Source: Salipiger bermudensis (GTDB taxonomy: Bacteria > Pseudomonadota > Alphaproteobacteria > Rhodobacterales > Rhodobacteraceae). Taken from it: a stretch of 64,000 nt of DNA. Positions 1-64,000 of the stretch are shown piece by piece; positions within the stretch are counted from its first letter, which is position 1; each line of letters opens with the position of its first letter. The position numbers were made by a program, and so were the translations under genes. The DNA is taken from assembly GCF_020171625.1 (NCBI RefSeq), contig NZ_JAIUZY010000013.1, positions 62,001-126,000 on the forward strand, in the 5' to 3' direction. The notes below the pieces were generated by a model, which made no database searches, was not told the origin of the DNA, and saw only the letters and a list, made by a program, of their open reading frames with translations.

Positions 1-619
<619 letters not shown>

Positions 620-635
620 CTAATGTCCTGCCCCA

Positions 636-641
636 ATTATA
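636..641 (-). promoter_or_regulatory. possible -10 box for mreB
   Basis: A perfect TATAAT hexamer lies 17 nt before the mreB start. I see no good -35 at 16-18 nt spacing, and a start here would leave a leader of only about 10 nt. It is therefore only a candidate. A second TATAAG lies further upstream near 683-688. Confidence 0.3.
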
Positions 642-856
642 GGATGGGCCCGCGACTCTTCCCGAGCCCAAGCCGTTGCCCTTATAGGACTGCCGGAACG
701 ATGGTGAAAGGGGCAGGGGCGCGCAAATCAGCGTGAAACCGCCGCAATATTTGCCCGTGCGCGGGCACTGGGCAGGTCTCGAAGACCGCCTGTCGGCCTT
801 GTTGCGCGGCGTCGGGGCTGGCATAGCTCGAGGGGAACGCAAGCAAGGAGACAGGC

Positions 857-1306
857 ATGGGACTGACCGTCTATCTTTCCGGAGAGATCCACACCGACTG
901 GCGCGAGCAGATCATCGAGGGCGCGCAGGGGCTCGACGTGACCTTCTCCGCGCCGGTCACCGATCACGCGGCCAGCGACGATTGCGGCGTGGCGATCCTC
1001 GGTGCCGAGGACAGCAAGTTCTGGCACGACCGCAAGGGCGCGCAGGTCAACGCCATCCGCACCCGCAAGGGGATCGCCGATGCCGACGTGGTCGTGGTGC
1101 GCTTCGGCGACAAGTACAAGCAGTGGAACGCCGCGTTCGACGCGGGCTACGCCGCCGCGCTCGGCAAGTCGCTGATCATCCTGCAGCCAAGCGAGCATGA
1201 CCATGCCCTCAAGGAGGTCGACGCCGCCGCCCTCGCGGTGGCCCGCGAGCCGGGCGAGGTGGTCGAGATCCTGCGCTACGTCCTGACCGGCACCCTGCCG
1301 GGCTGA
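857..1306 (+). CDS. ytoQ: YtoQ family protein
   Basis: A 149-residue cytosolic protein resembling the YtoQ family, whose biochemical role is not established. It begins with the typical MGLTVYLSGEIHTDWRE segment and contains alternating beta strands and helices with a conserved SKFWHDRKGAQVNAIR stretch, recalling nucleoside 2-deoxyribosyltransferase-like folds. That fold link is inference. The start is well supported by AAGGAGA 7-8 nt upstream. It stands alone, divergent from mreB and followed by a long repeat-rich intergenic stretch. Confidence 0.85.
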   Translation: MGLTVYLSGEIHTDWREQIIEGAQGLDVTFSAPVTDHAASDDCGVAILGAEDSKFWHDRKGAQVNAIRTRKGIADADVVVVRFGDKYKQWNAAFDAGYAAALGKSLIILQPSEHDHALKEVDAAALAVAREPGEVVEILRYVLTGTLPG

Positions 1307-1340
1307 GGCCGACACCAGCCGCGCGCCCGTCCGCCGCAAC

Positions 1341-1600
1341 TGGCAGGGCAGGCGCGCGCATCTTCTTCCCCTAACCAGCACGCCCGCCGGGGCGCCCCGC
1401 CAATACCTCCGGTCAGGCCCGCGCCGCCGACCCCCCTCTGGCTGGGCAGGGGCGCGTGTCTTCTTCCCGTCGTCAGCAATACGCCCGCGGGCCCGCCATG
1501 CGCCACACAAACCCGCGCCGCCAATCCCCCGCCTCTCGCAGCCTGTGGCAGGGGCGCGTCCCCTGTCTTCTCTACGTCGGTAAATACTCCCGCCGGAGGC
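1341..1600 (-). repeat. array of three degenerate short intergenic repeats
   Basis: The 442-bp space between ytoQ and mscL holds three related segments spaced about 100 nt apart. Read on the minus strand, the copy at 1561-1600 is GCCTCCGGCGGGAGTATTTA followed by a CGACGTAGAGAAG tail. The copies at about 1441-1495 and 1341-1400 have the diverged form GGGCGTATTGCTGACGACGG, then GAAGAAG. Each is followed by a CGCGCCCCTGCC-type stretch. The core matches segments at 6891, 46731, 62429 and 62549. I see no convincing gene in 1307-1748; the reading frames there are by-products of GC-rich sequence. Nothing recognisable lies in 1601-1748 apart from the mscL ribosome-binding region. Confidence 0.7.
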
Positions 1601-1748
1601 AGGCCGGACCGTGCCGATCCTGCACCGCCCGGGCAAGCCTCCCGCCCTAGCCGCTTCCCGCGCCGCGCCGGCCGTGGCAGGATCACGCGCGGGGTGTGCG
1701 GCGATGCAGCCGGGCCGGATGTCATCAGAGTCAGTCATCACAAGGAAC

Positions 1749-2177
1749 ATGACCGTGATCAACGAATTCAAGGATTTCATCGCCAAGGGCAATGTCATGG
1801 ACATGGCGGTGGGGATCATCATTGGGGCGGCCTTCACCGCCATCGTGCAGTCGCTCGTCGGCGACATCCTCAACCCGATCATCGCGCTGTTCACCGGCGG
1901 GATCGACTTCAGCGGCTGGTTCTATGCGCTCGACGGCAACACGTATGCTTCGCTCGATGCGGCCACCGAGGCCGGCGCGCCGGTCTTCGCGGTCGGCAAG
2001 TTCATCATGGCGGTGATCAACTTCTTCATCATCGCATTCGTGGTCTTCATGCTGGTCAAGATGGTGAACCGGGTGAAGGCCGCCGCCGAAAAGCCCGACG
2101 AGGTCGCGCCCGAGGTGCAGACGGGGCCGTCGCAGCTCGACATCCTGATCGAGATCCGCGACGCGCTGAAGAAGTGA
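1749..2177 (+). CDS. mscL: large-conductance mechanosensitive channel MscL
   Basis: Homopentameric inner-membrane safety valve that opens under hypo-osmotic shock. The 142-residue length fits the family. The N-terminus has the conserved [20 protein letters not shown] helix (20 residues; S1/TM1, about residues 7-40). TM2 lies at about residues 75-100 ([16 protein letters not shown]). A charged C-terminal helix ends the protein. The ATG at 1749 was chosen over longer in-frame options because it gives the canonical MscL start, with AAGGAAC just upstream. Monocistronic, preceded by the repeat array. Confidence 0.97.
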
Positions 2178-2299
2178 GCCACGCGGCGCCCCCGTGGGCC
2201 CGCCGAGCCTTTCGTCCCGTGCAGCCCGGGCTCCCGCAGCGGCTGGTTGCGCGGTGCCGGTTGCTTCGCTAACAGACCCGGATCAGCGAAGAGGGTGCC

Positions 2300-3187
2300 A
2301 TGAGCCGAGCCATCAAAATCGCCTGCGGCAGTGTCGTCGTGGGCCTCGTGGTCCTTGCCATCAAGACCCTGTCCTGGTGGCTGACGGGCTCGGTGGCTCT
2401 GCTGTCGGACGCGCTCGAGAGCATCGTCAACGTGGCAACCGCGCTGGCGGCACTGGTGGCGCTGCGCATCGCGGCTGTGCCGGCGGACGCGGATCACCCG
2501 TTCGGGCACCACAAGGCCGAGTATTTCAGCGCCGTGCTCGAAGGCGTGTTGATCATCGTCGCGGCGATCCTGATCCTGCGCGAGGCGTGGAGCGCCTGGC
2601 AGGCGCCGCGCATCCTCGACGATCCGTGGCTCGGCCTCGGCATCAACCTCGTGGCCAGCGTGATCAACGCGGTGTGGTCCTTCGTGTTGATCCGCGCCGG
2701 TCGCAGGCTGTACTCTCCGGCGCTCGAGGCCGACGGCAAACATCTGCTGACGGATGTGTTTACCTCGGTGGGCGTCACCGTCGGCATCGTTGCGGCGGTG
2801 CTGACGGGCTGGGCCTGGCTCGACCCGGCGCTGGCGGCGCTGGTGGCGGTCAACATCCTCTGGGCCGGCTGGCAGGTGATGCGCCACTCGGTCGGCGGGC
2901 TGATGGACGCGGCCGCCCCGGAGGAGGAGCTCGAGCAGATGCGGGCGCTGATCTCGGCCAATGCCGAGGGCGCGGTCGAGGCGCATGACCTGCGCTCGCG
3001 CCGCGCCGGCAGCGCGCTCTTCGTCGAGTTTCACCTCGTGGTGCCGGGCGAGATGACGGTGGACGCGGCGCATGACATCTGCGACCGCCTCGAACACGCG
3101 CTGCACGCAAGCTTCGAGGGCAGCCGGGTGACGATTCACGTGGAGCCCGAACACAAGGCCAAGCACAGCGGCATCGTGGTGCTCTGA
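2300..3187 (+). CDS. CDF-family divalent metal cation exporter (FieF-like)
   Basis: Predicted inner-membrane antiporter exporting Zn2+, Fe2+ or similar ions in exchange for protons. The 295 residues hold six transmembrane segments. The CDF site in TM2 appears as SDALES (about residues 37-42), the H-x3-H type HPFGHHKAEYF loop follows TM2, and TM5 carries DGKHLLTDVFTSV with the second H-x3-D pair. The C-terminal 85 residues form the cytoplasmic metal-binding domain with conserved His residues near VEFHLVVPGEMTV and AHDICDRLE. Start supported by AGAGGG upstream. The substrate cannot be decided from sequence. Confidence 0.93.
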   Translation: MSRAIKIACGSVVVGLVVLAIKTLSWWLTGSVALLSDALESIVNVATALAALVALRIAAVPADADHPFGHHKAEYFSAVLEGVLIIVAAILILREAWSAWQAPRILDDPWLGLGINLVASVINAVWSFVLIRAGRRLYSPALEADGKHLLTDVFTSVGVTVGIVAAVLTGWAWLDPALAALVAVNILWAGWQVMRHSVGGLMDAAAPEEELEQMRALISANAEGAVEAHDLRSRRAGSALFVEFHLVVPGEMTVDAAHDICDRLEHALHASFEGSRVTIHVEPEHKAKHSGIVVL

Positions 3188-3190
3188 GGG

Positions 3191-3206
3191 CGCCGTTTCG
3201 GCGTTT
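3191..3206 (+). terminator. weak hairpin after the CDF gene
   Basis: Stem CGCCG / CGGCG with a TTT loop, followed by TTT, four bases after the CDF stop codon. The stem is short. In the rest of the 269-bp convergent gap up to ald, another hairpin GGGCGCG-CA-CGCGCCC lies near 3233-3250 and CCCGTC / GACGGG at 3430-3450. No gene is visible in this gap. Confidence 0.4.
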
Positions 3207-3456
3207 GGTCAGGACAGCGCGCCGCTGCGAGGGGCGCGCACGCGCCCGGCAGAATACCGAGGCAAAGTCTTTGCGCGATCGCCGGCCCGCGCTTGGGGCC
3301 AGCGATGTGTTTGTTGGCGAGTACGCCTGTCAGGTCCGTCGGACACGGCTGAGAAGACGCCAGTAGGCCGGAGGGCACATCGCCACCCCGCGGACCGGCG
3401 ATTACGCTTCGGCAACCGGCTCACCGCCGCCCGTCAGGGGCCGGGACGGGGTCTTT

Positions 3457-4569
3457 TCAGAGCACGCTTTCCGGCGCCACGGCATCGCGCCCCAGCGCGT
3501 CGCCCACCGCCGCGTTGGTGAGCTGGCCCGCATGCACGTTCAGCCCCGCCAGCAGGTGGCGGTCGTCGGCGCAGGCCTGACGCCAGCCCTTGTTCGCCAG
3601 TGCCATCACGAAGGGCAGGGTGGCATTGCCGAGCGCGATGGTCGAGCTGCGCGGCACCGCGCCGGGCATGTTGGCGACGCAGTAATGCTGGATGCCGTCG
3701 ACCTCGTAGATGGGGTCGTCATGGGTCGTCGCCCGAGAGGTCTCGAAGCAGCCGCCCTGATCGATGGCCACGTCCACCAGCACCGCGCCGGGCTTCATCA
3801 GCCCCAGCATCTCGCGGTTGAGAAGCTTGGGCGCGGCGGCGCCGGGAATCAGCACCGCGCCGATCACCATGTCGGCCTCGTGCAGCAGCTCGACCAGCGC
3901 GCCTTCGGTGGAATAGCGGTTGCCGAAGGTGGTGCCGAACACATCGTCGAGGTAGCGCAGCCGTGACAGCGAGCGGTCGAGCACGGTGACCTGCGCGCCC
4001 ATGCCGGCGGCGATGCGCGCCGCATGGGTGCCGACATTGCCGCCGCCCACGACGACCACGTTGGCCGCGCCCACGCCGGGCACGCCTCCCATGAGCACAC
4101 CGCGTCCGCCATTGGCCTTCTGCAGCGACCACGCGCCCATCTGCGGCGCCAGCCGTCCTGCGACCTCGGACATCGGTGCCAGCAGCGGCAGGCCACCGCG
4201 GTCGTCGGTCACCGTCTCGTACGCGATGCAGGTGGCGCCGGAGGCCAGCAGGTCCTCGGTCTGGGCCGGGTCGGGCGCGAGGTGGAGATAGGTGAACAGG
4301 ACCTGACCCTCGCGCAGCATGGCGCGCTCGGCCGGCTGCGGCTCCTTGACCTTGACGATCATCTCGGCGCCGTCGAACACCTCCTTGGCGGACGCGACGA
4401 TGCGCGCGCCGGCGGCGACGTAATCGTCATCCTCGAACCCGGCGCCCAGTCCGGCGCCGCTCTGGACCAGCGCCTCGTGGCCCTGAGACACCGCCTCGCG
4501 GGCGGCGTTGGGTGTGAGGCCGACGCGGTATTCCTGCGCTTTGACCTCTGTGGGGCATCCGAGTTTCAT
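3457..4569 (-). CDS. ald: alanine dehydrogenase
   Basis: NAD-dependent oxidative deamination of L-alanine to pyruvate and ammonia, reversible. The 370-residue length and the start [20 protein letters not shown] are typical of Ald. The substrate site has Arg in the EYRVGL segment and a Lys in [10 protein letters not shown]. The Rossmann fold shows [20 protein letters not shown] around residue 170. A conserved [13 protein letters not shown] segment lies near 300. Divergently transcribed from an Lrp/AsnC regulator 136 bp away, the standard arrangement for alanine-responsive control. That regulation is inferred from context. Confidence 0.97.
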
Positions 4570-4705
4570 GTGGCTGAGTCCTCCTTGGCTCTATGGCACC
4601 AGCGTGACAGCCGCAGCTTGCAATTTCCCGCCGGATTTGGTGCTTTGCAGCCCGGGTTCATCGCAGAACCTTCGAAGATTTTGCCGTATCATGAAAGAAA
4701 CTGCC

Positions 4706-5164
4706 ATGGACCTCGACGATATCGACCGCCGCATCCTGCGCGTGCTGCAAAAGCAGGGGCGCATGTCGAATGCCGAGCTGTCCGAGCAGGTGCATCTCTC
4801 GGCATCGGCCTGCCATCGCCGGGTGCAGCGCCTCGAGAGCGAGGGCCTCATCCGCGGCTACGTGGCGCTGCTCGATGCGCGCAAGATGGGGATGCCGACC
4901 ACGGTCTTTGTCGAGATCACCCTCAGCGCGCAGGCCGACGAGGTGCTCGAAGCCTTCGAGAAGGCGGTGTCGCGCATCCCGGACGTGCTCGAATGCCACC
5001 TGATGGCGGGCAGCGCCGATTACATCCTGAAGGTCGTGGCCGAGGATACCGAGGATTTCGCCCGCATCCACCGCCAGCACCTGACCCGGCTGCCCGGCGT
5101 GGCGCAGATGCAGTCGAGCTTCGCGCTGCGCACCGTCTTCAAGACGACCGCGCTGCCGGTCTGA
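4706..5164 (+). CDS. Lrp/AsnC family transcriptional regulator, divergent from ald
   Basis: A 152-residue feast/famine regulator. Residues 1-60 form the winged HTH (MDLDDIDRRILRVLQKQGR, then LSEQVHLSASACHRRVQRLE as recognition region). The rest is the RAM ligand-binding domain with the GSADYILKV signature near residues 102-110. Start at 4706 gives the canonical family N-terminus. An in-frame ATG at 4691 would add five residues and cannot be excluded; neither has a strong Shine-Dalgarno. Position next to ald suggests an AldR-like alanine sensor (inference). Confidence 0.93.
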   Translation: MDLDDIDRRILRVLQKQGRMSNAELSEQVHLSASACHRRVQRLESEGLIRGYVALLDARKMGMPTTVFVEITLSAQADEVLEAFEKAVSRIPDVLECHLMAGSADYILKVVAEDTEDFARIHRQHLTRLPGVAQMQSSFALRTVFKTTALPV

Positions 5165-5193
5165 CGCGTACCGGTTGCGCGGGGCGCATTTGC

Positions 5194-5212
5194 CTGACAT
5201 ATCAAATGTCAG
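5194..5212. promoter_or_regulatory. palindromic operator candidate upstream of the GMC oxidoreductase
   Basis: Perfect 7-bp inverted repeat CTGACAT-ATCAA-ATGTCAG located 30 nt after the lrp stop and 42 nt before the GMC start codon. It is AT-rich against a GC-rich background and lies where a repressor site would be expected. The cognate regulator is unknown. The preceding lrp product and the LysR at 11.4 kb are possibilities only. Confidence 0.5.
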
Positions 5213-5254
5213 ACAATTGGAGCGCCGGCGATCTGCCGGGCGGGGGAGGGCAGC

Positions 5255-6835
5255 ATGTCTTGGGATCACGTCATCATCGGTGCGGGCAGCGCGGGCTGCG
5301 TTCTGGCAAAGCGGCTGGCCGAGGCCGGACGCCGGGTGCTGCTGCTCGAGGCCGGTGGGCGCGATACCTATCACTGGATCCACATCCCGATGGGCTACCT
5401 CTACTGCATCGACAATCCGCGCACCGACTGGTGCTACCGCACCGCCCCCGACGCGGGGCTGAACGGGCGCACGCTCCTTTATCCGCGCGGCAAGGTGCTG
5501 GGCGGCTGCTCGTCGATCAACGGAATGCTCTACCTGCGCGGTCAGGCGGCGGATTACGACGGCTGGCGCCAGATGGGGCTGACCGGGTGGGGCTGGGACG
5601 ATGTGCTGCCCTATTTCCGGAAAAGCGAGGACTTCGTCGAGGGCGAGAGCGAGATGCACGGCGCGGGCGGCGAATGGCGGGTCGAGAACCAGCGCCTGCA
5701 CTGGCCGGTGCTCGACGACTGGATGGAGGCGGCGCACGAGGCCGGGCTGCCCAAGGTCACCGATTTCAACACCGGCGACAACGAGGGCGTGGGCTATTTC
5801 CGGGTGAACCAGCGCAATGGCTGGCGGATGAACACCGCCAAGGCCTTCCTGCGCACCACCGACAGCGACACCCTCCGGGTCGAGACCCACGCCCATGTCA
5901 CCGGGCTGATCTTCGAGGGCCGCAAGGTCGTCGGCGTGGCCTACGAGCAGGGCGGCCAGCGGCGGGAGGCGCGCTGCGGCGGCGACGTGATCCTCTCGGC
6001 CGGCGCGGTGAACTCGCCGCAGCTGCTGCAGCTCTCGGGCATCGGCCCGGCAGAGGCGCTGCGCGCGCATGGCATCGAGGTGAGGCATGACGCGCCGGGG
6101 GTGGGCGGCAACCTTCAGGATCACCTGCAGCTGCGCTGCGCGTGGCGCCTCACCGGGGCCAAGACCCTCAACCAGATGGCCAATTCGCTGATGGGCAAGC
6201 TTGCGATCGGGCTGGAATACGTGGCCCGGCGCACCGGGCCAATGTCGATGGCGCCCTCGCAGCTCGGCGCCTTCGCCAAGTCGCGCGAGGGGCTGGCAAC
6301 GCCGGACGTGGAGTTCCACGTGCAACCGCTGTCGCTCGACGCCTTCGGCCAGCCGCTGCACAGCTACCCGGCGATCACCGCCAGCGTCTGCAACCTGCGC
6401 CCCGAAAGCCGCGGGACGATCCGGCTGGCCTCGCACGATCCGAAGGACGCGCCGGTCATCGCGCCGAACTACCTGTCGACCGAAGCAGACCGCCGCGTGG
6501 CCATCGACAGCATCCGCCTGGCGCGCCGCATCATGACCCAGGGGCCGATGGCGAGATACGCCCCCGAAGAGGTCAAGCCGGGGGCGGATTATCAGACCGA
6601 CGAAGAGGTCGCACAGGCCGCCGGTGACGTCGGCACGACGATCTTCCACCCGGTGGGCACGGTGCGCATGGGGCTGGACGACGCCGCGCCGCTGGACGCG
6701 GAATGCCGGATGAAGGGGCTCGCGGGGCTGCGCGTGGTGGATGCCAGCGTGATGCCGACCATCACCAGCGGCAACACCAATGCGCCCACCATTATGATCG
6801 CCGAGAAGGCGGCGGAGATGATCCTGCTGGGGTGA
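5255..6835 (+). CDS. GMC family FAD-dependent oxidoreductase (choline/alcohol dehydrogenase-like)
   Basis: FAD-dependent alcohol oxidation; the real substrate is unknown. The 526 residues start with a dinucleotide-binding fold (GAGSAG at residues 9-14, LLLEAGG about 30-36). The GMC signature 1 appears as GKVLGGCSSINGM near residue 80 and signature 2 as GAVNSPQLLQLSGIGP near 250. The catalytic-domain end shows IFHPVGTVRMG and SGNTNAPTIMIAEKAA with the conserved His and Asn. No signal peptide is visible, so it is cytosolic or peripherally membrane-bound. It is not beside betaine-aldehyde or osmolyte genes, so calling it BetA would go too far. GGGAGGG lies just upstream of the start. Confidence 0.93.
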   Translation: MSWDHVIIGAGSAGCVLAKRLAEAGRRVLLLEAGGRDTYHWIHIPMGYLYCIDNPRTDWCYRTAPDAGLNGRTLLYPRGKVLGGCSSINGMLYLRGQAADYDGWRQMGLTGWGWDDVLPYFRKSEDFVEGESEMHGAGGEWRVENQRLHWPVLDDWMEAAHEAGLPKVTDFNTGDNEGVGYFRVNQRNGWRMNTAKAFLRTTDSDTLRVETHAHVTGLIFEGRKVVGVAYEQGGQRREARCGGDVILSAGAVNSPQLLQLSGIGPAEALRAHGIEVRHDAPGVGGNLQDHLQLRCAWRLTGAKTLNQMANSLMGKLAIGLEYVARRTGPMSMAPSQLGAFAKSREGLATPDVEFHVQPLSLDAFGQPLHSYPAITASVCNLRPESRGTIRLASHDPKDAPVIAPNYLSTEADRRVAIDSIRLARRIMTQGPMARYAPEEVKPGADYQTDEEVAQAAGDVGTTIFHPVGTVRMGLDDAAPLDAECRMKGLAGLRVVDASVMPTITSGNTNAPTIMIAEKAAEMILLG

Positions 6836-6849
6836 CGGTGGCGCGCCTG

Positions 6850-6920
6850 CCGGGGCTTTGTGCCGGTGGGTCGCTCGGGTCGCCTTCGGCGGGAGTATTT
6901 ATGGACGTAGAGAAGGGCAG
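6850..6920 (+). repeat. short dispersed repeat copy
   Basis: Contains GCCTTCGGCGGGAGTATTTA then TGGACGTAGAGAAGG (core 6881-6916), preceded by GGGGCTTTGTGCCGG. It nearly matches the copies at 1561-1600 (minus strand), 46722-46765 and 62549-62575. It lies in the 206-bp convergent gap between the GMC gene and ccoS, which otherwise shows no gene. Confidence 0.7.
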
Positions 6921-7041
6921 GGCGTGGCGCAGTGGCGGTCGGGGTCTGCCTTGGGGCGCGGTTGCGAGAGGTTTGCTCCGGGGGAGCCCGGCCTCGGCGT
7001 CTTTGGCGGCGGCAGGACTGGTGCGGGGAGGCGAGTGGGGG

Positions 7042-7203
7042 TCAGTCCTGCTTGGGCTTGTCGTCGTACTGGTTCGACAGGATGCGGGCGGCGTTGCCCT
7101 CGGGGTCGTCATACTGCTTCGTGCGGACGGTGATGACGAAGAACAGCAGCCCCATGCCACCGAGGAAAAGCGAGATCGGGATCAGGTAGAGCAGAATGTT
7201 CAT
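7042..7203 (-). CDS. ccoS: cbb3-type cytochrome oxidase assembly protein CcoS
   Basis: A 53-residue single-pass membrane protein needed for heme and copper cofactor insertion during cbb3 oxidase maturation. It begins MNILLYLIPISLFLGGMG, a transmembrane segment of about residues 3-24, and carries the conserved QYDDPEGNAARIL motif typical of CcoS, followed by a short charged tail. It is the last gene of ccoGHIS, 27 nt after ccoI on the same strand. Its small size makes it easy to miss. Confidence 0.95.
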   Translation of the reverse strand: MNILLYLIPISLFLGGMGLLFFVITVRTKQYDDPEGNAARILSNQYDDKPKQD

Positions 7204-7230
7204 CTTGGGTCCTTGGCCTTGCGGGCGCGC

Positions 7231-9417
7231 TCAGCGCAGGCGGAGCGCGTTGAGTGACACGGTAATCGACGAGGCAGACATCGCAAGAGCCGCGATCAGC
7301 GGCGAGCACAGCCCGGCAATGGCCAGCGGCACGGCAATGACGTTGTACCACGTGGCGATGGCGAAATTCTCGCGGATGCGGCGGGTGGCTTTCTGCGACA
7401 GGCGCATCGCCTCGGGCAGCGGCGCGAGCGAGTTGCCGAGCAGCACGATATCGGAGGCGACGCGGGCGGCGTCGAGCGCCGTGGCGGGGGAGATCGAGAC
7501 ATGCGCGCCGGCCAGCGCCGCGGTGTCGTTGAGCCCGTCGCCCACCATGAGCACCCTTGCCCCCTCATCGGTGAGCGCCTTGATCCGGGCAGCCTTGTCC
7601 TGCGGCAGCGCCTCGGCGATCCAGTGCGGGATGCCCAGCCGCTGCGCCAGAGCCTCGACCGCGGCGGTGCTGTCGCCGGAGATCAGGACCACCCGCTTGC
7701 CCGCCTCGATGAGCGCGGTCATGGTCTCTTCGGCGCCGTCGCGCAGGCTGTCGGTGAAGGTGAAGACCTGCGCCGGACCATCGCCCACGGCGAGCCACGT
7801 GGCGGTGAGGTCGACGCGGCCGCCGCCGACCCAGGCCGCGCGCCCGAGCCGCACGCGGCGGCCCTGCCAGAGGCCCTGCGTGCCGTGGCCCGGCACCTCG
7901 GCGATCTCCGTCACCGGGGCGGGGGCGAGCCCCTTGGCCCGCAGCGCCGTGGTCAGCGCCAGCGAGAGCGGATGGGAGGAGCCCTCGGCCAGCGCCAGCG
8001 CGATCTCGAGATCGGCGCGGGTGAAATCGTCGGTATTCATGACCTCGGGCGCGCCGGCGGTCAGCGTGCCGGTCTTGTCGAACACCACCGTGTCGACCTC
8101 GGCCAGACGCTCGAGCGCGGTGGCATCCTTGATCAGCAGGCCCTTCCTGAACAGCCGGCCCGAGGCGGCGGTGGTCACCGCGGGCACCGCGAGGCCGAGG
8201 GCGCAGGGACAGGTGATGATCAGCACCGCCGCCGCGATGTTGAGCGCGACGCGGAAATCGAGCGTGAAGAGGTACCAGCCGACGAAGGCCAGGGCGGACA
8301 GGATGTGCACCCCCGGCGCGTAGAGCTTGGCGGCCTTGTCGGCCAGCGGCGTGTAGTTGGCGCGGCCCGACTCGGCCACCGCCACCAGATCCGCCATCCG
8401 TTGCAGCGAGGTCTCGCGTCCCACGGCGCTGGCGCGCACCACCAGCGGGCCGGTCAGGTTGACCTCGCCGGCGCTGACCGCCGTGCCGGGCGCGGCATAG
8501 ACCGGCACCGTCTCGCCGGTGAGGAGCGAACGGTCGAGCTCGGACTGTCCGTCCGTCACCTCGCCATCGACCGGCATCCGCCCGCCGGGACGCACCCGCA
8601 GCAGATCGCCGATGCGCAGGTCCGCGACCGAAACCTGCTCCTCGCCCGCGTCGGTGAGGCGCCAGGCGCGCGGCACCTCGAGGGCGGCAAGTTCCTCGGC
8701 GGCAGAGCGCGCGATGGACCGGGTGCGGTGGTCGAGATAGCGGCCGGTGAGCAGGAAGAAGGTCAGCGTGATGGCGGCGTCGAAATAGGCGTGTTCGCCC
8801 GAGAGCGAGGTTTCCCAGAGCGAGGTCCCCACCGCCAGCAGGATCGCCAGCGAGATCGGCACGTCCATGTTGAGCCGCCCGGCGCGCAGCGCGCTCCAGG
8901 CGTTGCGGAAGAAGATCTGTCCCGAGAAGGCGATGGTCGGCAGGGTGATCGCCGCCGAGACCCAGTGGAACATGTCCCGTGTCGGGCCCTCGGCCCCGGA
9001 CCAGACCGAGACCGACAGCAGCATGACGTTCATCATGGCAAAGCCCGCCACCGCGAGCCGCATCAAGAGGTCGCGCCCGGCGAGGTCGGTCTGGGTCGCC
9101 GAGAGCGCGCCGGCGTCGAGCTCGTAGGCCTCGAAGCCGGCGCCGGTGACCACCGGGATCAGGTCCTCGGCGGTGAGGCCGGCATCGGCCTCGATCGCCA
9201 CGCGCTTCATGGTGAGGTTGACGCGCGCGCTGCGCACCCCTGGTGTGGCGGTGAGCGCGGTTTCCACGTCGCGGATGCAGTTGGCGCAGTGGATGGTCGG
9301 CAGCGACAGAACCACGTGGCTGTCATCGGGCAGGTGCGCCGCGGCCAGCGCCTCGGCGGCGGGAGCGGCAGAGCAGGCGGGGCAGGCCGAAAGCTGCGGG
9401 CGCATCGCTGCGGTCAT
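7231..9417 (-). CDS. ccoI: cbb3 oxidase-associated copper P-type ATPase CcoI (FixI)
   Basis: P1B-type ATPase supplying copper for the CuB centre of cbb3 oxidase. At 728 residues it has an N-terminal CPAC pair (C12, C15) and a heavy-metal-associated domain with HCANC (C44, C47). Then come transmembrane helices, the TGE loop (SLLTGETVP), the intramembrane CPC motif (ITCPCALGLA), the phosphorylation site DKTGTLT and the hinge GDGLNDTAAL. The ATG at 9417 follows the ccoH stop by 4 nt; a longer frame would overlap ccoH. It lies between ccoH and ccoS, so the operon is ccoGHIS. Confidence 0.96.
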   Translation of the reverse strand: MTAAMRPQLSACPACSAAPAAEALAAAHLPDDSHVVLSLPTIHCANCIRDVETALTATPGVRSARVNLTMKRVAIEADAGLTAEDLIPVVTGAGFEAYELDAGALSATQTDLAGRDLLMRLAVAGFAMMNVMLLSVSVWSGAEGPTRDMFHWVSAAITLPTIAFSGQIFFRNAWSALRAGRLNMDVPISLAILLAVGTSLWETSLSGEHAYFDAAITLTFFLLTGRYLDHRTRSIARSAAEELAALEVPRAWRLTDAGEEQVSVADLRIGDLLRVRPGGRMPVDGEVTDGQSELDRSLLTGETVPVYAAPGTAVSAGEVNLTGPLVVRASAVGRETSLQRMADLVAVAESGRANYTPLADKAAKLYAPGVHILSALAFVGWYLFTLDFRVALNIAAAVLIITCPCALGLAVPAVTTAASGRLFRKGLLIKDATALERLAEVDTVVFDKTGTLTAGAPEVMNTDDFTRADLEIALALAEGSSHPLSLALTTALRAKGLAPAPVTEIAEVPGHGTQGLWQGRRVRLGRAAWVGGGRVDLTATWLAVGDGPAQVFTFTDSLRDGAEETMTALIEAGKRVVLISGDSTAAVEALAQRLGIPHWIAEALPQDKAARIKALTDEGARVLMVGDGLNDTAALAGAHVSISPATALDAARVASDIVLLGNSLAPLPEAMRLSQKATRRIRENFAIATWYNVIAVPLAIAGLCSPLIAALAMSASSITVSLNALRLR

Positions 9418-9421
9418 TGCG

Positions 9422-9883
9422 TCATTCCTTGACGTGGAGTTCCAGGCGTTGCTCGAAGAGGGTGCCGTCATGGGCCTCTGCGGTCAGCCAGATGTTCCAG
9501 TAGCCCGGGGCCAGCGCGTCCTCGGCCACGTAGGCTTGGCCGTCGAAGCGGAACTCGGGCGTGCGGTCGTCGCGCTCGGTGGTGGTGCGGCCGATCTTGG
9601 CCGAAAGGCTGGCCGGGCGCACCGGGTAGCCCTTGGCGTCGGTGATGGCGAGGGCAAGGCGACCGTCCTCGTGGCTGGTCTCGACGGTCCAGCCAAGAGC
9701 CTCCTGCGCGGAGCGGCGGTCGTCGAAGGTCTGGCTGGCGACGTAGGAGTTCTTGACCTGCAGGCCGGGGAAGGTGTTCACCGCGTTGAAGGCCAGCGCC
9801 AGATTGACCGCGATGATCACACCGAAGGCGCCGACGAAGATGGCCAGAACGTGCCAGCCGGTGAGTTTGAAATCCTTGGTCAT
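9422..9883 (-). CDS. ccoH: cbb3 oxidase assembly protein CcoH (FixH)
   Basis: A 153-residue membrane protein that associates with cbb3 oxidase during assembly. One N-terminal transmembrane helix (about residues 9-32, LAIFVGAFGVIIAVNLALA) is followed by the periplasmic FixH domain, with the conserved NSYVASQTFDD segment and the GYWNIWLTAEA region near the end. The start ATG overlaps the ccoG stop by 4 nt (ATGA), implying translational coupling. Confidence 0.95.
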   Translation of the reverse strand: MTKDFKLTGWHVLAIFVGAFGVIIAVNLALAFNAVNTFPGLQVKNSYVASQTFDDRRSAQEALGWTVETSHEDGRLALAITDAKGYPVRPASLSAKIGRTTTERDDRTPEFRFDGQAYVAEDALAPGYWNIWLTAEAHDGTLFEQRLELHVKE

Positions 9884-11316
9884 CAGTTGTCCCGTCCGTT
9901 GAACACGGTGTCCTTGGTGGCGCTGTGGCCGGTGGTGGTGTCCTCGAGGCGCAGCTCGAAGCCGGTGAGCCCGCCCTGGGCCGCCGGGCTGCCGCTCGGC
10001 GCGGTCACGTAGACGCGCTGCAGGTAGGTTTCGTTGGCGGGCACGTCGACGATGAGATCGTCCTCGCCCTCGAGCGCGATGGCAAGCCCATCATTGTCGG
10101 CGATCGAGAGGGCGTAGGGGCGGTCCTCGCCATGCTTGTTGCGCAGGCGCACGTCATAGGTGTTGCGGATCGAGCCGTCCGAAAGCACCACGAAGGTCGG
10201 GTTGCGCACCGGCGCGACGGTCATCTCGACATCGGGGCGCAGCACCAGCGCCACCAGCAGGCCAACCCCGACCAGCGACCAGAGCGCGGTGTAGAGGATG
10301 ACGCGCGGGCGGAAGACGTGCTTCCACACCGGGCGCGGCGGCTCGCCGGCGCGCTCGCGGGTCTCGTCGGACAGCGCGAGATAGTCGATCAGGCCGCGCG
10401 GCTTATCGATCTTTTCCATCACGTCGTCGCAGGCATCGATGCACAAAGCGCAGGTGATGCAGGCCATCTGCTGACCGTCCCGGATATCGATCCCCACCGG
10501 GCAGACGTTGACGCAGGCGCGGCAGTCGATGCAGTCGCCGAGGTTCTCGGCGCCGGCGCCCTTGCGGTGCTTGCCGCGCGGCTCGCCGCGCCAGTCGCGG
10601 TAGCCGACCGTCAGCGTATCCTCGTCCATCATCGCGGCCTGGATCCGCGGCCACGGGCAGGCATAGATGCAGATCTGCTCGCGGGCGAAGCCACCGAAGG
10701 CGAAGGTGGTGGCGGTGAGCACCAGCATGGTGGTGTAGGCGACCGGGTGGGCATTGCCGGTGACGAGGTCGACCATCAGCGTCGGCGCGTCGGTGAAGTA
10801 GAAGATCCACGCCCCGCCGGTGGCCAGCGCGATCAAGAGCCACGCCGCCCACTTGGTGAGCCGCAGGCGCAGCTTGCGGGCATCCATCTTCTTTTGCCGG
10901 TGCAGGCGCAGGCGGGCGTTGCGGTCGCCCTCGATCCAGCGCTCGACGAGGATGAAGAGATCGGTCCAGACGGTCTGCGGGCAGGCATAGCCGCACCAGA
11001 CCCGCCCGAGCGCCGAGGTGAACAGGAAGAGCCCGAGTCCGGCCATCACCAGAAGCCCGGCGACGAAGTAGAACTCGTGCGGCCAGATCTCGATGAAGAA
11101 GAAAAAGAACCGACGGTTGGCGATATCGAGAAGCACCGCCTGATCCGGCAGTTCCGGGCCCCGGTCCCAGCGGATCCACGGCGTGATGTAGTAGATGGCC
11201 AGCATCAGCCCCATCAGCCACCATTTGAGATTGCGGAACTTGCCGCTCACGCGGCGCGGAAAGATCGGCTCGCGCGCCTCGTAGAGGGAGGGGGCAGGTT
11301 GATGGGTCTCAGCCAC
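9883..11316 (-). CDS. ccoG: cbb3 oxidase accessory protein CcoG (RdxA/FixG), polyferredoxin
   Basis: Membrane-bound 4Fe-4S protein implicated in copper reduction and maturation of cbb3 oxidase. The 477 residues include several membrane spans, a WCGYACPQTVW motif, CIYACPWPR, two ferredoxin-like clusters (CIDCRACVNVCPVGID and CITCALCIDACD) and a C-terminal immunoglobulin-like domain. The GTG at 11316 is preferred because the family N-terminus begins shortly before SLYEAREPIFPRRV and GGAGCGA precedes it. The longer frame extending to 12228 is antisense to the LysR gene and was discarded. An FNR box lies 67 bp upstream. Confidence 0.95.
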   Translation of the reverse strand: MAETHQPAPSLYEAREPIFPRRVSGKFRNLKWWLMGLMLAIYYITPWIRWDRGPELPDQAVLLDIANRRFFFFFIEIWPHEFYFVAGLLVMAGLGLFLFTSALGRVWCGYACPQTVWTDLFILVERWIEGDRNARLRLHRQKKMDARKLRLRLTKWAAWLLIALATGGAWIFYFTDAPTLMVDLVTGNAHPVAYTTMLVLTATTFAFGGFAREQICIYACPWPRIQAAMMDEDTLTVGYRDWRGEPRGKHRKGAGAENLGDCIDCRACVNVCPVGIDIRDGQQMACITCALCIDACDDVMEKIDKPRGLIDYLALSDETRERAGEPPRPVWKHVFRPRVILYTALWSLVGVGLLVALVLRPDVEMTVAPVRNPTFVVLSDGSIRNTYDVRLRNKHGEDRPYALSIADNDGLAIALEGEDDLIVDVPANETYLQRVYVTAPSGSPAAQGGLTGFELRLEDTTTGHSATKDTVFNGRDN

Positions 11317-11382
11317 GGGGATTCGCTCCGGTGTCGGTTTGCCTGTTGCGGGCCCTTGTCGCGCCGATGGCGCGCGCAGACA

Positions 11383-11396
11383 TTGATGTGCATCAA
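11383..11396. promoter_or_regulatory. FNR/FnrL binding site (anaerobox) upstream of ccoG
   Basis: TTGATGTGCATCAA is a perfect match to the TTGAT-N4-ATCAA consensus. It lies 67 bp before the ccoG GTG, suiting activation of ccoGHIS independently of the promoter for ccoNOQP. FnrL is encoded at 17828-18574. Confidence 0.85.
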
Positions 11397-11411
11397 TATC
11401 TACATCCCTCG

Positions 11412-12287
11412 CTAAGCTTTGGCCGCCTCTCGTCGCAGCCACGATACGAAGTGTCGCAGGGACGGGCGGGCCACCCCGGGGCGGGTCACGAGATAGTAGC
11501 CCTTCTTGCGGGTATCCTCGAACAGCAGGCGCAGCCGCCCGGCCCGGATGTCTGGTTCGACGAAGAGCCGGGCCGTGATCGCCACGCCCTGTCCCTGCCG
11601 CGCCGCTTCGATCATCATGTTGCCGGGCAGGCCGGTCATGCCGCGGCTGCGGTCCTGCGCGACGCCGTGCTCGGCAAACCAGTCGGTGGCCTCGTTGGTG
11701 CCAAGCTCCTGCAGCCACAGAAAGGGGCGCAGGTCTGCGGGGGACGCGATCTCGCGCGCTCCGACCAGATCGGTGGCGGCCACCACCACGATGGGCGAGC
11801 GCACCAGCAGCGTGCTCTCGAGACCGGGCCAGTCGCCATTGCCATAGCGGATCGCAACGTCGAGCCCGCCGGGCGCGAGCGTGCGCAGCGCGGCGGAGGG
11901 GTCGATGGTCAGGCTGATCTCGGGGTGGCGGGCGCGGAACAGCGGCAGGCGCGGCATCAGCCAGACCGAGGCAAAGCCCGGCGTGGCCGAGATCTCGAGC
12001 GGCCGGCCGGCATCGCGCCCGGTCAGTTCCTGGGTCGTTTGCAGCATGGTACCGAAGCCCTCGAGCAGCGCCGCGGCCAGACGCTCGCCCTCGGCGCTGA
12101 GCCGCATCCGGCGGCCGTGCCGGTCGAGCAGGGCGACGCCCATGTGGCGCTCGAGGTTGCGGATCTGCTGGCTGATCGCCGCATGGCTGACGTTGAGCGC
12201 GCGCCCCGCCTCGGCCACCGAGCCGCAATCGGCATAGGCGGCGAAGGCGCGCAGCGCCGAGAGGGGCGGAAGCGCGGACCAGTCCAT
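11412..12287 (-). CDS. LysR family transcriptional regulator (GcvA-like)
   Basis: A 291-residue LysR-type regulator. The N-terminal winged HTH occupies residues 1-68 (LSALRAFAAYADCGSVAEAG, then HAAISQQIRNLE). The effector domain has the GcvA-type ISATPGFASVWLMPRL start near residue 98 and a GLDVAIRYGNGDWPG segment. It sits on the same strand between ccoP and ccoG, separating the structural and assembly halves of the cco locus. GcvA-like regulators usually act on a nearby gene; no metabolic target is evident here. Confidence 0.92.
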   Translation of the reverse strand: MDWSALPPLSALRAFAAYADCGSVAEAGRALNVSHAAISQQIRNLERHMGVALLDRHGRRMRLSAEGERLAAALLEGFGTMLQTTQELTGRDAGRPLEISATPGFASVWLMPRLPLFRARHPEISLTIDPSAALRTLAPGGLDVAIRYGNGDWPGLESTLLVRSPIVVVAATDLVGAREIASPADLRPFLWLQELGTNEATDWFAEHGVAQDRSRGMTGLPGNMMIEAARQGQGVAITARLFVEPDIRAGRLRLLFEDTRKKGYYLVTRPGVARPSLRHFVSWLRREAAKA

Positions 12288-12386
12288 GTCAGTTGAACTT
12301 ACATAGAGACATTCTTCCTGACTCGCCCGAAACGCGGCGATCCGTCAAGTATATGCGTAGGAATACGCCAGAACAGGAGACGAGAT

Positions 12387-12524
12387 ATGCTCGGGATATA
12401 CGCGAAATCTTTCATGACAGCCAGCCGGTTGGACCTCGACAGGCGCCGCTGGAGCGCCGGCGCGCGCACCGAGGGCGAGAGCCTGCGCGGCACCGTGGGC
12501 CGCCCGGAGGCGCGCCACAGGTGA
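12387..12524 (+). CDS. possible small protein upstream of the LysR gene
   Basis: A 45-codon reading frame starting MLGIYAKSFMTASRLDLDRR with AGGAGA 6 nt before the ATG, the best Shine-Dalgarno in this stretch. It is divergent from the LysR gene. The composition (Arg, Ser, Gly rich) matches no family I know. The rest of the 442-bp stretch 12288-12729 contains no other supported gene, only the ccoP terminator. Low confidence that it is translated. Confidence 0.3.
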   Translation: MLGIYAKSFMTASRLDLDRRRWSAGARTEGESLRGTVGRPEARHR

Positions 12525-12635
12525 CGCAAGGCGATGCCCCCTCGCGGGATGACAGCGGGACCTGCTCGTGATCGGATCGAAGGGGGAGGGCTGACCGGCA
12601 GGGGCACACCGGACGAGGGCCATCGTTCGCGCATG

Positions 12636-12688
12636 AAAAAGCGCCGGGGCCCCTGGAAACGCGCGAACAGGCTGGGGCTCCGGCGCTG
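12636..12688 (-). terminator. rho-independent terminator after ccoNOQP
   Basis: On the minus strand a 13-bp stem (GCGCCGGAGCCCC with GGGGCCCCGGCGC, one mismatch) with a 20-nt loop is followed directly by TTTTT. It lies 40 nt past the ccoP stop. A second small hairpin (CGGGCC / GGCCCG) sits between it and ccoP. This separates ccoNOQP transcription from the LysR gene and ccoGHIS. Confidence 0.85.
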
Positions 12689-12729
12689 GCCTCCGGGCCT
12701 TGCGGCCCGAAGGTGTTCTTTTCAGGGGC

Positions 12730-13617
12730 TTACTCTTCCGGGGCTTCGCCGCCGCCGAGCCCGTGCACATAGGTTGCCACGGCCCGGATCTCGGCTTCGC
12801 TGAGGTCGGCCCCGCCCATCGGCGGCATGACGCCAAAGCGGGCGTTGTAGACCGTCTCGTGCAGGGTGTCGTAATCGCCACCGTAGAGCCAGATCGCGTC
12901 GGTCAGGTTCGGCGCGCCCTGCCAGCGGTCGCCGGTGCCGTCTTCGCCGTGGCAGGAGGAGCAGTTGATGTCGAAGACCTCGGCCCCGGCCTCGACCAGG
13001 TCCGGTGCCGGCGGGGTCTGGCCCGACAGCGTCATGACGAAGTTCACCACCTGGTCGATCTCCTCGCCGCTCAGCAGATCGTCGCGTCCGAAGGACGGCA
13101 TCTGGCTGAAGCGGGCATCGGGATCGTCCTCGTTCCGGATGCCGTGGGAGACGGTGTAGTGAATGTCCTCCATGGTGCCGCCCCAGAGCCAGCTGTCATC
13201 CAGCAGGTTGGGGTAGCCGCGGGCACCGGCGGCGCCGGAGCCGTGGCACTGCGCGCACCAGGTGCGGAACACCGCGGCGCCCGCGTTCTGCGCGTAGGTG
13301 TTGAGCTCGGGGTCGTCCGCGATCTCGGTCAGCTCGACCGAGGCCAGCTGTTCGTTGATCGGGCCGAGCTCGGCCTCGTGGTCCTGAAGCGCCTGTTCGA
13401 CATTGCCGCGGGTCGACCAGCCAAGCAGGCCGGCGGTGGCGCTGCGCACGCCCGGCCATGCCGGGTAGGCGATGGTGTAGCCGATGCCCCAGACGATGGT
13501 GGCGTAGAAGACCATCAGCCACCACTTCGGCAGCGGCTTGTTGTACTCCTCGATGCCGTCCCAAGAATGGCCGGTCGTCTCGTAGTCTTGGTCGTCTTTC
13601 TTCTTATGGTCACTCAT
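12730..13617 (-). CDS. ccoP: cbb3-type cytochrome c oxidase subunit III, diheme CcoP
   Basis: Diheme c subunit that feeds electrons to the cbb3 oxidase. The 295 residues contain an N-terminal domain with one transmembrane helix (about residues 31-52), then two cytochrome c domains with heme motifs CAQCH at 121-125 and CSSCH at 219-223. Axial Met candidates lie in SQMPSFG and VMPPMGG. The N-terminal [17 protein letters not shown] segment is characteristic. Last gene of ccoNOQP, 11 nt after ccoQ. Confidence 0.97.
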
Positions 13618-13628
13618 GTCCCGTCTCC

Positions 13629-13829
13629 TCAGTCCCGCGCGGGGTCGGCCGCATCGGGCGCGATCGGTTTGTCTTCGTTGCGGAAGGGGATGCCGGCGAC
13701 GTCCTCATGGGTCTTGCGGCTGCCCGGGCGCAGCGCCCAGACGATCACCCCAAGGAAGAAGACGAACATCGCCAGCAGGCCCCAGCTGTCCGCAAAGTGA
13801 CGCAGCGTGTTGTAAAGCTCTGGATCCAT
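13629..13829 (-). CDS. ccoQ: cbb3-type oxidase small subunit CcoQ
   Basis: A 66-residue single-pass membrane protein that stabilises the cbb3 complex. It starts [18 protein letters not shown], with the helix at about residues 16-36 ([19 protein letters not shown]), and ends in a polar tail. The ATG at 13829 follows GAGGT at good spacing; a GTG one codon earlier (13832) is possible. It lies between ccoO and ccoP in the standard order. Confidence 0.93.
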
Positions 13830-13838
13830 CACGCGACC

Positions 13839-14636
13839 TCAGCGGCTTGCATCGGGCTCGAAGGTCGAGAAATCGACCAGCGTGCCAAGCATTTGAAGGT
13901 AGGCGATCAGGGCGTCGAGCTCCGAGATGCCGGGCTGGCCGTCGAAGTTGCGCACGTTGACGTCCTCGCCGTAGCGCTCGAGCAGGCCGTCATAATCGCT
14001 GTCCGGGTCCGCCTGGGACCGGAAGTCCCGGGAGCCGTTCTCGATCATCTCGTCGGTGTAGGGCACGCCCACGAAGCGATGCGTCGACATCAGGTCCTGG
14101 ATGTGCTCGCCCTCGATCAGCTTGGCCTCGAGGAAGCCGTAAGTCGGCATGACCGACTCCGGCACCACCGATTGCGGGTTGCGCAGGTGGTCGACGTGCC
14201 ACTCGTCCGAGTAGCGGCCACCGACGCGGGCGAGGTCGGGCCCCGTCCGCTTCGAGCCCCACTGGAACGGGTGGTCGTATTGCGACTCTGCCGCCAGCGA
14301 GTAGTGGCCGTAGCGTTCGACCTCGTCGCGCATCGGGCGGATCATCTGGCTGTGGCAGACGTAGCAGCCCTCACGGAGGTAGATGTCGCGCCCGGCGAGC
14401 TCGAGCGGGGTGTAGGGCCGCATCCCCTCGACTTCCTCGATGGTGTTCTCGAGGTAGAAGAGCGGCACGATCTGCACCAGGCCCCCGATGGTCACCACCA
14501 GAAAGGCGAAGATGGCCAGCAGGGTGACGTTCTTCTCGAGAACGCCATGCTTGTCGAGGATGGACCACCGTTTGGGGCGGGCACCCACACCCGTGGCGGA
14601 GGCCGGCATCGGGGGCTTCTTGTCGTTGGTTGCCAT
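13839..14636 (-). CDS. ccoO: cbb3-type cytochrome c oxidase subunit II, monoheme CcoO
   Basis: Monoheme c-type subunit, 265 residues. An N-terminal membrane anchor lies at about residues 36-60 ([20 protein letters not shown]). The heme motif CYVCH at 91-95 sits in the conserved [20 protein letters not shown] context. The axial Met candidate is in [12 protein letters not shown]. The start at 14636 is 14 nt after the ccoN stop; upstream in-frame codons would run into ccoN. Confidence 0.97.
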
Positions 14637-14650
14637 TGTCTCGGCCCTCC

Positions 14651-16264
14651 TTATTCGGCCGGGTGCGCGTGAGCGGCCGCGGCGCTGGCCTCGACGGCCG
14701 GTGCCCGCTTCACGGTCATCCACAGGTTGTAGCACATGATGATCGCGCCGGTGATGTAGAGGCCACCGCCGAGAGCGCGGACCACGTACATCGGGAACTT
14801 GGCGGACACCGTGTCGGCGAAGGAGTTCACCAGGAAGCCGTTGGCATCCACTTCACGCCACATCAGGCCTTCCATGATGCCGGTCACCCACATCGAGGCG
14901 GCGTAGAGCACGATGCCGATGGTGGCGAGCCAGAAGTGCCAGGAGACGAGGCTCAGCGAATACAGCCGCTCGCGGTTCCAGAGCTTGGGCGTCAGGAAGT
15001 AGAGCGCGCCGAAGGTGATCATGCCGTTCCAGCCAAGCGCGCCGGAGTGCACGTGACCGATGGTCCAGTCGGTGTAGTGCGACAGAGAGTTCACTGCGCG
15101 GATCGACATCATCGGACCTTCGAAGGTGGACATGCCGTAGAAGCCGACCGAGATCACCAGCATCCGCATGATGGGGTCGGTGCGCAGCTTGTCCCAGGCG
15201 CCCGACAGGGTCATCAGGCCGTTGATCATGCCACCCCAGGACGGCATCCAGAGCACGATCGAGAACACCATGCCGAGGGTCGAGGCCCAGTCGGGCAGGG
15301 CGGTGTAGTGCAGGTGGTGCGGACCGGCCCAGATGTAGATGAAGATCAGCGCCCAGAAGTGCACGATCGAGAGCTTGTAGGAGAACACCGGACGCTCGGC
15401 CTGCTTGGGCACGAAGTAATACATCATGCCGAGGAAGCCCGCGGTCAGGAAGAAGCCCACGGCGTTGTGGCCGTACCACCATTGCGTCATCGCGTCCTGC
15501 ACGCCCGAGAACACCTGCACCGACTTGGAGCCCCAGATCGACACCGGGATCGACAGGTTGTTGACCACGTGCAGAAGGGCGACGGTGATGATGAAGCTCA
15601 GGTAGAACCAGTTTGCCACGTAGATGTGCGGCTCCTTGCGCTTCACGATGGTGCCGACGAAGACCGCGAGATAGGCCACCCAGACGATGGTCAGCCAGAT
15701 GTCGACGTACCACTCGGGCTCGGCGTATTCCTTCGACTGTGTGCCACCAAGCAGGTACCCGGTCGCGGCAAGGATGATGAACAGGTTGTAGCCCCAGAAC
15801 ACGAACCACGCGAGATTGCCGCCCCAGAGACGGGCCGCCGAGGTGCGCTGCACGACGTAGAAGGACGTTGCAATCAGCGCGTTGCCGCCGAAGGCGAAGA
15901 TCACCGCCGAGGTGTGCAGCGGGCGCAGGCGGCCGAAGTTCATGTAGCCCTGCGCCCAGTCGAAATTGAGCACCGGAAAGGCGAGCTGCGCGGCGATGAA
16001 CGTGCCGACGGCAAAGCCCACCACGCCCCAGAAGGCTGTGGCGACGACGCCGTAGCGCACCACGCCGTCGAGATAGGAGGTTTCCAGCACCTTGGCAGGT
16101 ACGGGTTCATCGGTTTGGCGGAGGGTCCACAGGAAAAGCCCGGCTGTCACCAGGAAGATGATGATTGCGTGGACCATGTAAGACACATCCCGCGCGTAAT
16201 TGGCCGCGATCAGCGAGAAGATCGCCACCACGCCAAGCAGGATGAGCTTGAGGTAATTGGTCAT
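14651..16264 (-). CDS. ccoN: cbb3-type cytochrome c oxidase subunit I CcoN
   Basis: Catalytic heme-copper subunit reducing O2 to water with high affinity. 537 residues, about 12 transmembrane helices. CuB/heme ligands are visible in [13 protein letters not shown] and the [15 protein letters not shown] segment, and a late helix shows [12 protein letters not shown]. First gene of ccoNOQP. Upstream, an FNR box at 16358 is shared with the divergent uspA, consistent with induction at low oxygen. Confidence 0.98.
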
Positions 16265-16357
16265 TGTTCGTCCCTTCGTCTCTCTCCCGCACGATTCGTT
16301 GCCGCGGCGGGCGGTTTTAGACTGACCGGTTAATGAGGGTTCCCTGGCCGGATCACT

Positions 16358-16371
16358 TTGATCTGCATCAA
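16358..16371. promoter_or_regulatory. FNR/FnrL binding site between ccoN and uspA
   Basis: TTGATCTGCATCAA is a perfect match to TTGAT-N4-ATCAA, 94 bp before ccoN and 99 bp before uspA. One site may serve both divergent promoters. In Rhodobacter relatives ccoNOQP is an FnrL target. Confidence 0.85.
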
Positions 16372-16392
16372 GGCTTTCCCACCAAAGCCTTG
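16369..16392. repeat. 9-bp perfect inverted repeat overlapping the FNR box
   Basis: CAAGGCTTT and AAAGCCTTG separated by CCCACC. The left arm shares its first three bases with the right half of the FNR box. It could be a second regulator's operator or an early hairpin in a uspA leader; neither is shown by the sequence. Confidence 0.55.
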
Positions 16393-16469
16393 CGCATTGT
16401 CAAAGTGCGGGCCTCTCGTGCCGTCGTAGAGTTCGGAAGAGGCCGCAGAACATCCGAGGAGACCAGCAG

Positions 16470-17309
16470 ATGGGCTACAAGACAATTCTCACCGTGGTCA
16501 GCGACGAGGCACTGGCCCAGTCGACCGTGGACCATGCCGCCGCACTCGCGGCCGGCTGGGATGCACATCTCGATGCGGTGTGCTTCGGCGTCGACCGGAC
16601 CCAGACCGGCTACTACTACGCCGGTGCCAACGCCATGATCCTGCAGGAAACGATCAACCGCGCCACCGCGGATGCCGAGGCGCTCGCCAAGACCGTCCGC
16701 GCCGCGCTGGGCCGGACCGACGCACGCTGGGCGGTCGAGGAGGGTGTCGCGCAGCTGGCCGATATCGGTCGCCACGTGGCCGGGCGAGCGCGGTTCGCCG
16801 ATCTTGTCGTGCTTCCCAAGCCCTATGGCAAGGAGCGCGGTGTCGAGCTTGAGCCGGTCGCCGAAGGGGCGCTCTTCGAAGGCCAGTCCCCGGTGCTAAT
16901 CGTGCCCGACACGGTCACTCCGACCGCGGCGCCGTCGCGGATCGTGGTCGGCTGGAACGAAAGCAACGAGGCGCTTCGCGCGGTGCGCGCGGCACTGCCG
17001 CTGCTGAAGAGCGCCGACAACGTGCACGTGGTGGTCATCGATCCGCCGCAGCACGGGCCGAACCGCTCCGATCCGGGCGGGGCGCTCTCGCAGTTCCTCG
17101 CGCGGCACGGCGTCAAGACCGAGATCGACGTGCTGTCGAAGACCATGCCGCGGGTGTCGGACGTGCTGTGCCGCCACGTGCAGGATATCGATGCCGACAT
17201 GATCGTGATGGGGGCCTATGGCCACTCGCGGTTCCGCGAGGCGATCTTGGGCGGGGCCACCCGCAACATGCTCGAAAACGCGGTGGTGCCGGTCTTCCTC
17301 GCCCACTGA
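16470..17309 (+). CDS. uspA: tandem-domain universal stress protein UspA
   Basis: A 279-residue protein with two Usp domains. The first (about residues 1-145) lacks a clear ATP-binding signature. The second starts at PSRIVVGWNESNEALRA and ends with the GAYGHSRFREAILGG nucleotide-binding motif (G-x2-G-x9-G-S/T type). Position divergent from ccoN across an FNR box suggests induction under oxygen limitation. GAGGAGA precedes the ATG. Confidence 0.93.
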   Translation: MGYKTILTVVSDEALAQSTVDHAAALAAGWDAHLDAVCFGVDRTQTGYYYAGANAMILQETINRATADAEALAKTVRAALGRTDARWAVEEGVAQLADIGRHVAGRARFADLVVLPKPYGKERGVELEPVAEGALFEGQSPVLIVPDTVTPTAAPSRIVVGWNESNEALRAVRAALPLLKSADNVHVVVIDPPQHGPNRSDPGGALSQFLARHGVKTEIDVLSKTMPRVSDVLCRHVQDIDADMIVMGAYGHSRFREAILGGATRNMLENAVVPVFLAH

Positions 17310-17337
17310 ACGGGACAGAACGGGGCGTGGAGACCGG

Positions 17338-17367
17338 GGCGGCGCATCCTGCGCCGCCTTTCCCGTT
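17338..17367 (+). terminator. rho-independent terminator after uspA
   Basis: Perfect 8-bp stem GGCGGCGC / GCGCCGCC with ATCCT loop, followed by TTTCCCGTTTT, 29 nt after the uspA stop. Confidence 0.8.
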
Positions 17368-17468
17368 TTGGGTGCGGCGTGAACCCGCTGACGCGCCTTG
17401 CGGTTGTGCTTGGGGGAATGGCGGGGGCGGGCTAGGATGCCATCCAGTGCAACAAGGAGGCATCACCC

Positions 17469-17819
17469 ATGTCCTATGTCACCGGCTTCGTGGCGGCGGT
17501 TCCGATCAAGAACCGCGAGGCGTATCGCGCCAGCGCTGAAAACAGCTGGGCGCTGTTCATAGAGTACGGCGCCACCGGCATCCGTGAGTGCTGGGAGGCC
17601 GATGTGCCAGAAGGCGAGGTCACTTCTTTCCCGATGGCGGTCAAGCGCGAAGACGGCGAAGCGGTCGTGTTCTCGTGGATCCTGTGGCCCGACAAGGCCA
17701 CCTGTGACGCCTGCTGGGCGTCGATGGAAACCGATCCGCGGTGGGGCGAGATGATCGAGATGCCGTTCGACGGCAAACGCATGATCTATGGCGGCTTCGA
17801 GACCCTGTTCGAAGCCTGA
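17469..17819 (+). CDS. DUF1428 domain-containing protein
   Basis: A 116-residue protein of the DUF1428 family (YbaA-like, dimeric alpha/beta-barrel fold), function unknown. It begins SYVTGFVAAVPIKNREAYR and has the family end motif PFDGKRMIYGGFETL. The ATG follows CAAGGAGG at ideal spacing. It converges on fnrL with only 8 nt between the stop codons. Confidence 0.9.
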   Translation: MSYVTGFVAAVPIKNREAYRASAENSWALFIEYGATGIRECWEADVPEGEVTSFPMAVKREDGEAVVFSWILWPDKATCDACWASMETDPRWGEMIEMPFDGKRMIYGGFETLFEA

Positions 17820-17827
17820 GACGCGGC

Positions 17828-18574
17828 TCAGGCGAACACGCCGCCATCGGCGTCATCGCCGGCCTCTTCCAGCAGGCGGGACATGTCGGGCACGGTGACG
17901 TGGCGCTTGCCCTCGAGCTCGATGACCCCGTCCTTGCGCAGCGCCGAGATCTGCCGGCTCACGGTTTCCAGCGTCAGGCCGAGATAGTCGGCCATCGCCT
18001 CGCGGGTGAGCGGCAGGTCGAAGACGATGTTGCCATGCGTCGTGGTCATGTTGATCGAAGCATCGCGGCGCGCGATGATCGACAGCAGTGAGGCGATCTT
18101 CTCGCGCGCGGTCTTGCGCCCCAGAACCAGCATCCATTCGCGCGCGGCGTCGAGCTCGTCGAGGGTCATCTCGAGCAACCTCTGGGCGATATGCGGGGTC
18201 TCGCTCATGAGCTTCTCGAAGGGCGACTTGCGGAAGCAGCACATCACCAGATCGGTGGTCGCGACCACGTCATAGGCGGCATTCGCGCGGCCGGGCCGAC
18301 CGACGAAATCGCTGGGCAGCAGAAGGCCCACCATCTGGGTGCGCCCGTCTTCCATGGTCTGGGTCAGGGTCGCGATCCCCGACACCACGGAGCCGACGAA
18401 ATCCATCCGGTCGCCCGACCAGATCACCGTCTGGCCGGCCTCAAACTTGCGGTAATACTTGATTTCTTCCAGGCGCTCGAGCTCATCCGTTTCGCAGCGT
18501 GCACAGACGGCTCTGTGACGGATCGGGCACTCGGCGCATTCTTGCGACACGGAGAGGCTGCGTTCGTTAAGCAT
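17828..18574 (-). CDS. fnrL: oxygen-sensing transcriptional regulator FnrL
   Basis: Crp/Fnr-family 4Fe-4S regulator controlling microaerobic and anaerobic genes. 248 residues. N-terminal cysteines C13, C16, C24 and C27 lie in ECAECPIRHRAVCARC, and a further conserved Cys in VMCCFRKSPF. The cyclic-nucleotide-like beta barrel follows, then a C-terminal HTH with LGLTLETVSRQISALRKDG. The start at 18574 fits the short FnrL N-terminus; longer in-frame starts would cross the promoter and FNR-box region. Neighbours hemN, uspA and cco are classical FnrL targets, and the 18632 box suggests control of hemN and perhaps of fnrL itself. Confidence 0.96.
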   Translation of the reverse strand: MLNERSLSVSQECAECPIRHRAVCARCETDELERLEEIKYYRKFEAGQTVIWSGDRMDFVGSVVSGIATLTQTMEDGRTQMVGLLLPSDFVGRPGRANAAYDVVATTDLVMCCFRKSPFEKLMSETPHIAQRLLEMTLDELDAAREWMLVLGRKTAREKIASLLSIIARRDASINMTTTHGNIVFDLPLTREAMADYLGLTLETVSRQISALRKDGVIELEGKRHVTVPDMSRLLEEAGDDADGGVFA

Positions 18575-18631
18575 AATTCTTGAACAATCCTGTCTTCTGG
18601 CCTGAGGGAATGTTGAAACGGATGCGCGGTG

Positions 18632-18645
18632 TTGATCTGGGTCAA
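18632..18645. promoter_or_regulatory. FNR-type site between fnrL and hemN
   Basis: TTGATCTGGGTCAA matches TTGAT-N4-ATCAA with one mismatch. It lies 36 bp before hemN and 58 bp before fnrL on the other strand, so it could activate hemN or autoregulate fnrL. Confidence 0.8.
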
Positions 18646-18680
18646 AGTTGCGCGGCTGGCTCACCATTAAACCTAAGCGC

Positions 18681-20036
18681 ATGGACACTCGAACACAACT
18701 CTCGCGGTTGGGACTCTTCGACGCGAAAGTCCCCCGGTACACGAGCTACCCCACAGCCCCGCACTTCTCGAATGCGGTTACACCGGGGCATTTCGCCTCC
18801 TGGATCGACGCCGTGCCGGAAAACGGAACGGTATCCCTCTACCTGCATGTGCCGTTCTGTCGCAGGCTTTGCTGGTTCTGCGCCTGCCGGACGCAGGGCA
18901 CCGCGACGCTTGCACCGGTCGAGGCCTATGTCGAGACCCTCAAGGCCGAGCTCGACCTGCTCAAGCGGCATCTGCCGCGCGGGGTGAAGCTGTCGCGCCT
19001 GCACTGGGGCGGCGGCACGCCGACGCTGCTGGCGCCGGATCTCATGCGCGCGCTGATCGACAAGGTGCACGAGGTGGCGGATTTCGCCGACAACGCCGAG
19101 TTCTCGGTCGAGATCGATCCCAACGAGCTGGATGGCGAGCGGCTCGACGTGCTGGCCGCCGGCGGCATGAACCGCGCCTCCATCGGGGTGCAGGATTTCG
19201 ACGAGGAGATCCAGCAGACCATCGGGCGCCCGCAGGGCTACGACGTGACCCGCGAAGCGGTCGAGATGATCCGCGAGCGGGGCGTGCACAGCCTCAACGC
19301 CGATATCCTCTACGGCCTGCCGCACCAGACCCGCTCGCGCATCACCGAGACGGTGCAGAAGCTGCTCTCGTTCGCGCCCGACCGGGTGGCCCTTTATGGC
19401 TATGCGCATGTGCCGTGGATGGCCAAGCGCCAGCAGATGATCCCCTCCGAGGCGCTGCCCACCCCCTCCGAGCGGCTCGACCTTTTCGACACAGCCCGCA
19501 GGCTGTTCGTGTGGGACGGCTATGCGGAGATCGGCATCGACCACTTCGCGGCGCCCGATGACGGGCTCGCCATCGCCCAGAAAACCGGGCGGCTGCGGCG
19601 CAACTTCCAGGGCTACACCGACGACACCTCCGAGGTGCTCATCGGTCTCGGGGCCTCGTCAATCTCGAAGTTCCCGCAGGGCTACGCGCAGAACGCGCCC
19701 TCAACCGGCGTTTACACTGGTGCCATCCGCGAGGGACGCTTCGCCACCGCGAAGGGCCACGCCTTCAGCGGCGAAGACACGCTCCGGGCACGGATGATCG
19801 AGATGCTGATGTGCGATTTCCGCATCCGCTCGGGCGAGCTGATGCGCGATCACGACATCAGCGAGAGCGCGCTCACCGCCATGTTCAAGCGGGTGAATGC
19901 GACCTTCGAAGGGCTGATGGAGATCACCGAGGACGGGCTGTTCGTTCCGGAAGAGGCGCGGCCCCTGACGCGGATGATCGCCCGCCACTTCGATGCCTAC
20001 GACCTGTCCAAGGCTGGCCACAGCTCGGCGGTCTGA
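18681..20036 (+). CDS. hemN: oxygen-independent coproporphyrinogen III oxidase HemN
   Basis: Radical-SAM enzyme converting coproporphyrinogen III to protoporphyrinogen IX without O2, allowing heme supply when the cbb3 system is induced. 451 residues, the usual HemN length. Cluster cysteines C60, C64 and C67 lie in VPFCRRLCWFCACRT. The YTSYPTAPHF N-terminus and GYAHVPWMAKRQ segment separate true HemN from HemW-like proteins. The start is weakly supported by ribosome binding but fits the family. Likely FnrL-activated. Confidence 0.95.
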   Translation: MDTRTQLSRLGLFDAKVPRYTSYPTAPHFSNAVTPGHFASWIDAVPENGTVSLYLHVPFCRRLCWFCACRTQGTATLAPVEAYVETLKAELDLLKRHLPRGVKLSRLHWGGGTPTLLAPDLMRALIDKVHEVADFADNAEFSVEIDPNELDGERLDVLAAGGMNRASIGVQDFDEEIQQTIGRPQGYDVTREAVEMIRERGVHSLNADILYGLPHQTRSRITETVQKLLSFAPDRVALYGYAHVPWMAKRQQMIPSEALPTPSERLDLFDTARRLFVWDGYAEIGIDHFAAPDDGLAIAQKTGRLRRNFQGYTDDTSEVLIGLGASSISKFPQGYAQNAPSTGVYTGAIREGRFATAKGHAFSGEDTLRARMIEMLMCDFRIRSGELMRDHDISESALTAMFKRVNATFEGLMEITEDGLFVPEEARPLTRMIARHFDAYDLSKAGHSSAV

Positions 20037-20051
20037 CCTGAGCCAAAGACA

Positions 20052-20084
20052 CGCCCGGCGCCTCGCGAGAGGGCCGGGCGTTTC
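20052..20084. terminator. terminator hairpin between convergent hemN and yejF
   Basis: Stem CGCCCGG(C) / (G)CCGGGCG with an inner GCCTC / GAGG extension and a GCGA loop, followed on the plus strand by TTTC. It lies 15 nt after hemN and 7 nt past the yejF stop, so it may serve both directions. Confidence 0.7.
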
Positions 20085-20090
20085 GCGTCC

Positions 20091-21683
20091 TTATCCCGCC
20101 AGCTCGAAGGCGGCGGCAAAGAGCCGGCGGGTGTAGTCGGATTGCGGCCGCTCGAAGACCTCGGCGGCCTCGCCCATCTCGACCACGTCGCCTTGCTTCA
20201 TCACGATGATCTTGTGGCTCATGGCGCGCACCACCTTGAGGTCGTGCGAAATGAACAGGTAGGCGAGATCGTACTTGCGCTGAAGCTCGCGCAGGAGGTC
20301 GACGATCTGCACCTGCACCGTCATGTCGAGCGCCGAGGTCGGCTCGTCGAGCACCACCAGACGGGGCCGCAGCACCATGGCGCGGGCAATGGCGATGCGC
20401 TGGCGCTGTCCTCCGGAGAACTCGTGCGGATAGCGGTGCTTGCTGGCCGGGTCGAGCCCCACCTCGCGCATCACCTCGTCGACCGCCTGAGAGGCAGGCT
20501 TGCCATCCGGTGAGCCGTGCACGCCAAGGCCCTCGGCGATGACTTGCTCGCAGGTCATGCGCGGCGAGAGCGAGCCGAACGGGTCCTGAAACACGATCTG
20601 GATCTCGGAGCGCAATTTGCGCAGCTGCCGCGTCGACCAGCCGCGCACGTCCTGCCCGCGATAGGTGATGCCGCCCTCGGACTGGATCAGCCGCATCATC
20701 GCAAGTGCCAGCGTGGTCTTGCCCGAGCCGCTTTCGCCGACGATGCCCACGGTCTCGCCGGCGCGTACGCTGAAGCTGGCGTCGTTCACCGCCTTCACGT
20801 GGCCCACGGTCTTCTTCATGAATCCCTGCTGGATCGGGAACCAGATCTTGAGGTTCTTGGCGCTGGCGATCTCTTCCGAACCGGCTTCGACCGGGTCGGG
20901 CAGGCCGGTGCTCTCAGCCGAGATCAGCATCTGCGTATAGGGGTGCTGCGGGTTGTCGAAGATATCCTTGGTGCGGCCCTGCTCGACAATCTCGCCCTGC
21001 TTCATCACGCAGACCCGGTCGGCGAAGCGCCGCACGATGTTGAGGTCGTGGGTGATGAACAGGAGGCTCATGTGCTCGGCCTCCTTGAGTTCGGCCAGAA
21101 GCTCGAGGATCTGCGCCTGGATCGTCACGTCGAGCGCCGTGGTGGGCTCGTCGGCGATGAGCAGCTCGGGACCGTTGGCCAGCGCCATGGCGATCATCAC
21201 GCGCTGCCGCTGCCCGCCAGACAGCTGGTGCGGATAGGCCGAGAGCCGGCTCTCGGGGTCGCGGATCCCCACCTTGTTGAGCAGGTCGATGATCCGGGCG
21301 CGCGCCTTGGCCCCGGTCAGGCCCTGATGCAGCGCCAGACTCTCCGAGAGCTGCTTTTCCAGCGTGTGCAGCGGGTTCAGCGAGGTCATCGGCTCCTGGA
21401 AGATGAAGCTGATGTCGTTGCCGCGCACCTCCCGCAGAAGCTTGCCCGGCGCGCCGATCATCTCCTTGCCCTTGTAGGTGACCGAACCCTCGACGCGGGC
21501 GGCATCGCCCAGCAGCGACACCGTCGACAGCGCGGTGACCGACTTGCCGGAGCCCGACTCGCCCACCAGCGCCACGGTCTCCCCGGTCTTCAGGTCGAAG
21601 GACACGCCCTTGACCGCGCGGGTCTCCTTGCCGTCCTGCCGGAAGCTGACGGAGAGGTCTTTCACCTCGAGAAGGGTGCTCAT
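20091..21683 (-). CDS. yejF: peptide ABC transporter ATP-binding protein, fused double ATPase (YejF)
   Basis: Energises uptake of oligopeptides (microcin C in E. coli Yej). The 530 residues hold two complete ATPase domains. The first has [23 protein letters not shown] and [12 protein letters not shown]; the second has [24 protein letters not shown] and [12 protein letters not shown]. Each is followed by the oligopeptide-type C-terminal extension ([20 protein letters not shown]). The ATG overlaps the yejE stop by 4 nt. Last gene of yejABEF. Confidence 0.94.
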
Positions 21684-22900
21684 GAGAAGGTCTTCCTCGG
21701 GTCGAAGGCATCGCGCACGCCTTCGAAGATGAAGACGAGCAGGGAGAGCATCAGCGCGAAGACGGTGAAGGCGGTGAAGCCCAGCCACGGCGCCTGCAGG
21801 TTCTGTTTGGCCTGCAGCGTCAGCTCGCCCAGCGACGGCGCCGAGGAGGGCAGGCCGAAGCCGAGGAAGTCGAGGCTCGCGAGCGTGCTGATCGTGCCGG
21901 TCACGATGAAGGGCAGCATGGTGAGCGTGGCGACCATGGCGTTGGGCAGCATGTGGCGGAACATGATGGTGGCGTTCGACACGCCGAGGGCCTTGGCCGC
22001 GCGCACGTATTCGAGGTTGCGCGCGCGCAGGAACTCGGCCCGCACCACGCCCACCAGCGCGGTCCAGCCGAATAGCACGGTCAGGATCACCAGCAGCCAG
22101 AAACTTCGGCCAAGGATCGCGAAGAGGATGATGATGACGTAGAGCGACGGCGTCGCCGACCAGATCTCGATCACGCGCTGGAAGATGAGGTCGAGCCAGC
22201 CGCCGAAATACCCCTGCAGCGCGCCGGCGACGACCCCGATCAGCGAGGCGCTGACCGTCACGATAAGGGTGAAGAGGATGGACAGGCGGAAGCCATAGAT
22301 CACCCGCGCGGCGACATCACGCTTGGTGTCGTCGGTGCCGAGCCAGTTCTGCGCGTTCGGGGGCAGGGGGGCGGCGCCGGGACGGTCGACGGGGGTGTTG
22401 AAGCTGTAGGGGATGGGCGGCCAGAGCATCCAGCCTTTCTGGAAATCGCCATCCAGCGTCTCGCCGGCGTCCACCTCCTCGATCAGGCCCTCGGGGTCAT
22501 CGAAGCAGGTGTCGAGCCCGCCGGTCTTGATGAGGCACTGCACCTCGGGGTCGCGATAGACCGCCTCGGTGCGGAAGTCGCCGCCGAACTCGGTCTCGGG
22601 GTAGAAGGAGAAGATCGGCATCCGGTATTCGCCGCGATAGTTCACCAGGATCGGCTTGTCGTTGGCGATGAACTCGGCAAACAGCGACAGGGTGAACAGG
22701 ATCGTGAAGATCACCAACGACCAGAAGGCGCGGCCGTTCTTGCGGAAGTTCCGCCAGCGGCGCTGGTTCAGCGGCGACAGTGCGAACCGGCCGGGCTTCG
22801 GCATCGGCGCCACCGGCTTGCCGGGTTCGGGGTTGGGGCGGATGCCGCCTCCGGCCTCGCGGCCGTCATCGGTGCGAACGGGATCGGGCTCGTAGCTCAT
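21680..22900 (-). CDS. yejE: peptide ABC transporter permease YejE
   Basis: Inner-membrane permease, 406 residues, longer than typical DppC because of a periplasmic insertion after TM1, as in YejE. An N-terminal OppC-type segment (LSPLNQRRWRNFRKNGRAFW) precedes TM1. The IPYSFNT...NWLGTDDTKRDVAARVIYG region leads into the transport domain. The EAA loop appears as YVRAAKALGVSNATIMFRH. One nucleotide separates it from yejB. Confidence 0.94.
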   Translation of the reverse strand: MSYEPDPVRTDDGREAGGGIRPNPEPGKPVAPMPKPGRFALSPLNQRRWRNFRKNGRAFWSLVIFTILFTLSLFAEFIANDKPILVNYRGEYRMPIFSFYPETEFGGDFRTEAVYRDPEVQCLIKTGGLDTCFDDPEGLIEEVDAGETLDGDFQKGWMLWPPIPYSFNTPVDRPGAAPLPPNAQNWLGTDDTKRDVAARVIYGFRLSILFTLIVTVSASLIGVVAGALQGYFGGWLDLIFQRVIEIWSATPSLYVIIILFAILGRSFWLLVILTVLFGWTALVGVVRAEFLRARNLEYVRAAKALGVSNATIMFRHMLPNAMVATLTMLPFIVTGTISTLASLDFLGFGLPSSAPSLGELTLQAKQNLQAPWLGFTAFTVFALMLSLLVFIFEGVRDAFDPRKTFS

Positions 22901-22901
22901 C

Positions 22902-23981
22902 TCAGCCCTCCCGCTTCTCGAAGTCGATGCGCGGATCGACCAGCACGTACATCAGGTCCGACAGGATGCCGACCACAAGGCCGATCAGGCCGAAGATGAA
23001 CAGGGTGCCGAAGATCACCGGGTAGTCGCGCGCCACCGCCGCCTCGAAGCCGAGCCGGCCCAGCCCGTCGAGCGAGAAGATCGTCTCGATGATCAGGCTC
23101 CCCGAGAAGAACACGCCGATGAACACCGCCGGGAAGCCGGCGATGACGATCAGCATGGCGTTGCGGAAGACGTGGCCATAAAGCACGCGGCGCTCGGTCA
23201 GGCCCTTGGCGCGGGCGGTCATCACGTAGTGCTTCTTGATCTCGTCGAGGAAGCTGTTCTTGGTCAGCAGCGTCAGCGTCGCGAAGGCGGCGATGGTCGA
23301 GGCGATCACCGGCAGCGCGATGTGCCAGAAGTAGTCGGCAATCTTCGCCGGCCAGCTCAGCATTTCCCAGTTGTCGGAGGTCAGCCCCCGCAGCGGGAAG
23401 ATCTGCCAGTAGGAGCCCCCGGCGAACAGCACCAGCAGCAGGATGGCGAAGAGGAAGCCCGGGATGGCGTAGGCCACGATGATCACGCCCGAGGTCCAGG
23501 TGTCGAAGGGGCCGCCATCCTGAACCGCCTTCTTGATGCCGAGCGGGATCGAGATGGCGTAGGCGATCAGGGTCGACCACAGTCCGAGCGAGATCGACAC
23601 CGGCATCTTCTCGAGCACCAGGTCGATGACGCTGATCGAGCGGAAGTAGCTCTCGCCGAAATCGAGCCGCATGTAGTTCCACAGCATGTTGAAGAAGCGC
23701 TCGACGGGCGGCTTGTCGAAGCCGAACTCGCGCTCGAGCTCTTCGATGAACTCGGGCGGCAGGCCGCGGGCGCCGGCGTAGTCGTCGCTGCCCCCGCCGG
23801 AGGCGACCTCTCCGCCGCCACCGGCGAAGCCCTCGAACACGTCGCCCTGGCCTTGCACTTGGGCGATGATCTGTTCGATCGGGCCGCCGGGCACGAACTG
23901 GACCAGCGTGAAATTGATGATCATGATGCCCAGCAGCGTGGGGATGATCAGCAGCAGTCGTCTTAGGATATAGGCGCCCAT
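22902..23981 (-). CDS. yejB: peptide ABC transporter permease YejB
   Basis: DppB-type permease, 359 residues. The N-terminal [20 protein letters not shown] membrane segment (20 residues) is followed by a periplasmic loop with a Gly/Ser-rich insertion ([20 protein letters not shown]) that is typical for YejB-like proteins. Then come five further helices with the EAA motif [19 protein letters not shown]. Seven nt after yejA. Confidence 0.94.
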
Positions 23982-23988
23982 GGCCGGC

Positions 23989-25893
23989 TTACAGTGCTCC
24001 TGCGGCGCGCAGCTCGGCGGCCTTGTCTTCGTCCCACCACCACAGAGACATCACGCCCAGCCCGTAGGCCGGAGGGGTGGTCTCGTAGGGGCGGCTGTAG
24101 GCATCGAGATAGGCGATGTTGTGCACGCCCTTGTACCATTGCGGCACCCAGATGTGCATCGCCCGCAGCACCCGGTCAAGCGCGTGAACTGCGATGGTCA
24201 ACTCATCGCGGCTCTCGGCATCGGCAATGGCTCGGATCAGGGCATCGACGCCTTCGTTCTTCAGCCCAGCGATATTCGCCGATCCGGGCACGTCGGCCGT
24301 CTCGGAGCCGAAGACCGAGCGCAGCTCGTCGCCCGGGGTCTGGCTCATGGCGAAGCGTTGGGTGACGATGTCGTACTCGAAGTTCTTCTCGCGCTCCTCC
24401 GCCTCGGCTGCATCGACGCGGCTGGCGCGGGCCTCGATGCCGAGGCGCTTGAGGTTCTCGATATAGGGATTGATGATGCGGTCGAACGAGGGACTGTCGT
24501 TGAGCACCTCGATGGTCAGCCGCTTGCCATCCTTGTAGCGGTAGCCGTCATCGCCCACCTCCCAGCCGGCCTCGCTGAGCAGTCGGCCGGCTTGGCGCAG
24601 CGCGCGGCGGTCGGCAAGCTCGGTCGAGCTGGACGTGGCCGGGGTGAAGGCCTCTTCGGTGAAGACGGTCTCCGGGATGTGCTCGCGGATCGGTTCGAGC
24701 AGTTCGAGCTCGGCCTCCGACGGCAGCCCGCTGGCCTGCATGGTCTGCGAGTTTTCCCAGAAGCTGTCGGTGCGCTCGTAGAGGCCATAGAACAGGCTCT
24801 CGTTCGACCACTCGAAATTGAACGCCATGCCGATGGCTTCGCGCAGGCGCGGATCCTGAAACTTTTCGCGGCGCAGGTTGAACCAGAAGCCCTGCGTGCC
24901 GGCGGGGCGGCCATCGGGCAGGGTTTCGACCTCGATGGTCCCTTCCTCGATGGCGGGGAAGTTGTAGCCGGTGGCCCAGATGCGGGACTGGAACTCCTCG
25001 CGATAGGTATAGGCACCGCCCTTGAACGCCTCGAACGCGGTCGTGTAATCGGCGAAGTACTCGACGCGCAGGATGTCGAAATTGTTCTGGCCGACGTTCA
25101 CCGGCAGATCCTTGGCCCAGTAATCGTCGCGCCGCTTGTAGGCGACCGAGCGGCCGGGATCGACCGACAGCAGCTCGTAGGCGCCCGAGCCCATCGGCGC
25201 TTCGAGGCTGCTTTCGGCAAAGTCCCGATCCGCGTAATAGGCCTTGGAAAAGATCGGCAGGCTGCCCGCGGTCATCAGAAGCTCGCGCAGCGGGCCGTCG
25301 GGATTGAAGGTGAACTTCACCGTGTGTTCGTCGAGCGCCTCGGCCTTCTCGATGTCGTTGAACTGCACCCGGAAGCTCGGCAGGCCCTTCTCGACCAACG
25401 TGTTGAACGAGAACACCACGTCTTCGGCGGTGACCGGCGTGCCGTCGCGGAACTCGGCCTCGGGGCGCATGTGGAAGATGATCCACTCGCGGCTCTCCGG
25501 GTATTCCACGCTTTCGGCGATGAGGCCGTACATGCTGTCGGGTTCGTCCAGCGTGCCGGTGAGCAGGCTGTCATAGAAGACCGACGACATCGCCGCGGCG
25601 TTGCCCTTAAGGATGTAGGGGGTGAGGCTGTCGAAGGTGCCGAAGGCCCAGGTCGACATTTCGCCGCCCTTGGGGGCCTCGGGGTTCACGTAGTCGAAAT
25701 GCGCGAAGCCTTCGGGGTATTTCAGCTCGCCGAAGGACGACACGCCGTGCGAGGTGATGATGGTCTCGTCCTCTTGCGCGGCGTCCTGCGCAAAGGCGGC
25801 CGGGGCCGAGAGCGCAAGGCCGAGAGCGAATAGCGCTGATCCGAGGGACAGGGCGGGTCGGGCGGTGGCGGCGCGCGTCATCGTTCGGATCAT
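23989..25893 (-). CDS. yejA: periplasmic peptide-binding protein of the Yej ABC transporter (SBP family 5)
   Basis: 634-residue extracellular solute-binding protein. A Sec signal peptide occupies about residues 1-35 (hydrophobic [20 protein letters not shown], cleavage near AFAQ). The family-5 start [20 protein letters not shown] and the [20 protein letters not shown] segment match YejA. No lipobox is visible. First gene of yejABEF. Of the 221-bp upstream region, 25894-26060 shows no gene. Confidence 0.94.
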
Positions 25894-26060
25894 CTGGGCT
25901 CCCCTTGCTGTCGGCTTCTTACGTGCCGGTTGATCTAAGCTAAGGGCGCGCCGCGCCTACATTCAAGCGGTGTTTGCTAGAGTCTGCGTGAACGGAGCGC
26001 GATTTCGCCGCGAGGGGGCGGGGGCCTGCACGACCGGACGGCAGAATGAAACAGCCCAAT

Positions 26061-26090
26061 GAAAAAGGCCGCGACGAAGCGCGGCCTTTC
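26061..26090 (-). terminator. rho-independent terminator after the membrane cytochrome c gene
   Basis: Perfect 10-bp stem AAAGGCCGCG / CGCGGCCTTT with a 6-nt loop, followed on the minus strand by TT, 25 nt after the cytochrome stop. Confidence 0.8.
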
Positions 26091-26114
26091 GAAACTCTGC
26101 AACCGCACTCGAGG

Positions 26115-26624
26115 TCAGTTGGTGCTTTCCAGATAGGCGATCAGGTTCACCCGGTCGGCGGGCTTGCTGAGGCCTGCAAAGCTCATCGTGGTGCCCGGTG
26201 CGGCGTTGCGCGGGCTCTCGAGGAAGGCGAACAGGTTCTCGGGGCTCCAGACGTCGCCGACCTGGTTGAGCGCGCCGGAATAGCCAAAGCCGCCCACGGT
26301 GCCGATCTCGCGGCCCACCACACCGTTCAGGTGCGGACCGGTCGCGTCGGTGCCATCGAGCTTGTGGCAGGCGCGGCACTTGCCGAACACGCGCTCGCCG
26401 GCGCCGGCATCCGCCTCGGACATCAGCGTGGCGAAATCGACCTCTTCTTCCGGTTCGGCAGCGCCGTCGCCGCCGGTCTCGATGACATAGGCTGCCGCGT
26501 GCTCTTCGCCGTGGCCGCCGCCCGTGCTGTAGAGCAAGTCGCCAGCCCAGTTGCCTAGCAGGTAGATCAGAAGCGCACCGCAGAGTCCGCCTACCGCTTT
26601 GGTAATCGTCATCGTGTCAAACAT
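26115..26624 (-). CDS. membrane-anchored cytochrome c (cytochrome cy / c552, CycM type)
   Basis: 169 residues: an N-terminal uncleaved membrane anchor (about residues 7-32, VGGLCGALLIYLLGNWAGDL), an acidic flexible linker (about 45-70) and a class I cytochrome c domain with heme motif CRACH (83-87). An axial Met candidate lies in GTTMSFAGL. In Rhodobacter and Paracoccus such proteins shuttle electrons from the bc1 complex to the oxidases, so this is a plausible donor for the cbb3 oxidase encoded at 12.7-16.3 kb. Divergent from pheA, which is also the common arrangement in related genomes as I remember it. Confidence 0.92.
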   Translation of the reverse strand: MFDTMTITKAVGGLCGALLIYLLGNWAGDLLYSTGGGHGEEHAAAYVIETGGDGAAEPEEEVDFATLMSEADAGAGERVFGKCRACHKLDGTDATGPHLNGVVGREIGTVGGFGYSGALNQVGDVWSPENLFAFLESPRNAAPGTTMSFAGLSKPADRVNLIAYLESTN

Positions 26625-26755
26625 ATGCTGTGTGTCCCAAGAATGTCCTCCGGCCGGTGTCTACGGCTTCCCTTGTCGTCTGGCAAGGTATAGAACCCGC
26701 GACCAATCGCGCAAGAGGCCATTGCGCATCGAAAAAGAGAGAAATGGACGCACCC

Positions 26756-27589
26756 ATGACCGACCGGATCGCCTTTCAGGGAGAGCTTGGCGCCTATTCG
26801 CACGAGGCCTGCCGCGATGCCCGGCCCGACATGGAGGCGCTGCCGTGCCACACCTTCGAGGAGGTGATCGACGCGGTGCAGAGCGGCCGCGCCAAGCTCG
26901 CGATGCTGCCGGTCGAAAACACCACCTATGGCCGGGTCGCCGACATCCACCGCCTGCTGCCCGCCAGCGGCCTGCGCATCGTCGACGAGGCCTTCGTGCG
27001 GGTGCATATCAGCCTGATGGCGCTGCCCGGCGTGAAGCTCGAAGAGCTGCGCAAGGTGCGGGCGCATCTGGTGCTGATCCCGCAGGCGGCGAGCTTTCTC
27101 GAGAAATACGGCATCAAGGGCGAGGCGGCGGCGGACAGCGCCGGGGCCGCGGCCGAACTGGCCGAGAGCGGCGTGCGCGACGAAGGCGTGCTGGCCTCCG
27201 ACCTCGCGGCCGAGACCTACGGGCTCGAGATCCTCGCGCAGCACATCGAGGACCACGCCCACAACACCACCCGCTTCCTGATCATGGGCAAGGAGGCCGA
27301 CCTGACGCGCCGCGGCACCCACGGAATGATGACCACCTTCATCTTCGAAGTGCGCAACATCCCGGCAGCGCTCTACAAGGCGATGGGCGGCTTTGCGACC
27401 AACGGCATCAACATGACCAAGCTCGAGAGCTACATGGTCAACGGCTCCTTCACCGCGACGCAGTTCTACGCCGATATCGAGGGCCATCCCGACGATCCGG
27501 CGGTGCAGCGCGCGCTGGACGAGCTTGGGTATTTCACCAACCGGCTGGAGATCCTCGGCGTCTATCCCCGCGATCCGCGGCGCGACTGA
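26756..27589 (+). CDS. pheA: prephenate dehydratase
   Basis: Converts prephenate to phenylpyruvate in phenylalanine synthesis. 277 residues: a catalytic domain starting RIAFQGELGAYSHEA with the HNTTRFLIMG motif (active-site TRF) near 180, then a C-terminal ACT domain from about residue 195 (TTFIFEVRNIPAALYKAMGG) with KLESY at the place of the Phe-binding ESRP motif. No chorismate mutase domain, so monofunctional. The ATG at 26756 matches the family start; an in-frame ATG at 26744 would add four residues. Confidence 0.95.
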   Translation: MTDRIAFQGELGAYSHEACRDARPDMEALPCHTFEEVIDAVQSGRAKLAMLPVENTTYGRVADIHRLLPASGLRIVDEAFVRVHISLMALPGVKLEELRKVRAHLVLIPQAASFLEKYGIKGEAAADSAGAAAELAESGVRDEGVLASDLAAETYGLEILAQHIEDHAHNTTRFLIMGKEADLTRRGTHGMMTTFIFEVRNIPAALYKAMGGFATNGINMTKLESYMVNGSFTATQFYADIEGHPDDPAVQRALDELGYFTNRLEILGVYPRDPRRD

Positions 27590-27610
27590 CGCAGCGGGGA
27601 GGGGAGAGAC

Positions 27611-28102
27611 ATGGACGACACCCAGATCATCGCGCGGGTCAGCGCGACCCCGGCGCGCCGGGTCATCGGCGTGGGCACGCTGGCGGCGCTCGGTGTGCTG
27701 CTGCTGTGGCTGCTGGTGGCCGAACCGCCGGTCGAGATTTACTGGAAGGCGCTGCTTCTGCTGCTCGGCCTCGCGGCCCTGTGGATGGCGCAGAGGATGT
27801 GGCGCGCGACCGGGCGCGTCCTGATCCTGACCGAGACGGGCCTGAGCGATAGCTCGGGCGCGGTGCTGGCGCGGGTCGAGGAGATCGCGAAGGTCGATCG
27901 CTCGATGTTCGCCATGAAGCCCTCGAACGGTTTTCTCATCCAGCTCAAAGAGACGCAGCCGCGGGCCTGGCAGCCGGGTCTTTGGTGGCGCATGGGCAAG
28001 CGGGTTGCCGTGGGCGGCGTGACCGCCGGGCGCGACACCAAGCCTTTGGCGGATGCGCTGTCGATGCTGGTGGCGCGGCACAAGGGCGAGGCGCAGTTCT
28101 AG
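27611..28102 (+). CDS. hypothetical two-helix membrane protein
   Basis: 163 residues, no family recognised with confidence. A short N-terminal cytosolic part is followed by two hydrophobic helices at about 18-36 (VIGVGTLAALGVLLLWLLVA) and 44-61. The soluble C-terminal part (about 65-163) has an ILTETGLSDSSG / VLARVEEIAKVDRS strand pattern reminiscent of small bacterial PH-like domains (inference). AGGGGAGAG precedes the start, 21 nt after pheA, so it is probably cotranscribed. Confidence 0.75.
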   Translation: MDDTQIIARVSATPARRVIGVGTLAALGVLLLWLLVAEPPVEIYWKALLLLLGLAALWMAQRMWRATGRVLILTETGLSDSSGAVLARVEEIAKVDRSMFAMKPSNGFLIQLKETQPRAWQPGLWWRMGKRVAVGGVTAGRDTKPLADALSMLVARHKGEAQF

Positions 28103-28120
28103 AACGCTGACCTGAACGCG

Positions 28121-28148
28121 GGCGCAGCGCGCTCGATGCGGCTGCGCC
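28121..28148. terminator. hairpin between convergent genes
   Basis: Stem GGCGCAGC / GCTGCGCC with a 12-nt loop in the 54-nt gap between the membrane-protein gene and the TadE-like gene. No T-run, so termination is uncertain. Confidence 0.4.
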
Positions 28149-28156
28149 TCTCTCGG

Positions 28157-28888
28157 TCAGGGGTACCTGTGACCATGTCCGCGGTTGGGCTCGACGTTGT
28201 TGGAGCCATCCTCGTTGCTGCAGTCGGTCGCGTTCTCGGCGTTGTTGTTGCACAGCGAGCCGCCGGGGGCCTCCTGATCGCCGTTTCCCCAGCCGTTGTT
28301 GGCGTTCTGCGCCCGCGCAAACAGCACCTGCGGCGCATAGCGCGGATGCGTGAAGCTGTAGGTTCTGAGCTTCAGCGGATCGAGGCCCACGTTGAAGACC
28401 GGGTAATAGTCCTCGCTGGTCTCAATGAGGATCACCTGCTCGTTGTTCGCCATGGCCGGCAGGCGATCGGCGTAGGTTTGGGCCTCGTTCCGGTTGAGTT
28501 CCTCGTAATCGCCACGCGCGGCGGACCAGACCACGGAGTATCGCCGACTGTTGGCGTTGTACTCGACGACGCTGACCCGAAGATCGGCGCTGTAGCGACC
28601 GGTCAGCTCATCCGGATCGGTGAGGTTCTGGGTCAGGAGGCCGAACAGCTTGAAGCTGTTGTCGATGAACGTGTCGTCGAGTTCCTCGGTCTCGCGCGAC
28701 AGCATGTCGCCGATGGCATAGTTGGCCTTCTGATTGATCGATTGCTGGCGGAACACGTCGAAATAGACCCATGCCGCCCCGAACATCACGAAGAGCACCG
28801 GCAGCATCAGCATCACCTCGAGGGTGACGTAGCCTTCGGTGTTTCGAAAAAAGGTGCCGAGACGGGCTTTGATCGTCGTCGCTGTCAT
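28157..28888 (-). CDS. TadE-like pseudopilin / surface protein with Asn-rich tail
   Basis: 243 residues. A short cytosolic leader precedes a TadE-type hydrophobic helix (about residues 19-43) with the characteristic small-residue/Glu start TEGYVTLEVMLMLPVLFVMF. Glu in this motif is typical of pseudopilin processing sites. The extracellular part carries few recognisable features. The last 45 residues are Asn-rich (NANNGWGNG ... LCNNNAENATDCSNEDG) with two Cys and a His-rich end. The ATG at 28888 follows AGGAGAG. Third gene of a co-oriented trio with the genes at 28903 and 29436. Confidence 0.82.
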   Translation of the reverse strand: MTATTIKARLGTFFRNTEGYVTLEVMLMLPVLFVMFGAAWVYFDVFRQQSINQKANYAIGDMLSRETEELDDTFIDNSFKLFGLLTQNLTDPDELTGRYSADLRVSVVEYNANSRRYSVVWSAARGDYEELNRNEAQTYADRLPAMANNEQVILIETSEDYYPVFNVGLDPLKLRTYSFTHPRYAPQVLFARAQNANNGWGNGDQEAPGGSLCNNNAENATDCSNEDGSNNVEPNRGHGHRYP

Positions 28889-28902
28889 GGCTCTCTCCTG
28901 CC

Positions 28903-29439
28903 TCACATCGGCTCGTATACGAAGGTGGCGGTCGACACGACGCCGGTGAAACCGTGCTCATCGACCTTCACGGGGGAGCCGATGCGCGACACGAGGGTGA
29001 TCGGCCGGTACTTGTAGCACGCCCGCAGCAGCATGGCTTCGTGCTCCTGGCCGAACTGGAAGTTGCGCTGCGGCGTCACGTCGAGGGCCAGGTCGGTGCA
29101 CTCGATGCTGGAGGGGGGATCGGTCCAGTCGCGTAGGTCGAGGCCGATCATCTCGAGATGCAGCATCGTGGCGCAATTGCCAAGGATCGTCGTCCGGTCG
29201 CAGATCATCTGCTTGAGCTGGGCGTGGGTGTAGGTGTGGCCGGTGCCAAGCCGCACGTCGCGCACCGTCAGGTCCATCGCGCGCTCGAGCTGGGTGTGGC
29301 GCAGCGTCATGGCACCGACCTCGATGGTCGACAGGCCAATGCCCAGCATCACCGGCATCCAGAGCGCGAAGGGGACGACGGCCGAGCCGTCTTCGCTCTT
29401 GATCAGGCGGCGGAGGGTGGTTGCAATGCGGCCGATCAT
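28903..29439 (-). CDS. TadE-like pseudopilin / surface protein
   Basis: 178 residues with an N-terminal basic leader and a TadE-like segment (SEDGSAVVPFALWMPVMLG at about 15-33) that forms the membrane helix. Three Cys lie in the exported part. It overlaps the upstream TadG-like gene by 4 nt (ATGA) and is followed by a second TadE-like gene after 14 nt. The pair probably forms a heteromeric complex with the TadG-like protein (inference). Confidence 0.82.
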   Translation of the reverse strand: MIGRIATTLRRLIKSEDGSAVVPFALWMPVMLGIGLSTIEVGAMTLRHTQLERAMDLTVRDVRLGTGHTYTHAQLKQMICDRTTILGNCATMLHLEMIGLDLRDWTDPPSSIECTDLALDVTPQRNFQFGQEHEAMLLRACYKYRPITLVSRIGSPVKVDEHGFTGVVSTATFVYEPM

Positions 29440-30869
29440 TGCGTCAGCCTCAGCTGGTTCAGCGTCTGGGCGATGGTCGAGAAGGCCTCGGAGATCTCGA
29501 CGCCTTCGACGCGGAAGAAGTGCGCGGGCGAGGAGGCGCAGCGCTCCATCACGTTGGCACCGTGGTTCGACACCTCGAAGCCGATGGTCCAGATCAGCAC
29601 GCCCTGACGCTTGGCGGCGGTGCAGATGCTGCTCAGCAGGGCGTCGCCGGTCGCGGCATCGTACTTCTGGTAATAGAAACTGTCGCGGTTCCAGTAGTTC
29701 ACGTAGTGGTTCAGGTAGTGCCAGAGGTTGTAGCGCGACCAGTGCTCGACCTCGTTCTCGTCGTCATAGGCCCAGTTCTGGATGCGGAACGACCGGTCGT
29801 GCTGGCCGTCGGTCATCAGCACGATGGTCTTGAGCACGTCGGTGTCGCTGTAGGCGACCGGGCGGCCCTCGAACACAGCATCGACCGTGCCGTTGGCGAT
29901 CATGCCAGACGCGATTCTCTGGGTCGACGGATCGAGCAGGGCGCTGGCCCATTTCATTCCCATGAAGATCGAGGTGCCGGCGCGGGGCTGCAGCTGGCCG
30001 ATCTGGGTCTTCAGCGCGTTCGCGTCCTGGCTCCATGGGCGGATCTGCTCGTAGGCATAGCGCGGGCAGATCGTGTCGCTCAGGCTGTTGCTGCCGGAGT
30101 AGTTCCACTGGAAGTGCTGCATCTGGTCGTAGGTCAGCGAGAAGTCGAGCGCGGGCGAGCTGAAGACGCTGTTCGGCATCTCGAGGCAGTACGAGTCGTC
30201 ATGCCTGTAATTCACGTTGAGATAGCTCAGGATCTCGGGGCCGGCATTCACATGCTCGGAATAGGGCACCAGCGAGATCGACACGAGATCCTCGGTGCTA
30301 TCGTCGAGCAGCGTGTCGACGAAGTCGGACGCGGCGGTCTGAAGCTCGGCCATCTTGTCGCCGTCATCCATCGAGCCCGATATGTCGAGCACCATCGAGA
30401 CCTCGACCTTGTTGATGCGCTCCATCGCCTGCGCGTGGCCGCCGGCCTGCATGTTGTCGATGCCGATGAGCTGCATGAAGTTCGACGGCATGGTGCGGTA
30501 GCCGTCCGCGGTGACGGTGCGGTAGTTCAGCCCCTCGTCGACATCGACCGAGACCAGCGCATCGGACAGGCCCATCCTGGCCATGTAGTCTTCGACCACG
30601 CCTTGGGCATCGAGTTCGTTGTCGAGGTCGGCGGCGGCCAGCACCGCGCGGTCGAGCGTGTTCTGGATCTTGGTGCGCTGCAGTTCGGCATACATCATGT
30701 CGATGCCGATTCCGCCGAAGATCATCATCATCAGCGACAGGGCGACCGCCATGAAGGTCATGGTGCCAGACTCGGCCCGGCGAAAGCTCTCACACTGTGT
30801 GATGAAAGCGGACAGCGCGGTGCCCGTCTGCCGGAGGAACGCGCCTCCGAGAGCATGAACCTGCTCCAT
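29436..30869 (-). CDS. TadG-like protein with von Willebrand A domain
   Basis: 477 residues. The N-terminal TadG-type segment (RAESGTMTFMAVALSLMMM, about 32-50) is the membrane anchor, followed by the QRTKIQNTLDRAVLAAADL helix conserved in TadG-like proteins. A vWA domain from about residue 150 has the metal-ion-dependent adhesion site DISGSMDDGDK. Late motifs include VLMTDGQHDRS and the TIGFEVSNHG strand. Predicted role in surface attachment or Flp-pilus-linked functions. GAAGGAGTT precedes the ATG. No tadABC, cpaA or flp gene is in the window. Confidence 0.88.
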   Translation of the reverse strand: MEQVHALGGAFLRQTGTALSAFITQCESFRRAESGTMTFMAVALSLMMMIFGGIGIDMMYAELQRTKIQNTLDRAVLAAADLDNELDAQGVVEDYMARMGLSDALVSVDVDEGLNYRTVTADGYRTMPSNFMQLIGIDNMQAGGHAQAMERINKVEVSMVLDISGSMDDGDKMAELQTAASDFVDTLLDDSTEDLVSISLVPYSEHVNAGPEILSYLNVNYRHDDSYCLEMPNSVFSSPALDFSLTYDQMQHFQWNYSGSNSLSDTICPRYAYEQIRPWSQDANALKTQIGQLQPRAGTSIFMGMKWASALLDPSTQRIASGMIANGTVDAVFEGRPVAYSDTDVLKTIVLMTDGQHDRSFRIQNWAYDDENEVEHWSRYNLWHYLNHYVNYWNRDSFYYQKYDAATGDALLSSICTAAKRQGVLIWTIGFEVSNHGANVMERCASSPAHFFRVEGVEISEAFSTIAQTLNQLRLTQ

Positions 30870-30959
30870 GTTCCCAACTCCTTCCCGCCGGAATTTCTCC
30901 GGAAGGTCCCACTCGATACGATCTTGCGATGGGGACGGGTATGCTCAGCCATCGTGGCC

Positions 30960-30975
30960 AAATTGGGGCCAATTT
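30960..30975. promoter_or_regulatory. AT-rich palindrome in the tadG-gdhA intergenic region
   Basis: Perfect 7-bp inverted repeat AAATTGG-GG-CCAATTT, 90 nt before the TadG-like gene. The 336-bp divergent region 30870-31205 is markedly richer in A/T than its surroundings and contains no gene; it must hold promoters for both directions. Confidence 0.5.
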
Positions 30976-31117
30976 ATTGGTAAACTTCTGCAAGATTTGG
31001 GCAGTGTGCGGACAGAAACCGCCGGTTTCCCGGAGTTGTTTAGGCAGAGGGGACAGTCTTCCCGGATAGCGCGAAGAAAGCGTGAATTCCTTGTCTCGAA
31101 TTCATCGAAAAAAGGGT

Positions 31118-31146
31118 TTTGCCAAACGATTCTGGCAAACTAGAGT
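31118..31146 (+). promoter_or_regulatory. gdhA promoter with overlapping operator
   Basis: A -35 TTGCCA (31119-31124) and -10 TAGAGT (31141-31146) are 16 nt apart. A perfect 7-bp inverted repeat TTTGCCA / TGGCAAA (31118-31124 and 31133-31139) covers the -35 and the spacer, a position that suits a repressor. About 60 nt separate the -10 from the gdhA start. Confidence 0.55.
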
Positions 31147-31205
31147 TAACGCCAGAAGTCGATCATGACCCGCAAAAGGGCAGGCGACCGATGGAAGGAG
31201 ACACC

Positions 31206-32642
31206 ATGTGCGCTGCACCGGCGAATGAGCCGACGTTCCGCGAGAGCGTCGATCTAATGTTCAACCGGGCCGCGGCCCTGATGGATCTCCCCCCCGGGCT
31301 CGAGGAAAAGATCAGGGTCTGCAACGCCACCTACACGGTGCGCTTCGGGGTGCGGCTGCGCGGCCAGATCCACACCTTCACCGGCTACCGCGCGGTGCAT
31401 TCCGAACATATGGAGCCGGTCAAGGGCGGCATCCGCTATGCCTCGGCGGTCGATCAGGACGAGGTCGAGGCGCTGGCGGCGCTGATGACCTACAAGTGCG
31501 CGCTGGTCGAGGCGCCGTTCGGCGGCTCAAAGGGCGGGCTGTGCATCAACCCGCGCGACTATGACGAGCACGAACTCGAACGGATCACCCGGCGCTTTGC
31601 CTACGAGCTCATCAAGCGCGACCTGATCAATCCCAGCCAGAACGTGCCCGCCCCCGACATGGGCACCGGCGAGCGCGAGATGGCGTGGATGGCCGATCAG
31701 TATGCCCGCATGAACACCACCGACATCAACTCGCGGGCCTGCGTGACCGGCAAGCCGCTCAACGCGGGCGGCATCGCCGGTCGGGTCGAGGCGACGGGCC
31801 GCGGCGTGCAATACGCCCTGCGCGAGTTCTTCCGCCACCCCGAGGACGCGTCGATCGCCGGGCTTTCCGGCAAGCTCGAGGGCAAGCGGGTGGTGGTGCA
31901 GGGGCTCGGCAACGTGGGCTACCACGCCGCCAAGTTCCTCTCCGAGGAGGACGGGGCGCTGGTCGTCGGCATCATCGAGCGCGACGGCGCGCTCTATGAT
32001 CCGGCCGGCCTCAATGTCGAGCGGGTGCGCGACTGGATGACACGCCATGGCGGGCTGAAGGGCTATCCCGAAGCCAGCGAACTGGTCGATGGCGCCAGCG
32101 TGATGGAAAGCGAGTGCGACATCCTGATCCCGGCGGCGCTCGAGGGGGTCATCAACCTCACCAATGTCCACAGGATCCAGGCCAAGCTGATCATTGAGGC
32201 GGCCAACGGCCCAATCACCGCCGGCGCAGACGATATCCTGCGCAACCGCGGCACGGTGATCATTCCCGATCTCTACGCCAACGCGGGCGGGGTGACAGTC
32301 AGCTATTTCGAATGGGTGAAGAACCTCAGCCACATCCGCTTTGGCCGTATGCAGCGGCGCCAGGAAGAGTCGCGCCACCAGCTCGTGGTCGACGAACTCG
32401 AGCGGCTCGATCACATGCTGGGCGACGCCTGGAGCCTGACGCCGAGCTTCAAGGAAAAGTACCTGCGCGGCGCCGACGAACTCGAGCTTGTGCGCTCGGG
32501 GCTCGATGACACCATGCGCGTCGCCTACCAGTCGATGCGCGAGGTCTGGCACGGGCGCGAGGACGTCACCGATCTGCGCACCGCCGCCTTCATCGTCGCC
32601 ATCGATCGCGTGGCGAGCAGCTACCGTGCCAAGGGACTCTGA
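31206..32642 (+). CDS. Glu/Leu/Phe/Val dehydrogenase family, probable NAD-type glutamate dehydrogenase
   Basis: Interconverts glutamate with 2-oxoglutarate and ammonia. 478 residues. The catalytic Lys is in VEAPFGGSKGGL, preceded by the substrate-binding MEPVKGGIRY segment. The Rossmann fold begins VVVQGLGNVGYHAAKFLSE near 225. A conserved GVTVSYFEWVKNL segment follows the domain. The ATG at 31206 has GGAAGGAG 6 nt upstream; an earlier in-frame ATG at 31191 lies before that ribosome site and is unlikely. Length and sequence suit the catabolic roseobacter type, but coenzyme preference cannot be read securely. Confidence 0.92.
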   Translation: MCAAPANEPTFRESVDLMFNRAAALMDLPPGLEEKIRVCNATYTVRFGVRLRGQIHTFTGYRAVHSEHMEPVKGGIRYASAVDQDEVEALAALMTYKCALVEAPFGGSKGGLCINPRDYDEHELERITRRFAYELIKRDLINPSQNVPAPDMGTGEREMAWMADQYARMNTTDINSRACVTGKPLNAGGIAGRVEATGRGVQYALREFFRHPEDASIAGLSGKLEGKRVVVQGLGNVGYHAAKFLSEEDGALVVGIIERDGALYDPAGLNVERVRDWMTRHGGLKGYPEASELVDGASVMESECDILIPAALEGVINLTNVHRIQAKLIIEAANGPITAGADDILRNRGTVIIPDLYANAGGVTVSYFEWVKNLSHIRFGRMQRRQEESRHQLVVDELERLDHMLGDAWSLTPSFKEKYLRGADELELVRSGLDDTMRVAYQSMREVWHGREDVTDLRTAAFIVAIDRVASSYRAKGL

Positions 32643-32666
32643 GCCGCGGTCCGTCAAAGCGTAACC

Positions 32667-32690
32667 CGGGCGGCGTGACAGCGCCGCCCG
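32667..32690 (+). terminator. hairpin after gdhA
   Basis: Perfect 9-bp stem CGGGCGGCG / CGCCGCCCG with TGACAG loop, 25 nt after the stop. It lacks a T-run, so it may be a weak or factor-dependent terminator. Confidence 0.5.
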
Positions 32691-32737
32691 CCCGCGTTAA
32701 GGCTCTCGCCGTCGCATTCACAGCAGGAGCCCGCGCC

Positions 32738-33040
32738 ATGATCCTTCGCCTGACCCTCGCCCCCACGCTTGCCCTTGGGCTTCTGGCCAGCCTTGCCGTC
32801 CCTGCGCAGGCGCAGCAGGACAAGGCCGCCGCCTGCGCGAAATCCGCCGGGGTCGTGATGCAGGCGGTCGAGGCGCGCAAGCAGCGAGCTGCGAAGTCCC
32901 AGGCCCGCGCCGTCCTGCGCGAGCAGATCGGCGACCGTAGCGCGGGCGATATGCTGGCCGACTGGATCTGGTCGCTGCCCGAAGACCAGCTCACCGACGA
33001 GGTCGGCGCGGCGTGGGAGGCGCAGTGCCTCGCGCAGTGA
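32738..33040 (+). CDS. small secreted hypothetical protein
   Basis: 100 residues with a clear Sec signal peptide (hydrophobic LRLTLAPTLALGLLASLA, cleavage after AQA at about 25). The mature part is helical and charged, with Cys33 and Cys97 that could form a disulfide. No family recognised. GCAGGAGC precedes the ATG. It stands between gdhA and dnaG. Confidence 0.8.
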   Translation: MILRLTLAPTLALGLLASLAVPAQAQQDKAAACAKSAGVVMQAVEARKQRAAKSQARAVLREQIGDRSAGDMLADWIWSLPEDQLTDEVGAAWEAQCLAQ

Positions 33041-33121
33041 CGCACGGGCAAGTGCTGCCTATTTGAGACAAGCTGTTCAGGCCATCTGGACTCGGCGCGC
33101 CGCTGCCCCGATATTCGCAGC

Positions 33122-35077
33122 ATGAGTCTGCCCCCCGGTTTCCTAGACGAGCTGCGCAACCGCACGAGCCTGGTTCAGGTCGTGGGGCGCAAGGTCATGT
33201 GGGACAACCGCAAGTCCAATCAGGCCAAGGGCGACATGTGGGCGCCGTGCCCGTTCCATCAGGAAAAGTCGGCCTCGTTCCACGTCGATGACCGCAAGGG
33301 GTTCTACTACTGCTTCGGCTGCCACGCGAAGGGCGACGCGATCTCGTTCATACGCGAGAGCGAGAACGTCGAGTTCATGGAGGCGATCGAGATCCTCGCC
33401 CGCGAGGCCGGGATGCCGATGCCGGCGCGCGATCCGCAGGCCGCCAAGAAGGCCGACCGCCGCGAACAGCTGTCAGAGGTCATGGAGCAGGCGGTGCGTT
33501 TCTTCCGGATGCAGCTGCGCGCCGGCGCCGCCTCCGAGGCGCGCGCCTATCTCGACCGGCGCGGCCTCAAAGAGGATGTCCGCGACCGCTTCGAGATCGG
33601 CTTTGCGCCGGAGGGCTGGCAGAACCTCTGGGATCACCTGCGCGGGCAGGGCGTGGCCGAGGACCTGATCCTCGGGGCCGGGCTTGCCAAGGCCTCGGAC
33701 CGGGGCAGGGCGCCCTACGACGTGTTCCGCAACCGCATCATGTTCCCGATCCGCGATGCCCGTGGCCGCGCCATCGCCTTCGGCGGGCGGGCCATGGACC
33801 CGAAGGACAACGCCAAGTACCTCAACTCGCCCGAGACCGAGCTGTTCGACAAGGGGCGCAACCTCTACAACCACGCGCCGGCGCGCGAGGCGGCGGGCAA
33901 GGGGCAGCCGCTGATCGTGGCCGAGGGCTACATGGACGTGATCGCGCTTTCCGAGGCGGGGTTCGGGGCGTCGGTGGCGCCTCTGGGAACGGCGGTGACC
34001 GAGACCCAGATGCAACTGCTCTGGCGCATCACCGATGAGCCCGTCGTTGCGCTCGATGGCGACAAGGCCGGTCTGCGCGCCGCCTACCGGGTGATCGACC
34101 TCGCCCTGCCGCTTTTGCAGGCGGGCAAGACGCTGCGCTTTGCGCTGATGCCCGAGGGCAAGGACCCCGACGACCTGCTGCGCGCCGAGGGCGCCGCGAC
34201 GGTGAGCAAGGTGCTCGAGGGGGCCATCCCGATGGTGCAGCTGCTCTGGCGGCGCGAGATCGAGGGCAAGGTGTTCGACAGTCCCGAGCGCAAGGCGGCG
34301 CTCGATGCGCGGCTGCGCGACGTGCTGCGCCAGATCCAGGACCCGGGCCTGCGCCGGCATTACGGCGACGAGATCAAGGAGCTGCGCTTTCAGCTGTTCC
34401 GCCCGCAGCGCCCCAAGCGGGCGCCGGGCGGCGGTGGCTACACGCGTCGCGCCTGGAACGCGCCCGCGCCGCCGAGCGCGAGCGTCAAAAGCTCGCTGCT
34501 GGTTGCCGCCGGCGACACCGCCGAGAACGAACTGCGCGAGGCGGTGATCCTCGCCGTGCTGCTCTCGACGCCCGAGCTGATCGCCGAGTTCGAACAGGGT
34601 CTGGAAATGCTCAATTGCACCGACCCGGTGCGCGCCTCCCTGCGCGACGTTCTCTTGCGCCACGATGCCGACAGCGCCGCCGCACTGCGCGAGGAAGCAG
34701 AGGTCAGAATTGGGCCTGAGCCCCTTGAAAACCTGCTCGCCGCACGCCATGTCGCGGTCGTCCCCTGTTTGCGACGGCCCGGTGACATTGAACTGGCGCG
34801 GATGACCGTGGCCGAGGAGTTGTCGAAGATCACCGCGCGCTCGGGTGCCGCGGCCGAGATCGCCGAAGCCGAGGAAGACCTGGAGCATCTGGCCGACGAG
34901 GCGCTGACATGGCGTCTTGCTCAGGCCGCAAAGGCCCGTAACGAGGCGGTCCTGCGCAAGGATGACGGAGAGATGGACTACGATTTCGGGCCCAACGGGG
35001 CCCGTTTGGACAAGGACGAAAGAGACGCCTTCAAGGCGCTAACGGAACAGATTCGCTTTTCCAAGCATGGGAACTAA
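33122..35077 (+). CDS. dnaG: DNA primase DnaG
   Basis: Synthesises RNA primers at the replication fork. 651 residues. The CHC2 zinc finger has C43, H46, C64 and C67. The primase core and TOPRIM domain show VAEGYMDVIALSEAG (catalytic Glu) near 265-280 and ALDGDKAGLRAAYR. The C-terminal part is the helicase-interacting region. It is followed by rpoD in the conserved dnaG-rpoD macromolecular-synthesis order, although the upstream rpsU and gatB genes seen in other bacteria are absent here. Confidence 0.97.
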   Translation: MSLPPGFLDELRNRTSLVQVVGRKVMWDNRKSNQAKGDMWAPCPFHQEKSASFHVDDRKGFYYCFGCHAKGDAISFIRESENVEFMEAIEILAREAGMPMPARDPQAAKKADRREQLSEVMEQAVRFFRMQLRAGAASEARAYLDRRGLKEDVRDRFEIGFAPEGWQNLWDHLRGQGVAEDLILGAGLAKASDRGRAPYDVFRNRIMFPIRDARGRAIAFGGRAMDPKDNAKYLNSPETELFDKGRNLYNHAPAREAAGKGQPLIVAEGYMDVIALSEAGFGASVAPLGTAVTETQMQLLWRITDEPVVALDGDKAGLRAAYRVIDLALPLLQAGKTLRFALMPEGKDPDDLLRAEGAATVSKVLEGAIPMVQLLWRREIEGKVFDSPERKAALDARLRDVLRQIQDPGLRRHYGDEIKELRFQLFRPQRPKRAPGGGGYTRRAWNAPAPPSASVKSSLLVAAGDTAENELREAVILAVLLSTPELIAEFEQGLEMLNCTDPVRASLRDVLLRHDADSAAALREEAEVRIGPEPLENLLAARHVAVVPCLRRPGDIELARMTVAEELSKITARSGAAAEIAEAEEDLEHLADEALTWRLAQAAKARNEAVLRKDDGEMDYDFGPNGARLDKDERDAFKALTEQIRFSKHGN

Positions 35078-35124
35078 CTGTGCGGAGAGGGAAAACTGGA
35101 GGAAAACGGGGTAAACGGGTGGCC

Positions 35125-35163
35125 GAATCGGTTGATTCCCCCCATGATTCGCAGCAACGAATC
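35125..35163. promoter_or_regulatory. cluster of four GANTC (CcrM) sites upstream of rpoD
   Basis: GAATC at 35125 and 35159, GATTC at 35134 and 35146. The first two form GAATC-GGTT-GATTC and the last two GATTCG-CAGCAA-CGAATC, both inverted repeats. GANTC is the target of the cell-cycle DNA methyltransferase CcrM in alphaproteobacteria. The cluster lies 58-96 bp before the rpoD start in the 143-bp dnaG-rpoD gap. Confidence 0.6.
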
Positions 35164-35220
35164 AATCTACCTTTTGCGACCGCCGGCCAGTCCGGCCGCC
35201 TCCCTTTGACGGAGCTCTAA

Positions 35221-37206
<1,986 letters not shown>

Positions 37207-37237
37207 GCCCCGCGCGGGCACGAGAAGGAGAGGGCAG

Positions 37238-37519
37238 ATGTCGCTCTTGTCACGTCTCTTCGGCGGTGGCGGCGGGTCGAAACCCGAGCCCAAAGCCGAG
37301 ACCACCGAGTATCATGGGTTCCGGATCACACCGGAGCCCATGCCCGCCGATGGCCAGTACCGCATCGCGGCGCTGATCGAGGCCGAGGTGGAGGGGGAGA
37401 CCAAGACCCATCACCTCGTGCGCGCCGATGTCATCCGCGACCTGGACGAGGCCAAGGAGGCCTCGCTTCGCAAGGCCAAGCAGATGATCGACGAGCAGGG
37501 CGCCCGGCTCTTCGGCTGA
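37238..37519 (+). CDS. HlyU family protein
   Basis: 93 residues matching the HlyU family, named for a Vibrio regulator although many members are small uncharacterised proteins. N-terminal [12 protein letters not shown] is followed by the [20 protein letters not shown] core and a C-terminal helix. GAAGGAGAG precedes the ATG. It starts 31 nt after rpoD and may be cotranscribed. Confidence 0.85.
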
Positions 37520-37711
37520 GCGCGCCCTGACACTTGACGCTGGGGCAGAGGCCGCGACGTCAGGCTCTTGCCCGATTATTGCACCACTTCCAAGTTCATG
37601 CCGCCGTACTCGCGGTGCTGTTCGCAGCCAGTTTGCTTCTGCTGCCAGCCTCCTGCGGCACCTGCGCTCGCGCGAGACGGCTTGATAGCCGCCGGGAAGA
37701 CGGATGCAGGA

Positions 37712-37739
37712 ACGCCCTCCCGAGGGTTCGCGAGGGCGT
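37712..37739 (-). terminator. hairpin downstream of the SDR gene
   Basis: Stem ACGCCCTC / GAGGGCGT with a 12-nt loop, 21 nt past the SDR stop on the minus strand; followed by TTCCT rather than a full T-run. The rest of the 241-bp convergent gap 37520-37760 shows no supported gene. Confidence 0.5.
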
Positions 37740-37760
37740 CTGCCTGTGCGGGCTGAGAGA

Positions 37761-38435
37761 TCAGCCGTTCGGCATCACGAAGACTTCCTGCACATTGGCG
37801 CGCTTGTTGGCGCCAAGCGCGTAGATCACGGCCTCGGCGATGTCTTCCGGCTTGAGCTTGTCGGGCTTCGCTTCGTCGAAGAACGGCGTGTCGACCATGC
37901 CGGGCGCAATCACCGTCACGCGCGCGCCCCATTCCCGGAATTCTTCTGCAAGGTTGCCGCCGTAGCCGTGCACGAACCACTTCGTCGCGCCGTAGACGGA
38001 CCCCTTGATGTGGGTGCGGCCCGCCGCCGAGCCGGTGAGCAGCAGATGGCCGCCATTCTTCTTGAAGTAGGTCGACGCCGCTTTGGCGGTCCAGAGCACG
38101 CCCATGATGTTGAGCTGCACCATGCTCTCCCACGCCTCCGGGTCGCCGGCCAGCGTGCCCGCGCCCGAGACGCCCATGCCGGCATTGGCGTAGGCGGCGT
38201 TCACGTCGCCGAAATGCGCGGCGAGCTTCTCCATCGCCTCGGTCTGCGCCTGAAGCGAGGTGGCGTCGCCGGGCAGCGCCAGCGCGTGCTCGCCCAGCTC
38301 GTCGACCAGCGCTGAAAGCTTGTCCTCGGAGCGAGCGAACAGGCCGACGTTCCAGCCCGCGGCCACTGCCTGACGCGCGGTTTCGGCGCCGATGCCCGAG
38401 CTGGCGCCGGTGATGAAGAGGGTCTTGCGGGTCAT
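37761..38435 (-). CDS. short-chain dehydrogenase/reductase
   Basis: 224-residue classical SDR of unknown substrate. NAD(P)-binding motif TGASSGIGAETARQA near the N-terminus, NAG in AYANAGMGVSG, catalytic Ser in LLLTGSAAGR, and YGATK as the Tyr-x3-Lys pair. The C-terminal ANKRANVQEVFVMPNG resembles YdfG-like SDRs. Monocistronic. Confidence 0.93.
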   Translation of the reverse strand: MTRKTLFITGASSGIGAETARQAVAAGWNVGLFARSEDKLSALVDELGEHALALPGDATSLQAQTEAMEKLAAHFGDVNAAYANAGMGVSGAGTLAGDPEAWESMVQLNIMGVLWTAKAASTYFKKNGGHLLLTGSAAGRTHIKGSVYGATKWFVHGYGGNLAEEFREWGARVTVIAPGMVDTPFFDEAKPDKLKPEDIAEAVIYALGANKRANVQEVFVMPNG

Positions 38436-38563
38436 TGGAAATCTCCGTTTTGCATCTGCCCCTCAACGCCCCGAAGACGATCAGGTTGCCCCGTGTTCCA
38501 AGACAGTTGGAACCTTGCCGCGCACAGCTGCGTTAAAAAGGCAACAACGAAGGATCTTCTGCC

Positions 38564-38815
38564 ATGACCCGCCTTTTTGTCCTGACTGCCGCCGCCACCT
38601 GTGTCTCCGTCGCCGCCTTCGCAGCGTCCGAAGCCCTGACGACCGACGAGCCCGAAGTGATCGAAATCAGGGTTTCTGCCGATGAACTCGCCGATTGCCG
38701 TGATTCGCTCCGTGAGGTCGGCCAGATGCCGGCCGTGACCGATGGCGGCATGCCGATCCTGTTTGACAACACTTCAGACCTGCCGCAGGTCACCTGTGTC
38801 GTGAGCGAGGCCTGA
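38564..38815 (+). CDS. small secreted hypothetical protein
   Basis: 83 residues. Signal peptide about 1-21 (LFVLTAAATCVSVAAFAAS). The mature part is acidic and holds Cys45 and Cys78, suggesting one disulfide. No known family. A ribosome site (AAGGAT) lies upstream. Independent between SDR and yjbQ. Confidence 0.75.
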   Translation: MTRLFVLTAAATCVSVAAFAASEALTTDEPEVIEIRVSADELADCRDSLREVGQMPAVTDGGMPILFDNTSDLPQVTCVVSEA

Positions 38816-38872
38816 TCATTTCGGTGGTCCGTGTGCGCGGGTCAGCAGTAGAGAGGCGCTGAGCGAGGGCGC

Positions 38873-39292
38873 ATGACCCAGACGTCATTCTCCATACAGA
38901 CGCGCGGGCAGGGCCTTTACGAGTGCACCCACCAGGTCGCGGAGTGGCTCTCGGCGCAGAAGGCTGACGGCGCACTGCTGACGCTCTTCGTTCGGCACAC
39001 GTCGGCGTCCCTCCTGATCCAGGAGAACGCCGACCCCGAGGTGCAGACCGACCTGCGCAACTTCTTCCATCGGCTTGTACCGCCCTCGAGCGATCCCGCA
39101 ATGGACTACCTCACTCATACCTACGAGGGGCCGGACGACATGCCGGCCCATATCAAGGCCGCGATGATGCCGGTCTCCCTCTCGGTCCCGGTCAGCAATG
39201 GCCGCATGACGCTCGGCACGTGGCAGGGAATTTACCTTTTCGAACATCGGGATGCGCCGCACCGGCGCGAAGTCGTCGCGCACCTCGCCTGA
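38873..39292 (+). CDS. yjbQ: YjbQ / UPF0047 family protein
   Basis: 139 residues. The family signature is visible in LLTLFVRHTSASLLIQENAD and the His-containing NFFHRLVP and DYLTHTYEGPDDMPAHIKA stretches. E. coli YjbQ has weak thiamine-phosphate synthase activity; the physiological role is unsettled. GAGGGC precedes the ATG. Confidence 0.93.
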   Translation: MTQTSFSIQTRGQGLYECTHQVAEWLSAQKADGALLTLFVRHTSASLLIQENADPEVQTDLRNFFHRLVPPSSDPAMDYLTHTYEGPDDMPAHIKAAMMPVSLSVPVSNGRMTLGTWQGIYLFEHRDAPHRREVVAHLA

Positions 39293-39428
39293 GATCCCCG
39301 GCGCGCCCCCCTCATCTAGTTGCTCAAATTATCCTCTACCCAATCTCTGGCGGCTCCCCTATAGTTGCTGTGGATAAGTGGGGCCAAACCCCATGCCGAG
39401 GCAGACACGAACGGATAGGGGGACAGGC

Positions 39429-39899
39429 ATGCGCTGCCCGTTTTGCGGACATATCGACACGCAAGTGAAGGACTCGCGGCCAGCGGAAGAGCACGTGTCG
39501 ATCCGGCGCCGTCGCTTCTGCCCGGCCTGCGGAGGCCGTTTCACCACCTATGAGCGGGTGCAGCTGCGCGATCTCGTGGTGATCAAGACCAACGGCCGGC
39601 GCGAGGATTTCGACCGCGACAAGCTCGAACGTTCGATCCGCATCGCGCTGCAGAAACGCCCCATCGAGCCCGAACGTGTGGACCAGATGATCAGCGGCAT
39701 CGTGCGCCGCCTCGAGAGCCTCGGCGAGACCGACATCCCCTCCAAGCAGATCGGCGAGATCGTCATGGAGACGCTCGCCCGGATCGATACGGTCGCCTAC
39801 GTGCGCTTTGCCAGCGTCTACAAGAACTTTCAGGCGGCGGACGATTTCGACAAGTTCGTCAGCGAGCTGCGCCCCGACGCCACGTCTGCCGAGAAGTGA
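39429..39899 (+). CDS. nrdR: transcriptional repressor NrdR
   Basis: Nucleotide-sensing repressor of ribonucleotide reductase genes. 156 residues. The zinc ribbon has C3, C6, C31 and C34 (MRCPFCGH...CPACGGRF), followed by an ATP-cone domain ([20 protein letters not shown]). The ATG at 39429 gives the canonical start. The stop overlaps the ribD GTG. A B12-dependent ribonucleotide reductase, a possible target, begins at 63786. Confidence 0.96.
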
Positions 39900-41002
39900 C
39901 CGACGACATCCGGCACATGGCCCACGCGCTGCGGTTGGGCCGAAGACGGATGGGCCAGTGCTGGCCCAACCCGGCGGTCGGATGTGTCATCGTCAAGGAC
40001 GGGCGCATCGTCGGACGCGGCGCGACCGCGCCGGGTGGCCGGCCACACGCCGAGCCTCAGGCGCTGGCGCAGGCCGGCGACGCGGCACGCGGCGCCACCG
40101 CCTATGTCACGCTCGAACCCTGCGCGCATCACGGCAAGACGCCGCCCTGCGCCGAGGCGCTGGTGAAGGCGGGCGTGGCGCGGGTCGTTGCACCGCTCGC
40201 GGACAATGATCCGCGGGTCTCGGGGAAGGGGTTCGCCCATCTGCGCAAGCATGGCATCGAGGTGACCACCGGGGTTCTGTCGGAAGAGGCGGCGCGCGAT
40301 CACGCCGGGTTCTTCCTGCGCAACGACGAAGGCCGTCCGCTGGTGACGCTCAAGCTCGCCAACAGTTTCGACGGCCGCATCGCCACCGCCACGGGAGAGA
40401 GCCAGTGGATCACCGGCCCCGAGGCGCGGCGCTACGTGCACGGCCTGCGGGCCAGCCATGACGCGGTGATGGTGGGCGCAGGGACGGCGCGGTCCGACGA
40501 TCCGGCGCTGACCGTGCGCGGCTGGGGCGAGGTGCAGCAGCCGGTGCGGGTGATCGTCTCGCGGCTGATCGACGTGCCGCTGATGAGCGCCTTGGCCAGC
40601 TCCGCCCGCGAAGTGCCGGTCTGGCTGGCGCATGGCTCGGAGGCCGCCGCCATGACGCGGCGGGCCTGGCAGAGCTGTGGTGCGAAGCTGTTGCCGTGCA
40701 AGGTCACCGGCGGGCGCATCGATCCCCACGCGCTGCTCGCGGCACTGGGCAAGGAAGGCCTCACGCGGGTGTTCTGCGAGGGCGGGGGGCAACTCGCCGC
40801 GTCGCTTCTCGCAGCCGATCTGGTCGACGAACTGGTGGGCTTCACCGCCGGCATCGCCGTCGGCGCCGAGGGGCGTCCGGGGATCGGCGCCATGGGCGTC
40901 GACCGTCTGTCCGAGGCCCCGCGGTTCAGGCTGGAGGAGGTCCGGGCGGTCGGCGGAGACGTTCTGCACCGCTGGCGCCGCAGCGGGGCCGCATCGATCT
41001 GA
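39896..41002 (+). CDS. ribD: bifunctional riboflavin biosynthesis deaminase/reductase RibD
   Basis: Performs the deamination and side-chain reduction steps of riboflavin synthesis. 368 residues. The zinc deaminase domain has H51-A-E53 and C76/C85 in [14 protein letters not shown]. The reductase domain starts near residue 148 ([17 protein letters not shown]) and includes [16 protein letters not shown]. The GTG at 39896 overlaps the nrdR stop (GTGA); nrdR-ribD coupling is widespread. A later ATG at 39917 would cut the first helix. Confidence 0.95.
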
Positions 41003-41015
41003 CCGGCCCCGGCGT

Positions 41016-41037
41016 CGGCGGGGGCATCGCCCCGCCG
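41016..41037. terminator. terminator hairpin between convergent ribD and DUF1150 genes
   Basis: Perfect 8-bp GC stem CGGCGGGG / CCCCGCCG with GCATCG loop in the 43-nt gap. No T-run on either side. Confidence 0.55.
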
Positions 41038-41045
41038 CGTGTCAC

Positions 41046-41273
41046 TCAGTGCACCGTCACCGGCGCGAAGTCGTTCTGCCGTGCGAGCATGAAAGCCTGC
41101 TTGCGGTCCTTGACCAGCGCGAGGCGCTCGCCTTCGGCGTTGTGCACCGCGTAGAGCGTCTTGAGCCCGCCGAGCTGGCCCTGGATCTCTTCGGGGAGGT
41201 CTCCGGCGGCGACGGCGCGCACGTAGACGATGCGCTCTTCGCCCGGTGTCTGGAAGTCGTACTTGGTATTCAT
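41046..41273 (-). CDS. DUF1150 family protein, partner of Hsp20
   Basis: 75-residue DUF1150 protein of unknown function, with the ERIVYVRAVAAGDLPEEIQG and ERLALVKDRKQAFMLARQND segments typical of the family. It lies 4 nt after the Hsp20 gene, a conserved pairing in alphaproteobacteria, so it is probably a heat-shock protein acting with IbpA (inference). Confidence 0.92.
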   Translation of the reverse strand: MNTKYDFQTPGEERIVYVRAVAAGDLPEEIQGQLGGLKTLYAVHNAEGERLALVKDRKQAFMLARQNDFAPVTVH

Positions 41274-41277
41274 CGGA

Positions 41278-41688
41278 TTACCCCTTTCTGATCGAGATCG
41301 TCTGCACCACCGTCTCGGGACGAGAGATGGTCAGATCCACGTGAAGCAAGCCATTCTCCATGACAGCCTCGCCCACTTCCACGCCATCGGCCAAGACGAA
41401 ACTGCGCTGGAACTGCCGGGAGGCGATGCCGCGATGCAGGAAGATGCGTTCGCTGCCGTCGTCGCCCTGCCGTCCCCGGATCACCAGTTGGCGATCCTCG
41501 ACGGTGATGGACAGGTCGTTCTCCGAGAACCCGGCCACCGCGAGCGTGATCCGGTAGGAGCGTTCCGAGGTCTGTTCGATGTTGAAGGGCGGATAGCCCT
41601 CGCTCGATTTCGCCGTGCGTTCCAGCAGGCGCTCGAGTTGCTCGAAGCCGAGCATGTGCGGGTAGGAACCCAAAGTCATCTTGCTCAT
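41278..41688 (-). CDS. small heat shock protein Hsp20 (IbpA-like)
   Basis: 136-residue holdase chaperone. The alpha-crystallin domain spans about 35-125 (YPPFNIEQTSERSYRITLAV ... FQRSFVLADGVEV ... MENGLLHVDL). The C-terminal tail lacks an obvious I-x-I but has TISIRKG. The upstream region carries a heat-shock sigma-type promoter. First gene of a two-gene operon with the DUF1150 gene. Confidence 0.94.
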   Translation of the reverse strand: MSKMTLGSYPHMLGFEQLERLLERTAKSSEGYPPFNIEQTSERSYRITLAVAGFSENDLSITVEDRQLVIRGRQGDDGSERIFLHRGIASRQFQRSFVLADGVEVGEAVMENGLLHVDLTISRPETVVQTISIRKG

Positions 41689-41750
41689 GACATGTCCTTT
41701 GCAGAAAGCGACCGTCCGCCGGGCCCCGCGTTCGGCAACCCGACTGAATT

Positions 41751-41783
41751 CAATATGGGAAGCCGCCGGAATAACCGCAAGGG
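41751..41783 (-). promoter_or_regulatory. heat-shock (RpoH-type) promoter for the Hsp20 operon
   Basis: On the minus strand CCCTTGCGG (-35, 41775-41783) and CCCATATTG (-10, 41751-41759) are separated by 15 nt, close to the sigma-32 consensus CCCTTGAA-N13-15-CCCCATNT. The predicted start lies about 55 nt before the Hsp20 ATG. Confidence 0.65.
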
Positions 41784-41785
41784 CT

Positions 41786-41813
41786 TTGCCAGAGCGATCG
41801 GACTTGCTATCTA
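41786..41813 (+). promoter_or_regulatory. sigma-70 type promoter for the DUF465 gene
   Basis: TTGCCA and TATCTA with 16-nt spacing, 30 nt before the start codon. It abuts the divergent heat-shock promoter. Confidence 0.5.
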
Positions 41814-41843
41814 AGGGGTCTGTAGCGCAAGGAGTTTGCCCGC

Positions 41844-42068
41844 ATGGAGACGCCGCAAGATATCTCGATGAAGACCGAGGAAGTGCTGCGCGTCGAGCTG
41901 GAGGTTTTCAAGCGCGAACACCGCGATCTCGACGAAGCGATTGCGGCCCTTCAGGGCCGGGGCATGGGCGACCAGCTGACGCTTCAGCGCCTGAAGAAGA
42001 AAAAGCTCTTCCTGAAAGATAAGATTGCCCTCATCGAGGATCGCCTGACCCCCGACATCATCGCCTGA
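41844..42068 (+). CDS. DUF465 (YdcH-like) small protein
   Basis: 74 residues, highly charged, predicted as a helical hairpin: EEVLRVELEVFKREHRDLDE then TLQRLKKKKLFLKDKIALIE, with the K-rich turn typical of DUF465. Function unknown. CAAGGAG precedes the ATG. Convergent with ldh, 8 nt between stops. Confidence 0.88.
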   Translation: METPQDISMKTEEVLRVELEVFKREHRDLDEAIAALQGRGMGDQLTLQRLKKKKLFLKDKIALIEDRLTPDIIA

Positions 42069-42076
42069 GGGCGGGG

Positions 42077-43369
<1,293 letters not shown>

Positions 43370-44062
43370 TCAGACGTCGAGCTTTGCCATGAGGGTGCGC
43401 AGCACCGCGCGGTCGGCCTCGTCGAGCTTCGCGGTGCGGCTGCGGAACAGCGTCGCCTGGCTGCGCAGCACCGGCTCCTCGTCGATCACCTTGAGGTGGT
43501 TGGCCCGCAGCGTGTCTCCGGTCGAGGTGATGTCTGCGACGGCCTCGGCGGTGAGGTTCTTCACCGTGCCCTCGGTGGCGCCCTGCGAATCCACCAGCTG
43601 GTAATCCGCCACGCCGCCACGGCGCAGATACTCGCGCACCAGCCGGTGATACTTGGTGGCGATCCGCATCCGGAAGCCGTGCTCGGCCCGGAACGCCGCC
43701 GCCGCCGCATCAAGGTCGTCGAGCGTGTCGACATCGACCCAGCAGGCCGGAACCGCGACGATGAGGTCGGCCTGTCCGAAGCCCAGCTCGGCCAGCGGCT
43801 CGACCTTCTGGTCCCACTGCACCAGCTTCTCGCGGATCAGATCGGTGCCGGTCACGCCAAGATGGATGCGCCCGGCGGCCAGCTCGCGCGGGATCTCTCC
43901 CGCCGAAAGCAGCACCAGGTCGACGCCCTCGACCCCGTCCACGGCCCCGGCATATTCGCGTTCGTTGCCGGTGCGGGCCAGGCCCACGCCGCGGGCGCCG
44001 AACCAGTCGAAGGTCTTCTCCATCAGGCGGCCCTTCGAGGGCACCCCAAGCTTCACACTCAT
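43370..44062 (-). CDS. hisG: ATP phosphoribosyltransferase, short form (HisG)
   Basis: First step of histidine synthesis. 230 residues, the short form that lacks the C-terminal regulatory domain and works in complex with HisZ. Motifs include KLGVPSKGRLMEKTFDWFG and the PRPP-binding VDSQGATEGTVKNLTAEAVA region. The ATG overlaps the hisZ stop by 4 nt, matching the requirement for a 1:1 partner. Confidence 0.96.
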   Translation of the reverse strand: MSVKLGVPSKGRLMEKTFDWFGARGVGLARTGNEREYAGAVDGVEGVDLVLLSAGEIPRELAAGRIHLGVTGTDLIREKLVQWDQKVEPLAELGFGQADLIVAVPACWVDVDTLDDLDAAAAAFRAEHGFRMRIATKYHRLVREYLRRGGVADYQLVDSQGATEGTVKNLTAEAVADITSTGDTLRANHLKVIDEEPVLRSQATLFRSRTAKLDEADRAVLRTLMAKLDV

Positions 44063-45147
44063 GCCCGCTCTCCCGTCTGCAGAAGCAGCCCCGGGCGGAT
44101 CACCCCGCCCACCGCCGGGGCGGCGCGGCCATTGCCCAGCCGCTCGGTCAGCGCGTCGTAGCGCCCCCCGGTGGCCACCGGGGGCAGATCGGGCCGCGTG
44201 GTGGGGACGAAGCCGAAGACGAAGCCGTCGTAATACTCCATTGAACTGCGCCCGTAGCTCGCCTCGAATTCCAGCGTGGCCACGTCGACGCCACGCGCGG
44301 CCAGCGCCTCGCAGCGGCGCTCGAAGCGCTCCACGGCCGGCAGCAGCGCCGGCATGTCGACGGCGATGTCGTGCAGCTGCTCGAGCGCGAAGGAGCAGGT
44401 CTCGCGCACTGCAAGCAACGTGTCGATCAGCGCCACCTGGCTCTCGCAGAGCGGGCCTTCGGCGGCGTCCTCGCGCAGCGAGACGATGCGTGCGGCCACC
44501 TCAGCCTCGGAGCGCAGGCCGATCGCCGGGGCCGCGGTGTCCATCGGGTTCTCTGCCGCCAGCAGAGCCTTGCGCGAGGCCGGCACCGGGCTGCGGCCGG
44601 AGTAGCGGTCGAGCAGGGCGCGGAAGCGGCGCGGGCGCCAGATGTGGCGCATCAGCGCGGCACGGCGGCGCTCGGAGGTCTCGAGCCCCGCGACGGCGGC
44701 GGTCAGGATGCCGATATCGCCGGTCACCGCGCGCAGCCGGTAGGGCGCGAGCGTCTCTGCGAACAGCGCGAAGACCTCGGCATCGGCCTGCGCGGAATCG
44801 TCATCGGCGAAGAGCTCGAAGCCGACCTGGAAATACTCCGGCGCGCGTTCGGGATGCTCTTCCTGGCGGCGGAAGACCTCGCCGGCATAGGTGTAGCGCG
44901 ACGGCGCGGCGCCGGTCTCCATGTGCATCTGCACCACCGGCACGGTGAAGTCGGGTCGCAGCATGACCTCGCCGCGGGCGGGATCGTGGGTCACGTAGGT
45001 CCGCGCCCGGATGTCCTCGCCATAGAGGTCGAGCAGGGTCTCCGCCGGCTGCAGGATGGCGCAGTCCACATTCTCGGCGCCGGCCTCGAGAAAGCGCGCC
45101 CGCAGGCGGACGGCTTCGGCGCGCTCCTGCGCTGTGGTCACGCCCAT
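44059..45147 (-). CDS. hisZ: ATP phosphoribosyltransferase regulatory subunit HisZ
   Basis: Histidyl-tRNA-synthetase-like regulatory subunit lacking the anticodon domain. 362 residues. Class II-type motif 2 resembles [15 protein letters not shown] ... [15 protein letters not shown] late [17 protein letters not shown] matches motif 3. The start at 45147 overlaps the 3' end of hisS by 10 nt; longer frames would run further into hisS. Confidence 0.94.
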
Positions 45148-46610
45148 TGGTTCAGGATCTCTCTCACCTTGGCGACCAGATCGCCGCGCGCCACCTCGTA
45201 TTGCGAGGGGCGCTCCTTCCATTCCTCGAGACTGGCGCTCTCGGCCAGTTTGGCGCCGAGGATCAGGTCCTTGATCTGCAGCACGCCACGCTCTTTCTCG
45301 TCGCCGCCCTCGATGATCGCGACCGGCGAGCTGCGCTTGTCGGCATACTTGAGCTGGTTGCCGAAATTCTTCGGATTGCCGAGATAGACCTCGGCGCGGA
45401 TGCCCGCGTTGCGCAGCTCGGCCACCATGGCCTGGTAATCGGCCATGCGGTCGCGATCCATCACCGTCACCACGACGGGGCCCTGAACGGTGCCGCCGAT
45501 GCGGCCCTTCTCGCGCAAAGCCGCGAGCAGCCGGTCGACGCCGATGGAGACGCCGGTTGCGGGCACCGCCTGACCGGTGAAGCGCTTGACGAGGTCGTCA
45601 TAGCGCCCGCCGCCCGCCACCGAGCCGAACTGGCGCTTGCGGCCCTTCTCGTCGAAGATCTCGAAGGTCAGCGCTGCCTCGAAGACCGGGCCGGTGTAAT
45701 AGCCGAGCCCGCGCACCACGCTGGGGTCGATCTCGATGCGGTCGGGGCCGTAGCCCTGCGACGCCAGCAACGCGCCGATCTCCTCGAGCTCGGATACGCC
45801 CTCGGCGCCGATCTCGGAGCTGCCGACCGCGGCGCGCAGGTTGGCCACCGTGGCGGCGGTGTCGCTGCCCTTGGAGGTCAGGAAGGCGACCACCGGCTCC
45901 GCCTGCGCCTCGCTCAGGCCCACGCCGTCGATATAGGCGCCCGAGGCGTCGAGCCGGCCCTTGCCGAGCAGCTCGCGCACGCCGGCCTCGCCGACCTTGT
46001 CGAACTTGTCGATGGTGCGCAGCACCGCGTCGCGCTGCGCGTCGTCATCGAGGCCCATGGTCTCGAGCACGCCGTTGAGAACCTTGCGGTTGTTGACCCG
46101 CACCAGGTAGTCGCCGCGGGGAATGCCAACCACTTCCAGCGTGTCGGCCAGCATGGCGCAGATCTCGGCATCCGCGGCGACGCTTGCGGCGCCCACGGTG
46201 TCGGCGTCGCACTGGTAGAACTGGCGGAAGCGGCCGGGGCCGGGCTTCTCGTTGCGCCAGACCGGGCCCATGGCGTAGCGGCGATAGGGCAGGGGCAGGT
46301 CGTTGCGGTGCTGGGCATAGACCCGCGCCAGCGGCGCCGTCAGGTCGTAGCGCAGCGCCATCCAGCTTTCGTCCTCGTCCTGCCAGGCGAACACGCCCTC
46401 GTTAGGGCGGTCGACGTCGGGGAGGAACTTGCCGAGCGCCTCGACGGTCTCCACCGCGCTCGATTCCAGCGCGTCGAAGCCGTAGCGATGATACACCCCG
46501 GCGATGGCCTCGAGCATCTCGGCGCGCTCGGTCACTTCGGGACCGAAATAGTCGCGGAAGCCCTTCGGCGTCTGTGCCTTGGGGCGGGGGGCTTTTTTCA
46601 CTTTGGCCAT
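45138..46610 (-). CDS. hisS: histidyl-tRNA synthetase
   Basis: Class II aminoacyl-tRNA synthetase, 490 residues. Motif 1 region [13 protein letters not shown], motif 2 [20 protein letters not shown], histidine-specific loops [13 protein letters not shown] and [12 protein letters not shown], then the C-terminal anticodon-binding domain ([17 protein letters not shown]). The N-terminus has a basic leader ([12 protein letters not shown]). First gene of hisS-hisZ-hisG. Confidence 0.96.
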
Positions 46611-46721
46611 GGCGGGCTCCGGGCTCGTCCAGATTGCGCGCCCCCCTTAGCCGCTTGCGCGTGCGGGGGCAAGCGACCGGCGCGGCACAGCGGCCCGGCG
46701 TCGCATCCTATGGCTTGTGCC

Positions 46722-46848
46722 GGATGCCTCCGGCGGGGATATTTAAAGCCAGAAGAAGACAGGGGAGCAGCGCTCTCCACCCGCCCTGGTTTCTTCTGGC
46801 CAAAAATATCCCGGGGGGAGGCCGTCAGGCCGGGGGGCAGCGCCCCCC
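46722..46848. repeat. two dispersed-repeat copies in inverted orientation
   Basis: A plus-strand copy (46722-46765: GCCTCCGGCGGGGATATTTA, AAGCCAGAAGAAGACAGG) faces a minus-strand copy (46783-46848). Read on the minus strand, the latter runs from a GGGGG-CGCTG-CCCCC hairpin through GGCC-TGAC-GGCC and CCCCCCGGGATATTT to GGCCAGAAGAAACCAGGG. The GGGATATTT-3 nt-GCCAGAAGAA parts match at 19 of 22 positions and could pair into a long stem. The pair fills most of the 324-bp divergent hisS-slyX region, which has no gene. The minus-strand copy is the closest relative of the element inside xdhB. Confidence 0.8.
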
Positions 46849-46934
46849 TCCTCCCTTTCCAAGCCGCGCAGCGCGGCCTATGTGGCGCTTCAAATGCGGC
46901 GCGCCCTATGTGGCGCGACAGAAGGAGCCGAGAC

Positions 46935-47141
46935 ATGCCAAGCGACACCGACAGCCTGCAGGAACGCATCGCCTATCTCGAGCGGGCGGTGGACGATCTG
47001 TCCGACACCGTGGCGCGGCAGGACCGCGACATCGCGCTGCTCACCCGGCGCGTGGCGCTGCTGCTCGAGCGCGAGGCCTCGCGGCAGGACGAGGGCGCGG
47101 GTGCCGTGGTGGTGGGCGACGAGCGTCCGCCGCATTACTGA
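46935..47141 (+). CDS. slyX: SlyX family protein
   Basis: 68-residue coiled-coil protein of unknown function. SlyX pattern: LQERIAYLERAVDDLSDTVA heptads, RQDRDIALLTRRVALLLERE, then a short tail ending DERPPHY as in the family. GAAGGAG precedes the start. Convergent with dnaE, 15 nt between stops. Confidence 0.88.
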   Translation: MPSDTDSLQERIAYLERAVDDLSDTVARQDRDIALLTRRVALLLEREASRQDEGAGAVVVGDERPPHY

Positions 47142-47156
47142 GGCGCGGCACCCGGC

Positions 47157-50100
47157 TCAGAAATCCTCCACCGCCATCACCCCGTCGAGCGATTTCACCG
47201 CTCCCTTGATCTCGGGGGTGACGGGGAATTCTTGCCTGAGATCCATCTCGACCTCGCCCGGCAGGCCGGAGCCCGCGAAGCACAGCCGCACCGGGCCGCG
47301 GCCGGCGCGGGGCATCTGCTCGGCGGCGCGGCCCAGAACCGAGGCGACCTGCGCCACCGTGTCCGGGTTCTCGATGTAGATCTTCATCCCCGCGGCCCCG
47401 GCATCGGCGACCACCTGCTCGACCGGGCCGAAGGAGCGCGCCAGCAGCTTGAGCTGATCGGATTCCATCGTCGCCTCGACGGTGACCACGACCTTGGTGC
47501 CGGTCTCCAGCAGGTCGCGCGCCTTTTCCAGCGTGTCCGAGAAGATCGTCACCTCGTAGGCGCCGCTCGGGTCCGAGAGCTGGGCGAAGGCGAAGCGGTT
47601 GCCCTTGGCCGACTTGCGCTCCTGCCGACCGGCCACCACGCCGCCCATCTTGGCGATGCAGGCGCCGCCGCGGGCCTTGTCCTCGACCTCGTCGAGCGTC
47701 AGTACGTCGCGCCGTTTGAGCGCCGGCATGTAATCGTCGAGCGGGTGGCCCGAGAGGTAGAAGCCGATCGCCTTGAACTCCTCCGAGAGCCGCTCGGCGG
47801 GCAGCCAGTCGGGCGCCGGCGACAGCCGTGGCTCGGGCAGGTCGTCGCCCGCCTCGCCGAAGAGCGAGACCTGCGCCGAGGCCTTCTGCTCGTGGATCGC
47901 GGCGGAATAGGCCACCAGCGCGTCGAGCGATTCGAAGATCCGGCGGCGGTTGCGGTCGAGCTGGTCGAAACAGCCGGCCCGCGCCATCATCTCGAGCGGT
48001 CGCTTGCCGACGCGCTTGAGATCGACCCGGCGGGCGAAATCGTAGACGTTGACGAAGGGCTTGTCGGGGCTTTTGGGGTCCTCGGGCACAGAGCGGCGCC
48101 CCTCGACCACCAGCCGCATCGCATCGAGGCCGACGTTCTTCAGCGCGCCGAGCGCGTAGACCAGCTTGCCGTCGACCACGTCGAAGCTTGCCTGCGAGCG
48201 GTTCACGCAGGGCGGGATGTAGTCGAGCTTCAGGCCCTTCTTGGTCTCGTAGAAATAGACCGCGAGCTTCTCGGTGAGATGGATATCGCAGTTCATCACG
48301 CCGGCCATGAACTCGACCGGGTGGTTCGCCTTGAGCCAGGCGGTCTGGTAGCTCACCACCGCGTAGGCGGCGGCGTGGGACTTGTTGAAGCCGTAGTTGG
48401 CGAATTTCTCGAGCAGGTCGAAGACCTCGGTGGCCTTCCGCTTCTCGACACCGTTCTTGGCAGCGCCGGACTCGAATTTCGGGCGCTCGGCGTCCATCGC
48501 CTCCTTGATCTTCTTGCCCATGGCGCGGCGCAGCAGGTCGGCGCCGCCGAGCGAGTAGCCCGCCATCTCCTGGGCGATCTGCATCACCTGTTCCTGGTAG
48601 ACGATGATGCCCTGCGTCTCGGCGAGGATGTGGTCGATCGAGGGATGCACCGAGGTGATCTCGCGCTGGCCGTTCTTGACCTCGCAATAGACCGGGATGT
48701 TCTCCATCGGGCCGGGGCGATAGAGCGCCACGAGCGCCACGATGTCCTCGATGCAGGTCGGCTTCATGCGCTTGAGCGCGTCCATCATGCCGGTGGATTC
48801 CACCTGGAACACGGCGACGGTCTTGGCCGAGGCGTAGAGCTTGTAGGTCTTGTCGTCATCCAGCGGGATGAGGTTCATCTGGTTCTCGCCGCCCTCGGCC
48901 GGCTCGTAGAGCTGGGTGCCGTCAGCGGCGACATGGATCGGGCGGCCGGACTTGAGGATCAGGTCCACCGCGTTCTGGATCACCGTCAGCGTCTTCAGGC
49001 CGAGGAAGTCGAACTTCACCAGACCGGCCTGTTCGACCCATTTCATGTTGAACTGGGTCGCCGGCATGTCCGAGCGCGGATCTTGGTAGAGCGGCACCAG
49101 CTCGTCGGTGGGGCGGTCGGCGATCACCACGCCGGCGGCGTGGGTGCCGGCGGAGCGCAGCAGGCCCTCGACCTGCATCCCGTATTTCAGCAGCCGGTCG
49201 ACGACCTCTTCGCGCTCGGCCTCCTCGCGCAGGCGCGGCTCGTCCTGCAGCGCCTTCTCGATCGACACGGGCTTCACGCCTTCGACGGGGATCATCTTCG
49301 ACAGCCGGTCGACCTGCCCGTAGGGCATCTGCAGCACCCGGCCCATGTCGCGGACCGCGGCCTTGGAAAGCAGCGCGCCGAAGGTGATGATCTGCCCCAC
49401 CTTGTCGCGGCCGTATTTCTCCTGAACGTAGCGGATCACCTCTTCGCGGCGATCCATGCAGAAGTCGATGTCGAAGTCAGGCATCGAGACCCGTTCGGGG
49501 TTGAGGAAGCGCTCGAACAGCAGCGAGTAGCGCAGCGGGTCGAGGTCGGTGATGGTCAGCGCGTAGGCCACCAGAGAGCCCGCGCCCGAGCCCCGACCGG
49601 GGCCGACGGGAATGTCGTGATCCTTGGCCCACTTGATGAAGTCGGCAACGATCAGGAAGTAGCCCGGAAAGCCCATGCCCTCGATGATGCCAAGCTCGAA
49701 ATCCAGCCGTTCCTGGTATTTCTCCACCGTCACCGCGTGCGGGATCACCGACAGGCGCTTCTGCAGGCCCTCGTTGGCCTGACGGCGCAGTTCGACCACC
49801 TCGTCATCGGCGAATTTCGGCAGGATCGGGTCGCGGCGATAGGCCATGAAGGCGCAGCGCTTGGCGATCTCGACGGTGTTCTCCAGCGCCTCGGGCAGGT
49901 CGGCGAAGAGCGTCGCCATCTCCTGAGGGGTCTTGAGGTAGTGCTGCGGCGTCAGCCGCCGGCGTGGCTCCTGCTGGTCGACATAGGCGCCCTCGGCGAT
50001 GCAGATCATCGCGTCATGCGCCTCGTACATGTTCTCCTTGGGGAAATACACGTCGTTGGTCGCCACCAGCGGCAGGCCCATCTCGTAGGCCATCTCGACG

Positions 50101-50681
50101 TGACCGCGCTCGGTCAGGCGCTCGGCCTCCGGCAGGCCGTCTTCGCCCGGGTGGCGCTGAAGCTCGACATAGAGCCGGTCCTGATAGATCTGGTGCAGCC
50201 GGGTGAGCAGGGTCTGCGCCGCGGCGCGGTGGTTTTCGCGCAGAAGCCGGCCGACCGGGCCATCGGGACCGCCGGAGAGACAGATCACCCCCTCGCCGTA
50301 TTCCTCGAGCTCGTCCAGCAGCACATGCGCCAGCTCGCCGTCGCGCCGCAGGTAGAGGCACGAGTTGAGCTTCATCAGGTTCTCGTAGCCGCGCTCGTTC
50401 TGGGCCAGCAGCACCACCGGCGCCGGCGGCTTCGGGCGCTCGCCGGGCGTCGGCTGCACGTAGCGCAGATCCACCTGGCAGCCGACGATCGGCTGCACGC
50501 CGGCGCCGCTCGCGGTCACCGAGAACTCGAGCGCCGCAAACAGGTTGTTGGTGTCTGTCACCGCCACGGCGGGCATCTCCATGGCCTCGCAGAGGCCGGG
50601 CAGCTTCTTCAGGCGGATGGCGCCTTCGAGCAGGGAGTATTCGGTGTGAACGCGGAGGTGAATGAATCGGGGATCTGCCAT
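47157..50681 (-). CDS. dnaE: DNA polymerase III alpha subunit DnaE
   Basis: Replicative polymerase. 1174 residues. The N-terminal PHP domain starts FIHLRVHTEYSLLEGAIRLK. The catalytic core has the PDFDIDFCMDRREEVIRYVQ motif near 405 with the active-site Asp residues, and the DFLGLKTLTVI motif. The helix-hairpin-helix and OB-fold follow (VEATMESDQLKLLARSF). The ATG at 50681 gives the standard MADPRFIHLRVHTEYS start; upstream frame sequence is non-homologous. The equally long plus-strand frame is antisense shadow. Confidence 0.97.
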   Translation of the reverse strand: MADPRFIHLRVHTEYSLLEGAIRLKKLPGLCEAMEMPAVAVTDTNNLFAALEFSVTASGAGVQPIVGCQVDLRYVQPTPGERPKPPAPVVLLAQNERGYENLMKLNSCLYLRRDGELAHVLLDELEEYGEGVICLSGGPDGPVGRLLRENHRAAAQTLLTRLHQIYQDRLYVELQRHPGEDGLPEAERLTERGHVEMAYEMGLPLVATNDVYFPKENMYEAHDAMICIAEGAYVDQQEPRRRLTPQHYLKTPQEMATLFADLPEALENTVEIAKRCAFMAYRRDPILPKFADDEVVELRRQANEGLQKRLSVIPHAVTVEKYQERLDFELGIIEGMGFPGYFLIVADFIKWAKDHDIPVGPGRGSGAGSLVAYALTITDLDPLRYSLLFERFLNPERVSMPDFDIDFCMDRREEVIRYVQEKYGRDKVGQIITFGALLSKAAVRDMGRVLQMPYGQVDRLSKMIPVEGVKPVSIEKALQDEPRLREEAEREEVVDRLLKYGMQVEGLLRSAGTHAAGVVIADRPTDELVPLYQDPRSDMPATQFNMKWVEQAGLVKFDFLGLKTLTVIQNAVDLILKSGRPIHVAADGTQLYEPAEGGENQMNLIPLDDDKTYKLYASAKTVAVFQVESTGMMDALKRMKPTCIEDIVALVALYRPGPMENIPVYCEVKNGQREITSVHPSIDHILAETQGIIVYQEQVMQIAQEMAGYSLGGADLLRRAMGKKIKEAMDAERPKFESGAAKNGVEKRKATEVFDLLEKFANYGFNKSHAAAYAVVSYQTAWLKANHPVEFMAGVMNCDIHLTEKLAVYFYETKKGLKLDYIPPCVNRSQASFDVVDGKLVYALGALKNVGLDAMRLVVEGRRSVPEDPKSPDKPFVNVYDFARRVDLKRVGKRPLEMMARAGCFDQLDRNRRRIFESLDALVAYSAAIHEQKASAQVSLFGEAGDDLPEPRLSPAPDWLPAERLSEEFKAIGFYLSGHPLDDYMPALKRRDVLTLDEVEDKARGGACIAKMGGVVAGRQERKSAKGNRFAFAQLSDPSGAYEVTIFSDTLEKARDLLETGTKVVVTVEATMESDQLKLLARSFGPVEQVVADAGAAGMKIYIENPDTVAQVASVLGRAAEQMPRAGRGPVRLCFAGSGLPGEVEMDLRQEFPVTPEIKGAVKSLDGVMAVEDF

Positions 50682-50952
50682 GCGCCCGACATTATGGCGC
50701 GGCCGCGTCCGGCGAAAGACCCGACTCACGCCACGGTTTTTCTCCGCCGAGCGCCCGGGCCGCCGCCTGCAGAGGTCCGTTTCGAACGGAATCCGCGTCA
50801 ATCACCACATTTCGATGGCAAGTTTGCCCAAATTTCCCCTCAGTTTCTCGTGAATTTAAGTAACACTAGAGCTCTTCACCGCCGCGGTGCTTGATTTGCG
50901 CTGCGGTCCTACATAGACGGACCGGGACTCTCCCCCCTTCCGAGCGCGGCAT

Positions 50953-51918
50953 ATGGCAATGGACAAGGCACTCGATTCCTATTCTCACGACAGCACTGGC
51001 ATGACCTTCGGCGAATCCGGCGTCGGCCAGATGGCGTCATTCGACCTTATGGCCGACCAGCGTGCGGGCCTGCTGAGCCTGACCCACGAGCGCCGCCGCA
51101 AGGTGCTTCTGACCGCCGCGAAGGTTGCACCGCGCCTCACCGCGCGGCTGCTGGCGAAGCGCTATCTCTGCTCCTCGGCCAATATCGACCGGTCGCGGCT
51201 CTGCGGCGCGGGCAAGGCCGAGTTCCTGCCCTCCGGCGAAGCGGCGGCGGTGCTGCGCCACGCGCCGATGGCCGAGCCCACCGGCCAGCGCATCCTGCTG
51301 GTCCACGGTCATGACGGCAACGTGCGCCAGTTCGGGCGCATGATCCGCGCGCTGCAGAACACCGGTGCCGAGGTCGACGCGCTGCTGCTTCCGGGCCACA
51401 TCGAGCCCGACCGCGACCCGTGCAGCATCGCCGACATCACCCGCGCGATCCTCGACTGTGCCCGGACCCACGGCCCCTATGACGGCGCAATCGCCCATTG
51501 CGTCAGCGCCAACGCCCTCGTCTTCGCGCTTGAGGACGGGCTGGAATGCGGCCGCGTGGTGCTGATCTCGGCGCCGCTCGACCAGCGCAAGCTGCTGCGG
51601 CTCGGCGGTTCCCAGTACGGCCTCGAGGGCACCTGCCTCGAGCAGTTCGTCGACGAGGTCGTCCGTCTCAGCGCCCCATACCCCGCCGAGGCGCCGTGGC
51701 GCGCCATCGCCGAGACGCGCTCCGAGCCGATGCTCGCCGTGCATTCGCGCGACGACTACGCCGCTCCGGCAGAGGATCTCGAGCCGCTGGTGGACGTGTG
51801 GGCCGAGGGGCGCGTCGAGATCTTCGAGAAAGGCGATCACAACTCCATCGTCGCCCAGTCGGAGCCGTTGCAGTGCATCACCGACTTCCTCACCGGTGGC
51901 GACCGCCAGCCCGCCTGA
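50953..51918 (+). CDS. alpha/beta hydrolase-like protein
   Basis: 321 residues. About 100 N-terminal residues of unknown helical sequence precede an alpha/beta-hydrolase core with oxyanion-type LLVHGHDGN, a nucleophile-elbow candidate AHCVSANALV (Ser in place of the usual G-x-S-x-G context), an acid in VHSRDDYAAP and catalytic His in GDHNSIV. Substrate unknown. The 271-bp upstream region 50682-50952 shows AT-rich promoter-like sequence near 50850 but no gene. It precedes the xdh operon by 208 bp. Confidence 0.8.
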   Translation: MAMDKALDSYSHDSTGMTFGESGVGQMASFDLMADQRAGLLSLTHERRRKVLLTAAKVAPRLTARLLAKRYLCSSANIDRSRLCGAGKAEFLPSGEAAAVLRHAPMAEPTGQRILLVHGHDGNVRQFGRMIRALQNTGAEVDALLLPGHIEPDRDPCSIADITRAILDCARTHGPYDGAIAHCVSANALVFALEDGLECGRVVLISAPLDQRKLLRLGGSQYGLEGTCLEQFVDEVVRLSAPYPAEAPWRAIAETRSEPMLAVHSRDDYAAPAEDLEPLVDVWAEGRVEIFEKGDHNSIVAQSEPLQCITDFLTGGDRQPA

Positions 51919-52126
51919 GGCGGCGCCGGCGGCTGCCCTGACCGCAGAGCGTGACGCCATGTTCGGCGGCGCTCGCGGCCCATCTGCCTCGCAAACGGGC
52001 ATTTTCCTCTTGCCAAGCGGGAAACCCGGCACCTAGCCTGTAGCGGATCAATAAAGGTCCGCACGCTTTCTACGCCGCATCGAGGGTGTGCACGACAGGG
52101 ACGGGGTATCGCGGCGGGTTCTTCAT

Positions 52127-53509
52127 ATGGATATCTGCTTTCTTCTGAACGGGGAAAGAGTGGAGCTGCGCGGCGTGTCCCCGACGCGCACGGCTCTCGA
52201 CTGGCTGCGCGAGGACCGCGGCCTCGGCGGCACCAAGGAAGGTTGCAACGAGGGCGATTGCGGCGCGTGCACGGTGATGGTCACCGACGCGCGCGGCTCG
52301 CGCGCCCTCAACGCCTGCATCCTGTTCCTGCCGCAGTTGCACGGGAAGGCGCTGCGCACCGTCGAGGGGCTTGCGGGCCCCGATGGCAGCCTGCACCCGG
52401 TGCAGGAGGCGATGGTCACGCATCACGGTTCGCAATGCGGCTTCTGCACGCCGGGCTTCGTCGTCTCGATGGCCAAGGCGCACAAGGTCGGCGACACCCA
52501 TCACGATGACGCGCTCGCGGGCAACCTGTGCCGCTGCACCGGCTACGCGCCCATCGTGCGCGCCGCCGAGGCCGCGGCCGAGGCGCCGGTGCCTGACTGG
52601 ATGGAAGAGCCGGCGCTTCCCGAGGTGGCCGGGCAGGTCTCCTCTGCCGATCTCAGTGCGCATTCGCCCTCGACCAGCGACGAGCTGGCCGAGCTGATCG
52701 CCAAGCACCCCTCGGCCACCATCGTCGCCGGTGCCACCGATGTCGGGCTGTGGGTCACCAAGCAGCTGCGCGAGCTGCCGGAGGTGATCTTCCTCAACCG
52801 ATGCGAGGACCTGCAGCAGATCGAGGTCACCGATGAGGCCATCCGGATCGGGGCGGGCGTCACCATGGACCGGATGCTCGATCTGATGCGCGAGCACTTC
52901 CCCAGCTATGCCGGGATGCTGCGCCGCTACGGCTCGGCGCAGGTGCGCGCCGCCGCCACCCTCGGCGGCAACATCGCCAACGGCTCGCCGATCGGGGACA
53001 ACCCGCCGGCGCTGATCGCGCTGGGCGCGCGCCTGCACCTGCGCTTCCGCGACACGCGGCGCGAGATGGCGCTGGAGGACTTCTTCCTCGACTACGGCAA
53101 GCAGGATCGCTACCCGGGCGAGTTCGTCGAGGCGGTGTCGATCCCGCGCCAGCCCGACCGGCTGAAGGTCTACAAGCTGTCGAAACGCTTCGATCAGGAC
53201 ATCTCGGCAGTCTGCGGGGCGTTCAACGTCACCGTCGAGGACGGCAAGGTCGCCAGCGCCCGCATCGCGTTCGGCGGCATGGCGGGCATTCCCAAACGCG
53301 CCGCCGCGGTCGAGGCGGCACTGACTGGCAAACCGTGGAACGACGAGACGGTGGTCGCCGCGTGGGACGCGTGGGAGCAGGATTTCTCGCCGCTTTCGGA
53401 CATGCGGGCGAGCGCCTCCTACCGGCTCGTCGCGGCGCGCAACATGCTGACCCGCTGCCTGCTCGAGGACATGGGCGCGGCCACCGATGTGCGGGAGGTG
53501 CGGGCATGA
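52127..53509 (+). CDS. xdhA: xanthine dehydrogenase small subunit XdhA (2Fe-2S and FAD)
   Basis: Electron-transfer subunit for oxidation of hypoxanthine and xanthine to urate. 460 residues. The first [2Fe-2S] uses C40, C45, C48 and C64 ([12 protein letters not shown]); the second uses C104, C107, C135 and C137 ([16 protein letters not shown]). The FAD domain begins near 185, with [20 protein letters not shown] and [20 protein letters not shown]. The ATG at 52127 fits the family N-terminus. The stop overlaps the xdhB start by 4 nt. Confidence 0.96.
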
Positions 53510-55962
53510 GTGTTACGAAACCGCTGCCGCATGACGCGGCGCCGCTGCATGTCACCGGCAAGGCGCGCTATATCGACGATATCCCGGTGCCGCCGGGCTG
53601 CCTGCACATGGCGTTCGGCCTGTCGGAGATCGCCTCGGGCCGGATCCGCGAGATCGACCTCTCCGAAGTGCGCCGCGCGCCGGGGGTGGTGAAAGTCTGG
53701 GAGGCCAAGGACCTGCCGTCGGATTGCGACTGCTCGCCCTCGCTGCATGACGAGCCGCTGCTGTCGGGCGCCTCGGTGCATTACGTCGGCCAGCCGGTCT
53801 TCATGGTCGCGGCCACGAGCCACCTTGCCGCCCGCAAGGCGGTGCGCAAGGCCAAGATCACCTACCAGCCACGCGATGCGGTGCTGACGGTCGACGAAGC
53901 GATGGCCGCCGACAGCCGCTTCGAGGATGGCCCCCGGATCTGGGAGAAGGGCGATGCCGACGCGGCGATCGCCGAGGCGCCGCACACGGTCTCGGGCACG
54001 ATCGAGATGGGCGGGCAGGAGCATTTCTACCTCGAGGGGCAGGCCGCGCTGGTGCTGCCGCAGGAAAACGGCGACCTGCTGGTGCACAGCTCGACCCAGC
54101 ACCCGAGCGAGATTCAGCACAAGGTCGCGCACGCGCTGCACCTGCCGATGCATGGCGTGCGGGTCGAGACCCGGCGCATGGGCGGTGGCTTCGGCGGCAA
54201 GGAAAGCCAGGGCAACGCGCTGGCCATCGCCTGCGCCGTAGCCGCGGCGGAGACCGGACGGCCCGCCAAGATGCGCTATGACCGCGACGACGACATGGTG
54301 ATCACCGGCAAGCGCCACGATTTCCGCATCGAGTACAGCGCCGGTTTCGACGGCGAGGGGCGCCTGACCGGCGTGGATTTCGTGCACTACGCCCGCTGCG
54401 GCTGGGCGCAGGACCTGTCGCTGCCGGTGGCGGACCGGGCCATGCTGCACTCGGACAACGCCTATGACATTCCCAGCCTGCGGGTCGAGAGCCACCGGCT
54501 GAAGACCAACACCCAGAGCGCCACCGCCTATCGCGGCTTTGGCGGGCCGCAGGGGATGCTCGGGATCGAGCGGGTGCTCGACCACGTCGCCCACGCCTTG
54601 GGGCGCGACCCGCTCGAGATCCGGCGGGTCAACTACTATGCCGATGCCGACGCGGCGGAGAACGCGGACGGGGGGCTGTCTGCCCCCCGGGCGCCTGCGG
54701 AGCAGGCACCTCCCCCCGAGGATATTTCCGGCCAGAAGAAACAGGCGGCCTCGGAGGAGGACCTGACCTCGCGCGGGGCGGTGTCGAGCCTGCCCGAAGG
54801 GCCCGTGCCCGGCGTGCCGTCGGACAAGCAGGTGACGCATTACGGCCAGCCGGTGGAGGATTTCATCCTCGGCGATCTGACCGGGCGGCTGGCCGAGAGC
54901 TGCGATTACGCGGCGCGGCGCGCGGCGGTGGCCCGGTGGAACGCGGACACGCCGCTGCTGAAGCGGGGCATCGCGCTGACGCCGGTGAAGTTCGGCATTT
55001 CCTTCACGCTCACCCATCTCAATCAGGCGGGCGCGCTGGTGCATGTCTATCAGGACGGCTCGGTCACGCTGAACCATGGCGGCACGGAGATGGGGCAGGG
55101 CCTGTTCCAGAAGGTGGCGCAGGTGGCGGCGGCGCGGTTCGGCCTGCCGCTCGACCGGGTGCGGATCACCGCGACCGATACCGCCAAGGTGCCCAATACC
55201 TCGGCCACGGCGGCCTCGTCGGGCTCGGACCTGAACGGCATGGCGGTGAAGGCCGCCTGCGACACCATCCGCGACCGCATGGCCGAGCATCTGGCAGGGC
55301 TTTTCCAGGCCAAGGCCTCGGAGGTCGTCTTTGCCGGGGGCGAGGTCACGGTCGGCACCGAGACGCTGAGCTTCGCGCAGGCGGCCAAGCTCTGCTACGA
55401 GGGCCGGGTGAGCCTGTCGTCGACCGGGTTCTACAAGACCCCGAAGGTGGCGTGGGACCGGATCAGGGGGCAGGGGCGCCCGTTCTTCTATTTCGCCTAC
55501 GGCGCGGCCTGCACCGAGGTGGTGCTCGACACGCTGACCGGCGAGTACCGCATCCTGCGCACCGACATCCTGCACGATTGCGGCGCCTCGCTGAACCCGG
55601 CGCTCGACATCGGCCAGATCGAGGGCGGCTACGTGCAGGGCGCCGGCTGGCTGACCACCGAGGAGCTGGTCTGGGACGGCGAGGGGCGGCTGCGCACCCA
55701 TGCGCCCTCGACCTACAAGATCCCGGCCTGTTCCGACCGGCCCGAGATCTTCAACGTGGCGCTGTGGGAGGGGCGCAACCCCGAGGAGACGATCTATCGC
55801 TCCAAGGCGGTGGGCGAGCCGCCGTTCATGCTGGGAATCTCTGTGTTCTTTGCGCTGTCGGACGCGGTGGCGGCCTGCGGCACGCGCTACCCGGCGCTCG
55901 ATGCGCCCGCGACGCCCGAGCGGGTGCTCATGGCGATCCGGAAGGTGCGCGATGAGCTTTGA
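53506..55962 (+). CDS. xdhB: xanthine dehydrogenase large subunit XdhB (molybdopterin)
   Basis: Molybdenum-cofactor subunit. 818 residues, about 40 longer than the Rhodobacter-type subunit as I remember it. Motifs include [57 protein letters not shown] and the catalytic Glu in [13 protein letters not shown]. Residues about 388-414 are encoded by a dispersed intergenic repeat (see the repeat at 54669) and form a Pro/Ala/Glu-rich stretch in a linker before [20 protein letters not shown]. The frame stays open and the motifs on both sides are intact, so the enzyme is probably functional. It overlaps xdhC by 11 nt. Confidence 0.96.
54669..54745 (+). repeat. dispersed repeat element in frame within xdhB
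   Basis: 77-nt copy of the family at 46783-46848. Order: hairpin GGGGGGC-TGTCT-GCCCCCC (54670-54688), hairpin GCCTGC-GGA-GCAGGC (54693-54707), then CTCCCCCCGAGGATATTT and GGCCAGAAGAAACAGG. The 46.8 kb copy has the same order with different stem bases. It adds no stop and preserves the xdhB frame. Confidence 0.8.
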
Positions 55963-56902
55963 CCTGGAGGACCTGCGGCGCGCGGTGGACCGGCACGGGC
56001 GGGTGGCGCGCGTGGTGGTGGCCGAGGTGGCGGGCTCGGTGCCGCGCGGACCGGGCACGGCGATGCTGGTCTGGGCCGAGGGCGAGAGGCTGGCGCAGTT
56101 CGGCACCATCGGCGGCGGTGCGCTGGAGCTGACCGCGGCGCAGGCGGCGCTGCGCCACGAGGGACTGACACGGCATCCCCTGGGGCCATCCCTGGGGCAA
56201 TGCTGCGGCGGCGCGGTGGTGCTGTTGACCGAGCATTTCGATGCCGAGCGCGCCGCGGCGCTCGACGGCCAGGAGGTGATCGCGCGCGGGCCGGGGGAGA
56301 TGCCTCTGGCGGTGCGGCGCCTGCTCGACCGGGCGCGGGGGCAGGGGGCGCAGCCCGAGCCGCAGCTCGTGCAGGGCTGGATGGTCGAGCCAGTTGCGCG
56401 GGCCGACCGGCAGCTCTGGATCTGGGGCGCGGGCCATGTCGGGCGCGCGGTGGTGGCGACGCTGGCGCCTCTGCCGAAGCTGGCGATTACTTGGGTCGAC
56501 ACCGCGCCGGAGCGGTTTCCCGCGGAGGTGCCCGAGGGGGTCACGGTGCTGCCGGCGGCGCAGCCGGAGCGGCTGGTGCGCCACGCGCCCGAGAGCGCCG
56601 AGCACCTGATCCTGACCTACAGCCACGAGATCGATTTCGCGCTGTGCCACGCGCTGCTCGGGCATGGGTTTGGCTTTGCCGGTCTGATCGGGTCCGAGAC
56701 GAAATGGGCGCGGTTCCGCAAGCGATTGCAGACTCTGGGTCACACGGATGCCCGGATTGCGCGCATCTGCTGCCCAATTGGGCAAAAATCCTATGGCAAG
56801 CATCCTCAGGCCATTGCCATCGGGGTGGCTGCGCATCTACTGAACCGTGAAACAGGGGACAGACAGGCGTGGCAGACACACTTCTCAGCATCCGGGGCCT
56901 GA
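55952..56902 (+). CDS. xdhC: xanthine dehydrogenase accessory protein XdhC
   Basis: Binds molybdenum cofactor, promotes its sulfuration and inserts it into XdhB. 316 residues. N-terminal AEVAGSVPRGPGTAMLVWAE and the conserved GTIGGGALEL and GQCCGGAVVLL motifs; the C-terminal Rossmann domain has LWIWGAGHVGRAVVATLAPL and LIGSETKWARFRKRL. It overlaps the ABC ATPase gene that follows by 34 nt, linking enzyme maturation and transporter in one transcript. Confidence 0.95.
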   Translation: MSFDLEDLRRAVDRHGRVARVVVAEVAGSVPRGPGTAMLVWAEGERLAQFGTIGGGALELTAAQAALRHEGLTRHPLGPSLGQCCGGAVVLLTEHFDAERAAALDGQEVIARGPGEMPLAVRRLLDRARGQGAQPEPQLVQGWMVEPVARADRQLWIWGAGHVGRAVVATLAPLPKLAITWVDTAPERFPAEVPEGVTVLPAAQPERLVRHAPESAEHLILTYSHEIDFALCHALLGHGFGFAGLIGSETKWARFRKRLQTLGHTDARIARICCPIGQKSYGKHPQAIAIGVAAHLLNRETGDRQAWQTHFSASGA

Positions 56903-58392
56903 CCAAGGCCTATCCGGGCGTCGTGGCCAATGACGACGTGTCGTTCGACATCCAGAAGGGCGAGATCCACGCGCTGCTCGGCGAGAACGGCGCCGGCAAG
57001 TCGACATTGGTGAAGATGATCTTCGGGCTGGTCGCCCCCGATCGCGGCGAGATGCTGCTCGACGGCGCCGCCTACACGCCCGGGCGGCCATCGGACGCGC
57101 GCCGGGCCGGCGTGGCGATGGTGTTCCAGCATTTCTCGCTCTTCGAGGCGCTGGACGTGGCCGAGAACGTGGCGCTGGGCATGGAGAATCCTCCCAAGCG
57201 CCGCGATCTGGCGCGGCAGATCCGCGAGGTGTCGGAGACCTACGGGCTGCCGCTCGATCCCGCGCGCACGGTGGGCACGCTGTCGGCGGGCGAGCGCCAG
57301 CGGGTCGAGATCATCCGCTGCCTGTTGCAGCACCCGCGCCTCCTGATCATGGACGAGCCGACCTCGGTGCTGACGCCGCAGGAGGTGGAGATCCTGTTCC
57401 AGACGCTGGCCAAGCTGAGGGCGGAGGGCACGTCGATCCTCTATATCTCGCACAAGCTCGAAGAGATCCGCACGCTGTGCGATGAGGCGACGATCCTTCG
57501 GCTGGGCCAGAATGTCGGGACCTGCACGCCGCGCGAGGTCACCGCGCGTCAGATGGCCGAGATGATGGTGGGCGCGAGCTTTGCCGCGCCCGAGGCGCGC
57601 CGCGGGGAGACCGGCGCCGTGCTGCTCAGGTGCGAGGCGCTGTCGATGCCGGCGCCGGGCGCCTTCGGAACGCCGCTGCGGGACATCTCGTTCGAAGTGC
57701 GGGCGGGCGAGGTGCTGGGCATCGGCGGTGTCGCCGGCAACGGGCAGGACGAGCTGCTGATGGCGCTTTCGGGCGAGCGGCTGGCGCCCAAGGGGGCGAT
57801 CTGGTTCAAGGACGAGGATATCAGCCGGGCCGGGCCGGTGGCGCGCCGCGATGCAGGGCTGTTGTCGGGGCCGGAGGAGCGGCTGGGCCACGCCGCGGCG
57901 CCGAACATGAGCCTGACGGAGAACGGCGTGCTGACCGCGGCGCGGCGCAAGGCGCTGGTGTCGAACGGGTTCATCGACTGGGGCCGGGCCACGGGCTTCG
58001 CCGAGGAGGTGATCGAGCGCTTCGACGTGCGCACGCCCGGGCCGGGCACGGCGGCGCGCGCGCTGTCGGGCGGCAATCTGCAGAAATACGTGGTCGGCCG
58101 CGAGATCCAGCAGGATCCGGATGTCTTCGTGGTCAACCAGCCGACCTGGGGCGTGGACGCGGCGGCGGCGGCGGCGATCCGCCAGGCGCTGCTGGATCTC
58201 GCGGCCAAGGGAGCCGCGATCATCTGCATCAGCCAGGATCTGGACGAGTTGATGGAAATCTCCGACCGCTTCGGGGCGCTCAACGAGGGGCGTCTGTCGC
58301 CGACCCGCCCCGTGAGCGAGCTGGATATCGAAAAGATCGGCCTGATGATGGGCGGTGCGCATGACATGGAGGTGGCCCATGTGGACGGCTGA
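56869..58392 (+). CDS. BMP-type ABC transporter ATP-binding protein (purine/nucleoside family)
   Basis: 507-residue duplicated ATPase of the simple-sugar/nucleoside class. The first domain has Walker A GENGAGKST, signature LSAGERQRVEI and Walker B LLIMDEPTSVLT. The second domain is degenerate as usual for this class (GGVAGNGQDELL, signature LSGGNLQKYVVGRE, and NQPTWGVD in place of DEP). The GTG start at 56869 lies inside the xdhC end. Substrate is inferred as purine from the xdh context. Confidence 0.93.
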   Translation: MADTLLSIRGLTKAYPGVVANDDVSFDIQKGEIHALLGENGAGKSTLVKMIFGLVAPDRGEMLLDGAAYTPGRPSDARRAGVAMVFQHFSLFEALDVAENVALGMENPPKRRDLARQIREVSETYGLPLDPARTVGTLSAGERQRVEIIRCLLQHPRLLIMDEPTSVLTPQEVEILFQTLAKLRAEGTSILYISHKLEEIRTLCDEATILRLGQNVGTCTPREVTARQMAEMMVGASFAAPEARRGETGAVLLRCEALSMPAPGAFGTPLRDISFEVRAGEVLGIGGVAGNGQDELLMALSGERLAPKGAIWFKDEDISRAGPVARRDAGLLSGPEERLGHAAAPNMSLTENGVLTAARRKALVSNGFIDWGRATGFAEEVIERFDVRTPGPGTAARALSGGNLQKYVVGREIQQDPDVFVVNQPTWGVDAAAAAAIRQALLDLAAKGAAIICISQDLDELMEISDRFGALNEGRLSPTRPVSELDIEKIGLMMGGAHDMEVAHVDG

Positions 58393-58398
58393 CCGCAG

Positions 58399-58466
58399 CA
58401 GAGTTTTCGTTCGAAAACTCTGTGACCCGATGGGGGAAGCGAAGATTTTTCCTGTGAAAAATCTTC
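58399..58466 (+). repeat. two AT-rich hairpins between ATPase and permease genes
   Basis: Perfect 10-bp stem CAGAGTTTTC / GAAAACTCTG (loop GTTC, 58399-58422) and perfect 10-bp stem GAAGATTTTT / AAAAATCTTC (loop CCTGTG, 58441-58466). They occupy the only sizeable gap in the operon and strikingly differ in composition from the GC-rich flanks. They could tune the mRNA level of ATPase against permeases by attenuation or RNA stability (inference). Confidence 0.75.
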
Positions 58467-58479
58467 TGGAGGCGCGCGC

Positions 58480-59565
58480 ATGATCCGGCTGGAAAGACGC
58501 CCGCAGCCCTCGACGCTCTGGACCGCGCTGACGCCGGTGCTGGCGGTGCTGCTGACGATGATCGTGGGCGGCATCATGTTCGCCGCGCTCGGCAAGCCGC
58601 CGCTCGAGGCGATCCGCACGATCTTCTGGGATCCGCTGTTTCACCCGCAATTCGCCTCCTACTCGCGGCCGCAGCTGCTGGTAAAGGCCGGGCCGCTGAT
58701 CCTGATCGCCATCGGTCTCTCGGTGGGCTTCCGGGCGGGGATCTGGAACATCGGGGCCGAGGGGCAGTACATCATGGGCGCGGTGATCGGCGCGGCGGTG
58801 GGGCTGGCCTTCTACCCGTCAGACAGCGTGCTGCTGTTTCCGCTGATGGTGGTGGCGGGGGCGCTTGGTGGCTGGCTCTGGGCGATGATCCCGGCGCTGC
58901 TCAAGACCCGCTTCGGCACCAACGAGATCCTCGTCTCGCTGATGCTGGTCTACGTGGCCGAGAACATCCTCGCCTCGGCCTCCTCGAGCTGGCTGCGCAA
59001 CCCGGAGGGGCAGGGCTTTCCGGGCTCGCGCAACTTCAAGCAATGGCCGGCGGTGTTCAACGACGAGCTGATCGCCAACACCGGGATGCACTGGGGCGTG
59101 GTCGCGGCCTTCATCGCGGTGATCGGCGCCTACGTCCTGATGGCGCGCCACATCCAGGGCTTCAACATCCGCCTCACCGGCGAGGCCCCGCGGGCGGCGC
59201 GCTTCTCGGGGGTGAACCCGGCGCGCATCGTGCTGCTCTGCCTCGGTGTATCGGGGGCGCTGGCCGGCATGGCCGGGCTGTTCGAGGTCACCGGGCCGGC
59301 GGGCCAGATCAGCATCGATTTCGGCTCGGGCTACGGCTTTACCGCGATCATCGTGGCCTTTCTCGGACGGCTGAACCCGTTCGGGATCCTGCTGGCCGGG
59401 TTGCTGATGGCGCTGACCTATATCGGCGGTGAGCTGGCGCAGCTCATGCTCGGCCTGCCGGGCGCGTCGATCCAGCTGTTCCAGGGGATGTTGCTGTTCT
59501 TCCTGCTCGCCACCGACGTGTTCACGAATTTCCGCATCCGCTTTGTCGGACGGGAGGTGGCCTGA
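58480..59565 (+). CDS. BMP-type ABC transporter permease (1)
   Basis: 361-residue permease with 8-10 transmembrane helices. The BPD_transp_2 signature appears as GFRAGIWNIGAEGQYIMGAV and SVALFG-like loop KTRFGTNEILVSLMLVYVAE. It ends with a helix-rich LGLPGASIQLFQGMLLFFL. CTGGAGGC precedes the ATG. The stop overlaps the next start by one base (TGATGG). Confidence 0.93.
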   Translation: MIRLERRPQPSTLWTALTPVLAVLLTMIVGGIMFAALGKPPLEAIRTIFWDPLFHPQFASYSRPQLLVKAGPLILIAIGLSVGFRAGIWNIGAEGQYIMGAVIGAAVGLAFYPSDSVLLFPLMVVAGALGGWLWAMIPALLKTRFGTNEILVSLMLVYVAENILASASSSWLRNPEGQGFPGSRNFKQWPAVFNDELIANTGMHWGVVAAFIAVIGAYVLMARHIQGFNIRLTGEAPRAARFSGVNPARIVLLCLGVSGALAGMAGLFEVTGPAGQISIDFGSGYGFTAIIVAFLGRLNPFGILLAGLLMALTYIGGELAQLMLGLPGASIQLFQGMLLFFLLATDVFTNFRIRFVGREVA

Positions 59566-60473
59566 TGGATCCCGTTCTTCTCGTCGCCTCGATCATGGTC
59601 TCGGCGACGCCGATCCTGCTGGCGGCCATCGGCGAGCTGGTGACCGAAAAATCCGGGGTGCTGAACCTCGGGGTCGAGGGCATGATGATCACCGGCGCGG
59701 TGATGGGCTTCGCCATCGCCGTCTCGACCGGCTCGCCGGTGCTTGGCTTTCTCGGCGCCGCCGTCGCCTCGGCGGTGCTGTCGCTGAGCTTCGGCCTGCT
59801 GACCCAGTACCTGCTGTCGAACCAGGTCGCGACCGGGCTTGGGCTAACGCTTGTGGGGTTGGGCCTGTCGGCGCTGATCGGCTCGAGCTACGAAGGGCAG
59901 CGCGCGCCGACCCTGCCCAAGCTCGACATCCCCCTGCTGGGCGACATCCCAGTGCTGGGGCGGATGCTGTTCTCGCATGATTTCGTGGTCTACATGAGCC
60001 TTGCGCTGGTCGTCGCGGTTTGGGCGTTCCTCAAGTACACCCGGGCCGGACTGATCCTGCGCGCGGTGGGCGAGAACCACGAAAGCGCCCACGCGCTGGG
60101 GTACAAGGTCGTGCGGGTGCGCATGGCGGCGATCGCCTTCGGCGGTGCCTGCGCCGGGCTCGGTGGCGCCTATGTCAGCCTCGTGCGGGTGCCGCAATGG
60201 ACCGAGGGCATGACCGCCGGGGCCGGCTGGATCGCGCTGGCCATCGTGGTGTTCTCGTCCTGGCGCCCGATCGGGGTGCTCGTGGGCGCCTACCTGTTCG
60301 GCGGTGTCACCGTGATCCAGCTCAACCTTCAGGCCGCGGGCACCACCGTGCCGGTCGAGCTGCTGTCGATGTCGCCCTACCTGATCACCATCCTCGTGCT
60401 GGTCGTCATCTCGGCGCGCGGTGCGCATGGCGCGCCGGGCTCACTCGGCCGGCCGTTCCACGCCAGTTCGTGA
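59565..60473 (+). CDS. BMP-type ABC transporter permease (2)
   Basis: 302-residue permease, second half of the pair. Signature GELVTEKSGVLNLGVEGMMI near the start, the TGLGLTLVGLGLSALIG helix, and AIAFGGACAGLGGAYVSLVR near 190. GGGAGGT precedes the ATG. Confidence 0.93.
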   Translation: MDPVLLVASIMVSATPILLAAIGELVTEKSGVLNLGVEGMMITGAVMGFAIAVSTGSPVLGFLGAAVASAVLSLSFGLLTQYLLSNQVATGLGLTLVGLGLSALIGSSYEGQRAPTLPKLDIPLLGDIPVLGRMLFSHDFVVYMSLALVVAVWAFLKYTRAGLILRAVGENHESAHALGYKVVRVRMAAIAFGGACAGLGGAYVSLVRVPQWTEGMTAGAGWIALAIVVFSSWRPIGVLVGAYLFGGVTVIQLNLQAAGTTVPVELLSMSPYLITILVLVVISARGAHGAPGSLGRPFHASS

Positions 60474-60479
60474 TGCGCC

Positions 60480-61277
60480 ATGCCGGGGGGAGGGAGCCAT
60501 ACGGAGACGAAGGCACGGGTGCAGGCCGCGCTCGACGGGCGCGACCCGCGCTTCGGGGCGCGCCTTCTCTGGGGCCTCTACGGGGTGATCCTGCTCTCGG
60601 CGCTCGTGATCACGCTGGAGAGTATGCAGAACCTGCCGCCCCTGGTGCACCGCCTGCTCGGCTGGGCCGAGTTCGTCCTCCTCGGGGTGTTCGCGGCGGA
60701 ATACCTGCTGCGGCTCTGGGTGGCTCCGTCGCGCTGGCGATACGCGCTGAGCTTCTGGGGCATTGTCGACCTGCTCTCGGTGCTGCCGGGGCTGGTGTTG
60801 CTGCAGCCGCAGACCCAGAGCCTGCGCGTGCTGCGGCTGATGCGGGTGTTCCGGCTGCTGAAGCTCTTTCGCCTGCGCCGCGCCTCGCGCCGGCTCGAGC
60901 AGGCGCTGCACGCCTCCCGCGACGAGCTGATCCTGTTCACCGCGGTGGCGGTGCTGGTGCTCTTCGTGGCCTCGGTCGGCATCCATGTCTTCGAGCACGA
61001 GGCGCAGCCGGACAAATTCGGGTCGATCCCGCAATGCATGTGGTGGGCGCTCGCCACGTTGAGCACGGTGGGCTATGGCGATGTCTACCCGATCACGACG
61101 GGCGGCCGCATCTTCACCGGGCTCACGGTGCTGATCGGGGTGGGCATCGTCGCCATCCCTGCCGGCATCATCACCTCGGAACTGCTGCGGCAGAAGCGGC
61201 GCCCGGAGCGCGCCGCTGGGGCGACGCAGACCGAAACCAAAACAAAGACTGACCAACCAATGGGAGACCAGCAATGA
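60480..61277 (+). CDS. voltage-gated-type potassium channel / ion transporter
   Basis: 265 residues with six transmembrane segments. The S4-like helix has Arg/Lys repeats (LRVLRLMRVFRLLKLFRLRR), and the pore loop has the K+ selectivity filter TLSTVGYGDVYP. It starts 6 nt after the second permease and its stop overlaps the start of the binding-protein gene by 4 nt, so it is firmly inside the transporter operon. The C-terminal tail is short, with no TrkA-N or cyclic-nucleotide domain. A link between K+ flux and purine uptake is only suggested by the position. Confidence 0.92.
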   Translation: MPGGGSHTETKARVQAALDGRDPRFGARLLWGLYGVILLSALVITLESMQNLPPLVHRLLGWAEFVLLGVFAAEYLLRLWVAPSRWRYALSFWGIVDLLSVLPGLVLLQPQTQSLRVLRLMRVFRLLKLFRLRRASRRLEQALHASRDELILFTAVAVLVLFVASVGIHVFEHEAQPDKFGSIPQCMWWALATLSTVGYGDVYPITTGGRIFTGLTVLIGVGIVAIPAGIITSELLRQKRRPERAAGATQTETKTKTDQPMGDQQ

Positions 61278-62350
61278 TCAAACGCAGAACGCTACTCGCC
61301 GCCTCCGCGGCGCTCGGCCTCGTGATGGGCGGGGCCGCCTTTGCCCAGGATGTGCCGAAGATCGGCTTCGTCTATGTGGGGCCGGTGAATGACGGGGGCT
61401 GGTCGCAGCACCACCACGAGTCCGCGATGCAGATGAAAGAGCATTTCGGCGATGCCATCGAGGTGATCGAGCAGGAAAGCGTGCCCGAGGGCGCCGATGC
61501 CGAGCGCGTGCTGACCCAGATGGCGCTGTCCGGCGCCGACCTGATCTTCACCACCTCCTTCGGCTACATGGACCCGACCATCAACGTCGCCGCCAAGTTC
61601 CCGGACGTGAAGTTCGAGCACGCCACCGGCTACAAGACCGCCGACAACGTCTCGGCCTATTCGGCACGCTTCTACGAGGGCCGCGCGATCACCGGCTACC
61701 TCGCCGGCGCGATGACCGAGAGCAACAAGATCGGCTATATCGGCTCCTTCCCGATCCCGGAAGTGATCCGCGGCATCAACTCCTCCTACCTGCACGCCAA
61801 GCAGGCCAACCCCGATGTCGAGATCGCCGTGGTCTGGCTCAACACCTGGTTCGATCCCGCGAAGGAAGCCGACGCCACCCAGGCGCTGCTCGACCAGGGC
61901 GCCGACGTGGTGCTGGCGCATACCGACTCGACCGCGCCGCTGGCCGTGCTCGAGAAGGCCGGCGCCTATGGCTTCGGCCAGGCCGCCGATATGGCCGAGT
62001 ACAAGCCCACGCCGCGGCTGTCGTCGATCATCGACGACTGGGCGCCCTACTACATCGAGCGGGTGCAGGCCGTGGTCGACGGCACCTGGGAGAGCCACAA
62101 TGTCTGGCAGGGCATCGGTGACGGCATGGTCGGCATCGGCGAGTTCACCGGCCCGATCCCCGAGGACGTGTTGGCCCACGTGACCCAGATGAAGGAAGAC
62201 ATCGCCTCCGGTGCCTACCACCCGTTCACCGGCCCGATCAACAAGCAGGACGGCTCGGCGTGGCTGGCCGAGGGCGAGGTCGCCGATGACGGCACGCTCG
62301 CGGGCATGGACTTCTACGTCGAAGGCGTGAGCGGCTCGATCCCGAACTGA
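61274..62350 (+). CDS. BMP family periplasmic substrate-binding protein
   Basis: 358 residues with a cleavable signal peptide (LLAASAALGLVMGGAAFA, cleavage before QD); there is no lipobox Cys. The BMP domain begins KIGFVYVGPVNDGGWSQHHH and includes FTTSFGYMDPTINVAAKFPD. A related Brucella BMP protein is known to bind adenine, which supports purine specificity in the xdh context. Last gene of the operon, followed by a strong terminator. Confidence 0.94.
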   Translation: MIKRRTLLAASAALGLVMGGAAFAQDVPKIGFVYVGPVNDGGWSQHHHESAMQMKEHFGDAIEVIEQESVPEGADAERVLTQMALSGADLIFTTSFGYMDPTINVAAKFPDVKFEHATGYKTADNVSAYSARFYEGRAITGYLAGAMTESNKIGYIGSFPIPEVIRGINSSYLHAKQANPDVEIAVVWLNTWFDPAKEADATQALLDQGADVVLAHTDSTAPLAVLEKAGAYGFGQAADMAEYKPTPRLSSIIDDWAPYYIERVQAVVDGTWESHNVWQGIGDGMVGIGEFTGPIPEDVLAHVTQMKEDIASGAYHPFTGPINKQDGSAWLAEGEVADDGTLAGMDFYVEGVSGSIPN

Positions 62351-62375
62351 GGGTCTATCCTGTAACAGGCTTCTG

Positions 62376-62408
62376 GCACCGCCGGCGCATCTGCCCGGCG
62401 GTGCTTTT
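62376..62408 (+). terminator. rho-independent terminator of the xdh-BMP operon
   Basis: Perfect 10-bp stem GCACCGCCGG / CCGGCGGTGC with a 9-nt loop, followed by TTTT, 25 nt after the binding-protein stop. Confidence 0.9.
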
Positions 62409-62428
62409 GCTTGGGGCGGTTGGGAATT

Positions 62429-62700
62429 GAGCATTTATCGACGTAGAGAAGAGAGGGCGCTGCGCTCCGACGATGGCGGGCGCTGTGGCCGTGGCGGGGG
62501 CGACGTGCCTTTGCCGGGTGGTTCGGAGGGCGGGTAGGGTCGGCCTTTGAGTATTTATGGACGTAGAGAAGGCAGGGGCGCGGTGCGGTCTGGTGAGGTT
62601 GGTTTTGGCGGCGATGTGGTCTGGAGGTCTGCCGCGGCTGCGTGTTGGGTCGGCCTCGGGGAAATGGGGAACTGAGGATGTCTCGACGCGGAACAGAGGC
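62429..62700 (+). repeat. array of dispersed-repeat copies before the YdcF gene
   Basis: The 327-bp gap 62351-62677 has no gene but holds two clear copies (62429-62455, GAGCATTTATCGACGTAGAG; 62549-62575, GAGTATTTATGGACGTAGAG) and a diverged third at about 62664-62697 (GGAACTGAGGATGTCTCGAC, GCGGAACAG) that contains the YdcF start codon. All read in the plus direction. Confidence 0.65.
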
Positions 62701-63187
62701 GGAGGCGGCGCGGCCGGTGGCCATCGTGCTGGGGGCGGCGGTGTGGCCGGGGGGAGAGCCGTCTCCGACCTTGCGGCGCCGAACCGAGCGGGCGGTGGCG
62801 CTGTGGCAGTCGGGCGAGGTCGGCGCGATCCTGGGCTGCGGTGGAGTGGGCGCGCATGGTCCGGCCGAGGCCGAGGTGATCTGCCGGCTGGCGCGCGCGG
62901 CGGGCGTGCCCGAAGGCGCGCTTTTCCGCGAGGGCCGGTCGTCCACCACCGAGGAGAACCTGCGATACGCCCTCCCGGTGCTGGAAGGGATGGGCGCGCG
63001 GCAGGTGGTGATCGTCAGCGAGGGGTACCATCTGCCGCGGGCGCTTTTGGTGGCGCGGCGGCTGGGGTTGGTCGCACGCGGGGCGGCGCCGGGCCTCGGG
63101 GGCGCGCGACCGCGCGCGCAGGCCAAAGCGGTGCTGCGCGAGATCCCGGCGTTCGTCTGGTACTGGTGGCGCGGGGCAGGGCGCTAG
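62678..63187 (+). CDS. YdcF family (DUF218) protein
   Basis: 169 residues of the ElyC/SanA/YdcF family. VAIVLGAAVWPGGEPSPTLR at the start, ILGCGGVGAHGPAEAEVICR and the REGRSSTTEENLRYALPVLE motif, with VIVSEGYHLPRALLVARR near 110. No clear signal peptide. The ATG at 62678 has GGGGA 8 nt upstream, and this region derives from a repeat copy. An alternative start at 62642 is less likely. Convergent with the DUF1489 gene. Confidence 0.85.
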   Translation: MSRRGTEAEAARPVAIVLGAAVWPGGEPSPTLRRRTERAVALWQSGEVGAILGCGGVGAHGPAEAEVICRLARAAGVPEGALFREGRSSTTEENLRYALPVLEGMGARQVVIVSEGYHLPRALLVARRLGLVARGAAPGLGGARPRAQAKAVLREIPAFVWYWWRGAGR

Positions 63188-63196
63188 CAGGGGCGC

Positions 63197-63628
63197 TCAG
63201 AGCACCCCGATCTCGGCCAGCGCGCCGGCGAGTTCCGGCGGCAGCGCATCCTCGTTCTGGCGGTTGGCGGGAAGGTCGCGGGGCGCGTCTTCGGGGGCGA
63301 GGTAGCGCCAGCCCTGGAACGGCCGCCGCGGCGCGCTGGTCACCCGGATCAGGCCGGGTTGCAAAACGATGGCGCAGCGCTCCACGCCGTCCGAGCCGGT
63401 CACCGGATCGAGCCGCAGGATCGGTTGGCGGCACTGGATCAGCCCCTTGAACACCCAGTAGATGCTGCCACCGTTCAGCACCTCGGCGTCACGGCGCGGC
63501 CACATCCGCGTGACGTGGCGCGGCAGCCCGTCCTTGGTCTGGGCCGCGCGGCTGGCCTGCCACGCCTCGAGCGTCTCGAGGCTTTCGGTTCCGGCGCTGA
63601 GCTTGATGAGATGGGTGACCTTGTCCAC
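63197..63628 (-). CDS. DUF1489 family protein
   Basis: 143 residues of the DUF1489 family, function unknown. It begins with THLIKLSAGTESLETLEAWQ. The middle part has the family segments HVTRMWPRRDAEVLNGGSIY and QPGLIRVTSAPRRPFQGWRY. The GTG at 63628 has GGAGGA at ideal distance; the family starts near this point, so the longer frame was rejected. Confidence 0.88.
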   Translation of the reverse strand: MDKVTHLIKLSAGTESLETLEAWQASRAAQTKDGLPRHVTRMWPRRDAEVLNGGSIYWVFKGLIQCRQPILRLDPVTGSDGVERCAIVLQPGLIRVTSAPRRPFQGWRYLAPEDAPRDLPANRQNEDALPPELAGALAEIGVL

Positions 63629-63654
63629 AGATTCCTCCACACCTGGCCCAGTAT

Positions 63655-63682
63655 ATTGTAGGATGCCGCGAAAGGCTTGCAA
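63655..63682 (-). promoter_or_regulatory. sigma-70 promoter for the DUF1489 gene
   Basis: Minus-strand TTGCAA (63677-63682) and TACAAT (63655-63660) with a 16-nt spacer, giving a leader of about 20 nt. Confidence 0.6.
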
Positions 63683-63785
63683 GGGCTGGTAGGTGCGGCG
63701 CTGGATCACACTTCGCGGAGGCCTCTGGACGTGATAGCCTTGAGACTGATATCAGCCCGCTTCTGCCAAAGAGGATTCCGCTGCC

Positions 63786-64000
63786 ATGAGCCGTTTCGCC
63801 GCCCCCATTGCCGAACAGATCTGGGACATGAAGTACCGCTTCAAGGAGGCGGACGGCACCCCCATCGACCAAAGCGTCGAGGACAGCTGGCGCCGCATCG
63901 CGCGCGCGCTCGCCTCCGTCGAAAAAGACGCCGAGGGCTGGGAAGAGACATTCTTCGAGGCGCTCGAGGATTTCAAATACCTCCCCGCAGGCCGCATCAC
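63786..64000 (+). CDS. nrdJ: vitamin B12-dependent ribonucleotide reductase NrdJ (5' part only)
   Basis: Start of an adenosylcobalamin-dependent class II ribonucleotide reductase; 71 complete codons are present before the window ends. The N-terminus SRFAAPIAEQIWDMKYRFKE and EDFKYLPAGRI segment match alphaproteobacterial NrdJ as I recall it. AGAGGA lies 10 nt or so upstream. No cobalamin riboswitch is evident in the 157-bp upstream region. Confidence 0.9.
   Translation, partial: MSRFAAPIAEQIWDMKYRFKEADGTPIDQSVEDSWRRIARALASVEKDAEGWEETFFEALEDFKYLPAGRI

Follow-up and report, generated by a model that had tools for sequence, protein, structure and literature searches.

A palindromic repeat read in frame in the xanthine dehydrogenase linker of Rhodobacterales: a seemingly old coding copy that changes with the repeats of its genome

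The usual view of palindromic repeats within coding sequences is that of selfish DNA tolerated by the host protein. REP sequences, which are short palindromic repeats, undergo concerted evolution through gene conversion, and Rickettsia palindromic elements (RPEs) were reportedly described by Ogata et al. in 2000. RPEs hit many genes, and a review counts 19 reading frames that carry them (PMC2229807). Intragenic REPs of the GTAG/CGTC type are palindromes located mostly downstream of genes, some of them inside ORFs; one lies at about the same recB site in two Xanthomonas species, and some REP-containing ORFs are the sole such ORFs of their species (PMC3733652, excerpts). In these excerpts of PMC3733652, a coding copy that matches its own genome's variant across genera is not described. 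Among the papers returned by searches of an open-licence library, none had a title or abstract opening that described the repeat presented below or repeats in xdh genes.

We analysed a window of 64,000 nucleotides of Salipiger bermudensis (GCF_020171625.1, contig NZ_JAIUZY010000013.1, positions 62,001 to 126,000; "the window" designates this whole stretch). The original prediction, made from the letters alone, proposed that a small intergenic repeat had been inserted in frame in xdhB. Gene positions were obtained with our own codon-usage gene finder, and the dnaE-like and hisS-like genes were named from their Pfam domains. The features are:

46738..46757, plus strand: second tail facing the copy at 46783..46848 (composite element), GATATTTAAAGCCAGAAGAA preceded by GCCTCCGGCGGG
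46783..46848, minus strand: intergenic copy between the dnaE-like gene (47157-50681, minus) and the hisS-like gene (45138-46610, minus)
52127..53509, plus strand: xdhA, whose linker between the 2Fe-2S and FAD domains has no recognisable copy of the element in this genome
53506..55962, plus strand: xdhB, xanthine dehydrogenase molybdopterin subunit, 818 codons, frame intact
54669..54745, plus strand: in-frame copy of the palindromic repeat in xdhB, residues about 388-413 (26 aa)
54670..54688, plus strand: hairpin 1, G6-CTGTCTG-C6, seen in the sequence and in folds
54693..54707, plus strand: hairpin 2, GCCTGC-GGA-GCAGGC, seen in folds, its pairing kept elsewhere through compensatory changes
54709..54721, plus strand: small hairpin 3 at the second C run (CCTC / GAGG), as predicted by folding the 77 bases
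54721..54741, plus strand: GATATTT and the genome-specific tail CCGGCCAGAAGAAA, translated D-I-S-G-Q-K-K

From 54670 to 54741 the element of xdhB is ordered as G6-CTGTCT-GC6, the second hairpin, C6-GAG, GATATTT and CCGGCCAGAAGAAA; of hairpin 3, just two pairs are present in the shorter fold. As predicted, the same parts follow one another on the minus strand at 46783-46848, with identity in 59 of 81 aligned columns, the 818-codon frame (53506-55962) is intact around the insert, and the insert belongs to a linker between molybdopterin domains, residues 388-413 standing between Pfam MoCoBD_1 (146-377) and MoCoBD_2 (462-746). The best solved relative of XdhB is 1jro_B; nicotinate dehydrogenase is made as two chains that meet near the linker, 3hrd_A ending and 3hrd_B beginning there (query 378 and 486). 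An exact tail copy at 46790-46810 is also located outside the genes predicted in the window. With up to 2 mismatches allowed, the tail pattern gave 3 matches in the window versus 0 in 100 shuffles. The linker is GC-rich and hypervariable in length and sequence, as would suit a plain Pro/Ala-rich linker whose likeness to the repeat is a matter of chance; the shuffles, together with the genome-matched tails and the covariation of hairpin 2 presented below, make such a coincidence extremely improbable. No Rfam family matched the window at the gathering score, and a consensus scan for a simple intrinsic terminator (GC stem followed by a T run) found none at either window copy.

The repeat is abundant in this genome. 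The GATATTTNNGGCCAGAAGAAR tail had 46 matches genome-wide and its backward control 0, so that the recurrence between genes on which the original prediction hinged was confirmed. All 44 tail copies beyond the window are intergenic according to the codon-usage gene finder, 18 between convergent genes, 12 and 11 between co-directional genes, 2 between divergent genes and 1 at a contig end. By the same gene finder, the coding share of the exact-tail copies is 1/46, represented by xdhB alone, and of another 21 copies, from 20 loci of this genome, none lay inside a gene. The element of xdhB resembles an RPE in being a dispersed palindromic repeat translated in a conserved protein at a tolerant place (PMC2229807). 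When the two are compared by description, it differs in that a single gene of this genome carries a coding copy and in that the element tails follow the genome; the predicted analogy with RPEs thus holds in principle only, because one coding copy was found here and not many. A RAYT-driven REP was also considered and set aside: the RAYT gene (Y1_Tnp, PF01797) was found in 3 of the 18 genomes searched and is absent from this one. The locus departs from intragenic REPs by this absence. As to the GTAG or CGTC tag at the foot of REP palindromes, the sequences can be read either way: the xdhB copy has no GTAG, its foot is overlapped by GACG (complement CGTC; 54667-54670), which most other species' copies do not keep, and GACGTAG occurs within some tails of another class.

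Many intergenic copies share the anatomy of the xdhB copy, others have a different upstream end, and some are tail-to-tail composites with two tails facing each other. Near-equal lengths of the G and C runs were seen copy by copy (23 copies; own-genome loci L001-L030 and L141-L153). In these 23 copies, which follow one pattern, a longer G run goes with a longer first and a longer second C run (Spearman 0.95 and 0.97), as though pairing of the G run with either of the two were possible; the three runs of the xdhB copy measure 6, 6 and 6. The CTGTCT loop is rare in this genome, with 0 occurrences in the 43 loci first sampled and 3 in the 20 fetched later. CTGTCT-loop copies between genes are found in other genomes and at these three places, and the three intergenic copies concerned (L291-L293) share both the loop and GAGGATATTT with the xdhB copy. 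Other tail classes, GAGGTATTTTTGAACCARAGAAG and GGAGTATTTTTGACGWAGAGAAG, coexist in this genome with the class of the xdhB tail.

The distribution of the coding copy was assessed on 94 non-duplicate XdhB sequences. The tail, searched with a loose pattern in a single codon phase, was present in 40 of them, 33 with the G/C hairpin and 7 without. With the strict RRTATTT motif and free phase, 36 motifs were counted on the coding strand of the 94 linkers and all 36 lie in one codon phase; one additional motif was found on the opposite strand. Six of the 94 have the hairpin only, some by chance, as is probably the case of Ruegeria L096. Presence of these residues in most Rhodobacterales XdhB proteins would have refuted the original prediction; many of the Rhodobacterales compared have them, but not most, so that this objection applies in part. 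It holds as regards an intergenic repeat in frame in a domain linker, and not as regards a one-off or recent event, since 40 of 94 proteins carry the tail. Linker length ranges from 23 to 96 aa among relatives. It is 79 aa here versus 32 aa in another genome of the genus (G014), which is devoid of the element and supplies the insert-free relative that had been called for. The Rhodobacter linker, remembered as shorter, is indeed so; the R. capsulatus XdhB crystal sequence (1jro_B), with GGLSAP...PPEPIATKK in the linker and GGLSAPPSPPEPIATKK at the insert position, reads ERGGLSAPPSPPEPIATKKTQ and is therefore not insert-free. The xdhB of G015 (L129) carries the element and, further along that linker and close to a G run, a frame shift that could be a sequencing error.

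Tail-bearing proteins are found on both main branches of the midpoint-rooted XdhB tree, which requires at least 25 presence/absence changes when the hairpin-only rows are counted as present. One capture therefore needs many losses or transfers. An old capture followed by repeated loss or overwriting fits this distribution better than one recent insertion, and we tentatively infer a single old capture for xdhB, of which the common codon phase of its motifs and the absence of forward motifs from the xdhA linkers (below) are signs.

XdhA has its own copies. The element is found inverted and in frame in the linker between the 2Fe-2S and FAD domains in 22 of 95 XdhA rows, from 21 genomes, one genome being represented twice (L042, L121) and rows with stops or fewer than 400 residues being excluded. 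The pattern used for this count missed L061 and L106, which are recovered by a motif count over 90 linkers. In these 90 linkers the xdhA motif is always inverted and occurs in two codon phases (17 and 6), and the forward RRTATTT motif was found in none; the two phases point to more than one capture, or frame repair, in xdhA. Within the same gene cluster, the inverted XdhA copy (e.g. L177, L209, L267) is opposite in orientation to the xdhB copy; XdhA of the present genome has no copy. The xdhA and xdhB copies mostly share a CTGTCT-type loop, and in Actibacterium their hairpin 2 is identical. Among 96 copies from five relatives, each sampled in part, 6 fell within predicted genes and 1 on a gene edge; xdhA or xdhB accounts for 5 of these 6, and the other is at the N-terminus of a queG-like gene (L181, G048), where the in-frame position may reflect a misplaced start instead of a coding insertion. 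In the plasmid collection, whose gene table is incomplete, the best match was outside listed genes in 25 of 26 records. On a Cereibacter azotoformans plasmid (L311:2501-2567) the element is in frame in the gene of a FAD-binding-domain protein, which we take to be photolyase-like.

Seven other Salipiger genomes (L122-L128; G006, G007, G010-G012, G016, G018) have one or more VPAGT-like units in the xdhB linker. These units are mostly coded by another palindrome, GTCCCCGCGGGGAC, of which 33-57 copies were counted in six of the seven genomes of this clade, 4 in G007 and 0-18 in the other Salipiger searched. GTCCCCGCGGGGAC was within ordinary genes at 5 of 14 places checked in G006 and 6 of 17 in G000. 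A VPAGT label on the XdhB tree was set aside, as Ruegeria proteins were also matched by chance. A cluster of GTCCCCGCGGGGAC at L288 (bases 1000-1310; G000:C12:129031-129338) stands beside genes resembling plasmid repB and repC, and is possibly a centromere-like site.

The 12-base tail differs between genomes and that of xdhB follows its own genome. A first hint came from the counts of the GATATTT and AGTATTT variants in 57 genomes, with L036, L089 and L099 as exceptions. We then compared the xdhB tail of 31 species with the listed copies of the same genome, from which the xdhB copy was excluded and in which xdhA copies were included. The summed mismatches amounted to 25, compared with a mean of 96.9 and a minimum of 68 over 20000 permutations, a test that ignores kinship. 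Kinship was controlled only by comparison with the genome of the nearest relative, the own genome being better in 27 species, tied in 3 and worse in 1. Among the listed copies, an exact 12-base match was found in 19 of the 31 species. In the first 27 species the summed distance was 24 (permuted mean 82, minimum 58); another genome fitted better in 4 of these 27 (L086, L101, L120, L065) and ties were common. Of the four species added later, three of the same genus, 3 matched exactly over the 12 bases and 1 with one mismatch. The poorest own-genome fits were L086 (6 mismatches) and L048, L101 and L110 (3 each), in genomes with 2-7 listed copies. In Salipiger G000, G019 and G013, the GCCAGAAGAA, GCCACTGGAA and GTCAAAGGAA of xdhB, respectively, recur at other places of the same genome, and tails within a genome vary around a consensus. 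The xdhA tails matched their own genome exactly in 6 of 6 cases, a figure biased by the xdhA copies in the lists; once these were removed by eye, L053 had one mismatch and L069, L070, L074, L090 and L097 were still exact.

The lists sample the tails of each genome: 25, 34 and 35 of the rows listed for G000, G024 and G038 were used, for G058, G025 and G019 the tails were taken among the matches listed, and a narrower tail pattern was used for G008, G013, G017 and G032. Tails were verified against the sequences of their loci for all 18 of G048, all 17 of G019, 19 of 20 of G045 and 24 of 25 of G000, as well as 30 of 43 of G025 and 22 of 31 of G055, the remainder coming from the listed rows. As with REPs under concerted evolution, tails resemble each other more within a genome than at matching sites of other genomes; unlike them, a coding copy takes part here, and hairpin and tail can evolve separately.

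We next compared 22 pairs of loci, taken from different Salipiger species or different genera, whose flanking genes match on either side. Place and orientation of the element agree in 22/22 pairs, 3 of which have it inside the matching xdh gene, while the tail is each genome's own; these elements therefore move little. This bears on recurrent insertion, according to which the mobile repeat of each lineage would repeatedly enter the xdhB and xdhA linkers, a matched tail being the mark of a recent copy. The tails that match their own genome, the patchy distribution with its at least 25 changes, the two codon phases in xdhA and the presence of another abundant palindrome, GTCCCCGCGGGGAC, in the linkers of a separate clade of Salipiger are all as this explanation would have it. 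We nevertheless hold it to be unlikely, given the single orientation and codon phase of the 36/36 coding-strand motifs of xdhB, the CTGTCT-type loop mostly common to the xdhB and xdhA copies and rare in this genome, the sites and orientations kept between the same genes across genera, and the absence of a RAYT-type transposase from this genome.

The paired sites also inform on how tails change within an old capture. In L291 and L218 (Salipiger G000 and G019), 50 of the 50 bases upstream of the tail are alike and the tails differ as the genomes do; the element is located 13 and 7 bases, respectively, before a gene starting MAEKLYLYD/MTEKLYLYD. This is one case only, because the hairpin part differs too at most paired sites: in the other 21 pairs 17-45 of 50 bases are alike, two Roseovarius (L198/L256) sharing 45. 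An identical hairpin part with genome-typical tails is better accounted for if a shared reader selects all copies jointly than by the copying of whole elements, which would not leave such a pair. Gene conversion is a strong rival. In its extreme form, an old capture would be homogenised by short recombination tracts and the element would have no function in xdhB, which would readily produce the exact 12-base matches of 19/31 species and the common hairpin 2 of the Actibacterium xdhA and xdhB copies; the L291/L218 pair and the variation of tails around the consensus within a genome speak against it, and we regard gene conversion alone as possible but somewhat less than probable. As to the main driver of tail change, co-selection by a shared trans-acting tail reader and short-tract gene conversion appear about evenly balanced.

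Whichever process drives the tail, the xdhB copy bears signs of constraint both as nucleic acid and as peptide, which is our best reading of the following results. Among the 15 coding copies that are all 51 bases long, 94.3% of the hairpin 2 cells were paired, with a covariation of 0.669 that fell to 0.05-0.11 when the hairpin was slid. Folding of 31 distinct copies was stronger than that of synonymous shuffles (mean z -1.46, compared with -0.17 for 124 control windows). Taken singly, 14 of the 31 copies passed at 5%, the window's copy narrowly missing (17/300), and L052, L041, L068, L036, L050 and L097 showed little or no folding excess. Codon identity was high in the insert: with S. bermudensis, 26/26 codons are identical, compared with 589/706 same-residue codons elsewhere in the gene, and with six other Salipiger the values are 25/25, 17/20, 16/19, 17/21, 19/20 and 17/19, in every case a higher share than in the remainder of xdhB. 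At the protein level, codon 3 of the tail, a codon left free by the repeat, is Ser in 28 of 31 xdhB copies versus 140 of 631 listed copies, a sign of peptide-level selection.

On this basis, we propose as the probable explanation of the whole that the xdhB element is an old capture which is still a member of its repeat family, under concerted evolution and under a dual peptide and nucleic-acid constraint. A Rhodobacterales palindromic repeat would have been caught in frame long ago in the xdhB linker that joins the two molybdopterin domains. It would have escaped removal because this site permits many different peptides, and some lineages would have lost or overwritten it. Where it persists, its tail would change jointly with the other copies of the genome, compensating changes would keep hairpin 2 paired, and protein-level selection would act on it as well. 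Against this explanation weigh the many changes required on the XdhB tree, the four tails far from their own genome's listed copies, the species better fitted by another genome, the two codon phases of xdhA, the copies with little or no folding excess, the altered hairpin parts at most paired sites and the CTGTCT-loop copies between genes. The original observation was real and larger than stated, with the inverted XdhA copy and the genome-matched tail now added to it.

An in-frame copy that is seemingly old, yet goes on changing as a member of the repeat family around it, would be a new feature among coding palindromic repeats. Rather than the usual tolerated selfish insertion, the coding copy is seemingly old, spread over many genera of one order, in step with the other copies of its genome, and has kept its hairpins. 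Since in most species compared it ends in the genome-specific tail shared with the other copies of that genome, the same bases seem to work for both the protein and the repeat. As a bar code of the genome, the 12-base tail allows the process to be traced base by base, and both the joint change of dispersed short repeats and the presence of a regulatory repeat within a coding sequence become testable in marine bacteria. We suggest, tentatively and as the less likely prospect, that the linker bases of xdhA and xdhB double as a working gene-end regulatory element read in trans by a factor that coevolves with the tail. If these linkers do have such a dual purpose, xanthine dehydrogenase would, by way of its own coding sequence, be connected to a repeat regulon spanning the genome.
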